Assembly (NCBI GenBank): GCA_900109485.1
Contig: FOAY01000012.1
Location: 1-64,000, forward strand
Direction: 5' to 3'
Length of the DNA stretch: 64,000 nt
Source: Kosakonia sacchari
GTDB lineage: Bacteria > Pseudomonadota > Gammaproteobacteria > Enterobacterales > Enterobacteriaceae
Shown: positions 1 to 64,000 of the stretch, one piece after another
Numbering within the stretch: the first letter of the stretch is position 1
Layout: each line of letters begins with the position of its first letter
Notes under the pieces: generated by a model
Seen by the model: only the letters and a program-made list of their open reading frames with translations
Database searches by the model: none
Told to the model about the DNA's origin: nothing
Position numbers and translations under genes: made by a program

Positions 1-210
1 GTAATAGGTCACTTAAAGGGTAAAACAGCCCTTCGATTGTTCAGTAAATTTCCTTACTTACGGAAGAATAAGTTGTGGGGCAATCACTTCTGGGCACGGG
101 GTTACTGCGTGGATACCGTAGGTATAAACGAAGAAATGATAAGAAAGTACGTGAAGTACCAGGAAAAGCATGAAGTTGAAGAGAGCCAACTTCAACTAAA
201 AGAGGTGTGA
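1..210 (+). mobile_element. IS200/IS605-family transposase TnpA, C-terminal part (window edge)
   Basis: The open frame runs in from the window edge without a start and ends at TGA 208-210, giving 69 residues. The stretch HLKGKTALRLF followed by FWARGYCVDTVG matches the C-terminal part of IS200-type HUH/Y1 transposases, which carry GYxxDTVG before the last helix. The HUH motif and catalytic Tyr would lie upstream, partly or wholly outside the window, so it cannot be said whether the gene is intact. Two perfect hairpins follow the stop (241-255 and 265-283), as expected for the subterminal palindromes of this family. The element ends just behind the stop codon of mug, so it appears to have landed in the mug 3' flank. 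Family assignment is fairly secure; the exact IS name is not. Confidence 0.8.
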
Positions 211-240
211 AGGGAAGGCTCTCAGAGTCTGGACTTAGTA

Positions 241-289
241 CGCCCCTATGGGGCGCTATCAATGCCACCTGCTATGCAGGTGGTTTTTT
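241..289 (+). repeat. IS200-type right-end hairpins, second one terminator-like
   Basis: Two perfect stem-loops with TAT loops are seen: CGCCCC-TAT-GGGGCG at 241-255 and CCACCTGC-TAT-GCAGGTGG at 265-283. The second is followed by a T-run at 284-289. IS200/IS605 elements have no terminal inverted repeats but carry hairpins near their ends that TnpA recognises as single-stranded DNA. The second can also act as a rho-independent terminator for the transposase transcript. The exact cleavage site cannot be fixed by eye. Confidence 0.6.
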
Positions 290-303
290 ACACTTCCGCC
301 GCG

Positions 304-810
304 CTACAGCCCTCTCGTCACCAGCGCATCATCCAGTTCGCGGTAAGCGGCGACCAGTTTATCCAGTGTCGCGCGATTTAACCCACTGGGGTTCGGCAGT
401 ACCCAGATCTGCGTCACGCCGATGCTCATCGTCTGCTTGCCCCAGTTAGCGCCTCTGACGCTGAATGCCTGTTCGAAGGCCTGTTTACCGAGGATCGCCA
501 GCGCCGCAGGCTGATACTCTTCGATCTTCATAACCAGCTCTCTGCCGCCGGTACGCAGCTCGTGCAGCGCCACTTCGCTGGCCTGCACCGTCGGGCGTTC
601 CACCAGCATGGTGATGCCACAGCGCGTATCCAGCAGATGCCTCTCCTCTTCCGGTCGCAGCAGCCGGTCGGTAAAGCCAGCCTGATGGATCACCTTCCAG
701 AAACGGTTGCCAGGGTGCGCAAAGTGGAAGCCGGTATGGGCAGAAGATTTACCCGGATTGATACCACAAAACACCACGCGCAGCCCGGGAGCGAGAATAT
801 CATTGATCAT
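304..810 (-). CDS. mug: G/U mismatch-specific DNA glycosylase Mug
   Basis: The 168-residue protein matches E. coli Mug in length and nearly end to end. Mug removes uracil and 3,N4-ethenocytosine from mismatches with guanine in double-stranded DNA as the first step of base excision repair. The active-site motif GINPG is at residues 17-21 (Asn18 positions the catalytic water), and the minor-groove wedge NPSGLN lies near residue 140. The start at 810 gives [20 protein letters not shown], the expected N-terminus. It is a single gene, convergent with the IS200 remnant downstream and divergent from tRNA ileX, which is the K-12 arrangement. Nothing is broken. Confidence 0.95.
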
Positions 811-936
811 AGTTATTCCTGGTCAATTGTCATAAATACCAGTATAAGGGATTGAAAATCCGCTGTTTATAAAAACATCAGCCAGGATATTCTTGCTGGA
901 TTGCAGGGGTAAGTTACTTTATAATCCCCCCGCTAT

Positions 937-1012
937 GGCCCCTTAGCTCAGTGGTTAGAGCAGGCGACTCATAATCGCTTGGTCGTTGGTTCAAACCCAA
1001 CAGGGGCCACCA
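937..1012 (+). tRNA. ileX: tRNA-Ile2 (anticodon CAU, lysidine-modified), ileX type
   Basis: A 76-nt cloverleaf is readable. The acceptor stem GGCCCCT (937-943) pairs with AGGGGCC (1002-1008), followed by A and encoded CCA (1010-1012). The D-loop AGCTCAGTGGTTAGAGC and T-loop GGTTCAAACCC are canonical, and the anticodon loop CTCATAA carries CAT. CAT normally means methionine, but the body matches E. coli ileX, whose C34 is converted to lysidine by TilS so that it reads AUA. Position beside mug agrees. The G/C-rich run before 937 (around 926-933) fits a stringent-type stable RNA promoter. Confidence 0.95.
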
Positions 1013-1040
1013 AATTTTAGATTTAAAATCATATGATTAA

Positions 1041-1064
1041 GCCACCTTTTGCGGTGGCTTTTTT
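1041..1064 (+). terminator. Rho-independent terminator of ileX
   Basis: Stem GCCACC (1041-1046) and GGTGGC (1053-1058) with a 6-nt loop is followed by a T-rich tract. It lies 29 nt after the tRNA CCA end, so it terminates the ileX transcript. Confidence 0.85.
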
Positions 1065-1616
1065 GTTTTTTTAAATCCTGAGTGTCCCAAAGATGTCGCT
1101 CAAGCTTTTGACAATCCCCGCCACTCTGTCGCTTCTATCGCTACAGCTACGGTCGCAGAATGGCGCAACGCCTTTCCTTCCCGATGAAGCCATCACTCAA
1201 GCGACAATATTTTCATGCAGTGTCTTCAGAATATTAATAAGATCCACATCTTTTCAGGCAAGAAAAACGCATTGTTGTCATGCCCATCCTCAACACAAAC
1301 AGTTAATCAATGCCTTACTAAAAAACAATTATTCTCTGCACTATAATTTCCTTAATAAATTATCCCTCCGATATATCTTAATAGAAAACATCAAATAAGA
1401 ATATAATACAAAACGTGATGACAACTATTAATAACCACCATCGCATACGCTAGAATAAATTCCATAGCACTGTCTGGATTACTCCAGCGACGTGAATTAT
1501 GGGTTATTTTTCTACGCGCCTTGTTATAAGGCGGAAACGGATAATGTATCGCTACAATGCTTTTAACTATCCGTATTGAGATAACCACCTATATAAAATA
1601 TATCCAGGATGATTCA
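1065..1616. other. AT-rich non-coding stretch behind tRNA ileX
   Basis: About 550 bases between the tRNA terminator and the next gene. It is clearly AT-richer than the core genes on either side. Short frames exist (for example 1093-1398) but have no homology I recognise and no good ribosome binding site. No integrase remnant or direct repeat of the tRNA 3' end was seen by eye. A small inverted repeat GCGCCTT/AAGGCG lies at about 1527-1544. The last part must hold the promoter of the gene starting at 1617; no clear -35/-10 pair stands out. Confidence 0.5.
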
Positions 1617-2561
1617 ATGAAGAAAATGATATTCGGTAACAATACCCAGCCAGGACATTCAGCCAGTAAACCTGAATTAACAAATGGTCTGGAAGCTGCA
1701 ACAGCGATAACAAACAAAATGCCGAAACAAGGTTATCTGTACATCCCTTTTGCCGCAGAGGATCTGGTTGATCAAAGTCTTGGCCTAAATTTACTTCGCC
1801 ACCTCAAAGGGAAAAGGTTATACCCTCTAATTGCACCAAATCAGAAAATTCTAATCGAGATGGAAAGACTGCGGGCAGTGGAAATTACGAAATTAACGGA
1901 GCAAATAAATACCATCAGCGATAAATTGCAGGACGTAGATAAGACTCTGAAAAATGAAGCTGGCTGGAATGCTGAAACCTTAAGAAATAGGGTTTCACCA
2001 GAAGTGTTCGATACATTTACGACAGGTATCGCAAGATTATCGCAGCAGCTGTCAGTATTAAAGAAAATGAGTTTCATACATAAACCATTGAGCCAATTAT
2101 CGTCCGTAAGAGATAAATTATATATCCTTGGGCACGGAGCGGCCGGAAGAAACATATTGGCAGCGGATCAAGCAGCGACTCTGGGGCAGATGACGGCAAA
2201 AAGCCTCGCGGAACAATTACACGCATGCGGGCTACCAAAAACATTCAGCGATCTGCGAATAACGGCCTGCTTCAGTGCAGATTCAATCGAGCCGCTCTCA
2301 TTTGAAGCCGACGAACTGGATGAAACGTCCGGAACGGTTAGCGAAAAAAGGAGAGGAATAAAAGGAATATTCAAGCCGCTGAAAGACACAAATCCCCTTG
2401 CGCTCACAATAAGTAAAGAAATGAAGCGCCTCGGTTACCACAATATTCAGGTAACCGGGTACCACGGTGCAGGGGTAACATACAGCCCTAAGGAATTCCG
2501 GGCGCGCAGGCTTGAGAGAGGTACGGATATTCGCCGTTCACTTGTCAGACGTACTTTCTGA
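1617..2561 (+). CDS. Uncharacterised accessory protein with a putative His-Cys (clan CD / Stv-like) dyad
   Basis: 314 residues. I chose ATG 1617 rather than the in-frame ATG 1557 because CCAGGAT sits about 7 nt upstream of 1617 and the 20 extra residues look non-coding. The N-terminal third has no signal peptide, residues about 80-112 look like an amphipathic coiled coil, and the second half contains KLYILGHGAAG (His173) followed 45 residues later by LRITACFSAD (Cys218). A hydrophobic strand ending in GHG and a second ending in A/G-C-S is the signature of caspase-fold clan CD peptidases (for example family C80) and of the related Stv-like domain of some secreted proteins. The C-terminus IQVTGYHGAGVTYSPKEF is a plausible last strand of that fold. 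The gene is AT-rich, sits alone next to a tRNA and is absent from the K-12 order, so it is probably acquired. Function unknown: protease, effector or toxin domain are all open. Confidence 0.6.
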   Translation: MKKMIFGNNTQPGHSASKPELTNGLEAATAITNKMPKQGYLYIPFAAEDLVDQSLGLNLLRHLKGKRLYPLIAPNQKILIEMERLRAVEITKLTEQINTISDKLQDVDKTLKNEAGWNAETLRNRVSPEVFDTFTTGIARLSQQLSVLKKMSFIHKPLSQLSSVRDKLYILGHGAAGRNILAADQAATLGQMTAKSLAEQLHACGLPKTFSDLRITACFSADSIEPLSFEADELDETSGTVSEKRRGIKGIFKPLKDTNPLALTISKEMKRLGYHNIQVTGYHGAGVTYSPKEFRARRLERGTDIRRSLVRRTF

Positions 2562-2604
2562 TATGTTTGTTCAGGGGCGTTCCGGCAAGCAGAACGCCCT
2601 CGTT

Positions 2605-2997
2605 TCAGGACGCTAACGCTCTTTCAGCATCTGCAGATTTTTGATCATACTCATCCTGCGCCGCCGTAAGCTGCGGCCCATATTCCAGCGCCCAGCGATA
2701 CAGCGCTTCAAATGGCTGTCGAAGTGATTCGCCAAGCGGCGTAATACGGTATTCAACACCCACCGGCATTGTCGGCAACACTTCCCGATGCACCAGCCCG
2801 TTGCGCTCCAGCCGTTTCAGAGCGTCGGCCAGCGCCTTATGGGTGATACCATCCAGCCTGCGCCGGATCTCATTGAAACGAGAGGGTTTTGTACACAGCA
2901 CGGTCAGGATCAAAATCGACCATTTATTGGTGATGTGCTCAAGTATCGGGCGCGTTTTGCCCACATTTCCTAAATCGCAGTCATCAATTTTTGTCAT
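2605..2997 (-). CDS. HxlR-family winged-helix transcriptional regulator
   Basis: 130 residues. The order Cys8, ILEHITNKWSILIL, RFNEIRRRLDGITHKALADALKRLERNGLV and VEYRITPLGESL is the HxlR (DUF24) pattern: a redox- or ligand-responsive winged helix with the recognition helix around residues 50-65. Many family members sense electrophiles or oxidants through an N-terminal cysteine; Cys8 here and Cys35 could serve. It is divergent from the SDR gene at 3096 across a 98-bp AT-rich gap, the standard layout for a local repressor or activator controlling its neighbour. The inducer cannot be predicted. Confidence 0.88.
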   Translation of the reverse strand: MTKIDDCDLGNVGKTRPILEHITNKWSILILTVLCTKPSRFNEIRRRLDGITHKALADALKRLERNGLVHREVLPTMPVGVEYRITPLGESLRQPFEALYRWALEYGPQLTAAQDEYDQKSADAERALAS

Positions 2998-3095
2998 AGC
3001 GGTATATCCATTGATATCTAATATAAATAAAGTGCGTAATTGATACTAAATATAAAACTTATATCATCGATTTTCCACTCAACAGGAGAATCATT
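2998..3095. promoter_or_regulatory. Divergent promoter/operator between HxlR regulator and SDR gene
   Basis: The 98-bp gap is AT-rich and holds repeated imperfect elements GATATCTAATATA (about 3013-3025), GATACTAAATATA (about 3040-3052) and TTATATCATCGA (3059-3070). HxlR proteins bind such AT-rich palindromic or direct-repeat sites as dimers. The ribosome binding site AGGAG of the SDR gene lies at 3084-3088. Confidence 0.5.
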
Positions 3096-3827
3096 ATGAA
3101 CAGACTGCACAACAAAACGGCCCTCATACTGGGCGGCGCAAAAGGAATTGGCCTGGCGATAACCCAGCGTTTTGCCCAGGAAGGAGCCACGACATGGTTT
3201 ACCTCCCGCCGCGAGGAAGAGTTACAGAACGCCGCCGCTAAAATCGAAGGAGATGCGCTGCCGCTGCGTGCTGATGTCAGCCAGCACAGCGAACTGGCAC
3301 GCATAATGGAAAACATTCAGCAGCAATCCGGGAAACTGGATGTGCTGGTGATTAATGCCGGCATGTCAGAGTACGCGACCCTTGAGCAGGTTTCAGAAAC
3401 GCACTTTGAAAACACCTTCGGGTTGAATGTCCGCTCGCCGCTGTTTGCCCTGCAAGCTGCGTTGCGGCTGCTCAAACCTGGCGCCAGCGTGGTGCTGATA
3501 GGTTCGATTGCCGACGTTATCGGTACGGAAGGCTATGGTGTTTATAGCGCCAGCAAAGCCGCGCTGCGCTCTTTTGCCCGAACCTGGACGCGCGAACTGG
3601 CGGCCAGAGGCATTCGCGTTAACGTCGTCGCGCCCGGCCCTATTGATACCGAAATGATGGCTGCGGCATCGGAAAATGTTCGTCAGGGGTTAACGCAGGC
3701 CATTCCGCTGGGTCGTATGGGTCAGCCGGAAGAAGTGGCCAACGCCGCGCTGTTTCTTGCGAGTGACGAAAGCAGCTATATCGCCGGTGCCGAGATTTGT
3801 GTCGATGGCGGGTTAACGCAAGTGTAA
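3096..3827 (+). CDS. Short-chain dehydrogenase/reductase (SDR), HxlR-associated
   Basis: 243 residues, a complete classical SDR. The cofactor-binding GGAKGIG is at residues 13-19, the NAG motif at 87-89, and the catalytic Ser137, Tyr150 and Lys154 (YSASK) are all present. Arg38-Arg39 after the second beta strand favours NADP(H). The C-terminal PGPIDTEM and GAEICVDGGL segments are also typical. The start at 3096 has AGGAG 8 nt upstream. Its position divergent from an HxlR regulator is a common pairing for stress-inducible reductases acting on carbonyls or quinones. The substrate is unknown. Confidence 0.85.
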   Translation: MNRLHNKTALILGGAKGIGLAITQRFAQEGATTWFTSRREEELQNAAAKIEGDALPLRADVSQHSELARIMENIQQQSGKLDVLVINAGMSEYATLEQVSETHFENTFGLNVRSPLFALQAALRLLKPGASVVLIGSIADVIGTEGYGVYSASKAALRSFARTWTRELAARGIRVNVVAPGPIDTEMMAAASENVRQGLTQAIPLGRMGQPEEVANAALFLASDESSYIAGAEICVDGGLTQV

Positions 3828-4067
3828 AGGCTCCTTTCAGGCCGCAATGCATGCCAGCGGAGTGGCCTGAAAGCCGCAATGCGCGCACTTTTTCGCGTAT
3901 TTCGCCGATTTAAGCCACCATAAGCGCAATTTTCACAGAAACACTAACGCATTGAAATATGTCCCATGTAATATGGATGCAGACTATTGCGAGATTCATA
4001 TCTATAGTCCAGATTTGTTGAATAACCACACCCCTTAATAAACTCTTAAGCGCTTTGACGAAACGCC
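3828..4067. other. Intergenic region with a long inverted repeat
   Basis: 240 bases between the SDR and J-domain genes. TTTCAGGCC (3835-3843) and GGCCTGAAA (3864-3872) form a 9-bp perfect stem around a 20-nt loop just after the SDR stop; without a T-run it is a weak terminator at best. The rest is featureless apart from AT-rich sequence at about 3950-4040 that presumably holds the promoter of the next gene. Confidence 0.4.
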
Positions 4068-5237
4068 ATGAACAAACCTATAAAACGGCTTGAAATCATC
4101 AAATACGCCATCGAACTGGAGGATGACGGCATCATCCTCAGTCAGCTTCCTTTGTTGAAAAATGAAGTTACGGATCCGGAGTTAGCGTTTATCGTCCATG
4201 CGCTTGAAGAGAAGAATTACAGCGAAGCGATGCGCGCCATAACGAACTGGCTGCAAAACCAGCGTTCCGTCGTGAGCTGGCAGGATCCGCTGGTGGCCGC
4301 CAGCAAACTGGAACTGAAAGCGCTGGAAGAACAACTGCGCGAACTGATTGATAAACGCAACGCGCGCATCCAGTTGCTCGACGAGTTCAACGATCTCTAC
4401 TTAACCCGCCTCGGCCCGCTGATGTCGCAGATCCTGCGTCTGCGCAAAACCCTGGCGGAAGCCGCCGTTCGCCGCCAGGAAGCCGAAGCGCGCCGTCGCG
4501 AAGCCGATTATTTGCGGTGCCAGAAGTATCTGTCGCAGGCGGTGGAAGTGCTGGTTACCTTGACGCAGCGCTGGCAAAGCATGCCGCCGCACTCATTGCA
4601 GGCTGCCGAAGCACGCAAACATCTGCAACAGCAAAGCGAGCTGATCGCCTCGTTGCTGGCCGAAGCGCAAGAGCTGGAACGCGGTCTGACGCGTGAAGAA
4701 GAACCGGCACGCCAGGCGCGTGACGAAGCGCGTCAGGAATACGAGAGCTATCAGGAACAGCAGCACGATGCCGAAAAACGCTTTAGCTTCGAGCAGAAGA
4801 TGTCAGAGGATGAGCGTCACGAGCTGAAGCGACTGTGGCGCCAGGCCAGCAAACTCTGCCATCCGGATCTGGTGGACAACGATTTTAAAAATGAAGCGCA
4901 CAGCATGATGGTGCAGCTCAACCAGGCGCGCCAGCGCGGCGATCTGAGTGAGATCCGCGCGATTCTGACCCGCCTGCAGAAAGGGCTGGAGCCGCTGATG
5001 GCCAGCGATCGCTTAAACGATCTACAGCGCCTGCGTCAGCGTATTGCTGAAGTGAAACAGCATATCGCCAGCCTGATTGAAGAGCTGGCAACGCTCGAGA
5101 AAGAGGAATCCTGGCAGCTCATATCGTCGCTGGGCGATCGGGAAACCTACTTCCGCCAGCAGGAAAAAGCGCTGGGCGAAATTCGCCAGACGCTGGAGCA
5201 GCAAGTCAGCGAAGCCGAATACGACGAAGTGGCCTGA
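4068..5237 (+). CDS. J-domain (DnaJ-like) coiled-coil protein
   Basis: 389 residues. The J-domain core lies inside the protein: helix II and loop ERHELKRLWRQASKLCHPDL, with His265-Pro266-Asp267 as the invariant HPD that stimulates DnaK-type ATPases. Residues about 78-160 and 175-245 are Glu/Arg/Gln-rich heptad-like helices, and 315-385 form another coiled coil. There is no Gly/Phe region, zinc finger or client-binding domain, so it is a class III J-protein. The N-terminal 70 residues are a separate helical region. It is a single gene, convergent with yqjH. Its Hsp70 partner and client are unknown, and it is absent from the K-12 order at this place. Confidence 0.8.
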   Translation: MNKPIKRLEIIKYAIELEDDGIILSQLPLLKNEVTDPELAFIVHALEEKNYSEAMRAITNWLQNQRSVVSWQDPLVAASKLELKALEEQLRELIDKRNARIQLLDEFNDLYLTRLGPLMSQILRLRKTLAEAAVRRQEAEARRREADYLRCQKYLSQAVEVLVTLTQRWQSMPPHSLQAAEARKHLQQQSELIASLLAEAQELERGLTREEEPARQARDEARQEYESYQEQQHDAEKRFSFEQKMSEDERHELKRLWRQASKLCHPDLVDNDFKNEAHSMMVQLNQARQRGDLSEIRAILTRLQKGLEPLMASDRLNDLQRLRQRIAEVKQHIASLIEELATLEKEESWQLISSLGDRETYFRQQEKALGEIRQTLEQQVSEAEYDEVA

Positions 5238-5244
5238 AAGCAGC

Positions 5245-5267
5245 AAGCCCGGTGAAAAACCGGGCTT
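5245..5267. terminator. Bidirectional terminator between J-domain gene and yqjH
   Basis: Stem AAGCCCGG (5245-5252) and CCGGGCTT (5260-5267) with an A-rich loop lies in the 35-bp gap between two convergent genes. It has no long U-tract on either strand, so efficiency is uncertain. Confidence 0.6.
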
Positions 5268-5272
5268 CGTCG

Positions 5273-6043
5273 TTATTTCTTGTGCCAGTACGCCTGCGCG
5301 CGCACCCGTTGCTGATCGATATTGTCGGTCGCATAGCGCTCCATCAGCGATTTCACCACTTCACCTTCCCCGGTCAGCCAGATAAAATAGTCCTCATCGG
5401 CGATGGTCAGCGAAGCCAGTTTATCGTGCAGCGCCTGCGGGTTATGACCAACCACCCATTGAATATCAAAGCCGCTCAGATGCGCCAGATAATCCTGATA
5501 CGCCGCATCGGCAACCGTCACCACAGCCGTCACTTTCGGGCGAACCGCGAGCAGGCTGAGCGCTTCCAGACGGCGACGCAGCGCAGGCATACCGGATTCA
5601 TCGCACACATAGAGTTGCCAGGCGTAATCTTCCGGCACCACCAGCGAACCGCGCGGCCCGCCAATCGTCAATGTATCCCCTGCCTGCGCATTCACCGCCC
5701 AATGGCTCGCCACGCCACCGTCGTGAATATAGAAATCCACCACCAGTTCGTGACGGCTGGCGTCATAAATCGGCGTGTAATCGCGGGATGCCGGGCGCGG
5801 TCCATCGCCCCAGACGATACCTTCGTCGGTCACCGTCGGCGGCACAAAGTGCGACCCCGGCTGCGGAAAGAAGACTTTTGTATGATCGTCAAAACCGCGC
5901 GACGTAAAGCCTTCCAGTTGTTCACCTCCCAGCACAATGCGCTGAAATCCGCTGCCAGCGCGTTCCGCGCGCAGAACAGTTAACTCGCGAAAGCGCAGTT
6001 CATTGCGTACGCGTTGGGGATAACGTTGAGAATGAGTTGTCAT
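5273..6043 (-). CDS. yqjH: NADPH-dependent ferric-chelate reductase YqjH
   Basis: 256 residues from the start at 6043 (E. coli YqjH has 254). An upstream in-frame start at 6214 would add 57 residues running across the regulatory region and is not credible. The protein is a siderophore-interacting FAD-dependent reductase: RDYTPIYD binds FAD (RxYT motif), DFYIHDGGVASHWA is the family signature, and the C-terminal half forms the NADPH domain. It reduces Fe(III) in siderophores such as enterobactin to release iron in the cytoplasm. It is divergent from yqjI, whose product represses it in E. coli, and a Fur-box-like sequence lies in the promoter. Confidence 0.93.
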   Translation of the reverse strand: MTTHSQRYPQRVRNELRFRELTVLRAERAGSGFQRIVLGGEQLEGFTSRGFDDHTKVFFPQPGSHFVPPTVTDEGIVWGDGPRPASRDYTPIYDASRHELVVDFYIHDGGVASHWAVNAQAGDTLTIGGPRGSLVVPEDYAWQLYVCDESGMPALRRRLEALSLLAVRPKVTAVVTVADAAYQDYLAHLSGFDIQWVVGHNPQALHDKLASLTIADEDYFIWLTGEGEVVKSLMERYATDNIDQQRVRAQAYWHKK

Positions 6044-6279
6044 AATCGGCCTTCGTGAAAGTGAATACGATATATCTAAATGTTGTGCAAATGATAATGA
6101 TTGTTGATTGCGCAGAAGACAAGCCATTTTTATGATATAAACCACATGAAAGCACCGATTGCCAAAACATAAAATTATTATTTTTATTATCAATAACATA
6201 AAAACAAAACTCATTACAACATTGTCTAAATAGTCAATTTAGATATAAATTAGATATATCAATTTATCAGGAGTACAGC
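6044..6279. promoter_or_regulatory. yqjH-yqjI divergent control region with Fur-like and YqjI-like sites
   Basis: A Fur-box-like core AATGATAATGATTG is at 6090-6103, matching the GATAAT repeats that Fur recognises, close to yqjH. GATATATCTAAA (6069-6080) near yqjH is mirrored by TTTAGATATA (6238-6247) and TTAGATATATC (6250-6260) near yqjI. These TAGATATA elements are the likely operators of YqjI, which in E. coli represses both genes and is released by nickel excess. Site assignment rests on sequence pattern and the known circuit. Confidence 0.65.
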
Positions 6280-6801
6280 ATGCGCCATCATCACGAGCGG
6301 GACGACCGCGAACACCCGCACCACGGCGGCGGACGACGCCAACGCTTTTTTGGTCACGGTGAGTTACGTCTGGTCATTCTCTACTTGCTGAGCAGCAACG
6401 CCAGCCACGGCTATGAGCTGATCAAAGCCATTGAATCCCTGACTCAGGGCAACTATACGCCCAGCCCTGGCGTTATTTATCCCACGCTTGATTACCTGCA
6501 AGAGCAGGGTTTCATTACCATTGACGATGAAGAGAATGGGCGCAGAACCATTGCGATAACGCCGCAGGGTTTGCGCTGGCTGGAAGAGAGCCAGGCGCAG
6601 ATTGCAGAGATTCAGGAACGCATCCGGGTGCGTAACGTCGGTTATCAGCTGCGCAGAAACCCGCAAATGAAGCGGGCGCTGGATAACTTTAAAGCGGTAC
6701 TGGATTTACGGGTGAATCAGGGGGAACTCAGCGCCGCACAGCTTAAGCAGATAATTGGCATTATCGATCGTGCGGCGCTGGATATTTCACAACTTGATTA
6801 A
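6280..6801 (+). CDS. yqjI: PadR-family nickel/iron-responsive repressor YqjI
   Basis: 173 residues. The N-terminal extension is strongly His-rich ([18 protein letters not shown]), the metal-binding segment typical of YqjI. A PadR winged helix follows ([20 protein letters not shown] ... [16 protein letters not shown]), then a dimerising C-terminal helix. In E. coli it represses yqjH and its own gene, linking nickel excess to iron homeostasis. CAGGAG sits 7 nt before ATG 6280. Its stop TAA (6799-6801) overlaps the stop of the convergent chemoreceptor gene by 4 bp. Confidence 0.93.
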
Positions 6802-8360
6802 GCCATTTCTGGCGTATCGCGCAGACGGAAAACCTGAACCAGTTCGCGCAGGTGCAGCGCCTGATCGTTCAGTGCCGCCGCCGCCGCAACCGACTCCTCC
6901 ACCAGGCTGGAGTTCTGCTGGGTGGTTGAGTCAATCAGGCCAATGGCGCTATTAATCTGCGAAATGCCATCGGTCTGTTCGCGGCTTGCCTGGCCGATCT
7001 CACGCAGGATCACATCCATCTCCTGCACGTTGCTCACCATACCGTTAATCAACCCGCTGGCTTTTTCTACCAGCGCCATTCCTTCACGGGTCTGGCTGGT
7101 GGAATTTTCGATCAGATGGCGGATCTCATTCGCCGACGAGGCGCTTTTCTGCGCCAGTTGACGGACTTCGCCCGCAACCACCGCAAAACCACGCCCATGT
7201 TCCCCTGCACGCGCGGCTTCAACGGCTGCGTTCAGCGCGAGGATGTTGGTCTGGAACGCAATGGAATCAATCAGGTTGATAATGTCAGACATCCGGTTTG
7301 AGGTGTCGTTAATGACGCGCATCTTCTCCGTGACCTGTTTCATCATCTCGCCGTTATTTTTCACTACCGTCGCCGCGCCCGCGGAAAGCTGCGTGGCTTC
7401 TGACGTGTGATCGGCGGTATTTTTCACCGTGGCGGTGATTTGCTCCATCGACGCTGCGGTCTGTTCCACTGAGCTTGCCTGTTCTTCCGTTCTTGCCGCC
7501 AGATCCTGGTTACCGGCAACAATCTGCGCCGCCGCGCTGGAGATGCTCTCCGAACCGTTCTGTACCTGATGAACAATCTCTACGAGGCGCTCTTTCATCT
7601 CCATTAATGCCTGCAGCAGAACCCCCGTTTCGTCGCGGTGATGTGAATCGATCGTACGGGTCAAATCGCCATTAGCAATGGCTTCTGCGAAGGTGACGGC
7701 CTCACGCAATGGACGCGTGATCATCCGTACAATGATCCAGCCGATCAAGCTGCCGAAGCCAATGCTCAAGACCGCGAGCAGAATGAGGATCAAGCGGCTC
7801 GCGGCAAAATCGTGCTGCACGACCTCACCCGCCCCTTTCATCTGCGCATCCTGAATAGTAATCAACTCCAGCACCTTTTCTTTGTAGGCATTCTGGATAT
7901 TCACCGTGTTGCTCATCATCTCCTGTATCGCAGCCGCACGATCGTTATTTTTCACGGCGTCGAGGATACGAAAGCGAGAATCAAGGTACTGCTGGCGTAC
8001 GGTGCGGATTTCAGCAAGGATTTTCTGTGATTTGTCATCACGCAGGTTTTTCGCCAGATCTTCGAGCAACGCGGTAATGTGGCTGCTGATCTCAGAAAGC
8101 TGCTTCTGCGACTCGCCGGTCCACTTCCCTTCGCTATCAAGTAGCATCAGTTGCTGAATGCTGACAAAAGAGTTGAAGTTATCGATCAGCTGATTGGCTT
8201 TAACAGTGGTTGGATAGTCATCACGCACAATTTCCTGCATTCCATTATTTGCACGATCCAGGCTGGAGAGTGACATTGAGGAACTTATCACCATCAACAC
8301 AATAAAAAAGCCGAACGCCAGAAATAATTTCGTGCCTATTTTTACATTATGTAAAAACAT
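6798..8360 (-). CDS. Methyl-accepting chemotaxis protein (4HB-type sensor)
   Basis: 520 residues in the usual receptor order. There is a first membrane helix at about residues 10-30, a periplasmic four-helix-bundle sensor at 31-190, a second membrane helix at about 190-212, a HAMP domain ([21 protein letters not shown]), then the signalling domain. The hairpin tip reads [35 protein letters not shown] and binds CheA/CheW. Methylation helices are Glu/Gln/Ala-rich. There is no C-terminal NWETF-type pentapeptide (it ends RDTPEMA), so CheR and CheB would act with help from other receptors. The ligand is unknown. This gene is not between yqjI and aer in K-12, so it is an accessory receptor placed beside aer. 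Confidence 0.92.
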
Positions 8361-8805
8361 ATTTTCTCCATGGGTTTGATTATTTTACCGACGAAAGTGT
8401 CGGGCGCTTAACCCTAAAGGCCCGCTTAAGTCCCTGGCGCAAATTAAAGATATGCAGCCAAAACACGTTATCGGTAACCCCATCGCTAACTTTATGAGTT
8501 TGATCGTTTTTTTAATTATTTATTGACAGATCTGATAGTTAAGAACTATTAATTGCTGTTTATCGATCGTTATATTCGCGAGAAGAATGATTTGCGCAAC
8601 GCATATTAACGCTGCTTAAAGAGATTTAATTCGTGGTTAAGTAGAAGTGGTGGAAATATATTAATACTTCGCATTGCCAACTATAATTAATAATATTTTA
8701 ACAAAAAATAAAAAATATCATTACATATGCGTGTTGTATTTACTCTTAACAGATAAAAAAACCGCCACAGTATTGCATGGCGGTTTTTAATCTGGCAATA
8801 AAACG
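8361..8805. other. Promoter and AT-rich spacer between the chemoreceptor gene and aer
   Basis: About 445 bases. The part next to 8360 must carry the chemoreceptor promoter; no sigma-28 promoter with correct spacing was found there by eye. 8500-8750 is AT-rich and shows no frame or RNA I recognise. The aer terminator lies at the far end. Confidence 0.4.
8757..8788 (-). terminator. Terminator of aer
   Basis: AAAAACCGCCA (8757-8767) pairs with TGGCGGTTTTT (8778-8788). The A-run before and T-run after the stem make it usable in both directions. It lies 18 nt beyond the aer stop codon. Confidence 0.85.
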
Positions 8806-10326
8806 TTAATGCAAGACGGATACGGCATCCTGCAGGCGACCAGCGCGATGTTTCACCATCGCCGAGACGGTAGCACTTTCCTCTACTAAACCGGCATTCT
8901 TCTGGGCGATGGCATCCAGCTCAGCCACCGCGCGCGTCAGATCGGAAAGCCCGTCAACCTGTTCGGAAGTGGAACGGCTAATCTGCCCAATCAGCGACGT
9001 CACGTTCTGCACCTGGCTGACAATATCTTCCATCGTGCGGCCAGCGGCATGCACCTGATCGTAACCCGACTGCACTTTGCTGGCGCTGGCATCGATAAGC
9101 TTACGGATGTCGTTTGCCGCGCTGGCGCTGCGGCTGGCGAGATGGCGAACTTCACCCGCCACCACAGCAAAGCCCTTGCCCTGCTCCCCGGCCCGCGCTG
9201 CTTCCACCGCTGCGTTCAGTGCGAGGATATTGGTCTGGAAAGCAATGTCGTTAATCAGCGTCGTAATGGAGCCAATACGTTGCGTGCTGTCGGCAATCTC
9301 ATCCATGGTTTTTACTACCGTCTCCATCGCTTTACCGCCGTGGGTTGCCGCGCTGCTGGCGGAACTGGAGAGCTGATCGGCCGCCGAAGCGGTTTCCGAG
9401 TTAGTTTGCAGCGATGCCGCCATCTGGTTCATGGTCGCCACCGTCTGCTGCACATTCACCACGGTTTGGCGGGTGCGTTCATTCAAATCATCATTACCTT
9501 TCGCCAACGTTTCGCTGCCGCTAAGCACGCTGCTAACCTGGCCAGAAACATCATTGATCAACCAGCGGCACATCAGCCCAAGCTGGCCGATGGCGCGTAA
9601 CGTCAGCCCGAGTTCGTCGCTACGGTTCAGCGGCTGTATGCTGTTGCTCTCGCCGGTAGCCACGCTGAGCGCCTGCCGGGCGACATTCTCCGCCGGGCGG
9701 ACAATCTGCCACTCAACGGCCATACAACCCACCAGCATCGCCAGCGTACCGATCGCCAGCGCCATCCCGCCTGCGCCACTCAGCCACAGCCCGGCCATCT
9801 GCGCAAGCCACAGCAGCGACATCACGCTGCGCGTACGCCAGCGCAGCGACAAGGAAGCGAGTTTCCCCCACCAGCCTTTGCTGATCACCAACCCTTTATG
9901 CACCCGTTTATTACAGCGCCCTTCATTCAGGGCTTTGTACAACGGTTCAACCGCGGCAATCTCTTCATCGGTCGCCTGGGTACGAATCGACATATAGCCG
10001 ATAGTCTTACCGTTACGCACCATCGGTACGGCGTTAGCGCGAACCCAGTAGTGATCGCCGTTCTTGCGGCGGTTTTTCACCACACCGCTCCACGGTTCGC
10101 CCTGTTTGAGGGTGTACCACATATCGGCAAATGCCGCTTTGGGCATATCAGGATGCCGCACCACGTTATGGGGCTGGTCGAGCAGTTCGCCCAGGGTGTA
10201 ACCGCTGGCATGGATAAAAGCGTCGTTCGCGTGGGTAATGTAGCTTTGCTGGTCAGTCGTTGACATCAGAGTTGTATCAGCATCCAGCATAAAACGCTGC
10301 TGGCTGACATAAGGAGGAGAAGACAT
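8806..10326 (-). CDS. aer: Aerotaxis/redox receptor Aer
   Basis: 506 residues, the same length as E. coli Aer and closely similar. The N-terminal PAS domain (about 1-120) includes [26 protein letters not shown] and [21 protein letters not shown] and binds FAD. It is followed by the F1 linker, a membrane anchor (about 165-207), a HAMP domain and a signalling domain with the conserved [20 protein letters not shown] tip. Aer senses electron-transport redox state through FAD and steers aerotaxis via CheA/CheW; it is not methylated. A sigma-28 promoter lies about 50 bp upstream (10377-10403), placing it in the flagellar regulon. Confidence 0.96.
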
Positions 10327-10376
10327 GGTTGCGTCCTGTGCGGGTTATATTGCTGTTAAAAATTAATGCGAATGTT

Positions 10377-10403
10377 ATTTCGGCGATAATGGATTTATCT
10401 TTA
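10377..10403 (-). promoter_or_regulatory. Sigma-28 (FliA) promoter of aer
   Basis: On the minus strand TAAA (10403-10400), exactly 15 nt, then GCCGAAAT (10384-10377) match the FliA consensus TAAA-N15-GCCGATAA at 10 of 12 positions with exact spacing. E. coli aer is also FliA-dependent. Confidence 0.8.
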
Positions 10404-12137
<1,734 letters not shown>

Positions 12138-12185
12138 TCCTGTGCCCGGTCGCGTCTGCGCTTACCGGGCCTGCAAATCACCCAT

Positions 12186-12219
12186 GCCGGAGAGACGCCT
12201 GCGCCCTCCGGCTTTTTTT
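12186..12219 (+). terminator. Terminator between patA and lsrG
   Basis: Stem GCCGGAG (12186-12192) and CTCCGGC (12206-12212) is followed by seven T. It ends the patA transcript just before the convergent lsrG stop. Confidence 0.85.
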
Positions 12220-12223
12220 GACG

Positions 12224-12517
12224 CTACTGCGGCAGCAAGCCAATAAAACTGCGTTTTTTGCGCGGCTCGGACATCAGCGCCTCCAGCTTCTCCACGCACG
12301 CCAGGTAATGCGGTGTCTTCTTATGCGCCGCAACGGCCTCATCATCCTGATAGGCTTCGTAAATAAAAAAGCGGGTCTTCACTTTGGGATCCTGCAACAC
12401 ATCAAAACGCAGGTTACCCGGCTCGCGGATTGCGCCTTCATGATTGGCGCGAAACACCTGCAAAAAATCCTCCACGCAATCGGGTTTAATATTGATTTCC
12501 ACCAGCGTCACATTCAT
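12224..12517 (-). CDS. lsrG: AI-2 degradation isomerase LsrG
   Basis: 97 residues and close to E. coli LsrG over its length ([27 protein letters not shown]-type core, HKKTPHY). It has the ABM/dimeric alpha-beta barrel fold. LsrG isomerises phospho-DPD, the phosphorylated form of autoinducer-2 made by LsrK, to 3-hydroxy-2,4-pentanedione-5-phosphate, the substrate of LsrF. The start codon overlaps the lsrF stop in an ATGA arrangement (12514-12517), so the two are translationally coupled. The usual upstream transport genes lsrACDB are absent here. Confidence 0.93.
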
Positions 12518-13401
12518 GGTTGCTCTCCTTGTTTTTCTTCCAGCCAGAACTGATAAGCCTCATGGGCGCTCATATTGTCGTGAACCACTTTTTTCACCGC
12601 TTTCAGCATGGCGAGCGGCGCACTGGACTGGAAGATGTTGCGCCCCATATCCACGCCGGATGCGCCCTGATCAATGGCGCGGAAACACATCTCCAGCGCC
12701 TCCTGCTCCGGCAATTTCTTGCCGCCAGCAATCACAATCGGCACCGGACAACTGGCGGTGACTTTTTCAAACCCCTGCTCCACAAAATAGGTTTTCACAA
12801 ACTGCGCGCCCATTTCCGCGGCGATACGGCTGGCGAGCGAGAAATAACGGGCATCGCGCGTCATCTCTTTGCCAACGCCGGTCACCGCAAGCACCGGAAT
12901 ACCGTAACGGCTCCCCGCATCGACAAGCTTGATAACGTTACCGATGGACTGATGTTCATATTCGCTGCCGATATACACCTGTGCCGCTACCGCCGATACA
13001 TTCAGGCGCAGCGCATCTTCCATCGCCACCGCAACGCATTCATGGGAAAGCTCCGTCAGCATCGAATTTCCGCCGGAGGCGCGCAGCACTACGGGTTTGT
13101 TGGTGGCCGGAGGCACCACGCTGCGTAAGATCCCCCGCGTACACATCAGCACATCGGTTTCACCAAACAGCGGCGCAAGGGAGAGATCGATACGTTCAAG
13201 CCCGGTGGTTGGCCCCTGAAAATATCCGTGATCGAAGGCCAGCATTACCGTGCGATTGCTCTTCGGGTTAAAGATCCTTGCCAGTCGCGACTGCATGCCC
13301 CAGTCCAGCGCGCCGCAGCCTTTCAGGGTAAAAGGCACATTCTGTTGCGGTATGCCAAGGCCAAAATCCTTCCCCTCTTTGTGATCGTCCAGGTCCGCCA
13401 T
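12514..13401 (-). CDS. lsrF: 3-hydroxy-5-phosphonooxypentane-2,4-dione thiolase LsrF
   Basis: 295 residues (E. coli LsrF 291). It has a class I aldolase-like TIM barrel with [20 protein letters not shown] near the N-terminus, [18 protein letters not shown], and the Schiff-base region [13 protein letters not shown]. LsrF transfers the acetyl group of the LsrG product to coenzyme A, giving dihydroxyacetone phosphate and acetyl-CoA and completing AI-2 breakdown. It is the first gene of an lsrFG pair and is divergent from lsrK across 139 bp that carry a phased repeat. The Lsr importer and tam/lsrE-type genes are not in the neighbourhood. Confidence 0.95.
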
Positions 13402-13540
13402 CTCTCCTCCCGCGCAAAGCTGTGATTGAACTGTTGATTTTGTGATTGAAGATTGTTCAAAAGCGTAGGCGCTGAACTATATTTTCGACCATACGAGGAT
13501 CACAGTTTTATCTATAACGCTGGTCGAGGGGGCCAAACCC
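13402..13540. promoter_or_regulatory. lsrFG-lsrK divergent control region with 20-bp phased repeat
   Basis: TGTGATTGAA occurs twice, at 13421-13430 and 13441-13450, exactly 20 bp apart (two helical turns). TTGAAC (13426-13431) and GTTCAA (13455-13460) also form an inverted pair. This looks like an operator for a regulator binding one DNA face. LsrR is the known repressor of lsr genes and would be the first candidate; no lsrR gene lies in the window. The lsrK ribosome binding site GAGGGGG is at 13527-13533. Confidence 0.55.
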
Positions 13541-15115
13541 ATGAGTTACCTGATGGCACTAGATGCAGGAACCGGCAGCATTCGCGCAGTGATCTTCGAC
13601 TTATCCGGGCGGCAAATCGCCGCAGGCCAGGCCGAATGGAAACATCTGAGCATCGAAAACGTGCCGGGATCAATGGAGTTCGATCTCGACAGCAACTGGC
13701 AGCTCGCCTGCCAGTGCATCCGCAAGGCGCTGGACAGCGCTGGCCTGAGCGGTGCCGATATTCAGTCCATTGCCTGCTGCTCAATGCGTGAAGGCATTGT
13801 GCTCTACGATCGCAACGGCGATGCCATCTGGGCCTGCGCCAATGTCGATTCCCGCGCCAGCCACGAAGTGGCAGAGCTCAAAGAGATCCACGACTGGCAG
13901 TTTGAATCCGAAGTCTACAGCGTCTCCGGGCAGACGCTGGCGCTCAGCGCCATGCCGCGCCTGCTGTGGCTGGCGCACCATCGTCCCGATATCTACCGCA
14001 ATACCGCGACCATGACCATGATCAGCGACTGGCTGGCGTCACGCCTCTCCGGCTGGCTGGCGGTCGATCCTTCCAACGCCGGAACCACCGGCATGCTCGA
14101 TCTCTTCACCCGCGACTGGCGAGCAGAGCTGCTGGATATGGCCGGGCTGCGTGCGGATCTTCTGTCGCCGGTGAAAGAGACCGGCAGCCTGCTCGGCGAA
14201 GTGACGCAGCAGGCAGCGCAAGAGTGCGGGCTGCGCGAAGGAACGCCCGTGGTGATGGGCGGTGGCGATGTGCAGCTTGGCTGCCTCGGGCTTGGCGTGG
14301 TTCGCGCCGGGCAAACTGCGGTGCTCGGCGGCACATTCTGGCAGCAGGTGGTTAATCTGCCGCAGGTGCGTACCGATCCGGAGATGAATATCCGCGTGAA
14401 TCCGCATGTGATCCCCGGCATGGTGCAGGCGGAATCGATCAGCTTTTTTACCGGGCTGACCATGCGCTGGTTCCGCGACGCGTTCTGCGCGGAAGAGAAG
14501 CTGATCGCAGAACGTCTCGGCACCGACGCGTATCACCTGCTGGAAGAGATGGCCAGCCGGGTACCTGCCGGTTCATGGGGCGTGATGCCAATCTTCTCCG
14601 ACGCCATGCACTTTAAGCAGTGGTATCACGCCGCGCCGTCGTTTATTAACCTCTCCATCGATGCGGAAAAATGCAATAAAGCCACGCTGTTTCGCGCGCT
14701 GGAAGAGAACGCCGCCATCGTCTCGGCCTGTAACCTGGCGCAGATCTCACGCTTCTCCGGTGTGCAATTCGACAGCCTGGTGTTCGCTGGCGGCGGCGCA
14801 AAAGGAGCGCTGTGGAGCCAGATTTTAAGTGACGTTACCGGCCTGCCGGTACGTGTGCCGGAAGTGAAAGAAGCCACTGCGCTCGGCTGTGCGATTGCGG
14901 CCGGTTTCGGTGCGGGGCTGTATGACGACATGGCGGCAACCGGCGAACGGCTGGTGCGCTGGAGCCAGACCTACATGCCAAACCAGGCGCATCGTGAGCT
15001 GTACGACAACATGATGCTGAAATGGCAAAAAATCTATGCCGATCAGCTGGGGCTGGTCGATAGCGGGCTGACGACATCAATGTGGCGCGCGCCCGGCCTT
15101 GCGGAAAAAGCCTGA
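13541..15115 (+). CDS. lsrK: Autoinducer-2 kinase LsrK
   Basis: 524 residues of the FGGY carbohydrate kinase family, closely matching E. coli LsrK except that the first dozen residues are shorter. [17 protein letters not shown] binds phosphate, [10 protein letters not shown] and [14 protein letters not shown] shape the sugar pocket, and [19 protein letters not shown] is the ATP-site signature. It phosphorylates DPD (open-chain AI-2) at C5 using ATP, trapping the signal in the cytoplasm and making the inducer of LsrR. No in-frame start exists closer to the E. coli N-terminus; ATG 13541 has a strong ribosome binding site. It sits divergent from lsrFG rather than beside lsrR. Confidence 0.95.
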
Positions 15116-15170
15116 CCTCCCTCCTCATCCGGCCCCTTTCCCCCTGCGGGGAGCGGGGTCACTATTTTGA

Positions 15171-17294
<2,124 letters not shown>

Positions 17295-17295
17295 T

Positions 17296-17544
17296 GCAAA
17301 GTGCCGGAGGGCGGCTTCACCTTCTCCGGCCTGGAACAGCGACAAACATCGTAGGCCCGATAAGCGAAGCGCCATCAGGCAAAGTACCGGAGGGCGGCTT
17401 CACCTTCTCCGGCCTGGAACAGCGACAAACATCGTAGGCCCGATAAGCGAAGCGCCATCAGGCAAAGTACCGGAGGGCGGCTTCACCTTCTCCGGCCTGG
17501 AACAGCGACAAACATCGTAGGCCTGATAAGCGAAGCGCCATCAG
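17296..17544. repeat. Three tandem 83-bp REP/BIME units
   Basis: Three head-to-tail copies of 83 bp (17296-17378, 17379-17461, 17462-17544) differ at only one or two bases. Each unit contains two REP-like palindromes: CCGGAGGGCGGC...CTCCGG, and GTAGGCCCGATAAGCG...CGCCATCAGGC in the opposite class. They are joined by the spacer CTGGAACAGCGACAAACATC. The array fills the gap between the convergent genes fadH and rlmG, the typical BIME position, where it can protect mRNA 3' ends, bind gyrase or IHF, or act as a RAYT transposase target. Confidence 0.9.
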
Positions 17545-17564
17545 GCATGAGGTTCATCCAACCG

Positions 17565-18692
17565 TTAGCGCTTCTTACGCACTTTCACCGCTTTAAGGAT
17601 CACGAATTTGTTGTTCGTCGCGATTGTTTCGCAGTTGCCAAAGACGCGCTTCAGCTTGCGGAAGTAATCCAGGTGGCGGTTGCCGACGATCCGCAGCTCG
17701 CCGCCATATTTCAGGCAAAAACGCGCATCGTTAAACATCTGCCAGGCGATATGATCGGTGATAGCGCTTTGCTGATGAAACGGCGGGTTGCACAGCACCG
17801 CATCAAAGCGATCCGGCTCAATCCCGGCGAGCGAGTTGTTGATCATAAAGTCGCTGCGCGCGCTTGCCTCCGGAAGATTGCTTTCCACATTCAGCCGCGC
17901 GGATGCCACAGCCATTGCCGACTCATCGGCAAACAGCACGCGGCCAGGGTTTTGCGCCAGCAGTTGCAGGCCAATCACCCCGTTGCCGCAGCCGAGATCC
18001 ACCATCTCGCCTTCTATCCCTTCCGGCAGATGTTGCAGGAAGAAGCGTGCGCCGATATCCAGCCCGCTGCGCGAAAAGACATTGGCATGGTTATGGATAG
18101 TCCAGTCGGTGCCATCCAGCTTCCAGCTGGCAAGCTGCAACCCGTTGGCGAGCGCAGGCGCAGTAAAGGTACAGTTGATCAAACGCGCCTTTTTCCACGC
18201 CAGCGTGGTGGTGGTTGGGCCAAGAATTTTTTCGAACAGCGCCAGCGTCGAATTATGAATATCGCGCGCTTTCGCCCCGGCGATGATCCGCGTTTGCGGC
18301 GTCACCACGTCGCGCAGCGCGTGCAGTTGTTGCTCCAGCAACGCCAGTTGTTTCGGGATTTTGATCAGCACCAGCGCCGGGTTGGCTGGCAGCGGGCTAA
18401 GGCTGTCTTGCAGCGTGACAGCGCTTTCATCCATCGCATTGATGCGCAGGTTATGCTGCGTCGCTAATTCGGCAATGTACGAATCATTAATGCAAACCGG
18501 GTGATGCTCCGCCAGTGCGCAGGCCAGCGCACCGAAACTGTCGTTAAAGATCAGAACCGGGCCTTCGACCTCATTCACCTGTTGCAGCAGATATTCGTCC
18601 GCCGCGTCCCACGCCTGTAATGACGCCTCTTCCACGCCGACAGGAAAGCGGTCTAAAGTAAATGATTGTCCGTTTAACTCAACCTGGCTCAT
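17565..18692 (-). CDS. rlmG: 23S rRNA m2G1835 methyltransferase RlmG
   Basis: 375 residues (E. coli 378). There is an N-terminal degenerate methyltransferase-like domain (about 1-175), then a catalytic Rossmann domain with the SAM motif [12 protein letters not shown] and the N2-guanine signature NPPFHQ. It transfers a methyl group from SAM to N2 of G1835 in naked 23S rRNA during 50S assembly. It ends in a basic tail, VKVRKKR. The gene is convergent with fadH across the REP array and divergent from ygjP, as in E. coli. Confidence 0.95.
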
Positions 18693-18762
18693 CGCCCCTC
18701 CGAAGTGCTAAAATTCGCGCGTTTTATCGCTTAATTATCCGGAGATGTAAACACATTTCGCC

Positions 18763-19254
18763 ATGAATACGCTTACCTACCTTCAGGGCTATCCTGAATC
18801 CCTGCTGGCGCAGGTAACCACGCTTATCGAACAGAACCGGCTTGGCGAGGTGCTGCAAAAACGCTATCCGCTCAGCCACGACATCACCACCGATAAAGCG
18901 CTTTATCAGTACACGCAGGAGATGAAAAACCAGTATCTGCGTAACGCCTCGCCGGTCAATAAAGTGATGTATGACAGCAAAATTCACGTGCTGAATAATG
19001 CGCTCGGCCTGCATACAGCGGTCTCGCGCGTGCAGGGCGGCAAGCTAAAGGCGAAAGCGGAAATCCGCGTGGCGACGGTGTTTCGCGACGCGCCGGAAGC
19101 GTTCCTGCGGATGATCGTGGTACATGAGCTGGCGCACCTGAAAGAGAAGGATCACAATAAAGCGTTCTATCAACTCTGCTGCCATATGGAGCCGCAATAC
19201 CACCAGCTTGAGTTTGATACCCGCCTGTGGCTGACGCACCTGGCGCTGAAATAA
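18763..19254 (+). CDS. ygjP: YgjP: WLM/M48-like zinc metal-dependent hydrolase
   Basis: 163 residues, closely matching E. coli YgjP (167). The zinc motif VVHELAHLKEKDH (HExxH-type) lies at about residues 117-129. The family (YgjP-like metallopeptidase, DUF45) resembles minimal M48 peptidases, but E. coli YgjP has been reported to hydrolyse UTP to UMP and pyrophosphate. The protein has no signal peptide or membrane segment and is cytoplasmic. In K-12 the next gene is ygjQ; here an unrelated island begins right after it. Confidence 0.9.
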   Translation: MNTLTYLQGYPESLLAQVTTLIEQNRLGEVLQKRYPLSHDITTDKALYQYTQEMKNQYLRNASPVNKVMYDSKIHVLNNALGLHTAVSRVQGGKLKAKAEIRVATVFRDAPEAFLRMIVVHELAHLKEKDHNKAFYQLCCHMEPQYHQLEFDTRLWLTHLALK

Positions 19255-19323
19255 TCCCGCCTTTGCGCCGGGCAAAAAACTGGTAGTCTGTTAGCCACTC
19301 TTTTTTGCCCACCAGGCAGACCT

Positions 19324-19803
19324 ATGTACAACATTGATGACTTCGATCTGAAGATCCTGACGCTGCTACAGTCCAACGGCCGTTTGACCAACCAGGAGCT
19401 CAGCGAGCTGATTGGTCTTTCCGCGTCGCAGTGTTCCCGCCGCCGAATTGCGCTGGAACAGGCGCAGTTGATTCTCGGCTATCACGCAAGACTCGCGCCG
19501 GATGCCGCCGGCCAGGAGATGCTGGGCCTGATCGAGGTGCGTCTGCTGAACCATACGCCGGAGTGCGTGGCGAGCTTTCATCAGATGGTCAGCGGCGTGG
19601 ATGCGATCATTGACGCCTATAAAACGACCGGTGACGCGGACTATTTACTCAAAGTAGCGGTTGCCGATCTGCCGGGGCTAAACCACTTAATTAGCGGCAT
19701 CCTCGCGCAAAATAAGAGTGTCGCGCATCTGAAAACCTCGGTAGTGCTGAATCGCCTGAAAGAGAACGGTTTGCTGATGCCGGGCAGCAGCGCATTGCCC
19801 TGA
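19324..19803 (+). CDS. Lrp/AsnC-family transcriptional regulator
   Basis: 159 residues. The N-terminal helix-turn-helix DFDLKILTLLQSNGRLTNQELSELIGLSASQCSRRRIALEQAQLI is followed by the RAM/AsnC ligand domain (about 65-150), with GDADYLLKVAVADLPGLNHLI marking the effector pocket. Family members sense amino acids and control amino-acid metabolism. Being the first gene of the accessory block that holds two transaminases, a methionine-type ABC transporter and luxS, it is a good candidate for their regulator, but no operator was identified. It is not Lrp or AsnC itself. Confidence 0.9.
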   Translation: MYNIDDFDLKILTLLQSNGRLTNQELSELIGLSASQCSRRRIALEQAQLILGYHARLAPDAAGQEMLGLIEVRLLNHTPECVASFHQMVSGVDAIIDAYKTTGDADYLLKVAVADLPGLNHLISGILAQNKSVAHLKTSVVLNRLKENGLLMPGSSALP

Positions 19804-20054
19804 AATGGGGCGTGATGCCTCTTTCTGGTGCGACGCAGTAATGTTTTCATGCATAAATCATCGTCGATACGCACACATCACCCGAAAATAACGCCATATA
19901 CGCGCGTAACGTGCAAAACCCTCTTTTCCAACATTTCAATATGTTAGCGAGTGTGTCGGCGGTTTATCCACCGTTCGCGCTTCACAACCCTGCCATCTGG
20001 TGCATTTATTGCAGGTGATACTTATCTTTATCACTTAAATAATTGTGCACACTT
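19804..20054. other. Intergenic region before the YitT-type gene
   Basis: 251 bases with no frame or terminator I can support. Its 3' part must contain the promoter of the YitT/TyrB-like gene pair. No recognisable operator was seen. Confidence 0.35.
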
Positions 20055-20669
20055 ATGGATAACGTCCTTACCCCCGATAAACTCGCCCATAGCTGGCTGG
20101 AAGATGCGCTGGCGCTGCTGTTTGGCACGCTGATGATCTCTTTTGGCGTCGTGCTGTTTCGTCAGTCCGGCGCGCTGACCGGCGGGACGGCTGGACTGGC
20201 GTTTCTGATCCACTACACCACCCATGTTTCGTTTGGCGTGGCGTTCTTCCTGATTAACCTGCCGTTTTACTGGCTCTCCGTGCGCCGCATGGGCGCGCAG
20301 TTTACGTTGAAGACCTTCTGCGCCGTAGCGATGGTATCGCTCTTTTCCGATCTGCATGGCCGTTTTATTCATATCGATCAGCTCAACCCGTTCTACGCCA
20401 CGCTGTTTGGCAACATCATGATGGGGATTGGTTTTGTGGTGCTGTTCCGCCATAAAGCCAGCCTCGGCGGCATGAATATTCTGGCGCTCTGGCTTCAGGA
20501 AAAGAGCGGGATCCGCGCCGGGAAATTCCAGATGGTGGTGGATGCCTGCATCGTCACTGCTTCGCTGTTCGTGGTGAATTTGCCGATGCTGGTGGTGTCG
20601 GTTGTCGGCGCGACCATCCTCAATTTGATTATCGCCATGAACCACCGCCCCGGACGCTACGCGGTGTAA
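20055..20669 (+). CDS. YitT-family (DUF161) membrane protein
   Basis: 204 residues from ATG 20055; an in-frame GTG 20043 would add four residues and has no better ribosome binding site. Five to six hydrophobic helices are readable, with the family hallmarks FGVVLFRQSGALTGGTAGLAFLIHY near the N-terminus and GIGFVVLFRHKASLGGMNILALWLQE in the middle; both repeat the pattern of Gly-rich turns typical of this family. It is an inner-membrane protein, possibly a transporter, with no established substrate. It lies 36 bp ahead of the TyrB-like transaminase on the same strand, so the two may be co-transcribed and the substrate may be an amino or keto acid (inference). Confidence 0.85.
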   Translation: MDNVLTPDKLAHSWLEDALALLFGTLMISFGVVLFRQSGALTGGTAGLAFLIHYTTHVSFGVAFFLINLPFYWLSVRRMGAQFTLKTFCAVAMVSLFSDLHGRFIHIDQLNPFYATLFGNIMMGIGFVVLFRHKASLGGMNILALWLQEKSGIRAGKFQMVVDACIVTASLFVVNLPMLVVSVVGATILNLIIAMNHRPGRYAV

Positions 20670-20705
20670 TGGATTGAACCTCTGACCAACCCCAGGAGTT
20701 GTAAC

Positions 20706-21899
20706 GTGTTCCAGAATGTTGATGCCTATGCGGGCGATCCGATCCTCTCTCTGATGGAAGCTTTCAATCAGGATAACCGTGGCGACAAGGTCAATCTCAG
20801 TATCGGTCTTTATTACAATGAGCAGGCGATCATCCCGCGCCTCGACGCCGTACAGCAGGCAGAAGCACGTCTGCAAAGCCAGCCACAAAGCGCCAGCCTC
20901 TATCTACCGATGGAAGGTTTTGCGCCTTATCGCAGCGCAGTGCAAACGCTGTTGTTTGGTGAGTTACATCCGGCGCTGCGTGCCGGGCGTATTGCAACCA
21001 TCCAGACGCTGGGCGGCTCCGGCGCGCTGAAAGTGGGCGCGGACTTTCTGAAAAGCTACTTCCCGGATTCCGAAGTCTGGGTCAGCGATCCGACCTGGGA
21101 AAACCATATCGCGATTTTCGCCGGTGCCGGGTTCACGGTGCATCGCTATCCCTACTTTGATAACGCCAGCCGCGGCGTCGATTTCGCTGCGATGCTCGCC
21201 ACGCTGAAAACGCTGCCGCCGCGCAGTATCGTGCTGTTGCATCCCTGCTGCCATAACCCAACCGGGGCGGATCTGACGCGTAATCAGTGGGATCAGGTTA
21301 TTGAAGTGCTGATTGCCCGCGAACTGATCCCGTTCCTCGACATCGCTTACCAGGGCTTTGGCGCCGGGCTGGATGACGATGCCTATGCCATTCGCGCCAT
21401 TGCCAGCGCCGGTTTGCCTGCGCTGGTCAGCAATTCGTTCTCGAAAATCTTCTCGCTCTACGGCGAGCGCGTCGGCGGATTGTCAGTGGTGTGTGAAGAT
21501 GCGGACGCCGCCGCCCGCGTGCTTGGGCAGCTTAAAGCCACGGTGCGGCGCAACTACTCCAGCCCGCCGAATTTCGGTGCACAGGTGGTTTCGCTGGTAC
21601 TTAACGACCCGCAACTGAATGCACTCTGGCGTGCTGAAGTGGAAGCGATGCGTAGCCGTATCAGCGAGATGCGGCACGCGCTGGTAGCGGCGCTGAAAAC
21701 CGCGTTACCGGAGCAGGATTTCAGCTTCCTGCTAAGCCAGCGCGGCATGTTCAGTTACACCGGTTTTAGCCCTGAGCAGGTGGAAAAACTGCGTGAAGTC
21801 TTTGGCGTCTACCTGATCGCCAGCGGCCGTGTCTGCATGGCGGGGCTGAACCACCACAATATCGCCCGCGTGGCGCAGGCGTTCGCCGCCGTTCAGTAA
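20706..21899 (+). CDS. TyrB-type aromatic amino acid aminotransferase (paralogue)
   Basis: 397 residues, the length of E. coli TyrB, with close similarity throughout ([37 protein letters not shown]). The PLP lysine is Lys247 in [22 protein letters not shown] is at 183-187. It starts at GTG with CAGGAG upstream. TyrB-type enzymes transaminate phenylalanine, tyrosine and leucine, and in Klebsiella a TyrB-type enzyme also converts 2-keto-4-methylthiobutyrate to methionine. The usual tyrB locus is next to alr, so this may be a second copy recruited into a sulfur amino acid island. Whether another tyrB exists cannot be seen. Confidence 0.88.
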
Positions 21900-21906
21900 A
21901 CGTTGG

Positions 21907-21935
21907 CGGGTTCCGCAGGGACGCGGAACCCGGTT
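21907..21935. terminator. Terminator between tyrB-like gene and the luxS-operon SDR
   Basis: A 10-bp perfect stem CGGGTTCCGC (21907-21916) / GCGGAACCCG (21923-21932) with a 6-nt loop lies in the 38-bp gap between two convergent genes. T-rich sequence follows on the plus strand. Confidence 0.8.
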
Positions 21936-21937
21936 TG

Positions 21938-22699
21938 TTAATGCATGGTCATGCCGCCGGTGACATTGATGGCCTGCCCGGTCATATACGAGGCTAACAG
22001 GCTGGCGAGAAAGGCGACCACGTTGGCGACATCCAGCGGCTGCGCCGTGCGCCCGAGCAGCACTTGCGAGCAATCTTCCGCGTAGATATCTTCCGCCGTT
22101 AAACCGCGCAATGCAGCACCTTCGCGACGTTCGCGCCACTTCATCTCCGTCTCGACAATACCGGGGCAAACGGCGTTCACCAGAATGTTATGCCGCGCCA
22201 GTTCGATAGCCATCACCCGCGTCAGCCCCAGCACCGCATGCTTGGTGGCGACATATTGCCCCATCAACCGGTAACCGTTTTTCCCGGCCTGCGACGCAAT
22301 ATTGATGATGCGCCCGGCGGATTGCGGTTTCATCACGCGGATCGCCGCTTCTGACAAATAACTCAGCCCTTTGACATTGATGTCCAGCAACCTCTGCCAG
22401 TCGCTATCGCGCATGGCATCTACCGGGCTCATCGCCGAAACGCCGCAACTGTTGACCAGAATATCCACCCCGCCAAACCTATTCACCGCAGCGTCGATCA
22501 AAGCCTCCGCCTGCGGGCGTGAAGCCACATCGCAGGGTTGCAGCAGATAGCGTGCATGCGGCTGTGCGGCTGTCGCGGCGATATCACCGACGACGACATT
22601 CGCGCCGCCCTGATGCAGCAGATCGGCAATCGCTTTGCCGATCCCCTGTAACCCGCCGCTCACCACGGCGGTTTGCCCGCTAAAATCGAGGGCAATCAT
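21938..22699 (-). CDS. SDR oxidoreductase, last gene of the luxS-type operon
   Basis: 253 residues, a complete classical SDR. GGLQGIG (15-21) binds the cofactor, Asp39 at the end of the second strand favours NAD(H), and Ser136, Tyr149 and Lys153 are the catalytic triad. The usual NNAG is replaced by NSCG (83-86), a mild oddity. The start lies 2 bp after the luxS-like stop, so it is the fifth gene of the operon metQ-metN-metI-luxS-SDR. Dione, acetoin and polyol dehydrogenases share this fold. DPD, the LuxS by-product, is a 2,3-dione, so reduction of DPD is an attractive but untested guess. Another sugar alcohol substrate is possible. Confidence 0.85.
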   Translation of the reverse strand: MIALDFSGQTAVVSGGLQGIGKAIADLLHQGGANVVVGDIAATAAQPHARYLLQPCDVASRPQAEALIDAAVNRFGGVDILVNSCGVSAMSPVDAMRDSDWQRLLDINVKGLSYLSEAAIRVMKPQSAGRIINIASQAGKNGYRLMGQYVATKHAVLGLTRVMAIELARHNILVNAVCPGIVETEMKWRERREGAALRGLTAEDIYAEDCSQVLLGRTAQPLDVANVVAFLASLLASYMTGQAINVTGGMTMH

Positions 22700-22701
22700 G
22701 G

Positions 22702-23160
22702 TTAGTTACGCCGGAACGGATCATCGCTGATCCCGGCTTCAAGCACCTGTTTTGCGTACTCCTGCGCCGAGAAAAGCGAATGGTCGCGATAGTTGCCGCA
22801 GGCCAGCGGCGTCACCGCCGGAACGTCGGTCGCGTCAAGGACGCGGCGCAGGACGCGCGTCAGAGCGGCAGCCACATCGGCAGGTTTGTGCTCATCCCAC
22901 AGGATCAGGTAGAAACCGGTGCGGCAGCCCATCGGCGAAATATCGATAATGCCGTCCAGCTCCTCGCGCAGGCCAAAGGCCAGCAGATGCTCCAGCGTGT
23001 GCAGTGCCGCCGTCGGAATGGCGTCGGTATTCGGTTGCAGCAAACGCAAATCAAACTTTTGCACCACGCTGCCCAGCGCGTGGCGTTCAACGCCAGCAAC
23101 GCGAACGTAAGGGGCTTTCACTTTGGTGTGGTCGAGCGTAAAGCTTTCAACAACAGGCAT
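22702..23160 (-). CDS. LuxS-family S-ribosylhomocysteine lyase, Firmicutes-like
   Basis: 152 residues. The zinc ligands His54 and His58 with general base Glu57 (HTLEH), the catalytic Cys79 ([10 protein letters not shown]) and the third zinc ligand Cys121 (CGNYRDHS) are all present, so it should be active: S-ribosylhomocysteine to homocysteine plus DPD, the AI-2 precursor. The sequence does not resemble the E. coli enzyme (171 residues, MPLLDSFTVDHTRM). Segments such as [33 protein letters not shown] and [18 protein letters not shown] recall clostridial LuxS. It starts 16 bp after metI in a five-gene operon. It is likely a second, horizontally acquired luxS beside the usual chromosomal one (normally near gshA, not in this window). 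Symbol left empty because the orthologous luxS is probably elsewhere. Confidence 0.9.
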
Positions 23161-23176
23161 GATTTTCTCCTCAGGG

Positions 23177-23854
23177 TTACCGCGACGACTCGCGGCGCAG
23201 ACGGCGCGCCAGGCGGGTGCCGAGGGTCTGGATTAACTGCACAATGACAATCAGAACAAGGGCAGTCACCAGCGTGGCAAACGCATCAAAGCGCTGGTAA
23301 CCGTAAGTAATGGCGAGATCGCCGATGCCACCGCCGCCGACCGTTCCGGCCATTGCGGTGGCGCCCAGCAGACCAATGGTGGCGGTTGTTAATGCGAGGA
23401 CCAGCGAAGAGGCAGCCTCCGGCAGCATAAAGTGCCAGATCGTTTGCAGCGGAGAAGCGCCCATCGCATCCGCCGCTTCCAGAATGCCGTCATCAATATC
23501 CAGCAGTGAGCTCTCCACCAGCCGCGAAATATACGGCGCGATAAAGACAATCAGCGGCACAATCGCCCCGGCAGTGCCGATAGTGGTGCCAACCAGCAAG
23601 CGGGTGAAGGGCAGAATGGTGATCAGCAAAATGATAAAAGGCAGCGAGCGCACGACGTTGATCACCGGGTTTAGCACCTGATGAACCACGTGATTAGGCA
23701 CAATGCCGCCGGGTCGGCAAATCACCAGCACAATCCCCAGCGGAATGCCAAGCAGCGAGCCAAATCCTAACGACACGCACACCATCACCAGCGTGTCATG
23801 CAGCGCCAGCACAAACTGGTCGCCGGTCACGGCAGTATCAAATAACTCAAACAT
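23177..23854 (-). CDS. MetI-type ABC transporter permease
   Basis: 225 residues with five to six membrane helices and the ABC permease EAA loop ([22 protein letters not shown]) that docks on the ATPase. The fold and length match MetI of the D/L-methionine importer MetNIQ. The start overlaps the end of the metN-like gene by 8 bp, so translation is coupled. Together with the downstream luxS-type gene this suggests import of methionine or a related thioether, but the substrate may differ from that of the housekeeping MetNIQ. Confidence 0.9.
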
Positions 23855-24854
23855 CGCTGATTTTTACCCCCGCCTCGTGAAGATCGGCAATCGCGCTGGT
23901 CACCGCCGCGTCGTCCCCCTGAATTTGCACAATCATAAAACCGATAATGCGGTTCTGGACTTCCGACATGCTGGCAAAAAGGATATTGATTTCAATCGCA
24001 TAACTTTTGATGATGCGGTTGATGATCGGCTGTTGCGCGGTGCTGCCGACAAACTCCAGCCGCAACCCGCGCCCGTGCGCCTGAAGTAATGCATCAACGC
24101 GCGCCGGAAGCCGGTCGTGGATCACCGATTGAACAAAACTGGCGGTTACCGCATGACGGGGTTCCGCGAACAACGTAAACACCTCGCCGTGCTCCACTAT
24201 CCGGCCCCGCTCCATCACCGCCACTTTGTTGCAAATCTTTTGCACCACTGACATTTCATGCGTAATCAACACGATAGTGATGCCATAGCGCTGATTGATC
24301 TCTTTCAGTAGCAGCAGGATCTGCACGGTGGTGTGCGGATCCAGCGCCGAGGTCGCTTCATCGCACAGCAATACCGAAGGATTAGTGGCCAGCGCGCGGG
24401 CGATGCCAACGCGCTGTTTCTGCCCACCGGATAACTCGTCCGGGTAGCTATGCGCCTTGTCGCCAAGGCTGACGAAATCGAGCAGTTCCGTAACACGCGC
24501 CTGGATAAAAGCTTTATCTTTCCCTTGCAGAATTAATGGGATGGCCACGTTATGAAAAACAGTTTTCGCATTCAGCAAATTAAAATTCTGAAAGATCATG
24601 CCGATGTTTTTTTTGATCGCCTGCAAGCGCTTTCCGGTTACGCCCTGCAGCGATTCGCCATTCAGCACGACATCGCCTTTCCCTGGAGATTCAAGACGAT
24701 TGATTAAACGTAGCAAGGTACTTTTCCCTGCACCGCTGTAACCAATAATCCCGAAAATATCGCCCTTTTCAATTTTCAGAGAAATGTTATCCAGCGCCTG
24801 GATTTGGTGGCCGTTACGCGCAAAGGTTTTACTGACGTTACGAAACTCAATCAT
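23847..24854 (-). CDS. MetN-type ABC transporter ATPase with NIL domain
   Basis: 335 residues. Walker A GYSGAGKST is at 38-46, the Q-loop in MIFQNFNLL, the ABC signature LSGGQKQ at 141-147, Walker B VLLCDE at 161-166 and the H-loop at LITHEMS. A C-terminal NIL/ACT-like regulatory domain occupies about 260-335, which in E. coli MetN binds methionine and shuts transport off (trans-inhibition). Its presence strongly supports a methionine-family importer with feedback. It begins 8 bp after the metQ-like stop. Confidence 0.92.
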   Translation of the reverse strand: MIEFRNVSKTFARNGHQIQALDNISLKIEKGDIFGIIGYSGAGKSTLLRLINRLESPGKGDVVLNGESLQGVTGKRLQAIKKNIGMIFQNFNLLNAKTVFHNVAIPLILQGKDKAFIQARVTELLDFVSLGDKAHSYPDELSGGQKQRVGIARALATNPSVLLCDEATSALDPHTTVQILLLLKEINQRYGITIVLITHEMSVVQKICNKVAVMERGRIVEHGEVFTLFAEPRHAVTASFVQSVIHDRLPARVDALLQAHGRGLRLEFVGSTAQQPIINRIIKSYAIEINILFASMSEVQNRIIGFMIVQIQGDDAAVTSAIADLHEAGVKISDV

Positions 24855-24862
24855 CGGATTAT

Positions 24863-25678
24863 TTATTTAAAGTAATCAGGCAACAGATAGCCGCTATATT
24901 GCGATTGTCCGTGAATATAATTTTTGAATTCGGCCGAGTGATAGCCAGCAATAATATCTTTGGCAAACTGCGCATCTTTATTTTTGCCCGCGATGGTTAC
25001 CACATTAATAAAGTTGCTGGTGGGATCTTCCAGTTTTAATGCCGAAGCCAGTTTCATTCCACTGGAGACCGCAAAATTCCCCTGAATTAATCCATAATCC
25101 ACATCCGGCAGGGCGCGAACCTGCTGGGCGTTATCCATCTCTTTCAACACAATTTTATACGGGTTTTCACTGATATTGCGCTGGGAGAAGGTGGCCGGAT
25201 CGCTCTTCGGATCGATCTTTATCCAGCCCAGACTTTGCAGCACCAGCGCGGCGCGATACTCGTTTGAGGGCTGATTCGGTACTGAAACCGTGGTGCCAGC
25301 TTCGGGTTTCGCCAGTTGTTTTATCTTCGCGGAATAGAGCCCCATCGGCGGCGTCGGCACCTGCACAATGCCGATATTATCGATGCCTAAACGTTCATTC
25401 ACCGATTTAAGGTACACCGGGTGCTGCATGATATTGGCTTCAATATTCCCGCGCGCCACCGCGTCATTCACCTGAATACCGTCGCTGAAATCTTTAAATT
25501 CGACAGTGTAGCCTTTCGCCTGCAGGAAAGGGACAACACCTTTTTCGAACTGCTCTTTATAAGGGCCAGGGTTAAAACCCACGCGGATGAGTTTAGTTTG
25601 CGCATCCGCCGCCTGCGCCAGCGAAGAGGAAGTGGCTAATAATGCAAAGATAACACCCAATATGACTGGCCTGCTCAT
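24863..25678 (-). CDS. MetQ/NlpA-type substrate-binding protein
   Basis: 271 residues from ATG 25678, which has GGGGA 8 nt upstream; an in-frame TTG at 25708 would add 10 residues. A signal peptide is clear (MSRPVILGVIFALLATSSSLAQA, cleavage after AQA). There is no lipobox cysteine, so unlike E. coli MetQ it should be a soluble periplasmic protein. The mature part IRVGFNPGPYKEQFEKGVVPFLQAKG belongs to the NlpA/MetQ family, but it is well diverged from E. coli MetQ. It is the first gene of the metQNI-luxS-SDR operon and is divergent from an MtnE-like transaminase. Confidence 0.88.
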   Translation of the reverse strand: MSRPVILGVIFALLATSSSLAQAADAQTKLIRVGFNPGPYKEQFEKGVVPFLQAKGYTVEFKDFSDGIQVNDAVARGNIEANIMQHPVYLKSVNERLGIDNIGIVQVPTPPMGLYSAKIKQLAKPEAGTTVSVPNQPSNEYRAALVLQSLGWIKIDPKSDPATFSQRNISENPYKIVLKEMDNAQQVRALPDVDYGLIQGNFAVSSGMKLASALKLEDPTSNFINVVTIAGKNKDAQFAKDIIAGYHSAEFKNYIHGQSQYSGYLLPDYFK

Positions 25679-25874
25679 TAACAATGTCCCCATCAGAATA
25701 AATTTCAATCTGATTAAATCACAGGCGATATATTTTTATTTTGCTTTTTTAGCATAACGATAATTATCCACCGAATATTCAAAAAATAAAAAACCATTGC
25801 CGCTTTTATTCTTTAGTGAATCCGCTATTTACTGTTATGCCATAGGGAATAATGAATAGTGTGTTGAGCAAACT
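25679..25874. promoter_or_regulatory. Divergent promoter region of metQ-like operon and mtnE-like gene
   Basis: An AT-rich 196-bp gap with a long low-GC core at about 25720-25830 that must hold two back-to-back promoters. No MetJ box (AGACGTCT repeats) and no SAM riboswitch were recognised. An Lrp/AsnC-type site would be degenerate and AT-rich and so hard to see by eye. Confidence 0.45.
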
Positions 25875-27056
25875 ATGCCTGATTTTTCCCCTTCACCGTT
25901 GATCGATGCGCTGGAAGAGAACCTGTTTAGCGCGCTGGAAAAGGTGGCGGCAACCATTGATACCGCCGCGTTGCCGCTTGTCGATCTCTCCAGCGGCAGC
26001 CCTGGGCAACCCACACCGCCGGAAATCATTGCCCGCCTGCAACAGGCCGTTGCCGACGAGCAGAACCACGGCTATCCCTCGTTCTGGGGCAAAACAGAGG
26101 TGCTTCAGGCGATTGCCGATTTTTACCGGCAACGCTATGGCGTCGAACTGGATGCGGAGCGGGAAGTGGCGGTTTTCCAGGGATCGCACATCGGCGTCAG
26201 CGGTCTGCCGCGCGCGCTGCTCAAGCCCGGGCAATACCTGATCTCCACCGATCCTTGTTACCCCATTTACCGCTCAGCCGCGCTACAGGCGCAGGCTCGC
26301 TTTTATGGCATCCCGCTGGAAGAAGCCGATGACTTTTTACCGGACTTCAGCCGCGTGCCCGCCGACGTCGCCCGTCATGCTGGTTTATTGATGCTCAACT
26401 ATCCGCACAACCCCACCGGCGCGCTGGCCACGCCAGCGTTGTTCGCGGCAGCGCTCGATTTTGCCCGCGAGTACCATCTTCCGGTAGTGCATGATTTTGC
26501 CTATGCGGCGATTGGCAGCCACGCAGAAGAAGCGCCATTAAGCCTGCTGTCGATGCCCGGCGCTAAAGCGTGGGGCGTGGAAACCTATACGCTGTCGAAA
26601 ACCTTCAGCATGGCGGGCTGGCGCTTTGGTTTTGCCGTCGGTAATGCGTCTGTCATTCAGGCGTTTAAAAAGCTGCATACCCACAGCTACAGCACCGTTT
26701 TTGGCGCGGTGCAGGATGCGGCAATCGCGGCGTTAGCGCTGCCGCCACAGCGTATGCAGCAACTGGTCGCGATTTACCATCAGCGGCGCAAATGGGTGCT
26801 GGAAACGCTGGCCGCGATGTCATGGCCGGTACATGCCAGGCAAGGCACATTCTTTCTCTGGTTGCCCGTACCCGCGGGCTTTAATGCCGCTACGTTTTCC
26901 GCTTTACTGCTGAACGAGGCGCATGTGCTGGTTGCGCCAGGTTCTGGCTTTGGTAAAGGAGGCGAGCAGTTTATTCGTATCAGCCTGACGGCCAGCGATG
27001 AGGCGCTCGAAACCGCGCTGGCGCGTATTGCCGCGCTGCGTCTCTTTCCCGGTTGA
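25875..27056 (+). CDS. MtnE-like methionine/branched-keto-acid aminotransferase
   Basis: 393 residues, a fold-type I PLP aminotransferase. Lys242 in YTLSKTFSMAGWRFGFAVGNASV binds PLP, and NYPHNPTG lies at 175-182. Segments such as GSPGQPTPPEI, AVADEQNHGYPSFWG, VVHDFAYAAIG and the SKTFSMAGWRFGFAVGNASVI block parallel Bacillus subtilis MtnE (YkrV), which converts 2-keto-4-methylthiobutyrate to methionine in the methionine salvage pathway. LL-diaminopimelate and alanine aminotransferases are near relatives, so specificity is an inference supported by the divergent metQNI-luxS operon. The start gives MPDFSPSPLIDALEEN. Confidence 0.82.
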   Translation: MPDFSPSPLIDALEENLFSALEKVAATIDTAALPLVDLSSGSPGQPTPPEIIARLQQAVADEQNHGYPSFWGKTEVLQAIADFYRQRYGVELDAEREVAVFQGSHIGVSGLPRALLKPGQYLISTDPCYPIYRSAALQAQARFYGIPLEEADDFLPDFSRVPADVARHAGLLMLNYPHNPTGALATPALFAAALDFAREYHLPVVHDFAYAAIGSHAEEAPLSLLSMPGAKAWGVETYTLSKTFSMAGWRFGFAVGNASVIQAFKKLHTHSYSTVFGAVQDAAIAALALPPQRMQQLVAIYHQRRKWVLETLAAMSWPVHARQGTFFLWLPVPAGFNAATFSALLLNEAHVLVAPGSGFGKGGEQFIRISLTASDEALETALARIAALRLFPG

Positions 27057-27150
27057 GGCCATTTGTGCTTCTGCGTAGCAGTGCACTGGTTTTGTCATTA
27101 TGACGTGGTAGAGTGCACAAAGACCCCATTTACGGAGAAATTGCGCCCTT

Positions 27151-28149
27151 ATGATACGTTTCGCTGTCATAGGTACAAACTGGATCACCCGCCAGTTTGT
27201 CGACGCCGCCCATGAGACGGGCAAATATAAACTCACCGCCGTTTTTTCCCGCAGCCTTGAACAGGCGCAAACGTTCGCCAACGACTATCCGGTAGAACAT
27301 CTGTTTACCTCACTGGAAGAGATGGCGAAAAGCGATGCTATTGACGCGGTGTATATTGCCAGCCCGAACTCTCTCCATTTCCCGCAGACCCGGCTGTTTC
27401 TGAGCCACAAAAAGCATGTGATCTGTGAAAAGCCGCTGGCCTCGAACTTACAGGAAGTCGAAGCGGCGATTGCCTGCGCGCGGGAAAATCAGGTGGTACT
27501 GTTTGAAGCCTTCAAAACCGCCAGCCTGCCGAACTTCATCCTGCTGAAACAGTCGCTGACGAAAGTGGGCAAAGTGCGAAAAGCCTTTATCAACTACTGC
27601 CAGTACTCTTCGCGCTACCCGCGTTATCTGGATGGCGAAAACCCGAATACCTTTAATCCGGCGTTCTCGAACGGTTCGATTATGGATATCGGCTTCTACT
27701 GCCTGGCATCTGCGGTAGCGCTGTGGGGCGAGCCGCACAGCGTGCAGGCCACCGCCAGCCTGCTCGATAGCGGCGTTGATGCGCACGGCGTGGTGGTAAT
27801 GGATTACGGCGATTTCAGCGTCACGCTGCAACACTCGAAAGTGAGCGACTCCGTTTTGCCAAGCGAAATCCAGGGTGAAGCCGGTTCGCTGCTGGTGGAA
27901 AAGATCTCCGAATGCCAGAAAGTGTCGTTCGTGCCGCGCGGCAGTAAAGCGCAGGAACTGACGCAGCCGCAGCATATCAACACCATGCTCTATGAAGCAG
28001 AGACCTTTGCCCGGCTGGTGGAAGAGAATGAGATCAACCATCCGGGGCTGGCCATCAGCCGTACCACGGCCAAACTGCAAACGGAAATCCGCCGTCAGAC
28101 CGGCGTGAAATTCCCGGCAGATGATGTGGGTGCCGAACTCACTGCGTAA
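27151..28149 (+). CDS. ygjR: YgjR, Gfo/Idh/MocA-family NAD(P)-dependent oxidoreductase
   Basis: 332 residues (E. coli YgjR 334). The N-terminal Rossmann domain begins IRFAVIGTNWITRQFVDAA. EKPLASNLQEV contains the catalytic Lys of the family (EKP motif), and the C-terminal alpha/beta domain binds a sugar-like substrate (FNPAFSNGSIMDIGFY). The physiological substrate is not known. The core gene order resumes here; ygjQ, which precedes it in K-12, is replaced by the luxS/transaminase island. A well-placed GGAG ribosome binding site (27135-27138) precedes ATG 27151. Confidence 0.9.
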   Translation: MIRFAVIGTNWITRQFVDAAHETGKYKLTAVFSRSLEQAQTFANDYPVEHLFTSLEEMAKSDAIDAVYIASPNSLHFPQTRLFLSHKKHVICEKPLASNLQEVEAAIACARENQVVLFEAFKTASLPNFILLKQSLTKVGKVRKAFINYCQYSSRYPRYLDGENPNTFNPAFSNGSIMDIGFYCLASAVALWGEPHSVQATASLLDSGVDAHGVVVMDYGDFSVTLQHSKVSDSVLPSEIQGEAGSLLVEKISECQKVSFVPRGSKAQELTQPQHINTMLYEAETFARLVEENEINHPGLAISRTTAKLQTEIRRQTGVKFPADDVGAELTA

Positions 28150-28213
28150 AGGTTCGTAAACCAGGTAAGCCGAATCATTGACGGCGCGAATGGACTGACA
28201 TATTTTGTTACTC

Positions 28214-28373
28214 GCAAAGGGGAGTAACTTCATTGCCGGTGGATCGTCATTACGATGCGTTACCGCATCCGGTCGCCGGGCGTCTTCACCGACGTAAGTG
28301 AGACCTTGCCGAAAGGCGAGACTCCCTGCATCTAAAGCAAGCGGCTGACGTCTTTCGACGTTAGCCGTTTTTT
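28214..28373 (+). promoter_or_regulatory. yybP-ykoY manganese riboswitch (alx leader) with terminator
   Basis: The conserved 5' part CAAAGGGGAGTAAC (28214-28227) and the 3' part CCGAAAGGCGAGACTCCCTGC (split: CCGAAAGG, GACTCCCTGC) define the yybP-ykoY aptamer. AGGGGAGT pairs with ACTCCCT (28321-28327) as P1. An intrinsic terminator follows: CGGCTGACGTC (28342-28352) / GACGTTAGCCG (28357-28367) and a T-run (28368-28373), 22 nt before alx. In E. coli this leader (PRE) responds to Mn2+ and alkaline pH and turns on alx. Confidence 0.85.
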
Positions 28374-28394
28374 GTTTTAGGTAAGGAATTCACT

Positions 28395-29363
28395 ATGAAT
28401 ACAGTCGGCACACCGATGTTATGGGGCGGCTTCGCTGTCGTGGTCGTGATTATGCTGGCCATCGACCTCTTGCTTCAGGGACGACGCGGCGCGCACACCA
28501 TGTCCATGAAGCAAGCGGCCGTCTGGTCGATCGTCTGGGTTAGTCTCTCGTTACTCTTCAATGCCGCGTTCTGGTGGTATCTGACGCAAACCGAAGGGCG
28601 CGCAGTGGCAGATACGCAGGCGCTGGCGTTTCTCACCGGTTACCTGATTGAAAAAGCGCTGGCGGTGGATAACGTCTTTGTCTGGCTGATGCTGTTCAGC
28701 TACTTTGCGGTTCCGGCGGCGCTCCAGCGACGAGTGCTGGTTTACGGCGTACTTGGCGCGATTGTGCTGCGTACCGTCATGATCTTCGCCGGTAGCTGGC
28801 TGATCACGCAATTCTCATGGTTGCTGTACGTGTTTGGCGCTTTCCTGCTGTTTACCGGCGTGAAAATGGCGCTGGCGAAAGAAGATGAAACCGGGATCGG
28901 CGATAAGCCGCTGGTGCGCTGGCTGCGCGGGCATTTGCGCATGACGGATCGCATCGAAAACGAGCATTTTTTCGTGCGTAAAAATGGATTGTTGTTCGCC
29001 ACGCCGCTTTTACTGGTGCTGATTCTGGTGGAGTTGAGCGATGTGATTTTTGCCGTCGACAGCATTCCGGCGATCTTTGCGGTGACCACCGATCCCTTTA
29101 TCGTGCTGACCTCAAACCTGTTCGCGATTCTCGGTCTGCGCGCCATGTACTTCCTGCTGGCGGGCGTCGCAGAGCGCTTCTCAATGCTGAAGTACGGGTT
29201 GTCGGTGATCCTGGTGTTTATTGGCATCAAGATGCTGATCGTGGATTTCTTCCATATTCCGATCGCCATTTCGCTGGGCGTGGTCGGTGGGATCCTGGCG
29301 CTGACGCTGCTGATCAACGCCTGGGTTAACTACCAGAACGACAAGAAAAAAGCGCAGGAATAG
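28395..29363 (+). CDS. alx: Alx, TerC-family membrane manganese exporter
   Basis: 322 residues with about nine membrane helices and the TerC-family acidic motifs: [15 protein letters not shown] and [21 protein letters not shown] carry the membrane-embedded Asp and Glu residues thought to bind metal. Alx is linked to manganese export and to growth in alkaline medium. It is preceded by a manganese riboswitch, which fits. The sstT gene that follows in K-12 is missing; the convergent ygjV comes next after 11 bp. Confidence 0.93.
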
Positions 29364-29374
29364 CAAACCTGCCG

Positions 29375-29926
29375 TCAGCGAGCGGCAGGCTCTTTATGCA
29401 CCGCGGTTTCGACTTTAAACGGATCGATGCCGCGTCGCTGCATACGCCAGAAACGAATAATGTTCAGCCCGTTCATCACCAGAAAACTGCCTTCGATCAG
29501 CGTACCGCCAATCGATCCGAGCCAGAAGTTGTGGATCACCCAGCATGCGGTCGAACACCAGATAACGCAGCGCATCGGCAAACCTTTAAAGCGGAACAGC
29601 GCCCAGGTACTGACGATCGTTCCCGCCACCGGCAACAGCTCGATCGGGTTGTGGAATTTTGCCAGCCCCAGCCCGCCGGTCAGCACAATGAACAGCACCA
29701 TCACCCACACATTGCGGGTGCGCAGCGTGATCAGCGTTCGTATCGCGTTGAGCATGGCGCTCGATCCGGCGGGAAATGCGCCCATAAGAAAAAAATGTAC
29801 GCCGATAATGGCGCTATAGAGCGAGAGCTGCTTTTTGAAGCGCCGCTCATCACGATTGATGAAGGTTGTAATACCAATCAGAAAGGCAATGACACCAACG
29901 CCCTGGGCAAGCCAATACGCGGTCAT
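29375..29926 (-). CDS. ygjV: YgjV family inner-membrane protein
   Basis: 183 residues, the E. coli length. Four to five hydrophobic segments are readable (LAQGVGVIAFLIGITTF, LYSAIIGVHFFLMGAF, VWVMVLFIVLTGGLGL, LLPVAGTIVSTWALF, VIWCSTACWVIHNFWL), the pattern of the Imp-YgjV family. The function is unknown. The gene is on the opposite strand to alx with an 11-bp convergent gap. Confidence 0.88.
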   Translation of the reverse strand: MTAYWLAQGVGVIAFLIGITTFINRDERRFKKQLSLYSAIIGVHFFLMGAFPAGSSAMLNAIRTLITLRTRNVWVMVLFIVLTGGLGLAKFHNPIELLPVAGTIVSTWALFRFKGLPMRCVIWCSTACWVIHNFWLGSIGGTLIEGSFLVMNGLNIIRFWRMQRRGIDPFKVETAVHKEPAAR

Positions 29927-29995
29927 GAAAAATCCTTGTCAGGTCCAAAAGAGAAAATGTTACACCAGGTCAGCACTCACGTACTTAGCAAAATA

Positions 29996-30033
29996 TTTCG
30001 CGCCAGGGCTACTTTGGCGGCCCTGGCGCGAAA
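29996..30033 (-). terminator. Terminator of the uxaCA operon
   Basis: A 14-bp perfect stem TTTCGCGCCAGGGC (29996-30009) / GCCCTGGCGCGAAA (30020-30033) with a 10-nt loop lies 12 bp after the uxaA stop. On the minus strand it runs into an AT-rich tract. Confidence 0.85.
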
Positions 30034-30045
30034 GAGAAAGGTCAA

Positions 30046-31533
30046 TCAGAGCGTAACGCCGCTTTTGAAAATCGCTAACTCGCGGAAATCGTTCTTCTCG
30101 TTACAGGTTTGCTTACCGTTAGCGATATCGACAATCACATCAACAAACTCGTTCAGCAGTTGCGGCATCGCTTTGCCGTGAATCAGTTGACCTGCGTCGA
30201 AGTCGATCCAGTGTTTTTTCTTCCCGGCCAGTTCGCTGTTGGTGGCGATTTTCACCGTCGGCACAAAACCGCCGTACGGCGTACCGCGACCGGTACTGAA
30301 CAGCACCATATGGCAGCCAGCACCTGCCAGTGCGCTGGTGGCAACGGCATCGTTACCCGGCGCGCTCAGCAGATTCAGGCCGTGGGTTTTCAAACGTTCG
30401 CCGTAGCGCAGCACATCCACGACCTGGCTGGCCCCTGCTTTTTGCGTACAGCCGAGGGACTTCTCTTCCAGCGTGGTGATGCCGCCTGCTTTGTTACCCG
30501 GCGATGGGTTTTCATAAATCGGCTGATTGTGAGCGATGAAGTACTGTTTGAAGTCGTTCACCATGGTGACGGTCTTCTCAAAGGTACTCTCGTCGCGGCA
30601 ATGGCTCATCAGAATACGCTCAGCACCGAACATTTCCGGCACTTCGGTCAGCACGGTAGTACCGCCGTTACCGATCACATAATCGGAGAAACGACCGAGC
30701 ATCGGGTTCGCGGTAATACCGGACAGGCCGTCTGAGCCGCCGCATTCCAGACCGAATTTCAGCTCGCTCAGTTTACCCGGCTCGCGTTTGTCGTTACGCA
30801 TTGCCTGATAGAGCTCATGCAAATGTTCAAGCCCGGCTTCCACTTCATCGTCCTGGTGTTGGCAAATCATAAAGTGAACGCGTTCCGGGTCGAACTCACC
30901 CAGCGTCTCGCGGAAAGCATCGACCTGGTTGTTTTCGCAACCCAGACCAATCACCAGCACCGCTCCGGCGTTAGGGTGACGCACCATGTTTTGCAGCATG
31001 GTGCGGGTGTTGATGTGGTCGTCGCCCAACTGGGAACAACCATAGGTGTGGCTGAACAGGTAAACGCCGTCGATACCTTCGGCATCCTGGGTCTCTTTCA
31101 GGAAACGGTTCTGGATCTGGCGGGCGATGCCGTTAACGCAGCCCACGGTCGGCAGGATCCACAGTTCGTTGCGGATCCCGACTTCACCCTTTGCGCGACG
31201 GTAGATCTGAATGTCCCGATCCACCGCCTGTGCGCCTTCGTCCTGAAAATCAGGTTGATAGCTATACTCGTCCACATCGCTCAGATTGGTACGCGCGTTA
31301 TGGGAATGAATGTACTCGCCCGGCGCGATATCTGATGTCGCATGACCAATTGGCAGACCATACTTGACAACATTTTCACCTTCGGCAATGGCTTGCAGAG
31401 CAAACTTGTGCCCGCGTACCACCGCCTGGCGCAGCCGAACAGTCTGGTTGTCGACAACGACTTCCGTCCCTTCGGCGAGATCCGCCAGTGCTACCGCAAC
31501 GTTATCCAGCGAATGGATCTTGATGTATTGCAT
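30046..31533 (-). CDS. uxaA: Altronate dehydratase UxaA
   Basis: 495 residues, the same length as E. coli UxaA and nearly identical in motifs: [49 protein letters not shown]. It is a UxaA/GarD-family Fe2+-dependent dehydratase with an N-terminal SAF domain. It turns D-altronate into 2-keto-3-deoxygluconate in the galacturonate pathway. It follows uxaC by 17 bp in the same operon. GarD at 49121 is its paralogue in this window. Confidence 0.97.
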   Translation of the reverse strand: MQYIKIHSLDNVAVALADLAEGTEVVVDNQTVRLRQAVVRGHKFALQAIAEGENVVKYGLPIGHATSDIAPGEYIHSHNARTNLSDVDEYSYQPDFQDEGAQAVDRDIQIYRRAKGEVGIRNELWILPTVGCVNGIARQIQNRFLKETQDAEGIDGVYLFSHTYGCSQLGDDHINTRTMLQNMVRHPNAGAVLVIGLGCENNQVDAFRETLGEFDPERVHFMICQHQDDEVEAGLEHLHELYQAMRNDKREPGKLSELKFGLECGGSDGLSGITANPMLGRFSDYVIGNGGTTVLTEVPEMFGAERILMSHCRDESTFEKTVTMVNDFKQYFIAHNQPIYENPSPGNKAGGITTLEEKSLGCTQKAGASQVVDVLRYGERLKTHGLNLLSAPGNDAVATSALAGAGCHMVLFSTGRGTPYGGFVPTVKIATNSELAGKKKHWIDFDAGQLIHGKAMPQLLNEFVDVIVDIANGKQTCNEKNDFRELAIFKSGVTL

Positions 31534-31550
31534 ATCAACCTCAAACGGCC

Positions 31551-32996
<1,446 letters not shown>

Positions 32997-33174
32997 TTAC
33001 CTTTGATGCTGACAAAGTTATCACACCAATTTCTATAGACCGAAGATATTTTCGTGAGTTGGATCAATAAAAACAGACAAAAATTTACGCTTCTGCGCGA
33101 TAAATACCCCGCCAGACCGCGCCAAATCTGGCTTCTTCCGGCAAAGTTAAAGACCACACAAAGAAAAACACTTT

Positions 33175-33190
33175 TGTGATATCACTCACC
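33175..33190. promoter_or_regulatory. CRP-binding site of uxaCA/exuT
   Basis: TGTGA (33175-33179), six bases, TCACC (33186-33190) matches the CRP consensus TGTGA-N6-TCACA at 9 of 10 positions. It lies 5 bp from the ExuR-like palindrome. Confidence 0.7.
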
Positions 33191-33195
33191 TTTTC

Positions 33196-33212
33196 AAGTT
33201 GTATGACAAGTT
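33196..33212. promoter_or_regulatory. ExuR operator candidate
   Basis: AAGTTGTATGACAAGTT is a 17-bp near-perfect palindrome (6 of 8 pairs) of the kind bound by GntR-family dimers such as ExuR. It is placed between uxaC and exuT next to the CRP site. Confidence 0.6.
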
Positions 33213-33427
33213 ATCTTTCAGCCGTCGAACACATAGCCGACGGAATGCATTCCCGATAACACATTAAATCGGTCTTGACGGTACGGATGCCGGATTAAAA
33301 AACGCTTACTTGTGGCAAGGTTTGGGCCGTACCGGGGACGCTCCCGGTTACGTCCTCCCGTTTTCATCCTCCGAACACGATCGAAGGGTGACCGCGCAAG
33401 CGGTAATAACATAACGATGAGGTTTAC

Positions 33428-34726
33428 ATGCGTAAAATCAAAGGATTACGTTGGTACATGATAGCACTGGTGACGGTCGGCACCGTATTGGGCTATCTGA
33501 CACGTAACACAGTGGCAGCCGCGGCTCCGACATTAATGGAAGAGCTGCACATTTCTACCCAGCAATATTCTTACATCATTGCAGCGTATTCCGCGGCTTA
33601 TACTGTTATGCAGCCTGTAGCCGGCTATGTGCTGGATATTCTGGGCACCAAAATTGGTTACGCCTTCTTCGCGATTACCTGGGCTGTATTCTGCGGCGCA
33701 ACTGCGCTGGCAGGCAGCTGGGGCGGCCTGGCGCTGGCGCGTGGTGCGGTCGGTGCGGCTGAAGCAGCCATGATTCCGGCAGGTCTGAAAGCCGCGTCTG
33801 AATGGTTCCCGGCAAAAGAACGTTCTATCGCCGTCGGCTATTTCAACGTTGGTTCTTCTATCGGCGCCATGATCGCTCCGCCGCTGGTGGTGTGGGCAAT
33901 TGTGATGCACAGCTGGGAAATGGCGTTCATCATCTCTGGTGTGCTGAGCTTTGCATGGGCAATGGCCTGGTTGTTCTTCTATAAACACCCGCGCGACCAG
34001 AAAAAACTGAGCGAAGAAGAACGCGAATACATCATTGGCGGTCAGGAAGCACAGCACCAGACCAACAATGGCAAGAAAATGTCCGTTTGGCAGATCCTGG
34101 GCACCCGTCAGTTCTGGGGTATCGCACTGCCGCGCTTCCTGGCAGAACCGGCCTGGGGTACCTTCAACGCCTGGATCCCGCTGTTCATGTTTAAAGTGTA
34201 CGGTTTCAACCTGAAAGAAATCGCCATGTTCGCCTGGATGCCGATGTTGTTCGCAGACCTGGGTTGTATCGTCGGTGGTTATCTGCCGCCGCTGTTCCAG
34301 CGCGTGTTTGGTGTCAACCTGATCGTTTCCCGTAAAATGGTGGTGACCATGGGCGCGCTGCTGATGATCGGCCCAGGCATGATCGGCCTGTTCACCAGCC
34401 CGTACGTGGCAATTGGTCTGCTGTGCATCGGTGGTTTTGCTCACCAGTCTCTGTCCGGCGCGCTGATTACACTCTCTTCCGACGTCTTTGGTCGTAATGA
34501 AGTGGCAACGGCAAACGGTCTGACCGGTATGGCTGCCTGGACCGCAAGTACGATGTTCGCTCTGGTAGTGGGTGCGCTCGCCGATACTATTGGTTTCAGC
34601 CCGCTGTTCGCTGTGCTGGCACTGTTTGACCTGATGGGCGCCGTGCTGATTTGGGCAGTGCTGAAAAACCAGACCGCCGATGAGGTGGTGAATCATACGG
34701 TTGGCGGAACCGCTGCGCAAAATTAG
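33428..34726 (+). CDS. exuT: Hexuronate transporter ExuT
   Basis: 432 residues, a major facilitator superfamily protein of the anion:cation symporter (ACS) family, with 12 predicted membrane helices in two blocks of six. GAAEAAMIPAGLKAASEWFPAKERSIAVG is the family signature after helix 4. It imports galacturonate and glucuronate with protons. The codon choice here is noticeably biased to optimal codons, suggesting high expression when induced. A paralogue of the same family, GarP, lies at 47361. Confidence 0.95.
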   Translation: MRKIKGLRWYMIALVTVGTVLGYLTRNTVAAAAPTLMEELHISTQQYSYIIAAYSAAYTVMQPVAGYVLDILGTKIGYAFFAITWAVFCGATALAGSWGGLALARGAVGAAEAAMIPAGLKAASEWFPAKERSIAVGYFNVGSSIGAMIAPPLVVWAIVMHSWEMAFIISGVLSFAWAMAWLFFYKHPRDQKKLSEEEREYIIGGQEAQHQTNNGKKMSVWQILGTRQFWGIALPRFLAEPAWGTFNAWIPLFMFKVYGFNLKEIAMFAWMPMLFADLGCIVGGYLPPLFQRVFGVNLIVSRKMVVTMGALLMIGPGMIGLFTSPYVAIGLLCIGGFAHQSLSGALITLSSDVFGRNEVATANGLTGMAAWTASTMFALVVGALADTIGFSPLFAVLALFDLMGAVLIWAVLKNQTADEVVNHTVGGTAAQN

Positions 34727-34757
34727 CGATTCACGAAAGTATGACAGAACGATGTAA

Positions 34758-34780
34758 AAGCCGCCTCAAGGCGGCTTTTT
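34758..34780 (+). terminator. Terminator of exuT
   Basis: Stem AAGCCGCC (34758-34765) and GGCGGCTT (34770-34777) with a TCAA loop and a T-run lies in the exuT-exuR gap. Confidence 0.88.
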
Positions 34781-34857
34781 CGTCACAGATGATGGTGAGA
34801 ATGCGGTAAAAGTGGTATAACAAATCTACTCTCGCCTTTCTTTCCCCTGGAGCTTAT

Positions 34858-35634
34858 ATGGAAATTTCCGAGTCACGTCGTTTGTACCAGCAGCTTGCCG
34901 CCGAGCTTAAGAACCGTATCGAGCAAGGTGTGTATCTTGTGGGGGACAAACTGCCCGCTGAGCGCTTTATTGCCGATGAGAAAAGCGTCAGCCGGACCGT
35001 GGTTCGCGAAGCGATCATTATGCTGGAAGTGGAAGGGTACGTTGAAGTTCGCAAAGGCTCCGGCATCCATGTCATTTCCAACCAGCCGCGCCATACGCAA
35101 GCGCCGGATGAGAGCCTGGAGTTTGCCAATTACGGCCCGTTTGAACTGTTGCAGGCACGTCAGCTTATCGAGAGTAATATCGCTGAATTCGCCGCCACTC
35201 AGGTGACGAAACAGGACATTATGAAGCTGATGGAAATCCAGGATAACGCCCGCAAAGAGAAGTGCTTTCGCGATTCAGAATGGGATTTGCAATTCCATGT
35301 GCAGGTCGCACTGGCCACGCAAAATAGCGCACTGGCGGCGATTGTCGAGAAGATGTGGACGCAGCGCGTACATAACCCGTACTGGAAAAAACTGCACGAT
35401 CATATTGATTTACGCACCGTCGATAACTGGTGTGACGATCATGACCAAATTCTGAAGGCGCTAATCCGCAAAGATCCGCACGCGGCGAAAGTGGCGATGT
35501 GGCAGCATCTGGAAAACACCAAGCAGATGCTGTTTAACGAAACCAGCGATGATTTTGAGTTCAACGCTGATCGCTACCTGTTTGCCGAAAACCCGGTGGT
35601 CCATCTTGACGCTGCCGCTACCGGCACGAAATAA
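34858..35634 (+). CDS. exuR: Hexuronate-responsive GntR-family repressor ExuR
   Basis: 258 residues, the E. coli length. The N-terminal winged helix ([50 protein letters not shown]) is of the FadR subfamily. The C-terminal all-helical FCD domain carries metal/ligand residues in [11 protein letters not shown] and CDDHDQI. It represses exuT, uxaCA and its own gene; fructuronate or tagaturonate relieve repression in E. coli. It follows exuT on the same strand behind a terminator, so it has its own promoter. Confidence 0.95.
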
Positions 35635-35972
35635 AAAACCGCTATCCAGGCGCACACTTACGCTGCGCCGCCCTCCTTTTTGGGTCAGTGAATGGTATAG
35701 AGTGTCAGCCTTTGTAAATACCCTCGCCACCCCCTCTCCTGGCAAGCAAAATCGGTTGCGAGCGTTATTCTGACTGACGCACACGGTCAGCTTTTGTTAC
35801 AATTAGATGCATTTCGCCATTGAATGAGTTAGCGCTTACTCACAGCGTCTTTTAGCTGCATAACAATCGCACCCGGATGTGCCATGCGCGGTCATAATAT
35901 ATTAGAGCCCGCCGCCGTGTTGTTCTGTGCCAGTAACAGACGTGACGTAAACCGATGTACCAGGAACACCGA
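35635..35972. other. Non-coding region between exuR and yqjA
   Basis: 338 bp with no convincing frame. A short inverted repeat TGAGTTAGCGCTTACTCA is at about 35825-35842. E. coli yqjA is activated by CpxR, but no clean GTAAA-N5-GTAAA box was found by eye. The yqjA ribosome binding site CAGGA is at 35961-35965. Confidence 0.4.
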
Positions 35973-36635
35973 ATGGAACTTTTAAGCCAATTACTCCATG
36001 CCCTCTGGAGCCAGGATTTCGAAACGCTTTCGCATCCCGGCATGATCGGCATGCTCTATTTTGTTTTATTTGTCATCTTATTTCTGGAAAACGGTCTGCT
36101 TCCGGCGGCGTTTCTGCCTGGTGATAGTCTTCTGGTGCTGATCGGCGTGTTGATTGCCAAAGGCGCTCTGGGCTACCCGCAAACCATCCTCCTCCTGACC
36201 GTTGCGGCCAGCCTTGGCTGCTGGCTGAGCTACATCCAGGGACGATGGCTTGGCAATACGCGCATCGTACAAAACTGGCTGTCGCATCTGCCCGCACATT
36301 ATCACCAGCGCGCGCATCACCTGTTCCATAAGCATGGGCTTTCCGCGCTGTTAATCGGGCGTTTTATTGCCTTTGTTCGCACATTGTTGCCAACGATTGC
36401 CGGACTTTCTGGTCTGAGTAATGCACGCTTTCAGTTCTTCAACTGGATGAGCGGCCTGCTGTGGGTGTTGATTCTGACATCGCTCGGTTACCTGCTGGGT
36501 AAGACGCCCGTGTTTCGTAAGTATGAAGATGCACTGATGTCCTGCCTGATGTTGCTTCCGGTCGTATTACTGGTGATTGGCCTGGTCGGCTCACTGGTGG
36601 TGCTGTGGAAGAAAAAATATCGCGATCGAGGCTAA
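35973..36635 (+). CDS. yqjA: YqjA, DedA-family inner-membrane protein
   Basis: 220 residues from ATG 35973, the E. coli length (an upstream ATG at 35955 would add six residues). The DedA/SNARE-associated (VTT) core is visible: [23 protein letters not shown] with the essential Glu and Asp, GRWLG, and [18 protein letters not shown] with the essential Arg. Members are linked to lipid-carrier recycling and to proton-dependent transport; E. coli YqjA is needed at alkaline pH and works redundantly with YghB in cell division and drug tolerance. It forms an operon with mzrA 4 bp downstream. Confidence 0.94.
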
Positions 36636-36639
36636 GAAC

Positions 36640-37026
36640 ATGGCATTGCAACGTCCCTTCCTGCGCCGGTTATTCATAGGCTTAATGACGATGGCGATTT
36701 TCAGCGTCATGTTTATTGCATGGGCGACGCTGCAAAACCGCGAATCCACGCTGGCGATTCGCCCGGCGATGCAGAACGTCAGCGTGCCGGATGGTTTCTC
36801 CGTCTGGCACCATCTGGATGCCAACGGCATACAATTCAAAAGTATTACGCCGAAAAACGATACGTTATTGATTACTTTCGAATCCAGCGACCAAAGCGCA
36901 GCGGCGAAAGCCGTCCTCGATCGTACCTTGCCCCGTGGCTATATCGTCGCTGCCCTGGATGATGACAACGGCCAACCCTCTGCGTGGCTGGCGCTTCTGC
37001 GCAATACCACTCACCGATTCGGTTAA
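36640..37026 (+). CDS. mzrA: MzrA, modulator of EnvZ/OmpR
   Basis: 128 residues from ATG 36640 (E. coli MzrA 127). It is a single-pass inner-membrane protein: a basic N-terminus, a membrane helix at about 10-30 (LFIGLMTMAIFSVMFIAWATL), then a periplasmic domain with PDGFSVWHHLDANGI and SITPKNDTLLITFESSDQSAAAKAVLDRTLP matching the E. coli protein. MzrA binds the sensor kinase EnvZ and connects it to the Cpx envelope stress response. It lies 4 bp after yqjA, as in E. coli. Confidence 0.92.
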   Translation: MALQRPFLRRLFIGLMTMAIFSVMFIAWATLQNRESTLAIRPAMQNVSVPDGFSVWHHLDANGIQFKSITPKNDTLLITFESSDQSAAAKAVLDRTLPRGYIVAALDDDNGQPSAWLALLRNTTHRFG

Positions 37027-37170
37027 TCCTTCCAGGATTCTGAATCTTTTCACTTACTTTGGTGTTTAGCGGTTTACTTACTATGCTTGAGTAAACGGAA
37101 CCAGGGTTCACTTTGTACAACTGGATGCTGGCGCAACGACCGTTTCGCTGGCCAACAATGGAAGGTTTCG

Positions 37171-37542
37171 ATGATGAAAAACCGCATCGCACTGGCGTTG
37201 GTTCTTCTTTCTCTGAGCGCTGTTGCACAGGCTGCAAGCCCCTGTCAGGAGAAAGAACATGATATCCAGCGTGAAATCAGTTATGCCGAAAAGCATAACA
37301 ACCAGAGCCGAATTGTGGGGCTGAAAAAGGCGCTGCGTGAAATGCGCGCTAACTGTTCAGATACCCAACTCCGCGCCGCCCACCAGAAAAAAATAGCCGA
37401 GCAGAAAGAAGAGGTTGCCGAGCGCCGTCGCGATCTGGCGGAAGCAAAGCAGAAAGGCGACGCAGAGAAAATAAGCAAACGCGAACACAAGCTGAAAGAA
37501 GCACAGCTTGAGCTAAAAGAGCTGGAGGCTCGCGATTACTGA
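37171..37542 (+). CDS. yqjC: YqjC, periplasmic DUF1090 protein
   Basis: 123 residues from ATG 37171 with GGAAGG upstream; a longer frame from 37087 lacks a signal. The signal peptide MMKNRIALALVLLSLSAVAQA is clear and leaves a mature, highly charged, helical protein (KEHDIQREISYAEKHNNQ, then Lys/Glu/Ala heptads to the end) with two cysteines that could form a disulfide. It is of the DUF1090 family; function is unknown beyond osmotic or acid stress association. It is first of the group yqjCDEK. Confidence 0.88.
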   Translation: MMKNRIALALVLLSLSAVAQAASPCQEKEHDIQREISYAEKHNNQSRIVGLKKALREMRANCSDTQLRAAHQKKIAEQKEEVAERRRDLAEAKQKGDAEKISKREHKLKEAQLELKELEARDY

Positions 37543-37581
37543 TTTTTAAGGACGTTACCACTCACTCACCTGGAGAAAATT

Positions 37582-37884
37582 ATGTCAAAAGATAATGCCG
37601 ATCATTTGCGCGCTGAACTGAAATCCCTCGCGGATACGCTGGAAGAAGTGCTGAGTAATTCTGGTGAAAAATCGAAAGAAGAGCTGAGTAAATTGCGTGG
37701 AAAAGCTGAGCAGGCTTTGCGTGACAGTCGTCATCGCCTCGGCGAAACGGGCGATGTTATCGCCAAACAAACGCGTGAAGCCGCCGCCCGTACTGACGAA
37801 TATGTCCGCGAAAACCCATGGGCCAGTGTGGGCATCGGCGCCGCGATTGGGGTGGTGTTGGGCGTGCTGCTGACGCGTCGTTGA
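37582..37884 (+). CDS. yqjD: YqjD, membrane-anchored ribosome-associated DUF883 protein
   Basis: 100 residues. The amphipathic helical body (residues 1-75) is followed by a single C-terminal membrane helix WASVGIGAAIGVVLGVLL ending TRR, the DUF883/ElaB/YgaM pattern. E. coli YqjD binds 70S and 100S ribosomes and anchors them to the inner membrane in stationary phase. It is followed after 1 bp by yqjE. Confidence 0.93.
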   Translation: MSKDNADHLRAELKSLADTLEEVLSNSGEKSKEELSKLRGKAEQALRDSRHRLGETGDVIAKQTREAAARTDEYVRENPWASVGIGAAIGVVLGVLLTRR

Positions 37885-37885
37885 T

Positions 37886-38284
37886 ATGACGGAGCCACGA
37901 CACGCGCAGGGGCCAGGCAAAAGCGCGCTGGGGATTGGTCAACGTATTCTGACGATCCTTGTAGAGATGGTTGAGACCCGCCTGCGGCTGGCGGTTGTCG
38001 AGCTGGAAGAAGAGAAAGCCAATCTGTTCCAGCTGTTGATGATGCTGGGTCTGACCATGCTTTTTGCCGCATTTGGCCTGATGAGTCTGATGGTGCTGAT
38101 TATTTGGGCCATTGATCCGCAATATCGCCTGAACGCGATGATTGCCACCACGGTAGTGTTGCTGGTGCTGGCGCTGATTGGCGGCATCTGGACGCTACGC
38201 AAAGCGCGCGCATCAACACTGCTGCGTCATACCCGACAGGAGCTTGAAAATGACCGCGCCCTGCTGGAGGATGATAAATCGTGA
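37886..38284 (+). CDS. yqjE: YqjE, phage-holin-like inner-membrane protein
   Basis: 132 residues (E. coli 134). Two long membrane helices at about 50-75 (LLMMLGLTMLFAAFGLMSLMVLIIWAI) and 80-105 (MIATTVVLLVLALIGGIWTL) lie between charged helices, the YqjE/DUF1469 holin-superfamily pattern. It starts 1 bp after the yqjD stop, and its stop overlaps the yqjK start (GTGA at 38281-38284), so the three are translationally coupled. Confidence 0.9.
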   Translation: MTEPRHAQGPGKSALGIGQRILTILVEMVETRLRLAVVELEEEKANLFQLLMMLGLTMLFAAFGLMSLMVLIIWAIDPQYRLNAMIATTVVLLVLALIGGIWTLRKARASTLLRHTRQELENDRALLEDDKS

Positions 38285-38571
38285 GCAGCAAAGCAGAGCG
38301 TCTGAAACGTAAAGCGCGCCTGCTCAGCGAGATCCAGCAGCAACGGCTGGATCTCACCGCCGGGCGTCGCGACTGGCTTGAAGCGACCAGCCCTTATGAT
38401 CGCGGCTGGAATACCCTGCTCAGCCTGCGTTCATGGGCATTAATTGGCAGCAGCGCGCTCGCTATCTGGTCGGTTCGCCATCCGAATATGCTGGTGCGCT
38501 GGGGTAAACGCGGTCTCGGTATCTGGAGCCTGTGGCGCCTGGTTAAAACCACGCTCAACTCACCGCGTTAA
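38281..38571 (+). CDS. yqjK: YqjK, small uncharacterised protein of the yqjCDEK operon
   Basis: 96 residues from a GTG start overlapping the yqjE stop. It has a basic N-terminal helix (KAERLKRKARLLSEIQQQRLDLTAGRRDW) and one hydrophobic stretch (LLSLRSWALIGSSALAIWSV), then a basic tail. It matches the YqjK-like family. The function is unknown; genetic linkage with YqjD and YqjE suggests a shared membrane complex. Confidence 0.86.
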   Translation: MSSKAERLKRKARLLSEIQQQRLDLTAGRRDWLEATSPYDRGWNTLLSLRSWALIGSSALAIWSVRHPNMLVRWGKRGLGIWSLWRLVKTTLNSPR

Positions 38572-38765
38572 TGCGTTAAGGGCGGTCACGACGATCGCCC
38601 TTTTCTTCTTGCTCAGTTTTTTTGATAAAATTCGACAGTTTTCCTTGCTAACAATCTTTTCCCGCCACGATTACTATCCTCTCCATCGACAGCAAGCACG
38701 CGGCATCTGCCCGTAATTGCACACTATTTACTGATAGCCGCGGTAGTGGCCCCCTGGAGAGAAAG

Positions 38766-39158
38766 ATGAAAAAATTAGAAGATGTTGGTTTTCTGGTCGC
38801 ACGTATCCTGATGCCGATTCTGTTTATCGTGGCTGGCTGGGGAAAAATTACCGGTTATGCAGGTACACAGCAGTATATGGAAGCAATGGGCGTGCCGGGG
38901 TTCCTGCTGCCGTTGACCATCCTGCTTGAGTTCGGCGGCGGTCTGGCGATCCTGTTCGGTTTCCTGACCCGTACCACCGCGCTGTTCACTGCGGGCTTCA
39001 CACTGCTGACGGCATTCCTCTTCCACAGCAACTTTGCGGAAGGCGTGAACTCACTGATGTTTATGAAAAACCTGACCATCGCTGGCGGTTATCTGCTGCT
39101 GGGCATCACCGGGCCGGGTGCCATCAGTCTCGACCGCGTGCTGAATAAAAAATGGTAA
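38766..39158 (+). CDS. yqjF: YqjF, DoxX-family membrane protein
   Basis: 130 residues with four membrane helices and the DoxX motifs RILMPILFIVAGWGKITGYAGT and PLTILLEFGGGLAILFGF. DoxX-like proteins are quinol-linked or redox-associated membrane proteins. E. coli YqjF has been linked to response to nitroaromatic compounds through YhaJ and YhaM. A terminator follows before yqjG. Confidence 0.92.
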   Translation: MKKLEDVGFLVARILMPILFIVAGWGKITGYAGTQQYMEAMGVPGFLLPLTILLEFGGGLAILFGFLTRTTALFTAGFTLLTAFLFHSNFAEGVNSLMFMKNLTIAGGYLLLGITGPGAISLDRVLNKKW

Positions 39159-39183
39159 GCGCTCTATACTGAGTAAAGAGATC

Positions 39184-39212
39184 AAAGCGAGGAGTTCACT
39201 CCTCGCTTTTTT
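39184..39212 (+). terminator. Terminator/attenuator between yqjF and yqjG
   Basis: Stem AAAGCGAGGAG (39184-39194) and CTCCTCGCTTT (39199-39209) with a TTCA loop and T-run lies 26 bp after yqjF. It ends only 9 nt before the yqjG ribosome binding site, so it could also set the level of read-through into yqjG. Confidence 0.85.
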
Positions 39213-39234
39213 GCTATCAGAAGGAGGAAGCAAA

Positions 39235-40221
39235 ATGGGACAACTGATTGACGGCGTCTGGCACGACACCTGGTATGACACCAAATCCACCGGTGGGCGG
39301 TTTAAGCGCTCCGTTTCCGCATTTCGCAACTGGCTCACTGCCGACGGCGCACCTGGTCCGTCCGGCGAAGGGGGCTTCGCCGCAGAGAAAGATCGCTATC
39401 ATCTCTATGTTTCACTGGCTTGCCCGTGGGCGCACCGCACGCTGATCCTGCGTAAACTGAAAGGCCTGGAGCCGTTTATCTCTGTTTCCGTCGTTCACCC
39501 ATTGATGCTGGAAAATGGCTGGACGTTTGATGACGATTTCCCGGCGGCGACCGGTGATACCCTCTATCAGCACGAATTTCTCTATCAGCTTTATCTGCAT
39601 GCCGATCCGCACTACAGCGGCCGCATCACCGTGCCGGTGCTGTGGGATAAAAAGAATCACACCATTGTCAGTAATGAGTCAGCGGAAATTATCCGCATGT
39701 TCAATACCGCCTTTGACGGACTGGGCGCCAGAGCCGGGGATTACTACCCGCCGGAATTGCGCGCGCAAATCGATGAGCTCAATAGCTGGATCTACGACAA
39801 CGTCAACAATGGCGTTTATAAAGCGGGTTTCGCCACCAGCCAGCAGGCCTACGACGAAGCCGTGACGAATGTCTTTACCTCGCTGGAACGGCTGGAGCAG
39901 ATCCTGGGGCAGCACCGTTATCTGACCGGCGATCGGCTGACAGAAGCCGATATTCGCCTGTGGACCACGCTTATTCGCTTCGATCCGGTGTATGTCACCC
40001 ACTTTAAATGCGATAAACACCGCATCAGCGACTACCTCAATCTGCACGCTTTTCTGCGCGATATTTACCAGATGCTGGGCGTTGCGGAAACCGTCGATTT
40101 TGCGCATATCCGCAATCACTATTTCCGCAGCCACAAAACCATCAACCCAACCGGGATCATCTCTGTCGGGCCGTGGCAGGATCTGGATGAACCTCACGGG
40201 CGCGACATTCGTTTCGCCTGA
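39235..40221 (+). CDS. yqjG: Glutathionyl-hydroquinone reductase YqjG
   Basis: 328 residues from ATG 39235 with AAGGAGGAAG upstream, the E. coli length. It is a Xi-class glutathione transferase: the thioredoxin-like domain carries the catalytic cysteine in SLACPWAHRTLI, followed by an all-helical domain with YKAGFATSQQAYDEAV and LTEADIRLWTTLIRFDPVY. It reduces glutathionyl-hydroquinones to hydroquinones using glutathione. It may share a transcript with yqjF through the weak terminator between them. Confidence 0.96.
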   Translation: MGQLIDGVWHDTWYDTKSTGGRFKRSVSAFRNWLTADGAPGPSGEGGFAAEKDRYHLYVSLACPWAHRTLILRKLKGLEPFISVSVVHPLMLENGWTFDDDFPAATGDTLYQHEFLYQLYLHADPHYSGRITVPVLWDKKNHTIVSNESAEIIRMFNTAFDGLGARAGDYYPPELRAQIDELNSWIYDNVNNGVYKAGFATSQQAYDEAVTNVFTSLERLEQILGQHRYLTGDRLTEADIRLWTTLIRFDPVYVTHFKCDKHRISDYLNLHAFLRDIYQMLGVAETVDFAHIRNHYFRSHKTINPTGIISVGPWQDLDEPHGRDIRFA

Positions 40222-40346
40222 TCTTTCGGGCGCGTGACCGCGCGCCCAAATTATTTCCCGCCGGATTTATCGCTTTGTATTTTTGCCGTCTATTCTTACT
40301 TTGATCGTTTAGAAAACAACGAATTGACCATTTTTCGAGGTTAAAA

Positions 40347-40712
40347 ATGGACTGGTATTTTAAGGTACTGGGTAACTATGCCACCTTCCACGGACGGGCG
40401 CACCGGCGTGAGTTTTGGATGTTCGTGCTGGTCAATATCATTCTTTCCGGCGTGCTGGTGATGGTGGACCACATTCTTGGCTGGCACTTTGACGGCGGGT
40501 TTGGCCCATTGAGCCTGATTTATACGTTACTGGTACTGGTGCCTTCGCTGGCGGTGCAGGTTCGCCGCCTGCACGATACCGATCGCCGCGGTCGCTGGTT
40601 GTTGTTGCTCCTGCTTCCGGTGCTCGGCTGGTTAATGTTGCTGGCCTTTTACAGCCAGCGCAGTACGCCGGAGGAGAACCGTTTTGGGCCGCAGCCGAAA
40701 GCGTTTCCCTGA
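40347..40712 (+). CDS. yhaH: YhaH, DUF805 inner-membrane protein
   Basis: 121 residues, matching E. coli YhaH (MDWYFKVLGNYATFHGRAHRRE, VQVRRLHDTDRRGRW, ENRFGPQPK). Three to four membrane helices surround the conserved RRLHDTDRSG-type motif of DUF805. The function is unknown. K-12 has a second DUF805 gene, yhaI, next to it; only one copy is present here. It is convergent with yhaJ across 6 bp. Confidence 0.9.
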   Translation: MDWYFKVLGNYATFHGRAHRREFWMFVLVNIILSGVLVMVDHILGWHFDGGFGPLSLIYTLLVLVPSLAVQVRRLHDTDRRGRWLLLLLLPVLGWLMLLAFYSQRSTPEENRFGPQPKAFP

Positions 40713-40718
40713 AAGCGA

Positions 40719-41615
40719 TTATTTACCGGCGAACAGCTTGGGGATTTCACGCAGACACCAGGCTTTACCTTCACCCATGCTGTCGCGACGCCACGCCATA
40801 ATGATATCCACCTGGCTGGTGTATTCCGGGCTCACCACCCGTAACCGGCCTTCGGCAATATCCTGTTCTACCAGCGGGTAAGGCATTGTCGCCACGCCGA
40901 GGCCTGCCAGCAACGCCTGGCGTTTATCCTCAATGGTACTGACCGTCAGACGCGGCTGTTTGTCCAGCAGTTGTACTGTTAACACCGGCCGTTCGCGGGC
41001 GGTATCCGCCACTGCCACGCCGCGGTATTTCACGCGAGTAACTTCCGACAGCGGTTCCGGCTCCTGATGAATCGGGTGATCCGGCGCGGCAACATACACA
41101 TTCATTACCGAGTAGAGCTTGCGGGAGTTAATTTCCGAGGAGGAACGAAAGTGCATATCCGGCGCGACAACAATATCCGCGCGCCCCTGCTCCAGCCGCT
41201 CCCACGCCCCGGCCAGCACTTCGGTAATAATCGATAATTGCGTATTGGCTTTCGCCGCCAGCCTCTCCACCAGCGGGAAGAGTTCAACCGTCGGCACCAG
41301 CGCTTCGGTGACCAGCGTCAAATGCGTTTCCCAACCGCGCGCCAGCGCTTCGGCATCGGTCGTTAGTTTATCTGCCGCTTCCAGCAGCACGCGTCCGCGC
41401 TCCAGCAGCATACGTCCGACGTTAGTGAATTTGGTCCGGTGGCCGGAGCGGTCAAAGAGCACCACGTCCAGTTCTTCTTCCAGTTTTTGCATGGTGTAGC
41501 TGAGTGCGGAAGGAACGCGCCCCAGCTCATCCGCCGCAGCGGCAAAGCTTCCGCGCCGATCAATCGCATCCATCACGCGCAACGCTTCCAGCGTAAGTGC
41601 CCTTTCTTTCGACAT
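40719..41615 (-). CDS. yhaJ: LysR-family regulator YhaJ
   Basis: 298 residues. The N-terminal LysR helix-turn-helix (LEALRVMDAIDRRGSFAAAADELGRVPSALSYTMQKLEEELDVVLFDRSGHR) is followed by a periplasmic-binding-protein-like effector domain. In E. coli YhaJ activates yqjF upon exposure to nitroaromatic breakdown products and contributes to virulence gene control in pathogens. It is divergent from yhaK. Confidence 0.94.
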   Translation of the reverse strand: MSKERALTLEALRVMDAIDRRGSFAAAADELGRVPSALSYTMQKLEEELDVVLFDRSGHRTKFTNVGRMLLERGRVLLEAADKLTTDAEALARGWETHLTLVTEALVPTVELFPLVERLAAKANTQLSIITEVLAGAWERLEQGRADIVVAPDMHFRSSSEINSRKLYSVMNVYVAAPDHPIHQEPEPLSEVTRVKYRGVAVADTARERPVLTVQLLDKQPRLTVSTIEDKRQALLAGLGVATMPYPLVEQDIAEGRLRVVSPEYTSQVDIIMAWRRDSMGEGKAWCLREIPKLFAGK

Positions 41616-41721
41616 TTATTGTTCTCATTCAGTAAATTTGAACATACCAGGCAGAATATCTGGCTAACAATGCATCGTCCATACCTTTAACATTGTTTTA
41701 AGTAAAGAGAGGTCAATAACG

Positions 41722-42423
41722 ATGATTACTACCCGTACTGCAAAACAATGCGGACAAGCTGACTTCGGCTGGCTTCAGGCCCGCTACACTTTTTCTTTTG
41801 GACATTACTTTGACCCGAAACTGTTAGGTTATGCCTCCCTGCGTGTACTGAACCAGGAAGTCCTTGCTCCAGGTGCCTCCTTCCAGCCGCGGGCCTACCC
41901 GAAAGTGGATATTCTGAACCTGATCCTTGAAGGTGAAGCAGAATACCGCGACAGCGAAGGGAACCATGTCCAGGCGAAAGCCGGTGAAGCGTTGCTTATC
42001 GCCACTCAGCCGGGCATCAGCTATAGCGAACATAACCTGAGCAAAGACAAGTCGTTAACGCGTATGCAGTTGTGGCTTGATGCCTGCCCGGAGCGCGAAA
42101 ATCCACCGGTGCAGAAAATGACGATTGCCGATGCATCGCAGCAACTGCTGGCTTCGCCGGATGGCAGCCAGGGAAGTTTGCAACTGCGTCAGCAAGTGTG
42201 GCTGCACCATATCGAGTTGAAAAAAGGCGAAGAGCTGACAATTCAGTTGCATGGCCCGCGCGCCTATCTGCAATCGATCCACGGCACGGTGCATGCGGTT
42301 ACGCATTGCGAAGCGAAAGAAGCCCTGACCTGCGGTGACGGCGCTTTTATTCGTGATGAGGCTAACATAACGTTAGTTGCCGACACGCCGTTGCGCGCTT
42401 TGCTGATAGATTTACCAGTATGA
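41722..42423 (+). CDS. yhaK: YhaK, pirin-like bicupin protein
   Basis: 233 residues (E. coli 233). A bicupin of the pirin family: FGHYFDPKLLGYASLRVLNQE and PRAYPKVDILNLILEGEAEYRDSEGNH belong to the first barrel. E. coli YhaK lacks a bound metal and is reported to be sensitive to reactive oxygen through cysteines. It lies divergent from yhaJ and 25 bp ahead of yhaL. Confidence 0.93.
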   Translation: MITTRTAKQCGQADFGWLQARYTFSFGHYFDPKLLGYASLRVLNQEVLAPGASFQPRAYPKVDILNLILEGEAEYRDSEGNHVQAKAGEALLIATQPGISYSEHNLSKDKSLTRMQLWLDACPERENPPVQKMTIADASQQLLASPDGSQGSLQLRQQVWLHHIELKKGEELTIQLHGPRAYLQSIHGTVHAVTHCEAKEALTCGDGAFIRDEANITLVADTPLRALLIDLPV

Positions 42424-42448
42424 CAGTTATGTTTTAGCAGGTGAGTAT

Positions 42449-42607
42449 ATGAATAGCTGCGTAACTAAAATATCTTTTGAGAGCGTCCTCGCACAGCCCA
42501 CGCTCCATGAACCGCTTCCGCCCTTTGGGTTTGAAGAGATGCTGACCGAGCTGGAAGCTATCGTCGCCGAAGCCGAAATCCGGCTGGCCGAAGAAGAAGC
42601 CGCCTGA
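42449..42607 (+). CDS. yhaL: Small protein YhaL
   Basis: 52 residues. The C-terminal half (FGFEEMLTELEAIVAEAEIRLAEEEAA split: FGFEEMLTELEAIVAEAE, IRLAEEEAA) matches E. coli YhaL (54 residues), while the N-terminal 25 residues (MNSCVTKISFESVLAQP) are unrelated to the E. coli sequence. The conserved acidic helix resembles the exonuclease VII small-subunit type of helix (TELEAIV), but no function is known. The ribosome binding site CAGGTGAG is at 42439-42446 and position after yhaK is as in E. coli. Confidence 0.85.
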   Translation: MNSCVTKISFESVLAQPTLHEPLPPFGFEEMLTELEAIVAEAEIRLAEEEAA

Positions 42608-42613
42608 CCTTCC

Positions 42614-42640
42614 TGCCCCGGTTTATGCCGGGGCATTTTC
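42614..42640 (+). terminator. Terminator after yhaL
   Basis: Stem TGCCCCGG (42614-42621) and CCGGGGCA (42628-42635) is followed by TTTTC. It closes the yhaKL transcript before the convergent amidotransferase gene. Confidence 0.8.
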
Positions 42641-42749
42641 ATGCATTTCCCCAGCGATAAGCCTCTATGGCAATAAAGCCGCTTCCCCAAGATGGGGAGG
42701 CAGAAGCGCAAGAGATTTAATGCGCGCGTTCTTTCCAGCGGAAGATCGT

Positions 42750-43505
42750 TCACTGGGCAGCGTGAATTGAGCGCCGCGCCTTGCTGTAACCGGTAACGTC
42801 CTGCACGAAGCGACGCAGGATCTCTGCGGCATCCGGTGCCGGAAGCACGCCAGCGACTAAGCGATCGGCATCGGTGCCCTCTTTTTCGATGTTAGCGCGG
42901 TTAAGACGCAGCAGATCCGTGGCGATTTCCGGCGTCATTTCCGGGTGGAACTGTACGGAAACCGCGCGCGGGCCATAGCGGACGATTTGATGATTATCAT
43001 GTGCAGACGAGGCCAGCACCGCTGCGCCTTCCGGCAAGCGAGTGACCGTTTGCCGGTGCGTCAGATGTGCCGGAAAAGGCTCCGTCAGATGTCTGAGCAG
43101 CGGATCGTTTGCCGCTGCGGCATTCAGGTAGACCGTTTGCGTTCCCGCTTCCCGGCCTTTCGGATGATATTCCACGTCGCCACCCAGCGCCCATGCCATT
43201 AACTGATGACCATAACAAACGCCAAACAGCGGCATCTCTATCGCCATTGCATCGCGGATCCATGCGGCAGTCTTTTCACTCCATGGAAGTCTGTCCGAAA
43301 CCATCGCCCACGAACCCGTGATGATCGCCACCCGGCTGGCATCCGGGGCGGGCAGCGTTTCGCCCTCGAAAACGCGCACAACGTCCACTTCCTCCGGCGA
43401 ATAGCCAAGCAGCTCGCAAAACCAGAGCGGAATATCGCCATGAGCCTGGCGCAGCGGTTCCGGGGCATTTCCCACCTGAATGATAAGCACTGAATTTTGT
43501 TCCAT
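42750..43505 (-). CDS. Class I glutamine amidotransferase (GATase1) protein
   Basis: 251 residues. The catalytic triad is present: Cys97 in FGVCYGHQ, and His187 and Glu189 in QFHPEM. The oxyanion region ITGSWAMVSD is like that of GuaA-type GATase domains, but there is no synthase domain, so it acts on its own or with an unknown partner. Similar stand-alone proteins hydrolyse gamma-glutamyl compounds or are annotated as GMP-synthase-like. It is absent from the K-12 order between yhaL and rnpB. The REP and rnpB repeats lie behind its promoter side. Confidence 0.85.
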   Translation of the reverse strand: MEQNSVLIIQVGNAPEPLRQAHGDIPLWFCELLGYSPEEVDVVRVFEGETLPAPDASRVAIITGSWAMVSDRLPWSEKTAAWIRDAMAIEMPLFGVCYGHQLMAWALGGDVEYHPKGREAGTQTVYLNAAAANDPLLRHLTEPFPAHLTHRQTVTRLPEGAAVLASSAHDNHQIVRYGPRAVSVQFHPEMTPEIATDLLRLNRANIEKEGTDADRLVAGVLPAPDAAEILRRFVQDVTGYSKARRSIHAAQ

Positions 43506-43667
43506 AGCGGCAAGACTCCCGTAGCAATAAAACCCTTCTGAAACAGAGTAGCGCTTTTCGTCATATGCCCGGGTGGATATTTTTTTATATGGTTAGAAGC
43601 AATGGAGCTTAAGGGAACAGTACGATGTTCTTGATGGTTGTGGAGTTGAGGAGTTGCAGGTCAGGGA
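43506..43667. other. Promoter side of the amidotransferase gene
   Basis: About 160 bp upstream of the minus-strand amidotransferase start. AT-rich around 43575-43595; no other feature seen. Confidence 0.35.
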
Positions 43668-43734
43668 GTAGGCCTGATAAGGCGTAGCCGCCATCAGGCA
43701 ATTTGCCGGATGGCGCTGCGCTTATCCGGCCTAC
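43668..43734. repeat. REP pair (BIME)
   Basis: GTAGGCCTGATAAGGCG...CGCCATCAGGC (43668-43699) and GCCGGATGGCGCTGCGC...ATCCGGCCTAC (43705-43734) are two REP elements in opposite orientation separated by five bases, matching the enterobacterial REP consensus. They lie between the amidotransferase promoter and the rnpB downstream repeats. Confidence 0.88.
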
Positions 43735-43946
43735 GAAAAGTGGCAGAAAGCGGAGTGGACAGTCATTCATCTCGCGCCGCAAAACCACAGAAAAGCAGAG
43801 CCGCAGAAAAGCAAAAACCCGCCGAAGCGGGTTTTTACCTGGAAAATTGAAACTGACCGATAAGCCGCGTTCTGTCATAGAAAACGGAGTGGACAGTCAT
43901 TCATCTCGCACCGCAAAACCACAGAAAAGCAGAGCCGCAGAAAAGC

Positions 43947-43970
43947 AAAAACCCGCCGAAGCGGGTTTTT
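43947..43970 (-). terminator. Primary terminator of rnpB
   Basis: Perfect 10-bp stem with a CGAA/TTCG tetraloop and flanking A/T runs, 12 nt beyond the mature 3' end. A second copy at 43813-43836 backs it up. Confidence 0.9.
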
Positions 43971-43981
43971 GCCTGAAAAAT

Positions 43982-44358
<377 letters not shown>

Positions 44359-44365
44359 GGCGCGC

Positions 44366-44394
44366 AGTATAGTGGGTTTGCGCGCGCCTGTCAC
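44366..44394 (-). promoter_or_regulatory. rnpB promoter, overlapping the garK stop codon
   Basis: On the minus strand -35 GTGACA (44394-44389) and -10 TATACT (44371-44366) are 17 bp apart, followed by a GC-rich discriminator as in stringently controlled stable RNA promoters. The TGA of garK (44393-44391) lies inside the -35 element. Confidence 0.88.
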
Positions 44395-45536
44395 CCTTCC
44401 GTCAGCATTCCGACCTGCAATGTGGCCGCAATATTGCGTGACGCGCGGTAAATATTATCAAACGCGCCGCGGAACGCCTCTTCCAGCGTGGTAATGCCGG
44501 TCAACACGCTGAACACCGCATCGATACCGTACTGGTGAACCACGCCGACATCGCTGGTCAGACTGCCGGCAATCCCGATTACGGGCTTATGGTATTTTTT
44601 AGCAACGTGCGCTACGCCGACCGGTACTTTGCCGTGAATGCTCTGACTGTCGATACGCCCTTCGCCGGTCACCACCAGCGTACAGTCATGAATATGCTCT
44701 TCGAGATTCAACGCCTGGGTCACAATCTCAATACCGCTGCGCAGCTCCGCGCCGAGGAAAGCCATCAGCGCCGCGCCCATACCACCTGCCGCACCGGAGC
44801 CAGGAACTTCTTTCACATCCACTCGCAGCGATTTTTTGATGACGTCGGCGAAGTGACCAAGGTTTCGATCCAGCTCAACGATCAGCGCTTCGGTGGCCCC
44901 CTTTTGCGGCCCAAAAATACGCGATGCGCCCTGCTCGCCAGTCAGCGGGTTAGTCACATCGCAGGCCACGCGAATCGTACAATCGCTCAGGCGCGGATCC
45001 AGCCCGGAAATATCAATCGCATTCAGGCTCATCAGGCTGCCGCCGCCGTAACCAATCTCGGTGCCGTTCGCATCGGTCAGTCTGGCGCCCAGCGCCTGTA
45101 CCATACCCGCCCCGCCATCGTTGGTCGCACTGCCGCCAATGCCGATAATAATGTTGGTCGCCCCATGTTCCAGCGCATGCAAAATAAGTTCCCCGGTGCC
45201 GCGCGAAGTGGTAATCAAAGGGTTACGTAATTCTGGTGGCACCAGCGCCAGACCGCTGGCCGCCGCCATTTCAATAAAAGCGGTTTTCCCGTCGCTGGAC
45301 ATCCCCCACCGGGCATCAACATTATTCCCCAGCGGGCCTGTAACGTGCGCGGTGTGCACAGTACCTTTAGTGGCGGCAATCATGGCTTCAACTGTTCCCT
45401 CGCCGCCGTCGGCAACCGGAACTGACACGTAGTGAGCATCAGGAAAAATTTCCCGAAATCCTTTTTCTATCGCCTGAGCTACTTCAGTAGCAGAAAGGCT
45501 TTCTTTATAAGAGTCTGGGGCGATTACGATTTTCAT
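44391..45536 (-). CDS. garK: Glycerate 2-kinase GarK
   Basis: 381 residues from ATG 45536, the E. coli length; a longer frame starting at 45683 has no similarity in its first 49 residues and crosses the garR-garK gap. It starts MKIVIAPDSYKESLSATEVA, with VADGGEGTVEAM and TGEGRIDSQSIHGKVP typical of glycerate kinase type 1. It phosphorylates D-glycerate to 2-phosphoglycerate with ATP, feeding the end product of galactarate/glucarate degradation into glycolysis. It is the last gene of garPLRK. Confidence 0.96.
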   Translation of the reverse strand: MKIVIAPDSYKESLSATEVAQAIEKGFREIFPDAHYVSVPVADGGEGTVEAMIAATKGTVHTAHVTGPLGNNVDARWGMSSDGKTAFIEMAAASGLALVPPELRNPLITTSRGTGELILHALEHGATNIIIGIGGSATNDGGAGMVQALGARLTDANGTEIGYGGGSLMSLNAIDISGLDPRLSDCTIRVACDVTNPLTGEQGASRIFGPQKGATEALIVELDRNLGHFADVIKKSLRVDVKEVPGSGAAGGMGAALMAFLGAELRSGIEIVTQALNLEEHIHDCTLVVTGEGRIDSQSIHGKVPVGVAHVAKKYHKPVIGIAGSLTSDVGVVHQYGIDAVFSVLTGITTLEEAFRGAFDNIYRASRNIAATLQVGMLTEG

Positions 45537-45640
45537 AATTGTGAGCCTGATAGTGCCGCGCACTTCACCCTTCAGGCCCACAGTGGCCTGAAGATGTGGA
45601 TGTACAAGAAATCCAGGGCGCAGAGCCGCGCCCTTCTTAA
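45537..45640 (-). other. garR-garK spacer with hairpin
   Basis: The 104-bp gap holds a perfect stem CTTCAGGCC / GGCCTGAAG (about 45567-45594). Such hairpins inside operons often stabilise the upstream mRNA or reduce downstream expression. No T-run is present. Confidence 0.5.
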
Positions 45641-46531
45641 TTAACGAGTCACTTCGATTTTCGCCAGTTTCTCGTAGTAGCAAGCAATAGCGCTGTGGTC
45701 GGCGTTGCCCAGACCATCAGCACGCAGCGCCTGCATCATTTCCATCACTGCGGCGGTCAGCGGCAGTTGAGCGCCCACGCCATGCGACGTATCCAGTGCG
45801 TTGGAGAGATCTTTGATGTGCAGATCGATACGGAAACCCGGTTTGAAGTTGCGATCCATCACCATTGGCGCTTTCGCGTCCAGCACGGTGCTGCCCGCCA
45901 GACCACCACGGATCGCCTGATACACCAGATCCGGGTTAACACCGGCTTTGGTTGCCAGCGTCAGCGCTTCAGACATCGCAGCGATGTTCAGCGCCACAAT
46001 CACCTGGTTTGCCAGTTTGGTGACGTTGCCCGCACCGATATCACCGGTGTGCACGACAGAACCGGCCATGGATTTCAGCAGGTCGTAGTATTTGTCGAAG
46101 ACCGCTTTGTCGCCGCCAACCATCACAGACAGCGTACCGTCAATCGCCTTCGGTTCGCCGCCGCTTACCGGCGCATCAAGCATTTGCACGCCTTTCGCTT
46201 TCAGCGCGTCACTGATTTCACGGCTGGCCAGCGGTGCGATGGAGCTCATGTCGATCAGCACGGTACCGGCTTTAGCGCCTTCAATAATACCGCCTTCGCC
46301 GAGCGCCACTTCTTTCACATGCGGGGAGTTCGGCAGCATGGTGATGATGACATCGCACTTCTCAGCAATCGCTTTGCCGTTGGCTGCCGTTTCCGCGCCC
46401 GCAGCGATAAGTTCAGCCACCGCTTCCTGGTTACGGTCCACGACCACCAGTGAGTAACCTGCTTTAATGAGGTTTTTACTCATTGGTTTACCCATGATGC
46501 CAAGGCCAATGAAACCAACTTTCATCGTCAT
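45641..46531 (-). CDS. garR: Tartronate semialdehyde reductase GarR
   Basis: 296 residues (a start two codons later at 46525 gives MKVGFIGLGIMGKPM, the shorter form used in some E. coli annotations). It is of the beta-hydroxyacid dehydrogenase family: GLGIMGKPMSKNLIKAG binds NAD(H), DAPVSGGEPKAIDGTLSVMVGG is the substrate signature, and the catalytic Lys lies in NVTKLANQVIVALN. It reduces tartronate semialdehyde from GarL to D-glycerate. Confidence 0.96.
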   Translation of the reverse strand: MTMKVGFIGLGIMGKPMSKNLIKAGYSLVVVDRNQEAVAELIAAGAETAANGKAIAEKCDVIITMLPNSPHVKEVALGEGGIIEGAKAGTVLIDMSSIAPLASREISDALKAKGVQMLDAPVSGGEPKAIDGTLSVMVGGDKAVFDKYYDLLKSMAGSVVHTGDIGAGNVTKLANQVIVALNIAAMSEALTLATKAGVNPDLVYQAIRGGLAGSTVLDAKAPMVMDRNFKPGFRIDLHIKDLSNALDTSHGVGAQLPLTAAVMEMMQALRADGLGNADHSAIACYYEKLAKIEVTR

Positions 46532-46562
46532 AATTGCGTCTCTCTTTTAAAGGGTGGTTTGG

Positions 46563-47333
46563 TTATTTTTTAAAGGTGTCGGCCAGTTTCTGCGTCGCCG
46601 AACGGAACACGCCCAAATCGCTGCCAACCGCAACCACGGTCGCGCCCCACTCCAGGTAGCGGCGAGCATCAGCTTCCACCGGCGCCAGAATGCCGCTCGG
46701 TTTGTTGTGCGCTTTCGCACGGGCAAAAATGTGCTGAATGGTGCGCTGAACTTCCGGGTGTGCCGCGTTACCGATATAACCCAGCGTCGCCGCCAGATCG
46801 CTTGGGCCGACAAACACGCCATCCACGCCGTCGGTGGCAAGGATTGCATCAAGGTTATCCACACCAGCCTGGCTTTCGATCTGTACCAGGATGGTGATAT
46901 TGGCGTTGGACTGACGGAAGTAATCCGGCACGGTGCCGAACATATTGGCACGATGCGAAACCGACACGCCGCGAATGCCTTCCGGCGGATAACGGGTTGC
47001 CGCTACCGCATTTACCGCTTCTTCTTCGGTTTCCACGAACGGGATCAGGAAGTTGTAGAAGCCGATATCCAGCAGGCGTTTGATGACCACCGGCTCGTTA
47101 GTCGGCACGCGTACTACCGGCGCGCTGACGCTGCCTTTCAACGCCATTAATTGCGGTACAAAAGTGAGCACGTCGTTTGGGGCGTGTTCGCCGTCCAGAA
47201 GCAGCCAGTCAAAGCCTGCCAGGCCCAGAACTTCAGTGCTGATATGACTACCCAGCGCAGACCAACAACCGATTTGAATCTGTTGGGCCGCCAGCGCGGC
47301 CTTGAATTTGTTTGGGAAGATATCGTTATTCAT
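46563..47333 (-). CDS. garL: 5-keto-4-deoxy-D-glucarate aldolase GarL
   Basis: 256 residues, the E. coli length. A class II HpcH/HpaI-type aldolase barrel: [58 protein letters not shown] and the metal ligands in [11 protein letters not shown] and [13 protein letters not shown]. It splits 5-keto-4-deoxy-glucarate (and the 2-keto-3-deoxy isomer) into pyruvate and tartronate semialdehyde. It lies between garP and garR in the garPLRK operon. Confidence 0.96.
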
Positions 47334-47360
47334 CTTTTGTACCTTAAAATGTGTCGTTGC

Positions 47361-48698
47361 TTATTTCTTCAATTCCATACGTTTGATGTCGCCAACCACG
47401 AACAGATAGCAGACCATCATCATCAGCGCCGAACAGCCTACGAACACCAACGCACCGTTGAAAGAATGCAACTCTTTAACCATGTATCCGATGACCAGCG
47501 GCGTCACGATAGAAGCCACGTTACCAAATACGTTGAATACACCACCGCACAGACCGACGATCTCTTTCGGCGCGACGTCGGAGATAACCGGCCAACCCAG
47601 CGCGCCAAAACCTTTACCGAAGAAGGCGAGCGCCATCAGTGCGACTACCATCGCCGTGCTATCGGTGTAGTTACACAGAATGATGCTGGAAGCCAGTAAC
47701 ATCCCGACCACGATAGGGAACTTACGCGCCATCGTCAGGGTGGAGCCGCGCTTGATCAGATAATCAGAAAACAGCCCGCCCAGCACGCCACCGGCAAAAC
47801 CACACAGCGCCGGAATGGACGCGACAAACCCAACTTTCAGTATCGACATACCTTTTTCCTGCACCAGGTAAATCGGAAACCATGTCAGGAAGAACCAGGT
47901 AATGGTGTTCAGGAAGTATTGCCCGAAGAACACGCCGAGCATCATGCGGTTGCACAGCAACTGCTTGATATAATCCATTTTTGGACCCGCATTTTTGCCA
48001 TCGTCGGCTTTTTTGTGGTCCATATCGACAACCGCGCCGTTTTTCTCAATATACTCCAGCTCTTCGCGGCTCATACGCGGGTGATCGGTCGGGTTGTGGA
48101 CAAATTTCACCCAGGCAAAAGTCAGCACAAAACCGATCACGCCCATCACGGTGAACACATGTTCCCAGCCCCAGGCAAAGGTCAGCCAGCCCAGCAGCGG
48201 CGAGAACAGCGCCAGCGAGAAGTACTGCGCAGAGTTAAAAATCGCTGATGCCGTACCGCGCTCTTTCGCCGGGAACCATGCCGCAACGATGCGGGCATTC
48301 GCCGGGAATGAAGGCGCTTCAGAGAAGCCCAGCATAAAACGCATGAAAAACATGGAAATGCCGGCCCAGGCGATCGGGAAAACATCGACAAAACCTTGCA
48401 GGAAAGTAAAGAGCGACCAGAAAAAGAGGCTCCATGTGTACACTTTTTTAGAGCCGAAGCGGTCAAGCAGCCAGCCGCCAGGGATTTGCATCAGCAGGTA
48501 AGCCCAGCCGAAAGCCGAAAAAATGTAGCCCATCGATACAGCATCCAGTTGCAGTTCTTTCGCCACTTCTGTCCCGGCAATGGACAATGTAGCGCGGTCT
48601 GCATAATTCACTGCTGTTACGATAAATATAATCAGCAGAATTAAATAACGGGTGGGCAAACCCCGTTTTGTTTCCACGGCAGAATTTTCGATAGTCAT
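47361..48698 (-). CDS. garP: Galactarate/glucarate/glycerate transporter GarP
   Basis: 445 residues from ATG 48698, which has GAGGGA 8 nt upstream (an in-frame GTG at 48716 is less likely). It is an MFS protein of the anion:cation symporter family with 12 helices. LGFSEAPSFPANARIVAAWFPAKERGTASAIFNSAQYF is the family signature (positions about 113-150). It imports galactarate, glucarate and glycerate. It is the first gene of garPLRK, divergent from garD. It resembles ExuT at 33428 in family and topology. Confidence 0.95.
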   Translation of the reverse strand: MTIENSAVETKRGLPTRYLILLIIFIVTAVNYADRATLSIAGTEVAKELQLDAVSMGYIFSAFGWAYLLMQIPGGWLLDRFGSKKVYTWSLFFWSLFTFLQGFVDVFPIAWAGISMFFMRFMLGFSEAPSFPANARIVAAWFPAKERGTASAIFNSAQYFSLALFSPLLGWLTFAWGWEHVFTVMGVIGFVLTFAWVKFVHNPTDHPRMSREELEYIEKNGAVVDMDHKKADDGKNAGPKMDYIKQLLCNRMMLGVFFGQYFLNTITWFFLTWFPIYLVQEKGMSILKVGFVASIPALCGFAGGVLGGLFSDYLIKRGSTLTMARKFPIVVGMLLASSIILCNYTDSTAMVVALMALAFFGKGFGALGWPVISDVAPKEIVGLCGGVFNVFGNVASIVTPLVIGYMVKELHSFNGALVFVGCSALMMMVCYLFVVGDIKRMELKK

Positions 48699-49120
48699 TT
48701 TTAATTCCCTCGGCACCGCTAACTTTAAAATATAATTATTTTGATGTTTATTATCTGATTTTATTTAAGCACTCGAAACTTATTATCAGATAATTGGCAC
48801 TTCGATTTTATTAGCCTCAGTATAATCACCGACAGGAGACCACACACTGGTGGGTTGCTCAATTTTAACATTGCCCGAAAAGATTATTTTGAGCATTTGC
48901 ACATAAGCCTGGGCGCTGATGCACAGATCTTGCAATATGCAGCCCCGCCAGATGGGGAATCGGGACAATAAGTGATTTAGATCACATTTTACTATTTAAA
49001 CTCCTGACATTCTTATTTCAGCAAACAAGATTTTTATTCCCGATATTAATTCCAGAATAAAGAATGATTCCGCTTTTATAGAGCAATGCATCGTATAAGT
49101 TAGCTGGAGATTACTTGACA
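48699..49120. promoter_or_regulatory. garPLRK-garD divergent control region
   Basis: 422 bp without genes. A CRP site lies at 48971-48986. TTATCTGATTTT (about 48751-48762) and TTATTATCAGATAATTGG (about 48780-48797) repeat the same element in opposite orientation and could be targets of CdaR, the diacid-responsive activator of the gar genes in E. coli; this is a guess. The rest is AT-rich and featureless. Confidence 0.6.
48971..48986. promoter_or_regulatory. CRP-binding site of the gar genes
   Basis: AGTGA (48971-48975), six bases, TCACA (48982-48986) matches the CRP consensus at 9 of 10 positions. It is centred about 142 bp upstream of the garD start codon. Confidence 0.7.
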
Positions 49121-50692
49121 ATGTCCAACATTGAAATTAGACAGCAACCGCCAGGGGCGTTTTATATTAAGGTACACGACACGGATAATGTCGCTATCAT
49201 CGTCAATGACAATGGCTTAAAGGCAGGAACCCGTTTTCCGGACGGTCTCGAGCTAATTGAGCATATTCCGCAGGGCCATAAAGTGGCGCTGGTTGATATC
49301 CCCCATCACGGCGAAATCGTGCGCTATGGCGAGATCATTGGCTACGCCATGCGCGATATCCCCCGCGGTAGCTGGATTGATGAATCCATGGTTGAGCTGC
49401 CGAAAGCACCGCCGCTGAATACACTGCCGCTGGCGACGAAAGTCCCGGAGCCGCTACCGCCGCTGGAGGGGTATACCTTTGAAGGCTACCGCAACGCGGA
49501 TGGCAGCGTCGGCACCAAGAACCTGCTTGGCCTGACCACCAGCGTGCACTGCGTTGCAGGCGTGGTGGATTACGTCGTGAAGATCATTGAGCGCGATCTG
49601 CTGCCGAAATACCCGAACGTTGACGGCGTGGTCGGCCTGAATCACCTGTATGGTTGTGGCGTGGCCATTAACGCACCGGCGGCAGTCATTCCCATTCGCA
49701 CCATTCATAACATTTCGCTGAACCCGAACTTCGGCGGCGAAGTCATGGTCATTGGTCTGGGCTGTGAAAAATTGCAGCCGGAACGTCTGCTGGAAGGGAC
49801 CGAGGATGTGAAAGCCATTCCGGTCGACAGCGCCAGTATTGTTCGTTTGCAGGATGAGCAGCATGTGGGCTTCCGCTCGATGGTTGACGATATTCTGCAG
49901 GTCGCAGAGCGCCATCTGGCCAAGCTGAACCAACGTAAACGTGAAACCTGCCCGGCTTCTGAACTGGTAGTCGGTATGCAGTGTGGCGGCAGCGATGCAT
50001 TCTCCGGCGTTACCGCGAACCCGGCTGTAGGTTATGCCTCTGACCTGATTATTCGCTGCGGCGGAACGGTGATGTTCTCCGAAGTGACCGAAGTCCGTGA
50101 TGCGATTCACCTGCTGACGCCGCGCGCCATCAACGAAGAAGTGGGCAAACGCCTGCTGGAAGAGATGGCCTGGTACGATAACTATCTCGACATGGGTAAA
50201 ACCGACCGCAGCGCCAACCCTTCTCCGGGGAACAAAAAAGGCGGCCTGGCGAATATCGTGGAAAAAGCGCTGGGTTCGATCGCGAAATCCGGTAAGAGCG
50301 CCATCTCTGAAGTGCTCTCTCCGGGCCAACGTCCGACCAAACGCGGGCTGATTTATGCCGCAACACCGGCAAGCGACTTCGTCTGCGGTACGCAGCAGGT
50401 GGCTTCCGGGATCACAGTACAAGTGTTTACCACCGGGCGTGGCACGCCGTACGGCCTGGTTGCCGTACCGGTAATCAAAATGGCGACCCGCACTGAGCTG
50501 GCAAATCGCTGGTATGACTTAATGGATATCAATGCCGGGACGATCGCTACGGGCGAAGAGACCATCGAGGATGTGGGCTGGAAGCTGTTCCACTTTATCC
50601 TTGATGTCGCCAGCGGTCGTAAGAAAACCTTCTCCGATCAGTGGGGGCTGCATAACCAGCTGGCTGTGTTTAACCCGGCTCCGGTGACTTGA
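49121..50692 (+). CDS. garD: Galactarate dehydratase GarD
   Basis: 523 residues from ATG 49121 with GGAGA upstream, the E. coli length; a TTG two codons earlier is not needed. It has a UxaA/GarD-family architecture with an N-terminal SAF domain and a catalytic part with [43 protein letters not shown] and [10 protein letters not shown]. It dehydrates galactarate (meso-galactaric acid) to 5-keto-4-deoxy-D-glucarate using iron. It is transcribed alone, divergently from garPLRK, and followed by a strong terminator. Confidence 0.97.
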
Positions 50693-50723
50693 TTTTAATA
50701 ACAAAAGCGTAAACCTCACTTTT

Positions 50724-51736
<1,013 letters not shown>

Positions 51737-51780
51737 CGCCACAACCTTTTGAAAATATTGCGTAATAACCGGAGGAAGAA

Positions 51781-53052
51781 GTGAAAGAGATTATTGCCCG
51801 CCATAAAGCGGGGGAGCACCTCGGTATCTGTTCTGTTTGCTCAGCGCACCCGCTGGTCATTGAAGCCGCGCTGCGCTTTGATTTATCGACCGACGCGAAA
51901 GTATTGATCGAAGCAACCTCGAATCAGGTCAATCAGTTTGGCGGCTATACCGGTATGAAGCCCGCCGATTTTCGCGACTTCGTCTACCGCATCGCCGATG
52001 ACGTCGGCTTTCCACGGGAGCGGCTGATCCTGGGCGGCGATCATCTTGGGCCAAACTGCTGGCAGAACGAAACCGCCGCCGCTGCGATGGAAAAATCCGT
52101 CGAGCTGATCAAAGCCTATGTGGCTGCCGGTTTCAGCAAGATCCATCTGGATGCATCGATGTCATGCGCTGACGATCCGGTTCCGCTGGAACCGCATGTT
52201 GTCGCCGAACGCGCCGCACGTCTGTGCCAGGCGGCGGAAGAAACCGCCAGCGACGCGCTGAAAAAAAACCTGACCTATGTGATTGGCACTGAAGTACCGG
52301 TTCCCGGCGGCGAAGCCAGCAGTATCAATTCGGTTCACGTTACGCGCGTCGAAGATGCCGCCCGCACGCTGGAAACGCACCGCGTCGCTTTCCATGCATT
52401 GGGGCTGGATGACGCGATGAACCGCGTCATTGCTATCGTCGTGCAGCCAGGCGTTGAATTCGATCATACCCAGGTAATCCACTATCAGCCGCAAGCGGCA
52501 GAAGCGCTTTCCGGCTGGATCCGCCAGACGCCAATGGTCTACGAAGCGCACTCCACTGACTACCAGTCCCGCCAGGCTTACCACGCACTGGTACGCGACC
52601 ATTTCGCCATTCTGAAAGTTGGACCTGCGCTGACCTTTGCGCTGCGCGAAGCCATTTTTGCGCTGGCGCAAATGGAAAACGAACTGATTGCGCCGGAAAA
52701 CCGCAGTCGCGTACTGGAGGTGATCGATGAAGTGATGCTTAACGAACCGGATTACTGGAAAAAGTATTACCGTCCGACCTGGAGCCAGTCGATGGTGGAT
52801 ATCCACTTCAGCCTTTCGGATCGCATTCGCTACTACTGGCCGCACCCGCGCATTCGCCAGAGCGTCGAGAAACTGCTGGCGAACCTCAGCGCTACAACGC
52901 TGCCGTTAGGGCTGATTAGCCAGTATTTACCCGTACAACTGGAACGCGCGTCGCTAAATGAGATCGCCGCAACGCCACACAGCCTGATCATTGACAAAAT
53001 ACAGGATGTATTGCGCGCCTATCGCTATGGATGCGCCCCTGACATTGCCTGA
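51781..53052 (+). CDS. gatZ: D-tagatose-1,6-bisphosphate aldolase subunit GatZ
   Basis: 423 residues from a GTG start with GGAGG upstream (E. coli GatZ 420). It is of the GatZ/KbaZ family: [46 protein letters not shown], and [22 protein letters not shown]. GatZ is a non-catalytic or chaperone-like subunit needed for full activity and stability of GatY. It lies 44 bp behind gatY. Confidence 0.95.
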
Positions 53053-53066
53053 TGACTGGAGAATGT

Positions 53067-53531
53067 ATGAGCCAACTGTTTGTCCGTACCGGAATTGAAT
53101 TTACCTCGCGTCAGCATGTGCTGGCGCATATTGGCGAGGAGATGCTGGCGCAGGGCGTCGTGCATGAAAGCTATCCGGCAGCGCTTCTGGCGCGCGAAGC
53201 AATTTACCCGACCGGCATTGCCCTTGAACACCACGCGGTGGCCATCCCGCACTGCGAGGCGGTACATGCTAAATCCCCGGCGCTGTATCTGATCCGCCCG
53301 GATAAACCGGTTTATTTTCAACAAGCTGACGATGATGCCGACATCGCCGTCTCGCTGATTATCGCCCTGATTGTGGAAAACCCGGCCGAGCAATTGAAGT
53401 TGTTACGCCGTCTTTTTAGTGAGCTGCAAAACCCGAACACGCTGCAAGCGCTGCTGGATACGCCTGCCGATAACCTGGCGACGCTTTTTCGGGACACGAT
53501 CCTGGAGCCTGAGCAGTGCGAGCAGGCTTAA
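53067..53531 (+). CDS. gatA: Galactitol PTS enzyme IIA component GatA
   Basis: 154 residues from ATG 53067 (E. coli GatA 150). It is a fructose/mannitol-type EIIA domain; the phosphorylated histidine lies in HHAVAIPHCEAVHAKSPALYL. It accepts phosphate from HPr and passes it to GatB. It begins 14 bp after gatZ. Confidence 0.94.
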   Translation: MSQLFVRTGIEFTSRQHVLAHIGEEMLAQGVVHESYPAALLAREAIYPTGIALEHHAVAIPHCEAVHAKSPALYLIRPDKPVYFQQADDDADIAVSLIIALIVENPAEQLKLLRRLFSELQNPNTLQALLDTPADNLATLFRDTILEPEQCEQA

Positions 53532-53560
53532 TAAGATACTGATAATAAAAGGAGTACCCT

Positions 53561-53845
53561 ATGAAACGTAAAATAATCGTCGCCTGCGGCGGTGCGGTCG
53601 CCACCTCCACCATGGCAGCAGAAGAGATCAAAGAGCTCTGCGCCGACCACCAGATCGAACTCGACCTCGTGCAGTGCCGGGTGAATGAAATAGAAACCTA
53701 TATGGACGGCGCAGATCTGATCTGCACCACTGCGAGAGTCGATCGTACCTTTGGCGATATTCCTGTTGTGCACGGCATGCCTTTCGTCTCCGGCGTGGGC
53801 ATTGAAGCGCTGCAACAAAAAATCCTGGCGATCCTCAGGGGGTAA
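53561..53845 (+). CDS. gatB: Galactitol PTS enzyme IIB component GatB
   Basis: 94 residues, the E. coli length and nearly identical. The phosphorylated cysteine is in the N-terminal P-loop-like [16 protein letters not shown] (Cys9). It passes phosphate from GatA to galactitol during transport by GatC. It is a separate small protein, as usual in this PTS. Confidence 0.96.
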
Positions 53846-53849
53846 CGCG

Positions 53850-55223
53850 ATGTTTAGCGAAATTATGCGTTATATCCTCGACTTAGGTCCTACCGTCATG
53901 CTGCCGGTGGTGATCATCATCTTCTCGAAATTGTTGGGGATGAAGCTCGGGGATTGCTTTAAATCGGGCCTGCACATCGGGATTGGCTTTGTCGGTATTG
54001 GGTTGGTGATTGGCCTGATGCTGGACTCCATCGGCCCGGCAGCGAAAGCGATGGCTGAACATTTCCAGATTAACCTGCATGTGATTGATGTCGGCTGGCC
54101 TGGCTCATCACCGATGACCTGGGCGTCACAGATCGCGCTGGTCGCCATCCCGGTCGCGATTGCCGTGAATATCCTGATGCTGATCACCCGCATGACGCGC
54201 GTAGTGAACGTCGATATCTGGAATATCTGGCACATGACTTTTACCGGCGCCATGCTGCACCTCGCTACTGGCTCTTACTGGATCGGTATACTCGGCGTCG
54301 TGGCGCATGCGGCATTCGTCTTCAAGCTGGGCGACTGGTTTGCAAAAGACACGCGGGATTTCTTCGGGCTGGAAGGGATTGCCATCCCGCACGGCACCTC
54401 CGCTTACCTCGGCCCCATTGCCGTACTGGTTGATACGATCGTCGAAAAAATCCCCGGTCTTAACCGCGTTCACTTTAGCGCCGACGATATTCAGAAACGT
54501 TTTGGCCCGTTTGGCGAGCCGGTCACCGTTGGGTTTGTGATGGGGATTGTCATTGGTCTGCTGGCGGGCTACGACCTGAAAGGCGTGCTGCAACTGGCGG
54601 TGAAAACGGCTGCCGTGATGCTGCTGATGCCGCGCGTCATCAAACCGATTATGGATGGGCTAACGCCTATTGCGAAACAGGCGCGTAAACGGCTACAGGC
54701 TAAATTTGGCAGCCAGGAATTCCTGATTGGTCTCGACCCGGCGCTGCTGCTCGGCCACACCTCAGTGGTCTCCGCCAGTTTGATCTTTATTCCGCTCACC
54801 ATTTTGATTGCGGTGCTGGTGCCGGGTAACCAGGTGCTGCCCTTCGGCGATCTGGCAACCATCGGGTTCTTTGTGGCGATGGCGGTTGCAGTACATCAGG
54901 GCAACCTGTTTCGCACGCTGATCTCCGGCATCATTATTATGAGCATCACGCTGTGGATCGCCACGCAAACCATCGGGCTGCATACGCAGCTTGCCGCCAA
55001 CGCAGGTGCGCTGAAATCGGGCGGTCTGGTGGCATCAATGGACCAGGGCGGTTCGCCGTTCACCTGGCTGCTTATTCAGCTTTTCACCTGGCAAAACGTG
55101 GTGGGTTTTGTGGTGATTGCCACCCTTTATCTGGCCGGTGTGCTGTTGACCTGGCGCAGAGCACGCAACTTCAGAGCGGCCGAAAAAGCCTCGCTCGCCG
55201 CACAAAGCCAGACCGTATCCTGA
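53850..55223 (+). CDS. gatC: Galactitol PTS enzyme IIC permease GatC
   Basis: 457 residues from ATG 53850 (E. coli 451), 4 bp after gatB. It is a polytopic membrane protein of the PTS EIIC Gat family, with MFSEIMRYILDLGPTVMLPV, IGFVGIGLVIGLMLDSIGPAAKAM and GLEGIAIPHGTSAYLGPIAV. It moves galactitol across the inner membrane while it is phosphorylated to galactitol 1-phosphate. Confidence 0.96.
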   Translation: MFSEIMRYILDLGPTVMLPVVIIIFSKLLGMKLGDCFKSGLHIGIGFVGIGLVIGLMLDSIGPAAKAMAEHFQINLHVIDVGWPGSSPMTWASQIALVAIPVAIAVNILMLITRMTRVVNVDIWNIWHMTFTGAMLHLATGSYWIGILGVVAHAAFVFKLGDWFAKDTRDFFGLEGIAIPHGTSAYLGPIAVLVDTIVEKIPGLNRVHFSADDIQKRFGPFGEPVTVGFVMGIVIGLLAGYDLKGVLQLAVKTAAVMLLMPRVIKPIMDGLTPIAKQARKRLQAKFGSQEFLIGLDPALLLGHTSVVSASLIFIPLTILIAVLVPGNQVLPFGDLATIGFFVAMAVAVHQGNLFRTLISGIIIMSITLWIATQTIGLHTQLAANAGALKSGGLVASMDQGGSPFTWLLIQLFTWQNVVGFVVIATLYLAGVLLTWRRARNFRAAEKASLAAQSQTVS

Positions 55224-55268
55224 TCCCCGGGGAGCCCCGCTCCCCCTTTGTTGTTCCTGGAGAGTGTT

Positions 55269-56312
55269 ATGAAATCAGTGGTTATCCGTGCTGAAGGCCA
55301 CGTCTGCGTTGAAGAACGCCCGGAACCTCAGTTGCAGCACGATGATGATGTCAAAGTCAGGGTCGTCAGCTCCGGCCTGTGCGGTTCTGACATCCCGCGT
55401 ATCTTTGCCGGTGGCGCGCACTTTTACCCGATTACCCTGGGACATGAATTCAGCGGTTATGTCGAAGCCTGCGGCGCGGCAATCAACGATTTGCACGCCG
55501 GAGATGCGGTGGCATGCGTGCCGCTGTTGCCCTGCTTTAACTGCCCGGAGTGCCGCCGCGAGTACTTCTCCTTGTGCAAGCGCTACCAGTTTGTCGGTTC
55601 GCGCAGCGATGGCGGTAATGCAGAATACATCGTGGTGAAACGGGCGAATCTGATCGCGTTGCCGAAGGCAATGACGATTGAAGATGGCGCATTTATTGAA
55701 CCCATCACCGTCGGCCTGCACGCCTTCCACCTTGCTGGCGGTTGCGAAAACAAAAACGTGATCGTTGTCGGCGCCGGTACCATTGGCCTGCTGGCCATGC
55801 AGTGCGCACGCGCACTTGGCGCCAAAAGCGTTACCGCTATCGATATCAACCCCGACAAGCTGCAACTGGCACGCGAACTCGGCGCAACCTACACCTTCAA
55901 TAGCCGCGAGCAGAATGTGAGCGCGATTGCCGCGGGCCTGGAAGAGGCGCGTTTCGACCAGTTGGTGCTGGAAACGGCAGGAACGCCGCAAACCGTCTCA
56001 CTGGCAATCGAAATCGCCGGGCCGCGCGCCCAACTGGTATTGGTCGGTACGCTGCATCATGACCTGACGTTAACCACGCCCGTGTTCGGCCAAATTCTGC
56101 GCAAAGAATTAACCCTGATTGGCAGCTGGATGAACTACTCCGGCCCGTGGCCGGGCGAAGAGTGGATAACGGCTACACGCCTGCTGACAGAGAAAAAGCT
56201 AGCGTTAGAGCCGTTGATCGCCCTGCGCGGTGGCCCGGAAAGTTTCGCCCGTGCAGTACAGAACCTTAACGGTGCGCCGATGCAGGGCAAAATCCTGTTA
56301 CGGCTCGATTAA
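55269..56312 (+). CDS. gatD: Galactitol-1-phosphate 5-dehydrogenase GatD
   Basis: 347 residues from ATG 55269 (E. coli 346), a zinc medium-chain dehydrogenase. The catalytic zinc ligands are Cys in SSGLCGSD, His-Glu in LGHEFSG and a further Glu in FIEPITVG. The structural zinc cysteines lie in CFNCPECRREYFSLC, and VVGAGTIGLLAMQ binds NAD+. It oxidises galactitol 1-phosphate to tagatose 6-phosphate. No gatK-type tagatose-6-phosphate kinase is adjacent; a pfkA/agaK-type kinase elsewhere must act. Confidence 0.95.
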   Translation: MKSVVIRAEGHVCVEERPEPQLQHDDDVKVRVVSSGLCGSDIPRIFAGGAHFYPITLGHEFSGYVEACGAAINDLHAGDAVACVPLLPCFNCPECRREYFSLCKRYQFVGSRSDGGNAEYIVVKRANLIALPKAMTIEDGAFIEPITVGLHAFHLAGGCENKNVIVVGAGTIGLLAMQCARALGAKSVTAIDINPDKLQLARELGATYTFNSREQNVSAIAAGLEEARFDQLVLETAGTPQTVSLAIEIAGPRAQLVLVGTLHHDLTLTTPVFGQILRKELTLIGSWMNYSGPWPGEEWITATRLLTEKKLALEPLIALRGGPESFARAVQNLNGAPMQGKILLRLD

Positions 56313-56317
56313 GCGAG

Positions 56318-56341
56318 AGAGCCAGCAACCTGCGCTGGCTC
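56318..56341 (+). terminator. Weak terminator/hairpin between gatD and gatR
   Basis: Stem GAGCCAGC / GCTGGCTC around a 7-nt loop, followed by ACATTT, closes or attenuates the gat operon ahead of gatR. Confidence 0.6.
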
Positions 56342-56422
56342 ACATTTCCTTTCGAAACTTAGCGTTCAACTTTCACAATCCTTCGATTACACTAGAGGAA
56401 GTTAATTATCAGGCAAATTAAT

Positions 56423-57196
56423 ATGAACTCATTTGAACGAAGGAATAAGATCGTCGAACTGGTTAACTCACAGGGAAGTGTGCTGGTGATTGACCTTTCG
56501 AACAGCTTTGGCATTTCTGAAGTCACCATCCGCGCAGATCTGCGTCTGCTGGAAGAGAAAGGCCTGGTAACACGCTTTCACGGCGGTGCCGCGAAACCCG
56601 GCGCAACGGTGCTGGATAACGAAAATCAGGAAGTGGTGCTGGAAGAACGCTACCGGCTGGCGAGCGATCCGAAAAAACGTATCGCCCAGGCCGCCGCCAG
56701 CATGATCGAAGAGGGTATGACGGTGATCCTCGACAGCGGCAGCACCACCATGCTGATTGCTGAGGCACTGACGAAAAGAACCAACATTACCGTTATTACC
56801 AACAGCCTTCCCGCCGCATTTGCCCTGTCGGAAAATAAAGACATCACCCTTGTGGTTTGCGGTGGTACCGTGCGGCATAAAACGCACTCCATGCACGGCA
56901 CCATTGCCGAACGCTCTTTGCAGGGCATCAGCGCAGATTTAATGTTCGTCGGCGCGGATGGCATTGATGCGACGAACGGCATCACCACCTTTAATGAAGG
57001 CTACTCCATTAGCAGCGTGATGGCCGCCGCCGCGCATAAAGTCGTTGCAGTCGTGGATGCCAGCAAATTCAACCGTCGCGGTTTTAATCAGGTGCTGCCG
57101 ATGGAGAAAATCGATGCGGTGATCACCGATGACAGCATCAGCGACAAGGACAGAGCTGCGTTTCGCAAAATGGAGAAGGAACTGGCGGTGGTGTAA
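56423..57196 (+). CDS. gatR: Galactitol operon repressor GatR (DeoR family), intact
   Basis: 257 residues. The N-terminal DeoR helix-turn-helix FERRNKIVELVNSQGSVLVIDLSNSFGISEVTIRADLRLLEEKGLVTRFHGGA is followed by the sugar-phosphate-binding DeoR C-terminal domain (VILDSGSTTMLIAEAL, ITNSLPAAFAL, VGADGID, KFNRRGFNQV). In E. coli K-12 gatR is disrupted by an insertion; here it is complete, so the gat operon should be inducible. A CTTTCGAA element at 56349-56356 ahead of it suggests autoregulation. Confidence 0.93.
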   Translation: MNSFERRNKIVELVNSQGSVLVIDLSNSFGISEVTIRADLRLLEEKGLVTRFHGGAAKPGATVLDNENQEVVLEERYRLASDPKKRIAQAAASMIEEGMTVILDSGSTTMLIAEALTKRTNITVITNSLPAAFALSENKDITLVVCGGTVRHKTHSMHGTIAERSLQGISADLMFVGADGIDATNGITTFNEGYSISSVMAAAAHKVVAVVDASKFNRRGFNQVLPMEKIDAVITDDSISDKDRAAFRKMEKELAVV

Positions 57197-57256
57197 AAAC
57201 CGGGGCTACGGCGCTGTGGTCGCTGACGCGGCTCTCCAGCGCCTGTATTGATCGGG

Positions 57257-58114
57257 TTACTGCTGATCCAGCGCGTACTTGTACAACGCGTTTTTCTTCA
57301 CGCCGTGGATCTCCGCCGCGAGGGCTGCGGCTTTCTTCAGCGGCAGTTCAGCCTGCAACAGCGCCAGCGTACGCAGCGCATCGGCGGGCAACTCATCTTC
57401 CTGCGCTTTATGGCCTTCGACAATCAGCACCATCTCACCTTTACGGCGGTTTTCATCCTCTTTCACCCACGCCAGCAGTTCGCCTACTGGCGCGCCCTGA
57501 ATGGTTTCCCAGGTTTTGGTCAGCTCGCGGGCCAACACGACATAGCGGCTCTCGCCCCACACTGCGACCATATCTTCCAGACTTTCCAGTAAACGATGGG
57601 TGGATTCATAGAAAATCAGCGTGCGGCTTTCCGTTTCCAGCGCTTTTAACGTATCGCGACGCCCTTTCGATTTGGCAGGCAGAAACCCTTCGTAACAAAA
57701 ACGATCCGACGGCAGCCCCGCGGCGCTCAACGCGGCGATCGCAGCGCACGGGCCAGGCAAAGGCACAACGCGAATACCCGCTTCACGGCAGGTGCGCACC
57801 AGATGATAACCCGGATCGTTGATCAGCGGCGTTCCGGCATCCGAGACCAGCGCAATGTTCTGCCCCTCTTTCAGCTTTGCCACCAGCGTTTCCGCTTTCT
57901 GCTGCTCGTTATGGTCATGCAGGGCGAACAGGCGGGCATTAATGGCAAAGTGCTGCAGCAATAAACCGGTGTGGCGGGTATCTTCCGCCGCAATTAAATC
58001 AACGGCCTGCAACACGTTGAGGGCGCGTTGCGTAATATCAGCCAAATTCCCAATGGGAGTAGGTACAATATAAAGCTGACCCTGAGAATTCTCCGCCGAT
58101 TCGTGTTGTTTCAT
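57257..58114 (-). CDS. rsmI: 16S rRNA 2'-O-ribose C1402 methyltransferase RsmI
   Basis: 285 residues (E. coli 286). A tetrapyrrole-methylase-fold enzyme: [55 protein letters not shown] and [27 protein letters not shown]. It methylates the ribose of C1402 in the decoding centre of 16S rRNA. It is divergent from lpoA across 62 bp. Confidence 0.96.
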
Positions 58115-58176
58115 TGTTTCATCCGTATTGCCGATTTAATATTGAGCATTGCGTAAAAATTATCACTGGATACAGT

Positions 58177-60294
58177 ATGCTACCGTCAAGATTTCTACGT
58201 TCGAAAGCCACGCGCTGCGTGCCTGTGGTGCTGGCCGCCCTGCTGTTTGCAGGCTGCGGTACCCAGTCGACAGACCAGAGCACCACGCATCTGCAAGGCT
58301 CGGCGCAAGCTGATTCTGGCTATTACCTGCAACAGATGCAGCAAAGCACAGATGATAGCAAGACCAACTGGCAATTACTCGCCATTCGTGCACTGCTTAA
58401 AGAGGGCAAAACCCAGCAGGCAAGCGAACTCTTCAGCCAGCTACCGCAGAATCTGAACGACAATCAGCGTAAAGAATATTCTCTGCTCGCCGCCGAAATG
58501 AAACTGGTGCAGAAAGATTTCGCTGGCGCACAGGCGCTGCTGAGTAAGATCGATCCTGCCGATCTGGAGCAAAATCAGCAGGCGCGTTACTGGCAGTTAG
58601 GGATTGAAGCCGCGCAAGGCAAGCCGTCCCTGACATTGCTGCGCGCGCTGATTGCCCAAGAGCCGCTGTTAACAAAACCTGAAGCGAAGCAGAAAAACAT
58701 CGATGCTACCTGGCAGGCGCTGGCTTCGATGACGCAGGATCAAGCCAGAGCGCTGGTGATCAACGCGGATGAAGTCACCTTGCAGGGTTGGCTCGATCTG
58801 CAACGCGTCTGGTTTGATAATCGCAACGATCCCAACATGCTGAAAGCGGGCATTACCGACTGGCAGACCCGCTACCCGCAAAACCCGGCGGCGAAAATGC
58901 TGCCGACCCAACTGTCGAATCTGCAAAACTTCAAACCGGCATCGGCCAATAAAATCGCGCTGCTGCTGCCGTTAAATGGCCAGGCTGCTGTTTTTGGCCG
59001 GGCGATTCAGCAGGGCTTTGAAGCCGCTAAAAACGGCGTTTCCACCGTTTCCGGCCCGGCCGTTCCGCAGCAGGTGGCACAGGCGGCGAATGCCACAGTG
59101 GTTAGCCCATCGCAGACCAGCGTCAGCGATTTAACCAGCGCTGCCGCACCGGACGCCCAGCAGGTGCAGGCACCGGACAGCGCCGCGCAGAGCGAAACAG
59201 ACACGCAATCCGAAACCACAGCAGAGCAGGATCCCGCAGCGGTAACGCCACAGCAACCTGCCGATGCCAATGCGACGCAGCCGGTTGCCGCGCCAGCCGT
59301 TGCCGGTACGCCAGCAAACCCGGGCGCTGAACTGAAAATTTACGATACCAGCGCGCAACCGATGGATCAGATCCTCAATCAGGTGCAGCAAGATGGCGCG
59401 AGTATCGTGGTCGGCCCGCTGCTGAAAAACAATGTTGAAGAGCTGATGCGCAGTCACACCACGCTGAACGTACTGGCGCTCAACCAGCCTGAAAGCGTCG
59501 AAAACCGCGCAAATATCTGCTATTTCGCACTCTCGCCGGAAGATGAAGCACACGATGCCGCGCGCCACATCCATGAACAGGGCCGTCATGCGCCACTGCT
59601 GCTGGTGCCGCGCAGCAATCTGGGCGAACGAATCAGTAAAGCCTTTGCCGAAGAGTGGCTGAAACTTGGCGGCGGCGTGGTTCTGGAACAGAAATTCGGA
59701 TCTACCGCTGAACTGCGGATGGGCCTGAATGGCGGTTCCGGTATTGCCATGACCGGCAGCCCGGTGGTTGCCAGCCTGCCGCAGCAGCAGGACGTGACTA
59801 TTGGCGGTCTGAACATTCCGGCCCCGCCGACCGATGCGCAAATCAGCGGCAGCGGCAGCGTGGATTCGGTCTATATCGTGGCGACACAGGATGAGATCGC
59901 GCTGATTAAACCGATGATTACCCTGCGCACCGGAAGCCAGAGCAACGTGATGTTGTACGCCAGCTCGCGCATCGCGCAGGGCGGCGCAGGCCCGGATTTC
60001 CGTCTGGAGATGGAAGGCCTGCAATTTAATGAAATCCCGATGCTGGCAGGCGCAAACCCATCGTTAATGCAGCAGGCGCTGAAAAGCGTTAACAATGACT
60101 ACTCGCTGGCGCGCCTGTATGCCATGGGCGCGGATGCCTGGTCGCTGGCGAATAACTTCTCGCAGATGCGTCAGGTTCCGGGGTTTGAACTGAACGGAAA
60201 TACCGGTGATTTAACCGCCACCCAGGATTGCGTGATCAACAGGAAGTTGTCATGGCTCAAATACCAGCAAGGGCAGATCGTCCCGGCCAGTTAA
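58177..60294 (+). CDS. lpoA: LpoA, outer-membrane lipoprotein activator of PBP1a
   Basis: 705 residues from ATG 58177 (a longer frame from 58114 runs through the promoter). The lipobox LLFAGC with Cys27 follows a basic N-terminus and hydrophobic stretch. Residues about 30-250 form the TPR-like N-terminal domain, and residues from 270 on form the periplasmic-binding-protein-like domain ([19 protein letters not shown]). Between about 310 and 405 an Ala/Pro/Gln/Thr-rich low-complexity insert makes the protein some 27 residues longer than E. coli LpoA. LpoA crosses the periplasm to activate transpeptidation by PBP1a. Its end overlaps the yraN start by 43 bp. Confidence 0.94.
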
Positions 60295-60647
60295 CCCGTA
60301 AACAGACTGGCGACGCGTGGGAAGCCAAAGCGCGTCGCTGGCTGGAAAGCAAAGGACTGCATTTTTTAGCCGCCAATGTGCGCGAGCGCGGCGGCGAAAT
60401 CGACCTGATAATGCGGCACAAAACTACCACCGTCTTTATTGAAGTGCGCTATCGCAGATCGTCACGTTTTGGTGGCGCTGCGAGCAGTATCACACGCGCG
60501 AAACAGGTCAGGCTCCTGCAAACAGCCCGTTTATGGCTCGCCCGGCACAATGGGAGTTTTGATACTGTGGATTGCCGGTTTGATGTGGTAGCCTGCACCG
60601 AAAATGACGTTGAGTGGATACAAAACGCCTTTAACGACCACTCATAA
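60252..60647 (+). CDS. yraN: YraN, UPF0102 endonuclease-like protein
   Basis: 131 residues from ATG 60252, the E. coli length, with AGGAAG upstream; it overlaps the 3' end of lpoA by 43 bp. The core [40 protein letters not shown] has the D-x(n)-E-x-K-like pattern of PD-(D/E)XK nucleases (Glu-Ile-Asp and Glu-Val-Arg). The cellular function is not established; family members are found next to genes for rRNA or DNA maintenance. Confidence 0.92.
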
Positions 60648-60669
60648 TTACAAAATGATAGGGATTACT

Positions 60670-61260
60670 GTGCTCGAACGAATTAAAGTTTGCTTTACGG
60701 AAAGCATTCAAACCCAAATTGCGGCGGCGGAAGCGTTGCCTGATGCCATTTCCCGCGCAGCCATGACGATGGTTCACTCCCTGCTTAACGGCAACAAAAT
60801 CCTCTGTTGTGGCAACGGCACTTCTGCCGCCAATGCACAGCATTTTGCTGCCAGCATGATCAACCGTTTTGAAACAGAACGTCCCAGTTTACCTGCCATT
60901 GCACTTAATACCGATAATGTGGTCTTAACCGCGATAGCAAATGATCGTCTGCATGATGAGATTTACGCCAAGCAGGTTCGCGCGCTCGGCCACAGCGGGG
61001 ATATCCTGCTGGCCATTTCCACGCGCGGCAACAGCCGCGATATCGTTAAAGCCGTGGAAGCGGCGGTAACGCGTGATATGTCTATCATCGCGCTGACCGG
61101 CTACGACGGTGGCGAGTTGGCGGGTCTGCTGGGGCCGCAGGATGTCGAAATCCGTATTCCTTCCCATCGCAGCGCGCGCATCCAGGAAATGCACATGCTG
61201 ACAGTGAATTGCTTATGCGATCTGATTGATAACACGCTTTTTCCTCACCAGGATGATTAA
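60670..61260 (+). CDS. diaA: DnaA initiator-associating protein DiaA
   Basis: 196 residues from GTG 60670, the E. coli length. It is a SIS-domain protein ([45 protein letters not shown]) related to GmhA, the phosphoheptose isomerase. It forms tetramers that bind several DnaA molecules and promote timely initiation at oriC. Position between yraN and dolP is as in E. coli. Confidence 0.95.
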
Positions 61261-61269
61261 GGAGTACAC

Positions 61270-61845
61270 ATGAAGGCATTCACGCCCCTCGCAGTCCTTA
61301 TTTCCGCGCTGCTGTTACAAGGTTGTGTTGGCGCAGTCGTGGTCGGTTCTGCCGCCGTTGGCACTAAAGCCGCGACGGATCCGCGAACCGTTGGCACCCA
61401 GGTGGATGACAGCACGCTGGAACTGCGCGTCAACAGTGCACTGTCCAAAGATGAGCAGCTTAAAAAAGAAGCGCGTATTAACGTCACCGCGTATCAGGGG
61501 AAAGTTCTGCTGACCGGGCAGGCCCCGAATACTGAGCTCTCTTCCAGAGCGAAACAGATTGCTGTGGGTGTTGAGGGCGCAACCGAAGTATTCAACGAAA
61601 TTCGCCAGGGTCAGCCAATCGGCCTCGGTACGGCGTCTTCAGACACCTGGATCACCACCAAAGTCCGCTCGCAGCTGTTGAGCAGCGATCAGGTGAAATC
61701 CTCTAACGTGAAAGTGACCACCGAGAACGGCGAAGTGTTCCTGATGGGTCTGGTCACCCAGCGCGAAGGCCAGGCCGCGGCAGATATCGCCAGCCGCGTC
61801 AGCGGTGTGAAGCACGTAACGACGGCATTCACCCTGCTGAAATAA
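61270..61845 (+). CDS. dolP: DolP (YraP), outer-membrane lipoprotein with two BON domains
   Basis: 191 residues, the E. coli length. The signal peptide MKAFTPLAVLISALLLQGC ends in a lipobox with Cys19. Two BON domains follow (about 45-115 and 125-190; the second contains DTWITTKVRSQLLSSDQVKSSNVKV, split from TTENGEVFLMG). DolP binds anionic phospholipid at the division site, supports outer-membrane integrity and BAM activity, and is sigma-E controlled in E. coli. It lies 9 bp after diaA. Confidence 0.95.
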   Translation: MKAFTPLAVLISALLLQGCVGAVVVGSAAVGTKAATDPRTVGTQVDDSTLELRVNSALSKDEQLKKEARINVTAYQGKVLLTGQAPNTELSSRAKQIAVGVEGATEVFNEIRQGQPIGLGTASSDTWITTKVRSQLLSSDQVKSSNVKVTTENGEVFLMGLVTQREGQAAADIASRVSGVKHVTTAFTLLK

Positions 61846-61850
61846 CCAAA

Positions 61851-61895
61851 AAGCCCGGCAAATTCTGGACTGCCCCCCAGAATTCGCCGGGCCTT
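61851..61895 (+). terminator. Bidirectional terminator between dolP and yraQ
   Basis: A long stem AAGCCCGGCAAATTCTGG / CCAGAATTCGCCGGGC with one mismatch region, followed by CTTTC, lies between two convergent genes. Confidence 0.85.
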
Positions 61896-61912
61896 TCTTG
61901 CTCTGTCAAACC

Positions 61913-62950
61913 TCAGAACAACGCAATAGCGCCAGTGATCGTCCCGCACAGCGCCACCAGCCCGCCGGTCAGCCACAACGCTTTTAACGGAAACGATTTA
62001 CGCAGCATGATCAGCGACGGCAGGCTTACCGCCGGCAGCGTAATCAACAGCGCCAGCGCAGGCGCCATTCCCATACCCGCCAGCATCATGGTCTGCACAA
62101 TCGGGATCTCGGCGGCCGTCGGGATCACAAACAGGCAGCCGACAATCGCCATCGCAATCACCCACAACAGCGTGTTATCGATCGCGCCATCCGCATGCGG
62201 GAATAACCAGACACGCGCCGCGCCCAGCACCAGAACAGCGAGAATATAGACCGGAATAGTGCTCCAGAAGAGTTGCCATAAGGCTTTGCCCCAGCGCGCC
62301 ATAAAGCTGCCCTGCGGCTCCGTAAGCGTAATATCCACCGCTTCAGCCTGCTGCGGGCTCTCTTTGACCAGCGCCTGTACCAGTAAAGCAACCCCCAACA
62401 CTGTCACCAGCCCCGCAACCAGACGGATTGCGGCAAAATGCCAGCCAAGAACAAAGCCCATAAACACCAGCGTAGCCGGGTTAAGCAGCGGATTACCCAT
62501 CCAGAATGCCAGTGCGCCGCCCATTGAGACGCGCTGACGGCGCATGCCTGCCGCCACCGGTGCGGCACAGCAGGTGCACATCATGCCAGGCAGAGAGAAC
62601 AGCGTACCAAACAGCGTGCCGCTAAAGCGTTTTTGCCCCAGCGTGCGCAGTAGCCAGTCGCGCGGGATCAATACCTGAATCAACGAGCCCAGCACTACGC
62701 CCAGTACGGCCGCTTTCCAGACGGCAAGAAAATAGACCAGCGCATAATCCCACGCCGCCTGAATCGGGCTGGAATCGGCCTGTGCAAGAATAGATTTACC
62801 GATGCTGTGCGTCTCGGCGGCGGTGAAGGCTTTACCGTAATAAGGCTGCCATTTCACGTACCAAAGACCAACGATAACCACAAGAAAGAACAACGCGGGT
62901 TTCCACCACTGAATGGGTGTTGCCGCCTGAGGTGAAGACTGACCAGTCAT
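61913..62950 (-). CDS. yraQ: YraQ, DUF318/ArsP-type permease
   Basis: 345 residues from ATG 62950 (E. coli 346); a longer frame to 63277 overlaps yraR and is not real. Eight or so membrane helices carry the family motif LPGMMCTCCAAPVAAGMRRQ and AFWMGNPLLNPATLVFMGFVLGW, the CxxC-like cysteine pair in a helix seen in the ArsP/permease family (PF03773). Some relatives export organoarsenicals or act with thiol chemistry; the YraQ substrate is not known. Confidence 0.93.
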   Translation of the reverse strand: MTGQSSPQAATPIQWWKPALFFLVVIVGLWYVKWQPYYGKAFTAAETHSIGKSILAQADSSPIQAAWDYALVYFLAVWKAAVLGVVLGSLIQVLIPRDWLLRTLGQKRFSGTLFGTLFSLPGMMCTCCAAPVAAGMRRQRVSMGGALAFWMGNPLLNPATLVFMGFVLGWHFAAIRLVAGLVTVLGVALLVQALVKESPQQAEAVDITLTEPQGSFMARWGKALWQLFWSTIPVYILAVLVLGAARVWLFPHADGAIDNTLLWVIAMAIVGCLFVIPTAAEIPIVQTMMLAGMGMAPALALLITLPAVSLPSLIMLRKSFPLKALWLTGGLVALCGTITGAIALF

Positions 62951-63002
62951 AACATTCCCCGGGGAAATAGATAATAAGCCGGGGAATAGTACGCCGGGAA
63001 AA

Positions 63003-63656
63003 CTATTTTGCCAATTGCGAGCCTGCTGCAATCGCGCGTAACTGCGCGGAGGCGACAACCTCGACGCGATTTTCCGCTGGCGTGAAGGACAATGCCAGCA
63101 GCGCGCGGGCGACATCCTGCGCGCGGATCGACTTCCAGTTGCCCGGCAGCAGACGAAACAGCGGTGCGAGCAGAGATTCACTGGAGCGCGGCTTTTCGCG
63201 CTCCCCCAGCAGCATCGACGGACGGGCAATAACCAGCCGGGGCCACTCCTGCGCGATGAGCGCTTTTTCCATTTCACCTTTTACCCGGTTATAGAAAAAC
63301 GGTGAACGCGCGTTTGCGCCCATAGAACTGACCACCAGCATCTGCCTGGCGCCAAGCCGCAGCCCGGTTAATGCCGTATCGACCACCAGCGTATAGTCCG
63401 CATGCACGAAAGCCTCTTCGCTCCCCGCTTCGCGCCGCGTGGTGCCAAGGCAGCAAAAAACCGTATCCACCGCGCCATTCACCTGCGCCAGCGCATCGCT
63501 TAACTGCGGATCATATGGATTTTCAACATCGGGAAATCCCGATAACGGGCGGCGCGTTGGCGCTACGATCGTGCCAACCCGCGCGTCGTTGCTCAGTAAT
63601 CGCAGCAGATGTCCGCCAACCAGTCCCGTTGCGCCAGTGATCATTACGCGTGGCAT
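63003..63656 (-). CDS. yraR: YraR, NAD(P)-binding Rossmann protein
   Basis: 217 residues, an atypical SDR-like (HTATIP2/NAD-dependent epimerase) fold: [18 protein letters not shown] binds the dinucleotide, [17 protein letters not shown] and [23 protein letters not shown] are family motifs. The function is unknown. It lies 52 bp before yraQ on the same strand and may share its transcript. It is divergent from yhbO. Confidence 0.9.
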
Positions 63657-63777
63657 TTACTCTCCTTTTGCAGATGAATCTGCCTTGCAATACCCGCCTG
63701 CTAAACCAGGCTTAATAGTCTGATGGGTTATCAGTATGGATAACAACGAGCGCTGAAGCCAAAACAACGGAGGAACT

Positions 63778-64000
63778 ATGAGCAAGAAAATCGCAGTCTT
63801 GATCACCGACGAGTTTGAAGATTCAGAATTCACCTCTCCGGCACAGGAGTTTCGTCAGGCCGGCCATGAGGTGATCACCATAGAGAAACAGGCGGGGAAA
63901 ACCATCCACGGCAAACAAGGCGAAGCTGAAGTGGTGATTGATAAAGCCATCGATGAGGTGCGGCCAGCGGATTTTGACGCCCTGCTGCTACCGGGCGGCC
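63778..64000 (+). CDS. yhbO: YhbO, DJ-1/PfpI-family protein deglycase (cut by the window end)
   Basis: The first 74 residues are present, MSKKIAVLITDEFEDSEF onward, matching E. coli YhbO (172 residues). GGAGGA precedes ATG 63778. The catalytic Cys of the nucleophile elbow lies beyond the window; Glu-13-region residues of the active site (TDEFEDSE) are visible. YhbO protects against glycation by methylglyoxal and glyoxal and against oxidative and acid stress. Confidence 0.94.
   Translation, partial: MSKKIAVLITDEFEDSEFTSPAQEFRQAGHEVITIEKQAGKTIHGKQGEAEVVIDKAIDEVRPADFDALLLPGG

Follow-up and report, generated by a model that had tools for sequence, protein, structure and literature searches.

A Paenibacillus-type LuxS encoded with a methionine-family importer and a short-chain dehydrogenase in Kosakonia sacchari: a possible sulfur-recycling cassette

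Introduction

It has long been argued whether LuxS, whose family produces DPD, acts chiefly in metabolism or in signalling. The locus described here raises this question in a specific form. In the window (64,000 nucleotides of Kosakonia sacchari, contig FOAY01000012.1), a second luxS is placed between the genes of a methionine-family importer and the gene of a short-chain dehydrogenase/reductase (SDR). What would such a LuxS serve? The cassette might be a horizontally spread sulfur-recycling unit, in which the by-product of LuxS is removed by the SDR; the chance that this is correct is put at somewhat less than even.

Results

Organization of the cassette

Five genes lie on the minus strand: the SDR gene (21938-22699, the first of the span in coordinates), luxS2 (22702-23160), and the genes of a MetI-type permease (23177-23854), a MetN-type ATPase with an NIL domain (23847-24854), and a MetQ/NlpA-type binding protein (24863-25708; start TTG at 25708 or ATG at 25693). 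The gaps are 2 bp (SDR/luxS), 16 bp (luxS/metI), -8 bp (metI/metN), and 8 bp (metN/metQ). The original prediction of a metQ-metN-metI-luxS-SDR operon (21938-25708) with these gaps, back to back with an aminotransferase gene, was thus confirmed from the ORF coordinates. The latter gene encodes a class I aminotransferase (AT2, PRK08068-like; 25875-27056, plus strand) and is the divergent partner of metQ across a control region (25709-25874). All cassette proteins passed their Pfam cut-offs: PF02664, PF03180, PF00528, PF00005 with PF09383 (NIL), adh_short, and Aminotran_1_2.

The cassette is part of a variable island (19255-27150) between a YgjP-like gene and an oxidoreductase gene, both named by eye. 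On the plus strand, the island also contains an Lrp/AsnC-type regulator and a YitT-type membrane protein (19324-20669; assigned from the annotation of Klebsiella records and synteny), followed by the aminotransferase AT1 (20706-21899). Among the 11 genus mates without luxS2 that were read, the island proteins were unmatched at the corresponding site in eight, and the island was reduced in three. The regulator and the YitT-type protein are retained alone in the genus mates L307 and L309.

Identity and origin of LuxS2

LuxS2 scored 169.7 bits against PF02664 (cut-off 27) and 229.1 bits against the NCBIfam equivalog NF002606 (cut-off 208); it was below the cut-offs of the nine other models listed. 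The zinc and catalytic residues His54, Glu57, His58, Cys79, and Cys121 had been described as all retained, and this agrees with an alignment of 117 LuxS rows: His58 is found in 116 of them and the other four residues are invariant. Ser6, His11, and Arg39, which we take to have functional roles, are also present in LuxS2. The protein is a predicted S-ribosylhomocysteinase and would be expected to cleave S-ribosylhomocysteine (SRH).

In the LuxS tree, the enterobacterial LuxS2 proteins form one clade (12 rows, support 100/100), nested in a 17-row fork with Paenibacillus LuxS (support 92/89, not starred). Canonical enterobacterial LuxS is separated from this fork by a branch of 2.37. With Paenibacillus proteins as its neighbours and enterobacterial LuxS at a great distance, LuxS2 is, as judged from the tree, a Bacillota-type protein acquired by cross-phylum transfer. 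The suggested Firmicutes origin therefore stands, with LuxS2 outside enterobacterial LuxS, but not the clostridial resemblance, because the nearest kin is Paenibacillus and not Clostridia. The ordinary luxS that was to be looked for near gshA is present on another contig of the same genome, 3' of gshA (named by eye), and hence the cassette LuxS is a paralogue.

Distribution across bacteria

The combination of LuxS, SDR, and MetQ/MetNI is shared by other Enterobacteriaceae, by members of the Paenibacillus family, and by some lactobacilli. It is also carried on three L. plantarum plasmids, one of which was typed mobilizable. The neighbourhood is thus found in two phyla and is not unique to this strain, as had been anticipated. 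Mobility of the cassette is part of the sulfur-recycling reading and is given the same, not quite even, confidence as the whole of it.

The SDR gene is adjacent to luxS in 9 of the 11 enterobacterial loci L145-L155 (window not counted) and in only 16 of the 78 loci L008-L085. In a draw of 148 Paenibacillus-family genomes, 13 match the LuxS2 query. At these LuxS loci, the SDR gene is adjacent on the same strand in all 13, MetQ, MetN, and MetI are near in 12, and Pfs is near in 11. An AdoHcyase-family protein is encoded in 36 of the 38 genomes tested from this family; together with the 13 matches in 148 genomes, this makes LuxS look accessory there. Among 392 Enterobacteriaceae genomes, module-type MetQ was found in 9 of the 10 with LuxS2 and in 9 of the 382 others (Fisher 8.7e-13, a value that is indicative, the genomes being related).

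The cassette occurs in different gene orders in the two phyla. In Paenibacillus layout B, Pfs, LuxS, SDR, and MetQ are encoded in one gene run. The MetN and MetI of this layout are only 38-44% identical to those of the window, so the transporter part was assembled more than once. Klebsiella and Pantoea relatives have metQNI and the aminotransferase gene without luxS-SDR, and luxS-SDR was lost in several lineages. Such losses, and the absence or truncation of the island in the genus mates, would be consistent with a chance or hitch-hiking neighbourhood having no joint function. However, the conservation in two phyla with different gene orders, and the occurrence, at one and the same position, of both a luxS-module SDR clade and SDRs from a different branch (see below), make this explanation hardly credible.

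The SDR and its relation to luxS

The window SDR scored 187 bits against adh_short_C2. An Asp closing the second strand (GDI) and the Ser/Tyr/Lys motif are seen in the alignment and presumably mark NAD(H)-dependence and the SDR family. It is predicted to be an NAD(H)-dependent reductase of the vicinal dione DPD. Its nearest solved relative is quinuclidinone reductase. It scored 207.4 bits against the acetoin/diacetyl reductase model TIGR02415, below the cut-off of 304.35, and the SDR of the Paenibacillus locus L010 scored 212.2 bits.

In a quick tree, a clade of 36 rows (SH-aLRT 99) contains only luxS-module SDRs, and most SDRs of the recurring luxS modules fall in it. At three other lactobacillar loci, the SDR adjacent to luxS branches with acetoin reductases in the same tree and passes TIGR02415 (347-373 bits). 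These two observations support the proposed link of the SDR to LuxS. The strongest indication that the SDR might reduce DPD, the LuxS product, is this recruitment of SDRs from two branches to a position beside luxS.

In two of the 11 enterobacterial loci (L153 and L155), there is no adjacent SDR gene and an Fe-ADH gene directly follows luxS. This arrangement was considered as a third independent recruitment and rejected: in sister loci, the Fe-ADH gene is farther downstream, behind BisC. Its position in L153 and L155 is most simply explained by loss of the SDR and BisC genes. Because no third recruitment is provided by the Fe-ADH, our confidence in functional coupling between LuxS and the SDR was lowered from slightly better than even to evenly balanced.

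The aminotransferases

The best NCBIfam match of AT2 was PRK08068 "transaminase" (428.6 bits, cut-off 494), and AT2 was under the cut-off of every model among the best 25 of 65. Its best solved relative is 6l1l (292 bits); YbdL (1u08) scored 87 bits. AT2 adjoins metQNI also in Klebsiella, Pantoea, and Paenibacillus layout A. Of the 13 Paenibacillus-family loci, only 4 have an aminotransferase gene near luxS; in the other nine, luxS-SDR has none within 6.5 kb (L199 is cut by the contig end). The assignment of AT2 as MtnE was not borne out by these sub-cut-off matches and this distribution. AT1, an aromatic amino acid transaminase passing NF006719 (593.5 bits, cut-off 377), is common to Klebsiella and Phytobacter loci.

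The SDR and AT2 might instead act on methionine keto and hydroxy acids (2-oxo-4-methylthiobutyrate and its hydroxy form), with luxS adjacent only through shared methionine regulation. The AT2 matches listed include LL-DAP and methionine aminotransferases, all below cut-off. The Fe-ADH of Paenibacillus L010 has PRK10586, which we take to be YbdH, as its best model (282 bits, under the cut-off of 429). Co-occurrence of ybdH with methionine salvage genes has been described (PMC3228920) and would fit the same explanation. It is nevertheless very improbable, as the SDR tracks luxS and not the aminotransferase at those nine Paenibacillus-family loci.

The importer and control elements

The importer proteins are all under the NCBIfam methionine cut-offs: MetN scored 371 bits (TIGR02314, 499.7), MetI 195.9 bits (NF008049, 212), and MetQ 90.1 bits (374). 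MetQ scored 190 bits against PF03180, and the nearest solved chain is 3gxa (GNA1946; 179 bits). There is no Cys in the N-terminal region of MetQ and hence no lipobox, as the original prediction had it. This feature is not distinctive, because three of the four MetQ paralogues of the same genome that were aligned also have no clear lipobox by eye. In an alignment with the canonical MetQ of the same genome, the equivalent of Asn229 is kept and that of Asn202 is Gln; both Asn residues presumably have binding roles.

No MetJ-type box was found in the divergent region 25709-25874. Upstream of a module of Sporolactobacillus (L037) there is a SAM riboswitch, and upstream of one of Paucilactobacillus (L039) a T-box with AUG at the position read as specifier. 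SAM or T-box elements were detected in only 4 of the 33 distinct loci scanned; in one of the four (L074), the element precedes a second metQ and not luxS. No Lsr genes were noticed by eye among the ORFs neighbouring the cassette.

Pfs near luxS in 11 of the 13 Paenibacillus-family genomes points to cargo of the SRH or S-adenosylhomocysteine (SAH) type, an identification that we consider doubtful. Near related cassettes, there are a BisC-like reductase (939 bits, with the family cut-off slightly higher at 1017.6) and an fRMsr-like reductase, assigned via similarity to solved structures. These sulfoxide reductases and the relatives without luxS speak for methionine or methionine sulfoxide; the Klebsiella and Pantoea relatives, which lack luxS-SDR, still have metQNI and the aminotransferase, so the importer works without LuxS2. 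The B. subtilis metNPQ system is cited as a carrier of L- and D-methionine and an oxidation product (PMC6004538). The island might therefore supply methionine without any import of SRH: MetQNI would take up methionine, D-methionine, or methionine sulfoxide, LuxS2 would add methyl-cycle capacity for extra SAM turnover, and the SDR would detoxify internal DPD. The methionine-type control of a few loci agrees with this possibility. On the other hand, a canonical luxS is already present in the host, and there is little reason for additional LuxS capacity in a family where nearly all genomes tested encode an AdoHcyase-family protein. The gene run of layout B also points to dedicated SAH/SRH handling. 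Methionine supply is therefore entertained tentatively, as a lesser possibility than sulfur recycling.

The cassette could also be a signalling unit: LuxS2 would make extra AI-2, and the SDR would change it to another signal or silence it, in the service of quorum sensing or interference. The formation of DPD by LuxS and the two SDR branches beside luxS are compatible with this, and QQ-2 is a precedent for an SDR acting on AI-2, as described (PMC4942472). But the partners that recur are the proteins of a methionine-family importer, joined in the Paenibacillus family by Pfs, and the control elements found are of the methionine type; a signalling unit is thus quite unlikely.

Discussion

Proposed mechanism

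In the sulfur-recycling mechanism, MetQ-MetN-MetI would take in a methionine-family thioether. LuxS2 would convert SRH, supplied by imported SAH or SRH or by the methyl cycle of the cell itself, to homocysteine and DPD. The SDR encoded right behind luxS would reduce DPD to a hydroxyketone, which might be further converted to a diol by the glycerol-dehydrogenase-like Fe-ADH in the relatives having this enzyme. If the SDR reduces DPD, the by-product would neither accumulate nor turn into AI-2. Methionine-type control in a few loci and the precedent of QQ-2 favour this proposal. The canonical LuxS of the same genome weighs against it, as do the sulfoxide reductases, the relatives that have the importer but not luxS-SDR, the score of the window SDR below the acetoin reductase cut-off, its kinship with quinuclidinone reductase among solved structures, and the low share of the loci L008-L085 with an adjacent SDR gene. 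In a bolder and unlikely version, the cassette is a mobile nutrient unit importing SAH or SRH shed by other cells or plants; its own LuxS would cut the imported compound, and a dedicated DPD reductase would destroy the AI-2 precursor at birth, so that LuxS is a silent sulfur scavenger and not a signal maker.

The frequent pairing of LuxS with a carbonyl reductase and a methionine-family importer offers a direct test of the metabolism-versus-signal question. A new enzyme activity, a dedicated DPD reductase, is predicted, and two SDR families are candidates for it. Consumption of DPD by the reductase would mean that some bacteria have evolved a built-in disposal of AI-2. Counting luxS genes as quorum-sensing capacity in plant-associated enterobacteria may then mislead; a luxS(2) entry for Kosakonia radicincitans has been counted in this way (PMC6125372). 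Overall, the original prediction for the module is partly supported.

Comparison with known systems

The cassette resembles the Pfs-LuxS branch of the activated methyl cycle in its LuxS family, with catalytic residues, and in the Pfs near luxS in most Paenibacillus-family loci. It differs in that its LuxS is an extra copy in Enterobacteriaceae, accessory, partly plasmid-borne, and tied to an importer of the MetQNI type as well as to a reductase. The three-gene make-up, the NIL domain, and the MetQ family are shared with the MetNIQ (MetD) methionine transporter, whereas the sub-cut-off scores, the missing lipobox, and the Gln at the Asn202 position are not. Other rare metNIQ-like clusters (metD2-7) of gammaproteobacteria are described with no luxS mentioned alongside in the text cited (PMC3228920).

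The diacetyl/acetoin reductases of TIGR02415 are of the same SDR family and include the three lactobacillar luxS-adjacent SDRs, and the proposed reduction of a vicinal dione is their chemistry; the clade of the window SDR lies apart from them and does not reach the cut-off. For QQ-2, likewise an SDR with a proposed role in AI-2 reduction, a slow oxidation of NADH with an AI-2-like furanone has been described; it comes from a metagenome screen, and the passages cited show no luxS linkage, whereas the cassette reductase is encoded with luxS (PMC4942472). In the T-box-controlled yxjH-luxS of lactobacilli, LuxS is also part of a methionine-controlled unit in Lactobacillaceae, but the unit as described has no importer or reductase (PMC6004538). 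The cassette may be a new variation on LuxS-based sulfur recycling.

The operon and its gene families

Five genes, metQ-metN-metI-luxS-SDR, form a minus-strand operon at 21938-25708, in which the second LuxS (LuxS2) is encoded at 22702-23160 and the short-chain dehydrogenase (SDR) at 21938-22699. An aminotransferase gene (AT2; 25875-27056, plus strand) diverges from it. The gene places and gaps read from the window ORFs agree with the original prediction, whose observed facts were right overall. All products of the operon and of the aminotransferase gene scored above the cut-offs of their own Pfam families, and LuxS2 above that of one NCBIfam equivalog. None of MetN, MetI and MetQ reached the cut-off of an NCBIfam methionine-transport model; no cut-off was reached by the SDR among the 25 best of 227 NCBIfam models, or by the aminotransferase among the 25 best of 65. 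MtnE is a candidate role for the aminotransferase.

Origin of the second LuxS

The assembly (GCA_900109485.1; 36 contigs, 5.54 Mb) contains two LuxS genes. The other one (locus L171, 6303-6818) is directly 3' of an ORF reading as gshA (4605-6149), the usual enterobacterial location of luxS; the gshA-linked copy sought by the original prediction is therefore present. (Names such as gshA, OYE, RlmG, YgjP, OxR, TerC and acetolactate synthase were assigned by visual reading.) LuxS2 shows approximately 45% identity to this gshA-side LuxS. The genome also encodes five MetQ/NlpA proteins above the cut-off, and no AdoHcyase-family protein was found in it.

When each species was represented by one genome and the best 80 loci were kept, a set made up of the most query-like loci and biased towards the LuxS2 clade, the list was headed by "Enterobacter sp. 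EA-1" (94% identity) and Phytobacter ursingii (90%), followed by Paenibacillus (72-80%), and Sporosarcina and Lederbergia (72-73%). Trichococcus, Enterococcus, Lactobacillaceae and others were found further down; one of the 80 loci (L083) is from a Bifidobacterium. Among the Enterobacteriaceae, LuxS2 was found in 10 of 392 genomes drawn (79-100% identity), and in 3 of 15 genomes of the genus.

A tree was built from 117 LuxS proteins. The enterobacterial paralogues, 12 in number, form a single clade in it (100/100), nested within a 17-row fork (92/89) that also contains Paenibacillus LuxS; canonical enterobacterial LuxS is apart, on a long branch. Because of this topology, it is most likely that LuxS2 crossed into the Enterobacteriaceae from a Paenibacillus-like donor. 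A clostridial origin is unsupported by the tree, which gives the Paenibacillus fork instead of the clostridial-type kinship proposed originally. Re-fetched duplicates of one region, identical sequences, matches with stops, LuxS matches of <125 residues and SDR matches of <200 residues were left out before the LuxS and SDR trees were built. Two EA-1 copies (L006 and L147) were also left out; EA-1 is represented through L134.

In these two copies (genomes G042 and G401), frame breaks interrupt several genes of the cassette and also the canonical luxS. G042 is a damaged assembly with a completeness of only 49; sequencing error is therefore the likely cause. A separate observation concerns a Sedimentibacter LuxS (L021, 8001-8456) that is placed among the Trichococcus sequences on a branch of zero length, which suggests recent transfer or contamination.

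A variable island

The flank order OYE-RlmG-YgjP-[ ]-OxR-TerC is constant in the genus. The genus search drew 14 genomes, and G007 of an earlier genus set was left out of the reading. In 8 of the 11 LuxS2-lacking genus mates read, the YgjP-OxR gap is approximately 85-165 bp, with no match to island proteins. Two others keep Lrp-YitT alone at this position, and in the last one YitT is reduced to a remnant of 24 residues. This comparison defines an island at approximately 19255-27150 and shows that it is dispensable. The Lrp-YitT and YitT leftovers suggest loss as well as gain of this variable segment.

The cassette in Enterobacteriaceae

Among 11 enterobacterial loci (L145-L155), the SDR gene adjoins luxS in nine, MetQ is encoded within 5 kb of luxS in ten and MetN and MetI in all 11, and an aminotransferase is within 6.5 kb in all 11. 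A BisC-like reductase is present in six and an iron-type alcohol dehydrogenase (Fe-ADH) in four; a fifth Fe-ADH, in L154, is just past the limit. L151 and L152 have the order luxS-SDR-BisC-FeADH. In L153 and L155, sister loci of one genus, SDR and BisC are missing and Fe-ADH is directly behind luxS. Deletion of SDR and BisC explains this arrangement; a third independent recruitment behind luxS was rejected, since the sister loci L151, L152 and L154 have Fe-ADH downstream of SDR and BisC.

Module-type MetQ (E <=1e-80) was found in 18 of the 392 genomes: 9 of 10 with LuxS2 and 9 of 382 without (Fisher p 8.7e-13, a value that is indicative, since the genomes are related). In the tenth LuxS2 genome, that of EA-1, the MetQ encoded at the corresponding place is broken. 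In the concatenated MetQ-MetN-MetI tree (30 rows), a 16-row clade (100/100) consists of 11 luxS-bearing and five luxS-free rows, and the branch order agrees broadly with that of the LuxS2 tree. Two more distant luxS-free groups are outside this clade. Late insertion of luxS-SDR into a Klebsiella-like metQNI locus was rejected: because the luxS-free rows (Klebsiella, Pantoea and L281) are nested within the luxS-bearing clade, loss of luxS-SDR is at least as good an explanation as insertion. The simplest story suggested by these trees would be one gain in the Enterobacteriaceae, followed by several losses.

At L005, L154, L281 and L283, another metQNI set is located past the BisC-like gene, together with a gene for an oxygenase resembling isopenicillin N synthase. 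Module-type metQNI is also beside such an oxygenase in L284-L286 (G361, G231 and G302), where the part of the locus that was read gave neither a LuxS nor an AT2 match.

The cassette in Bacillota

With the LuxS2 protein rather than a family model as query, a search of 148 genomes from the family to which a Paenibacillus genome belongs gave a match in 13. Because 135 of the 148 have no such match, quorum sensing based on LuxS is probably not a general trait of this family. The SDR gene is adjacent to all 13 luxS genes, MetQ, MetN and MetI are near 12, Pfs 11, an aminotransferase four and Fe-ADH three; one locus, L199, is cut by a contig end. Two layouts were seen: luxS-SDR divergent from metQ-AT2-metN-metI-FeADH-pfs (layout A), and a single run, metN-metI-luxS-SDR-metQ-pfs (layout B; eight members, in one of which, L204, no Pfs was seen). 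An AdoHcyase-family protein is present in 36 of 38 genomes of the family (these 13, five more LuxS-bearing and 20 without LuxS), and the two lacking it are both LuxS-bearing. LuxS thus looks accessory here. In P. elgii (L017, one of the five) and P. tyrfis (L019), luxS has no adjoining SDR or importer.

Among loci L008-L085 of the best 80 LuxS matches, an adjacent SDR was found in 16 of 78 and MetQ within 5 kb in 34 of 78. The order GAF-metN-metI-metQ-luxS-acetoin reductase is carried by three L. plantarum plasmids. Thus, the neighbourhood conservation that the original prediction had proposed to look for was found in Enterobacteriaceae, in the Paenibacillus family and on these plasmids.

The SDR and DPD

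In a tree of 65 SDRs, built by a quick method with SH-aLRT support alone, a 36-row clade (99) consists exclusively of luxS-module SDRs; this holds within the sampled rows, with paralogues drawn from four genomes, and luxS-distant members may exist elsewhere. Thirty-four members adjoin luxS, and two from Sporolactobacillus are approximately 4 kb off, within the luxS gene run. The luxS-adjacent SDR of L076 was filtered out. Three lactobacillar luxS-adjacent SDRs are outside the clade and cluster with acetoin reductases (6 rows, 97); two members of this group are from the K. sacchari genome, one of them behind an acetolactate-synthase-like ORF. The three scored 347-373 bits against the acetoin reductase model TIGR02415 (cut-off 304). 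On this placement, different branches of the SDR family have supplied the gene behind luxS on two or more occasions.

The LuxS product is the vicinal dione 4,5-dihydroxy-2,3-pentanedione (DPD), and compounds of this kind, along with acyloins, are substrates of acetoin reductases. Reduction of DPD would therefore be the simplest common function of the luxS-linked SDRs. The proposed coupling of LuxS and SDR is supported by the repeated gene order, and its substrate step is inferred. The idea that DPD is reduced to 1-deoxy-D-xylulose to feed cofactor synthesis was rejected, since the expected stereochemistry does not fit.

The importer, its cargo and control

In the alignment, the equivalent of Asn229 is kept in module MetQ, and the Asn202 column is Gln; it is this column, not that of Asn229, that differs. 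Gln is common to the MetQ of Klebsiella, Pantoea and Paenibacillus layout A, Gly is found in layout B, and Ser in several lactobacillar and other Bacillota proteins. Asn202 is kept in the K. sacchari paralogues, Neisseria MetQ and Sporolactobacillus-type rows. The specificity of module MetQ may differ from plain methionine. The Gln is no marker of LuxS linkage, because luxS-free Klebsiella has it too.

The evidence on the cargo is mixed: Pfs in the cassette suits SAH, and methionine sulfoxides would fit both the BisC-like reductase, which scored 939 bits against a cut-off of 1017.6, and the fRMsr-like GAF proteins, presumed sulfoxide reductases. Of the two good candidates for the imported compound, an S-ribosylhomocysteine-like thioether is one. 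The Sporolactobacillus module encodes a GAF protein similar to fRMsr structures (3ksf, 1vhm YebR and 3mmh), and that of the L. plantarum plasmids matches it at 62%; no NCBIfam match was found for these proteins.

Among 33 distinct loci scanned, methionine-type control was seen in a few: a SAM riboswitch before the module in L037, and a T-box upstream of luxS in L039 and L164 and before a second metQ in L074. None was found before the Paenibacillus modules at the gathering threshold. MetJ control of the cassette was rejected, the window having no MetJ-type box with <=3 mismatches allowed. In L037 (Sporolactobacillus nakayamae), two Bacillaceae-1 RNAs (RF01690; 7652-7823) lie between metQ and luxS. 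RNase P RNA (43979-44358, minus strand) and tRNA-Met (937-1012, plus strand) are the only window features by Rfam (gathering threshold) and ARAGORN.

Comparison with known systems

No description of the cassette was found among the open-access papers listed by the literature searches. In these papers, luxS(2) and lsr genes are tabulated for Kosakonia radicincitans (PMC6125372), rare additional metNIQ clusters and the association of ybdH with methionine-salvage genes are reported (PMC3228920), and yxjH-luxS is placed under T-box control (PMC6004538). An AI-2-quenching SDR, QQ-2, is treated in PMC4942472, and general background in PMC4239095, PMC10418091, PMC10991690 and PMC4209062. We rate the cassette as a variation on LuxS-based sulfur recycling.
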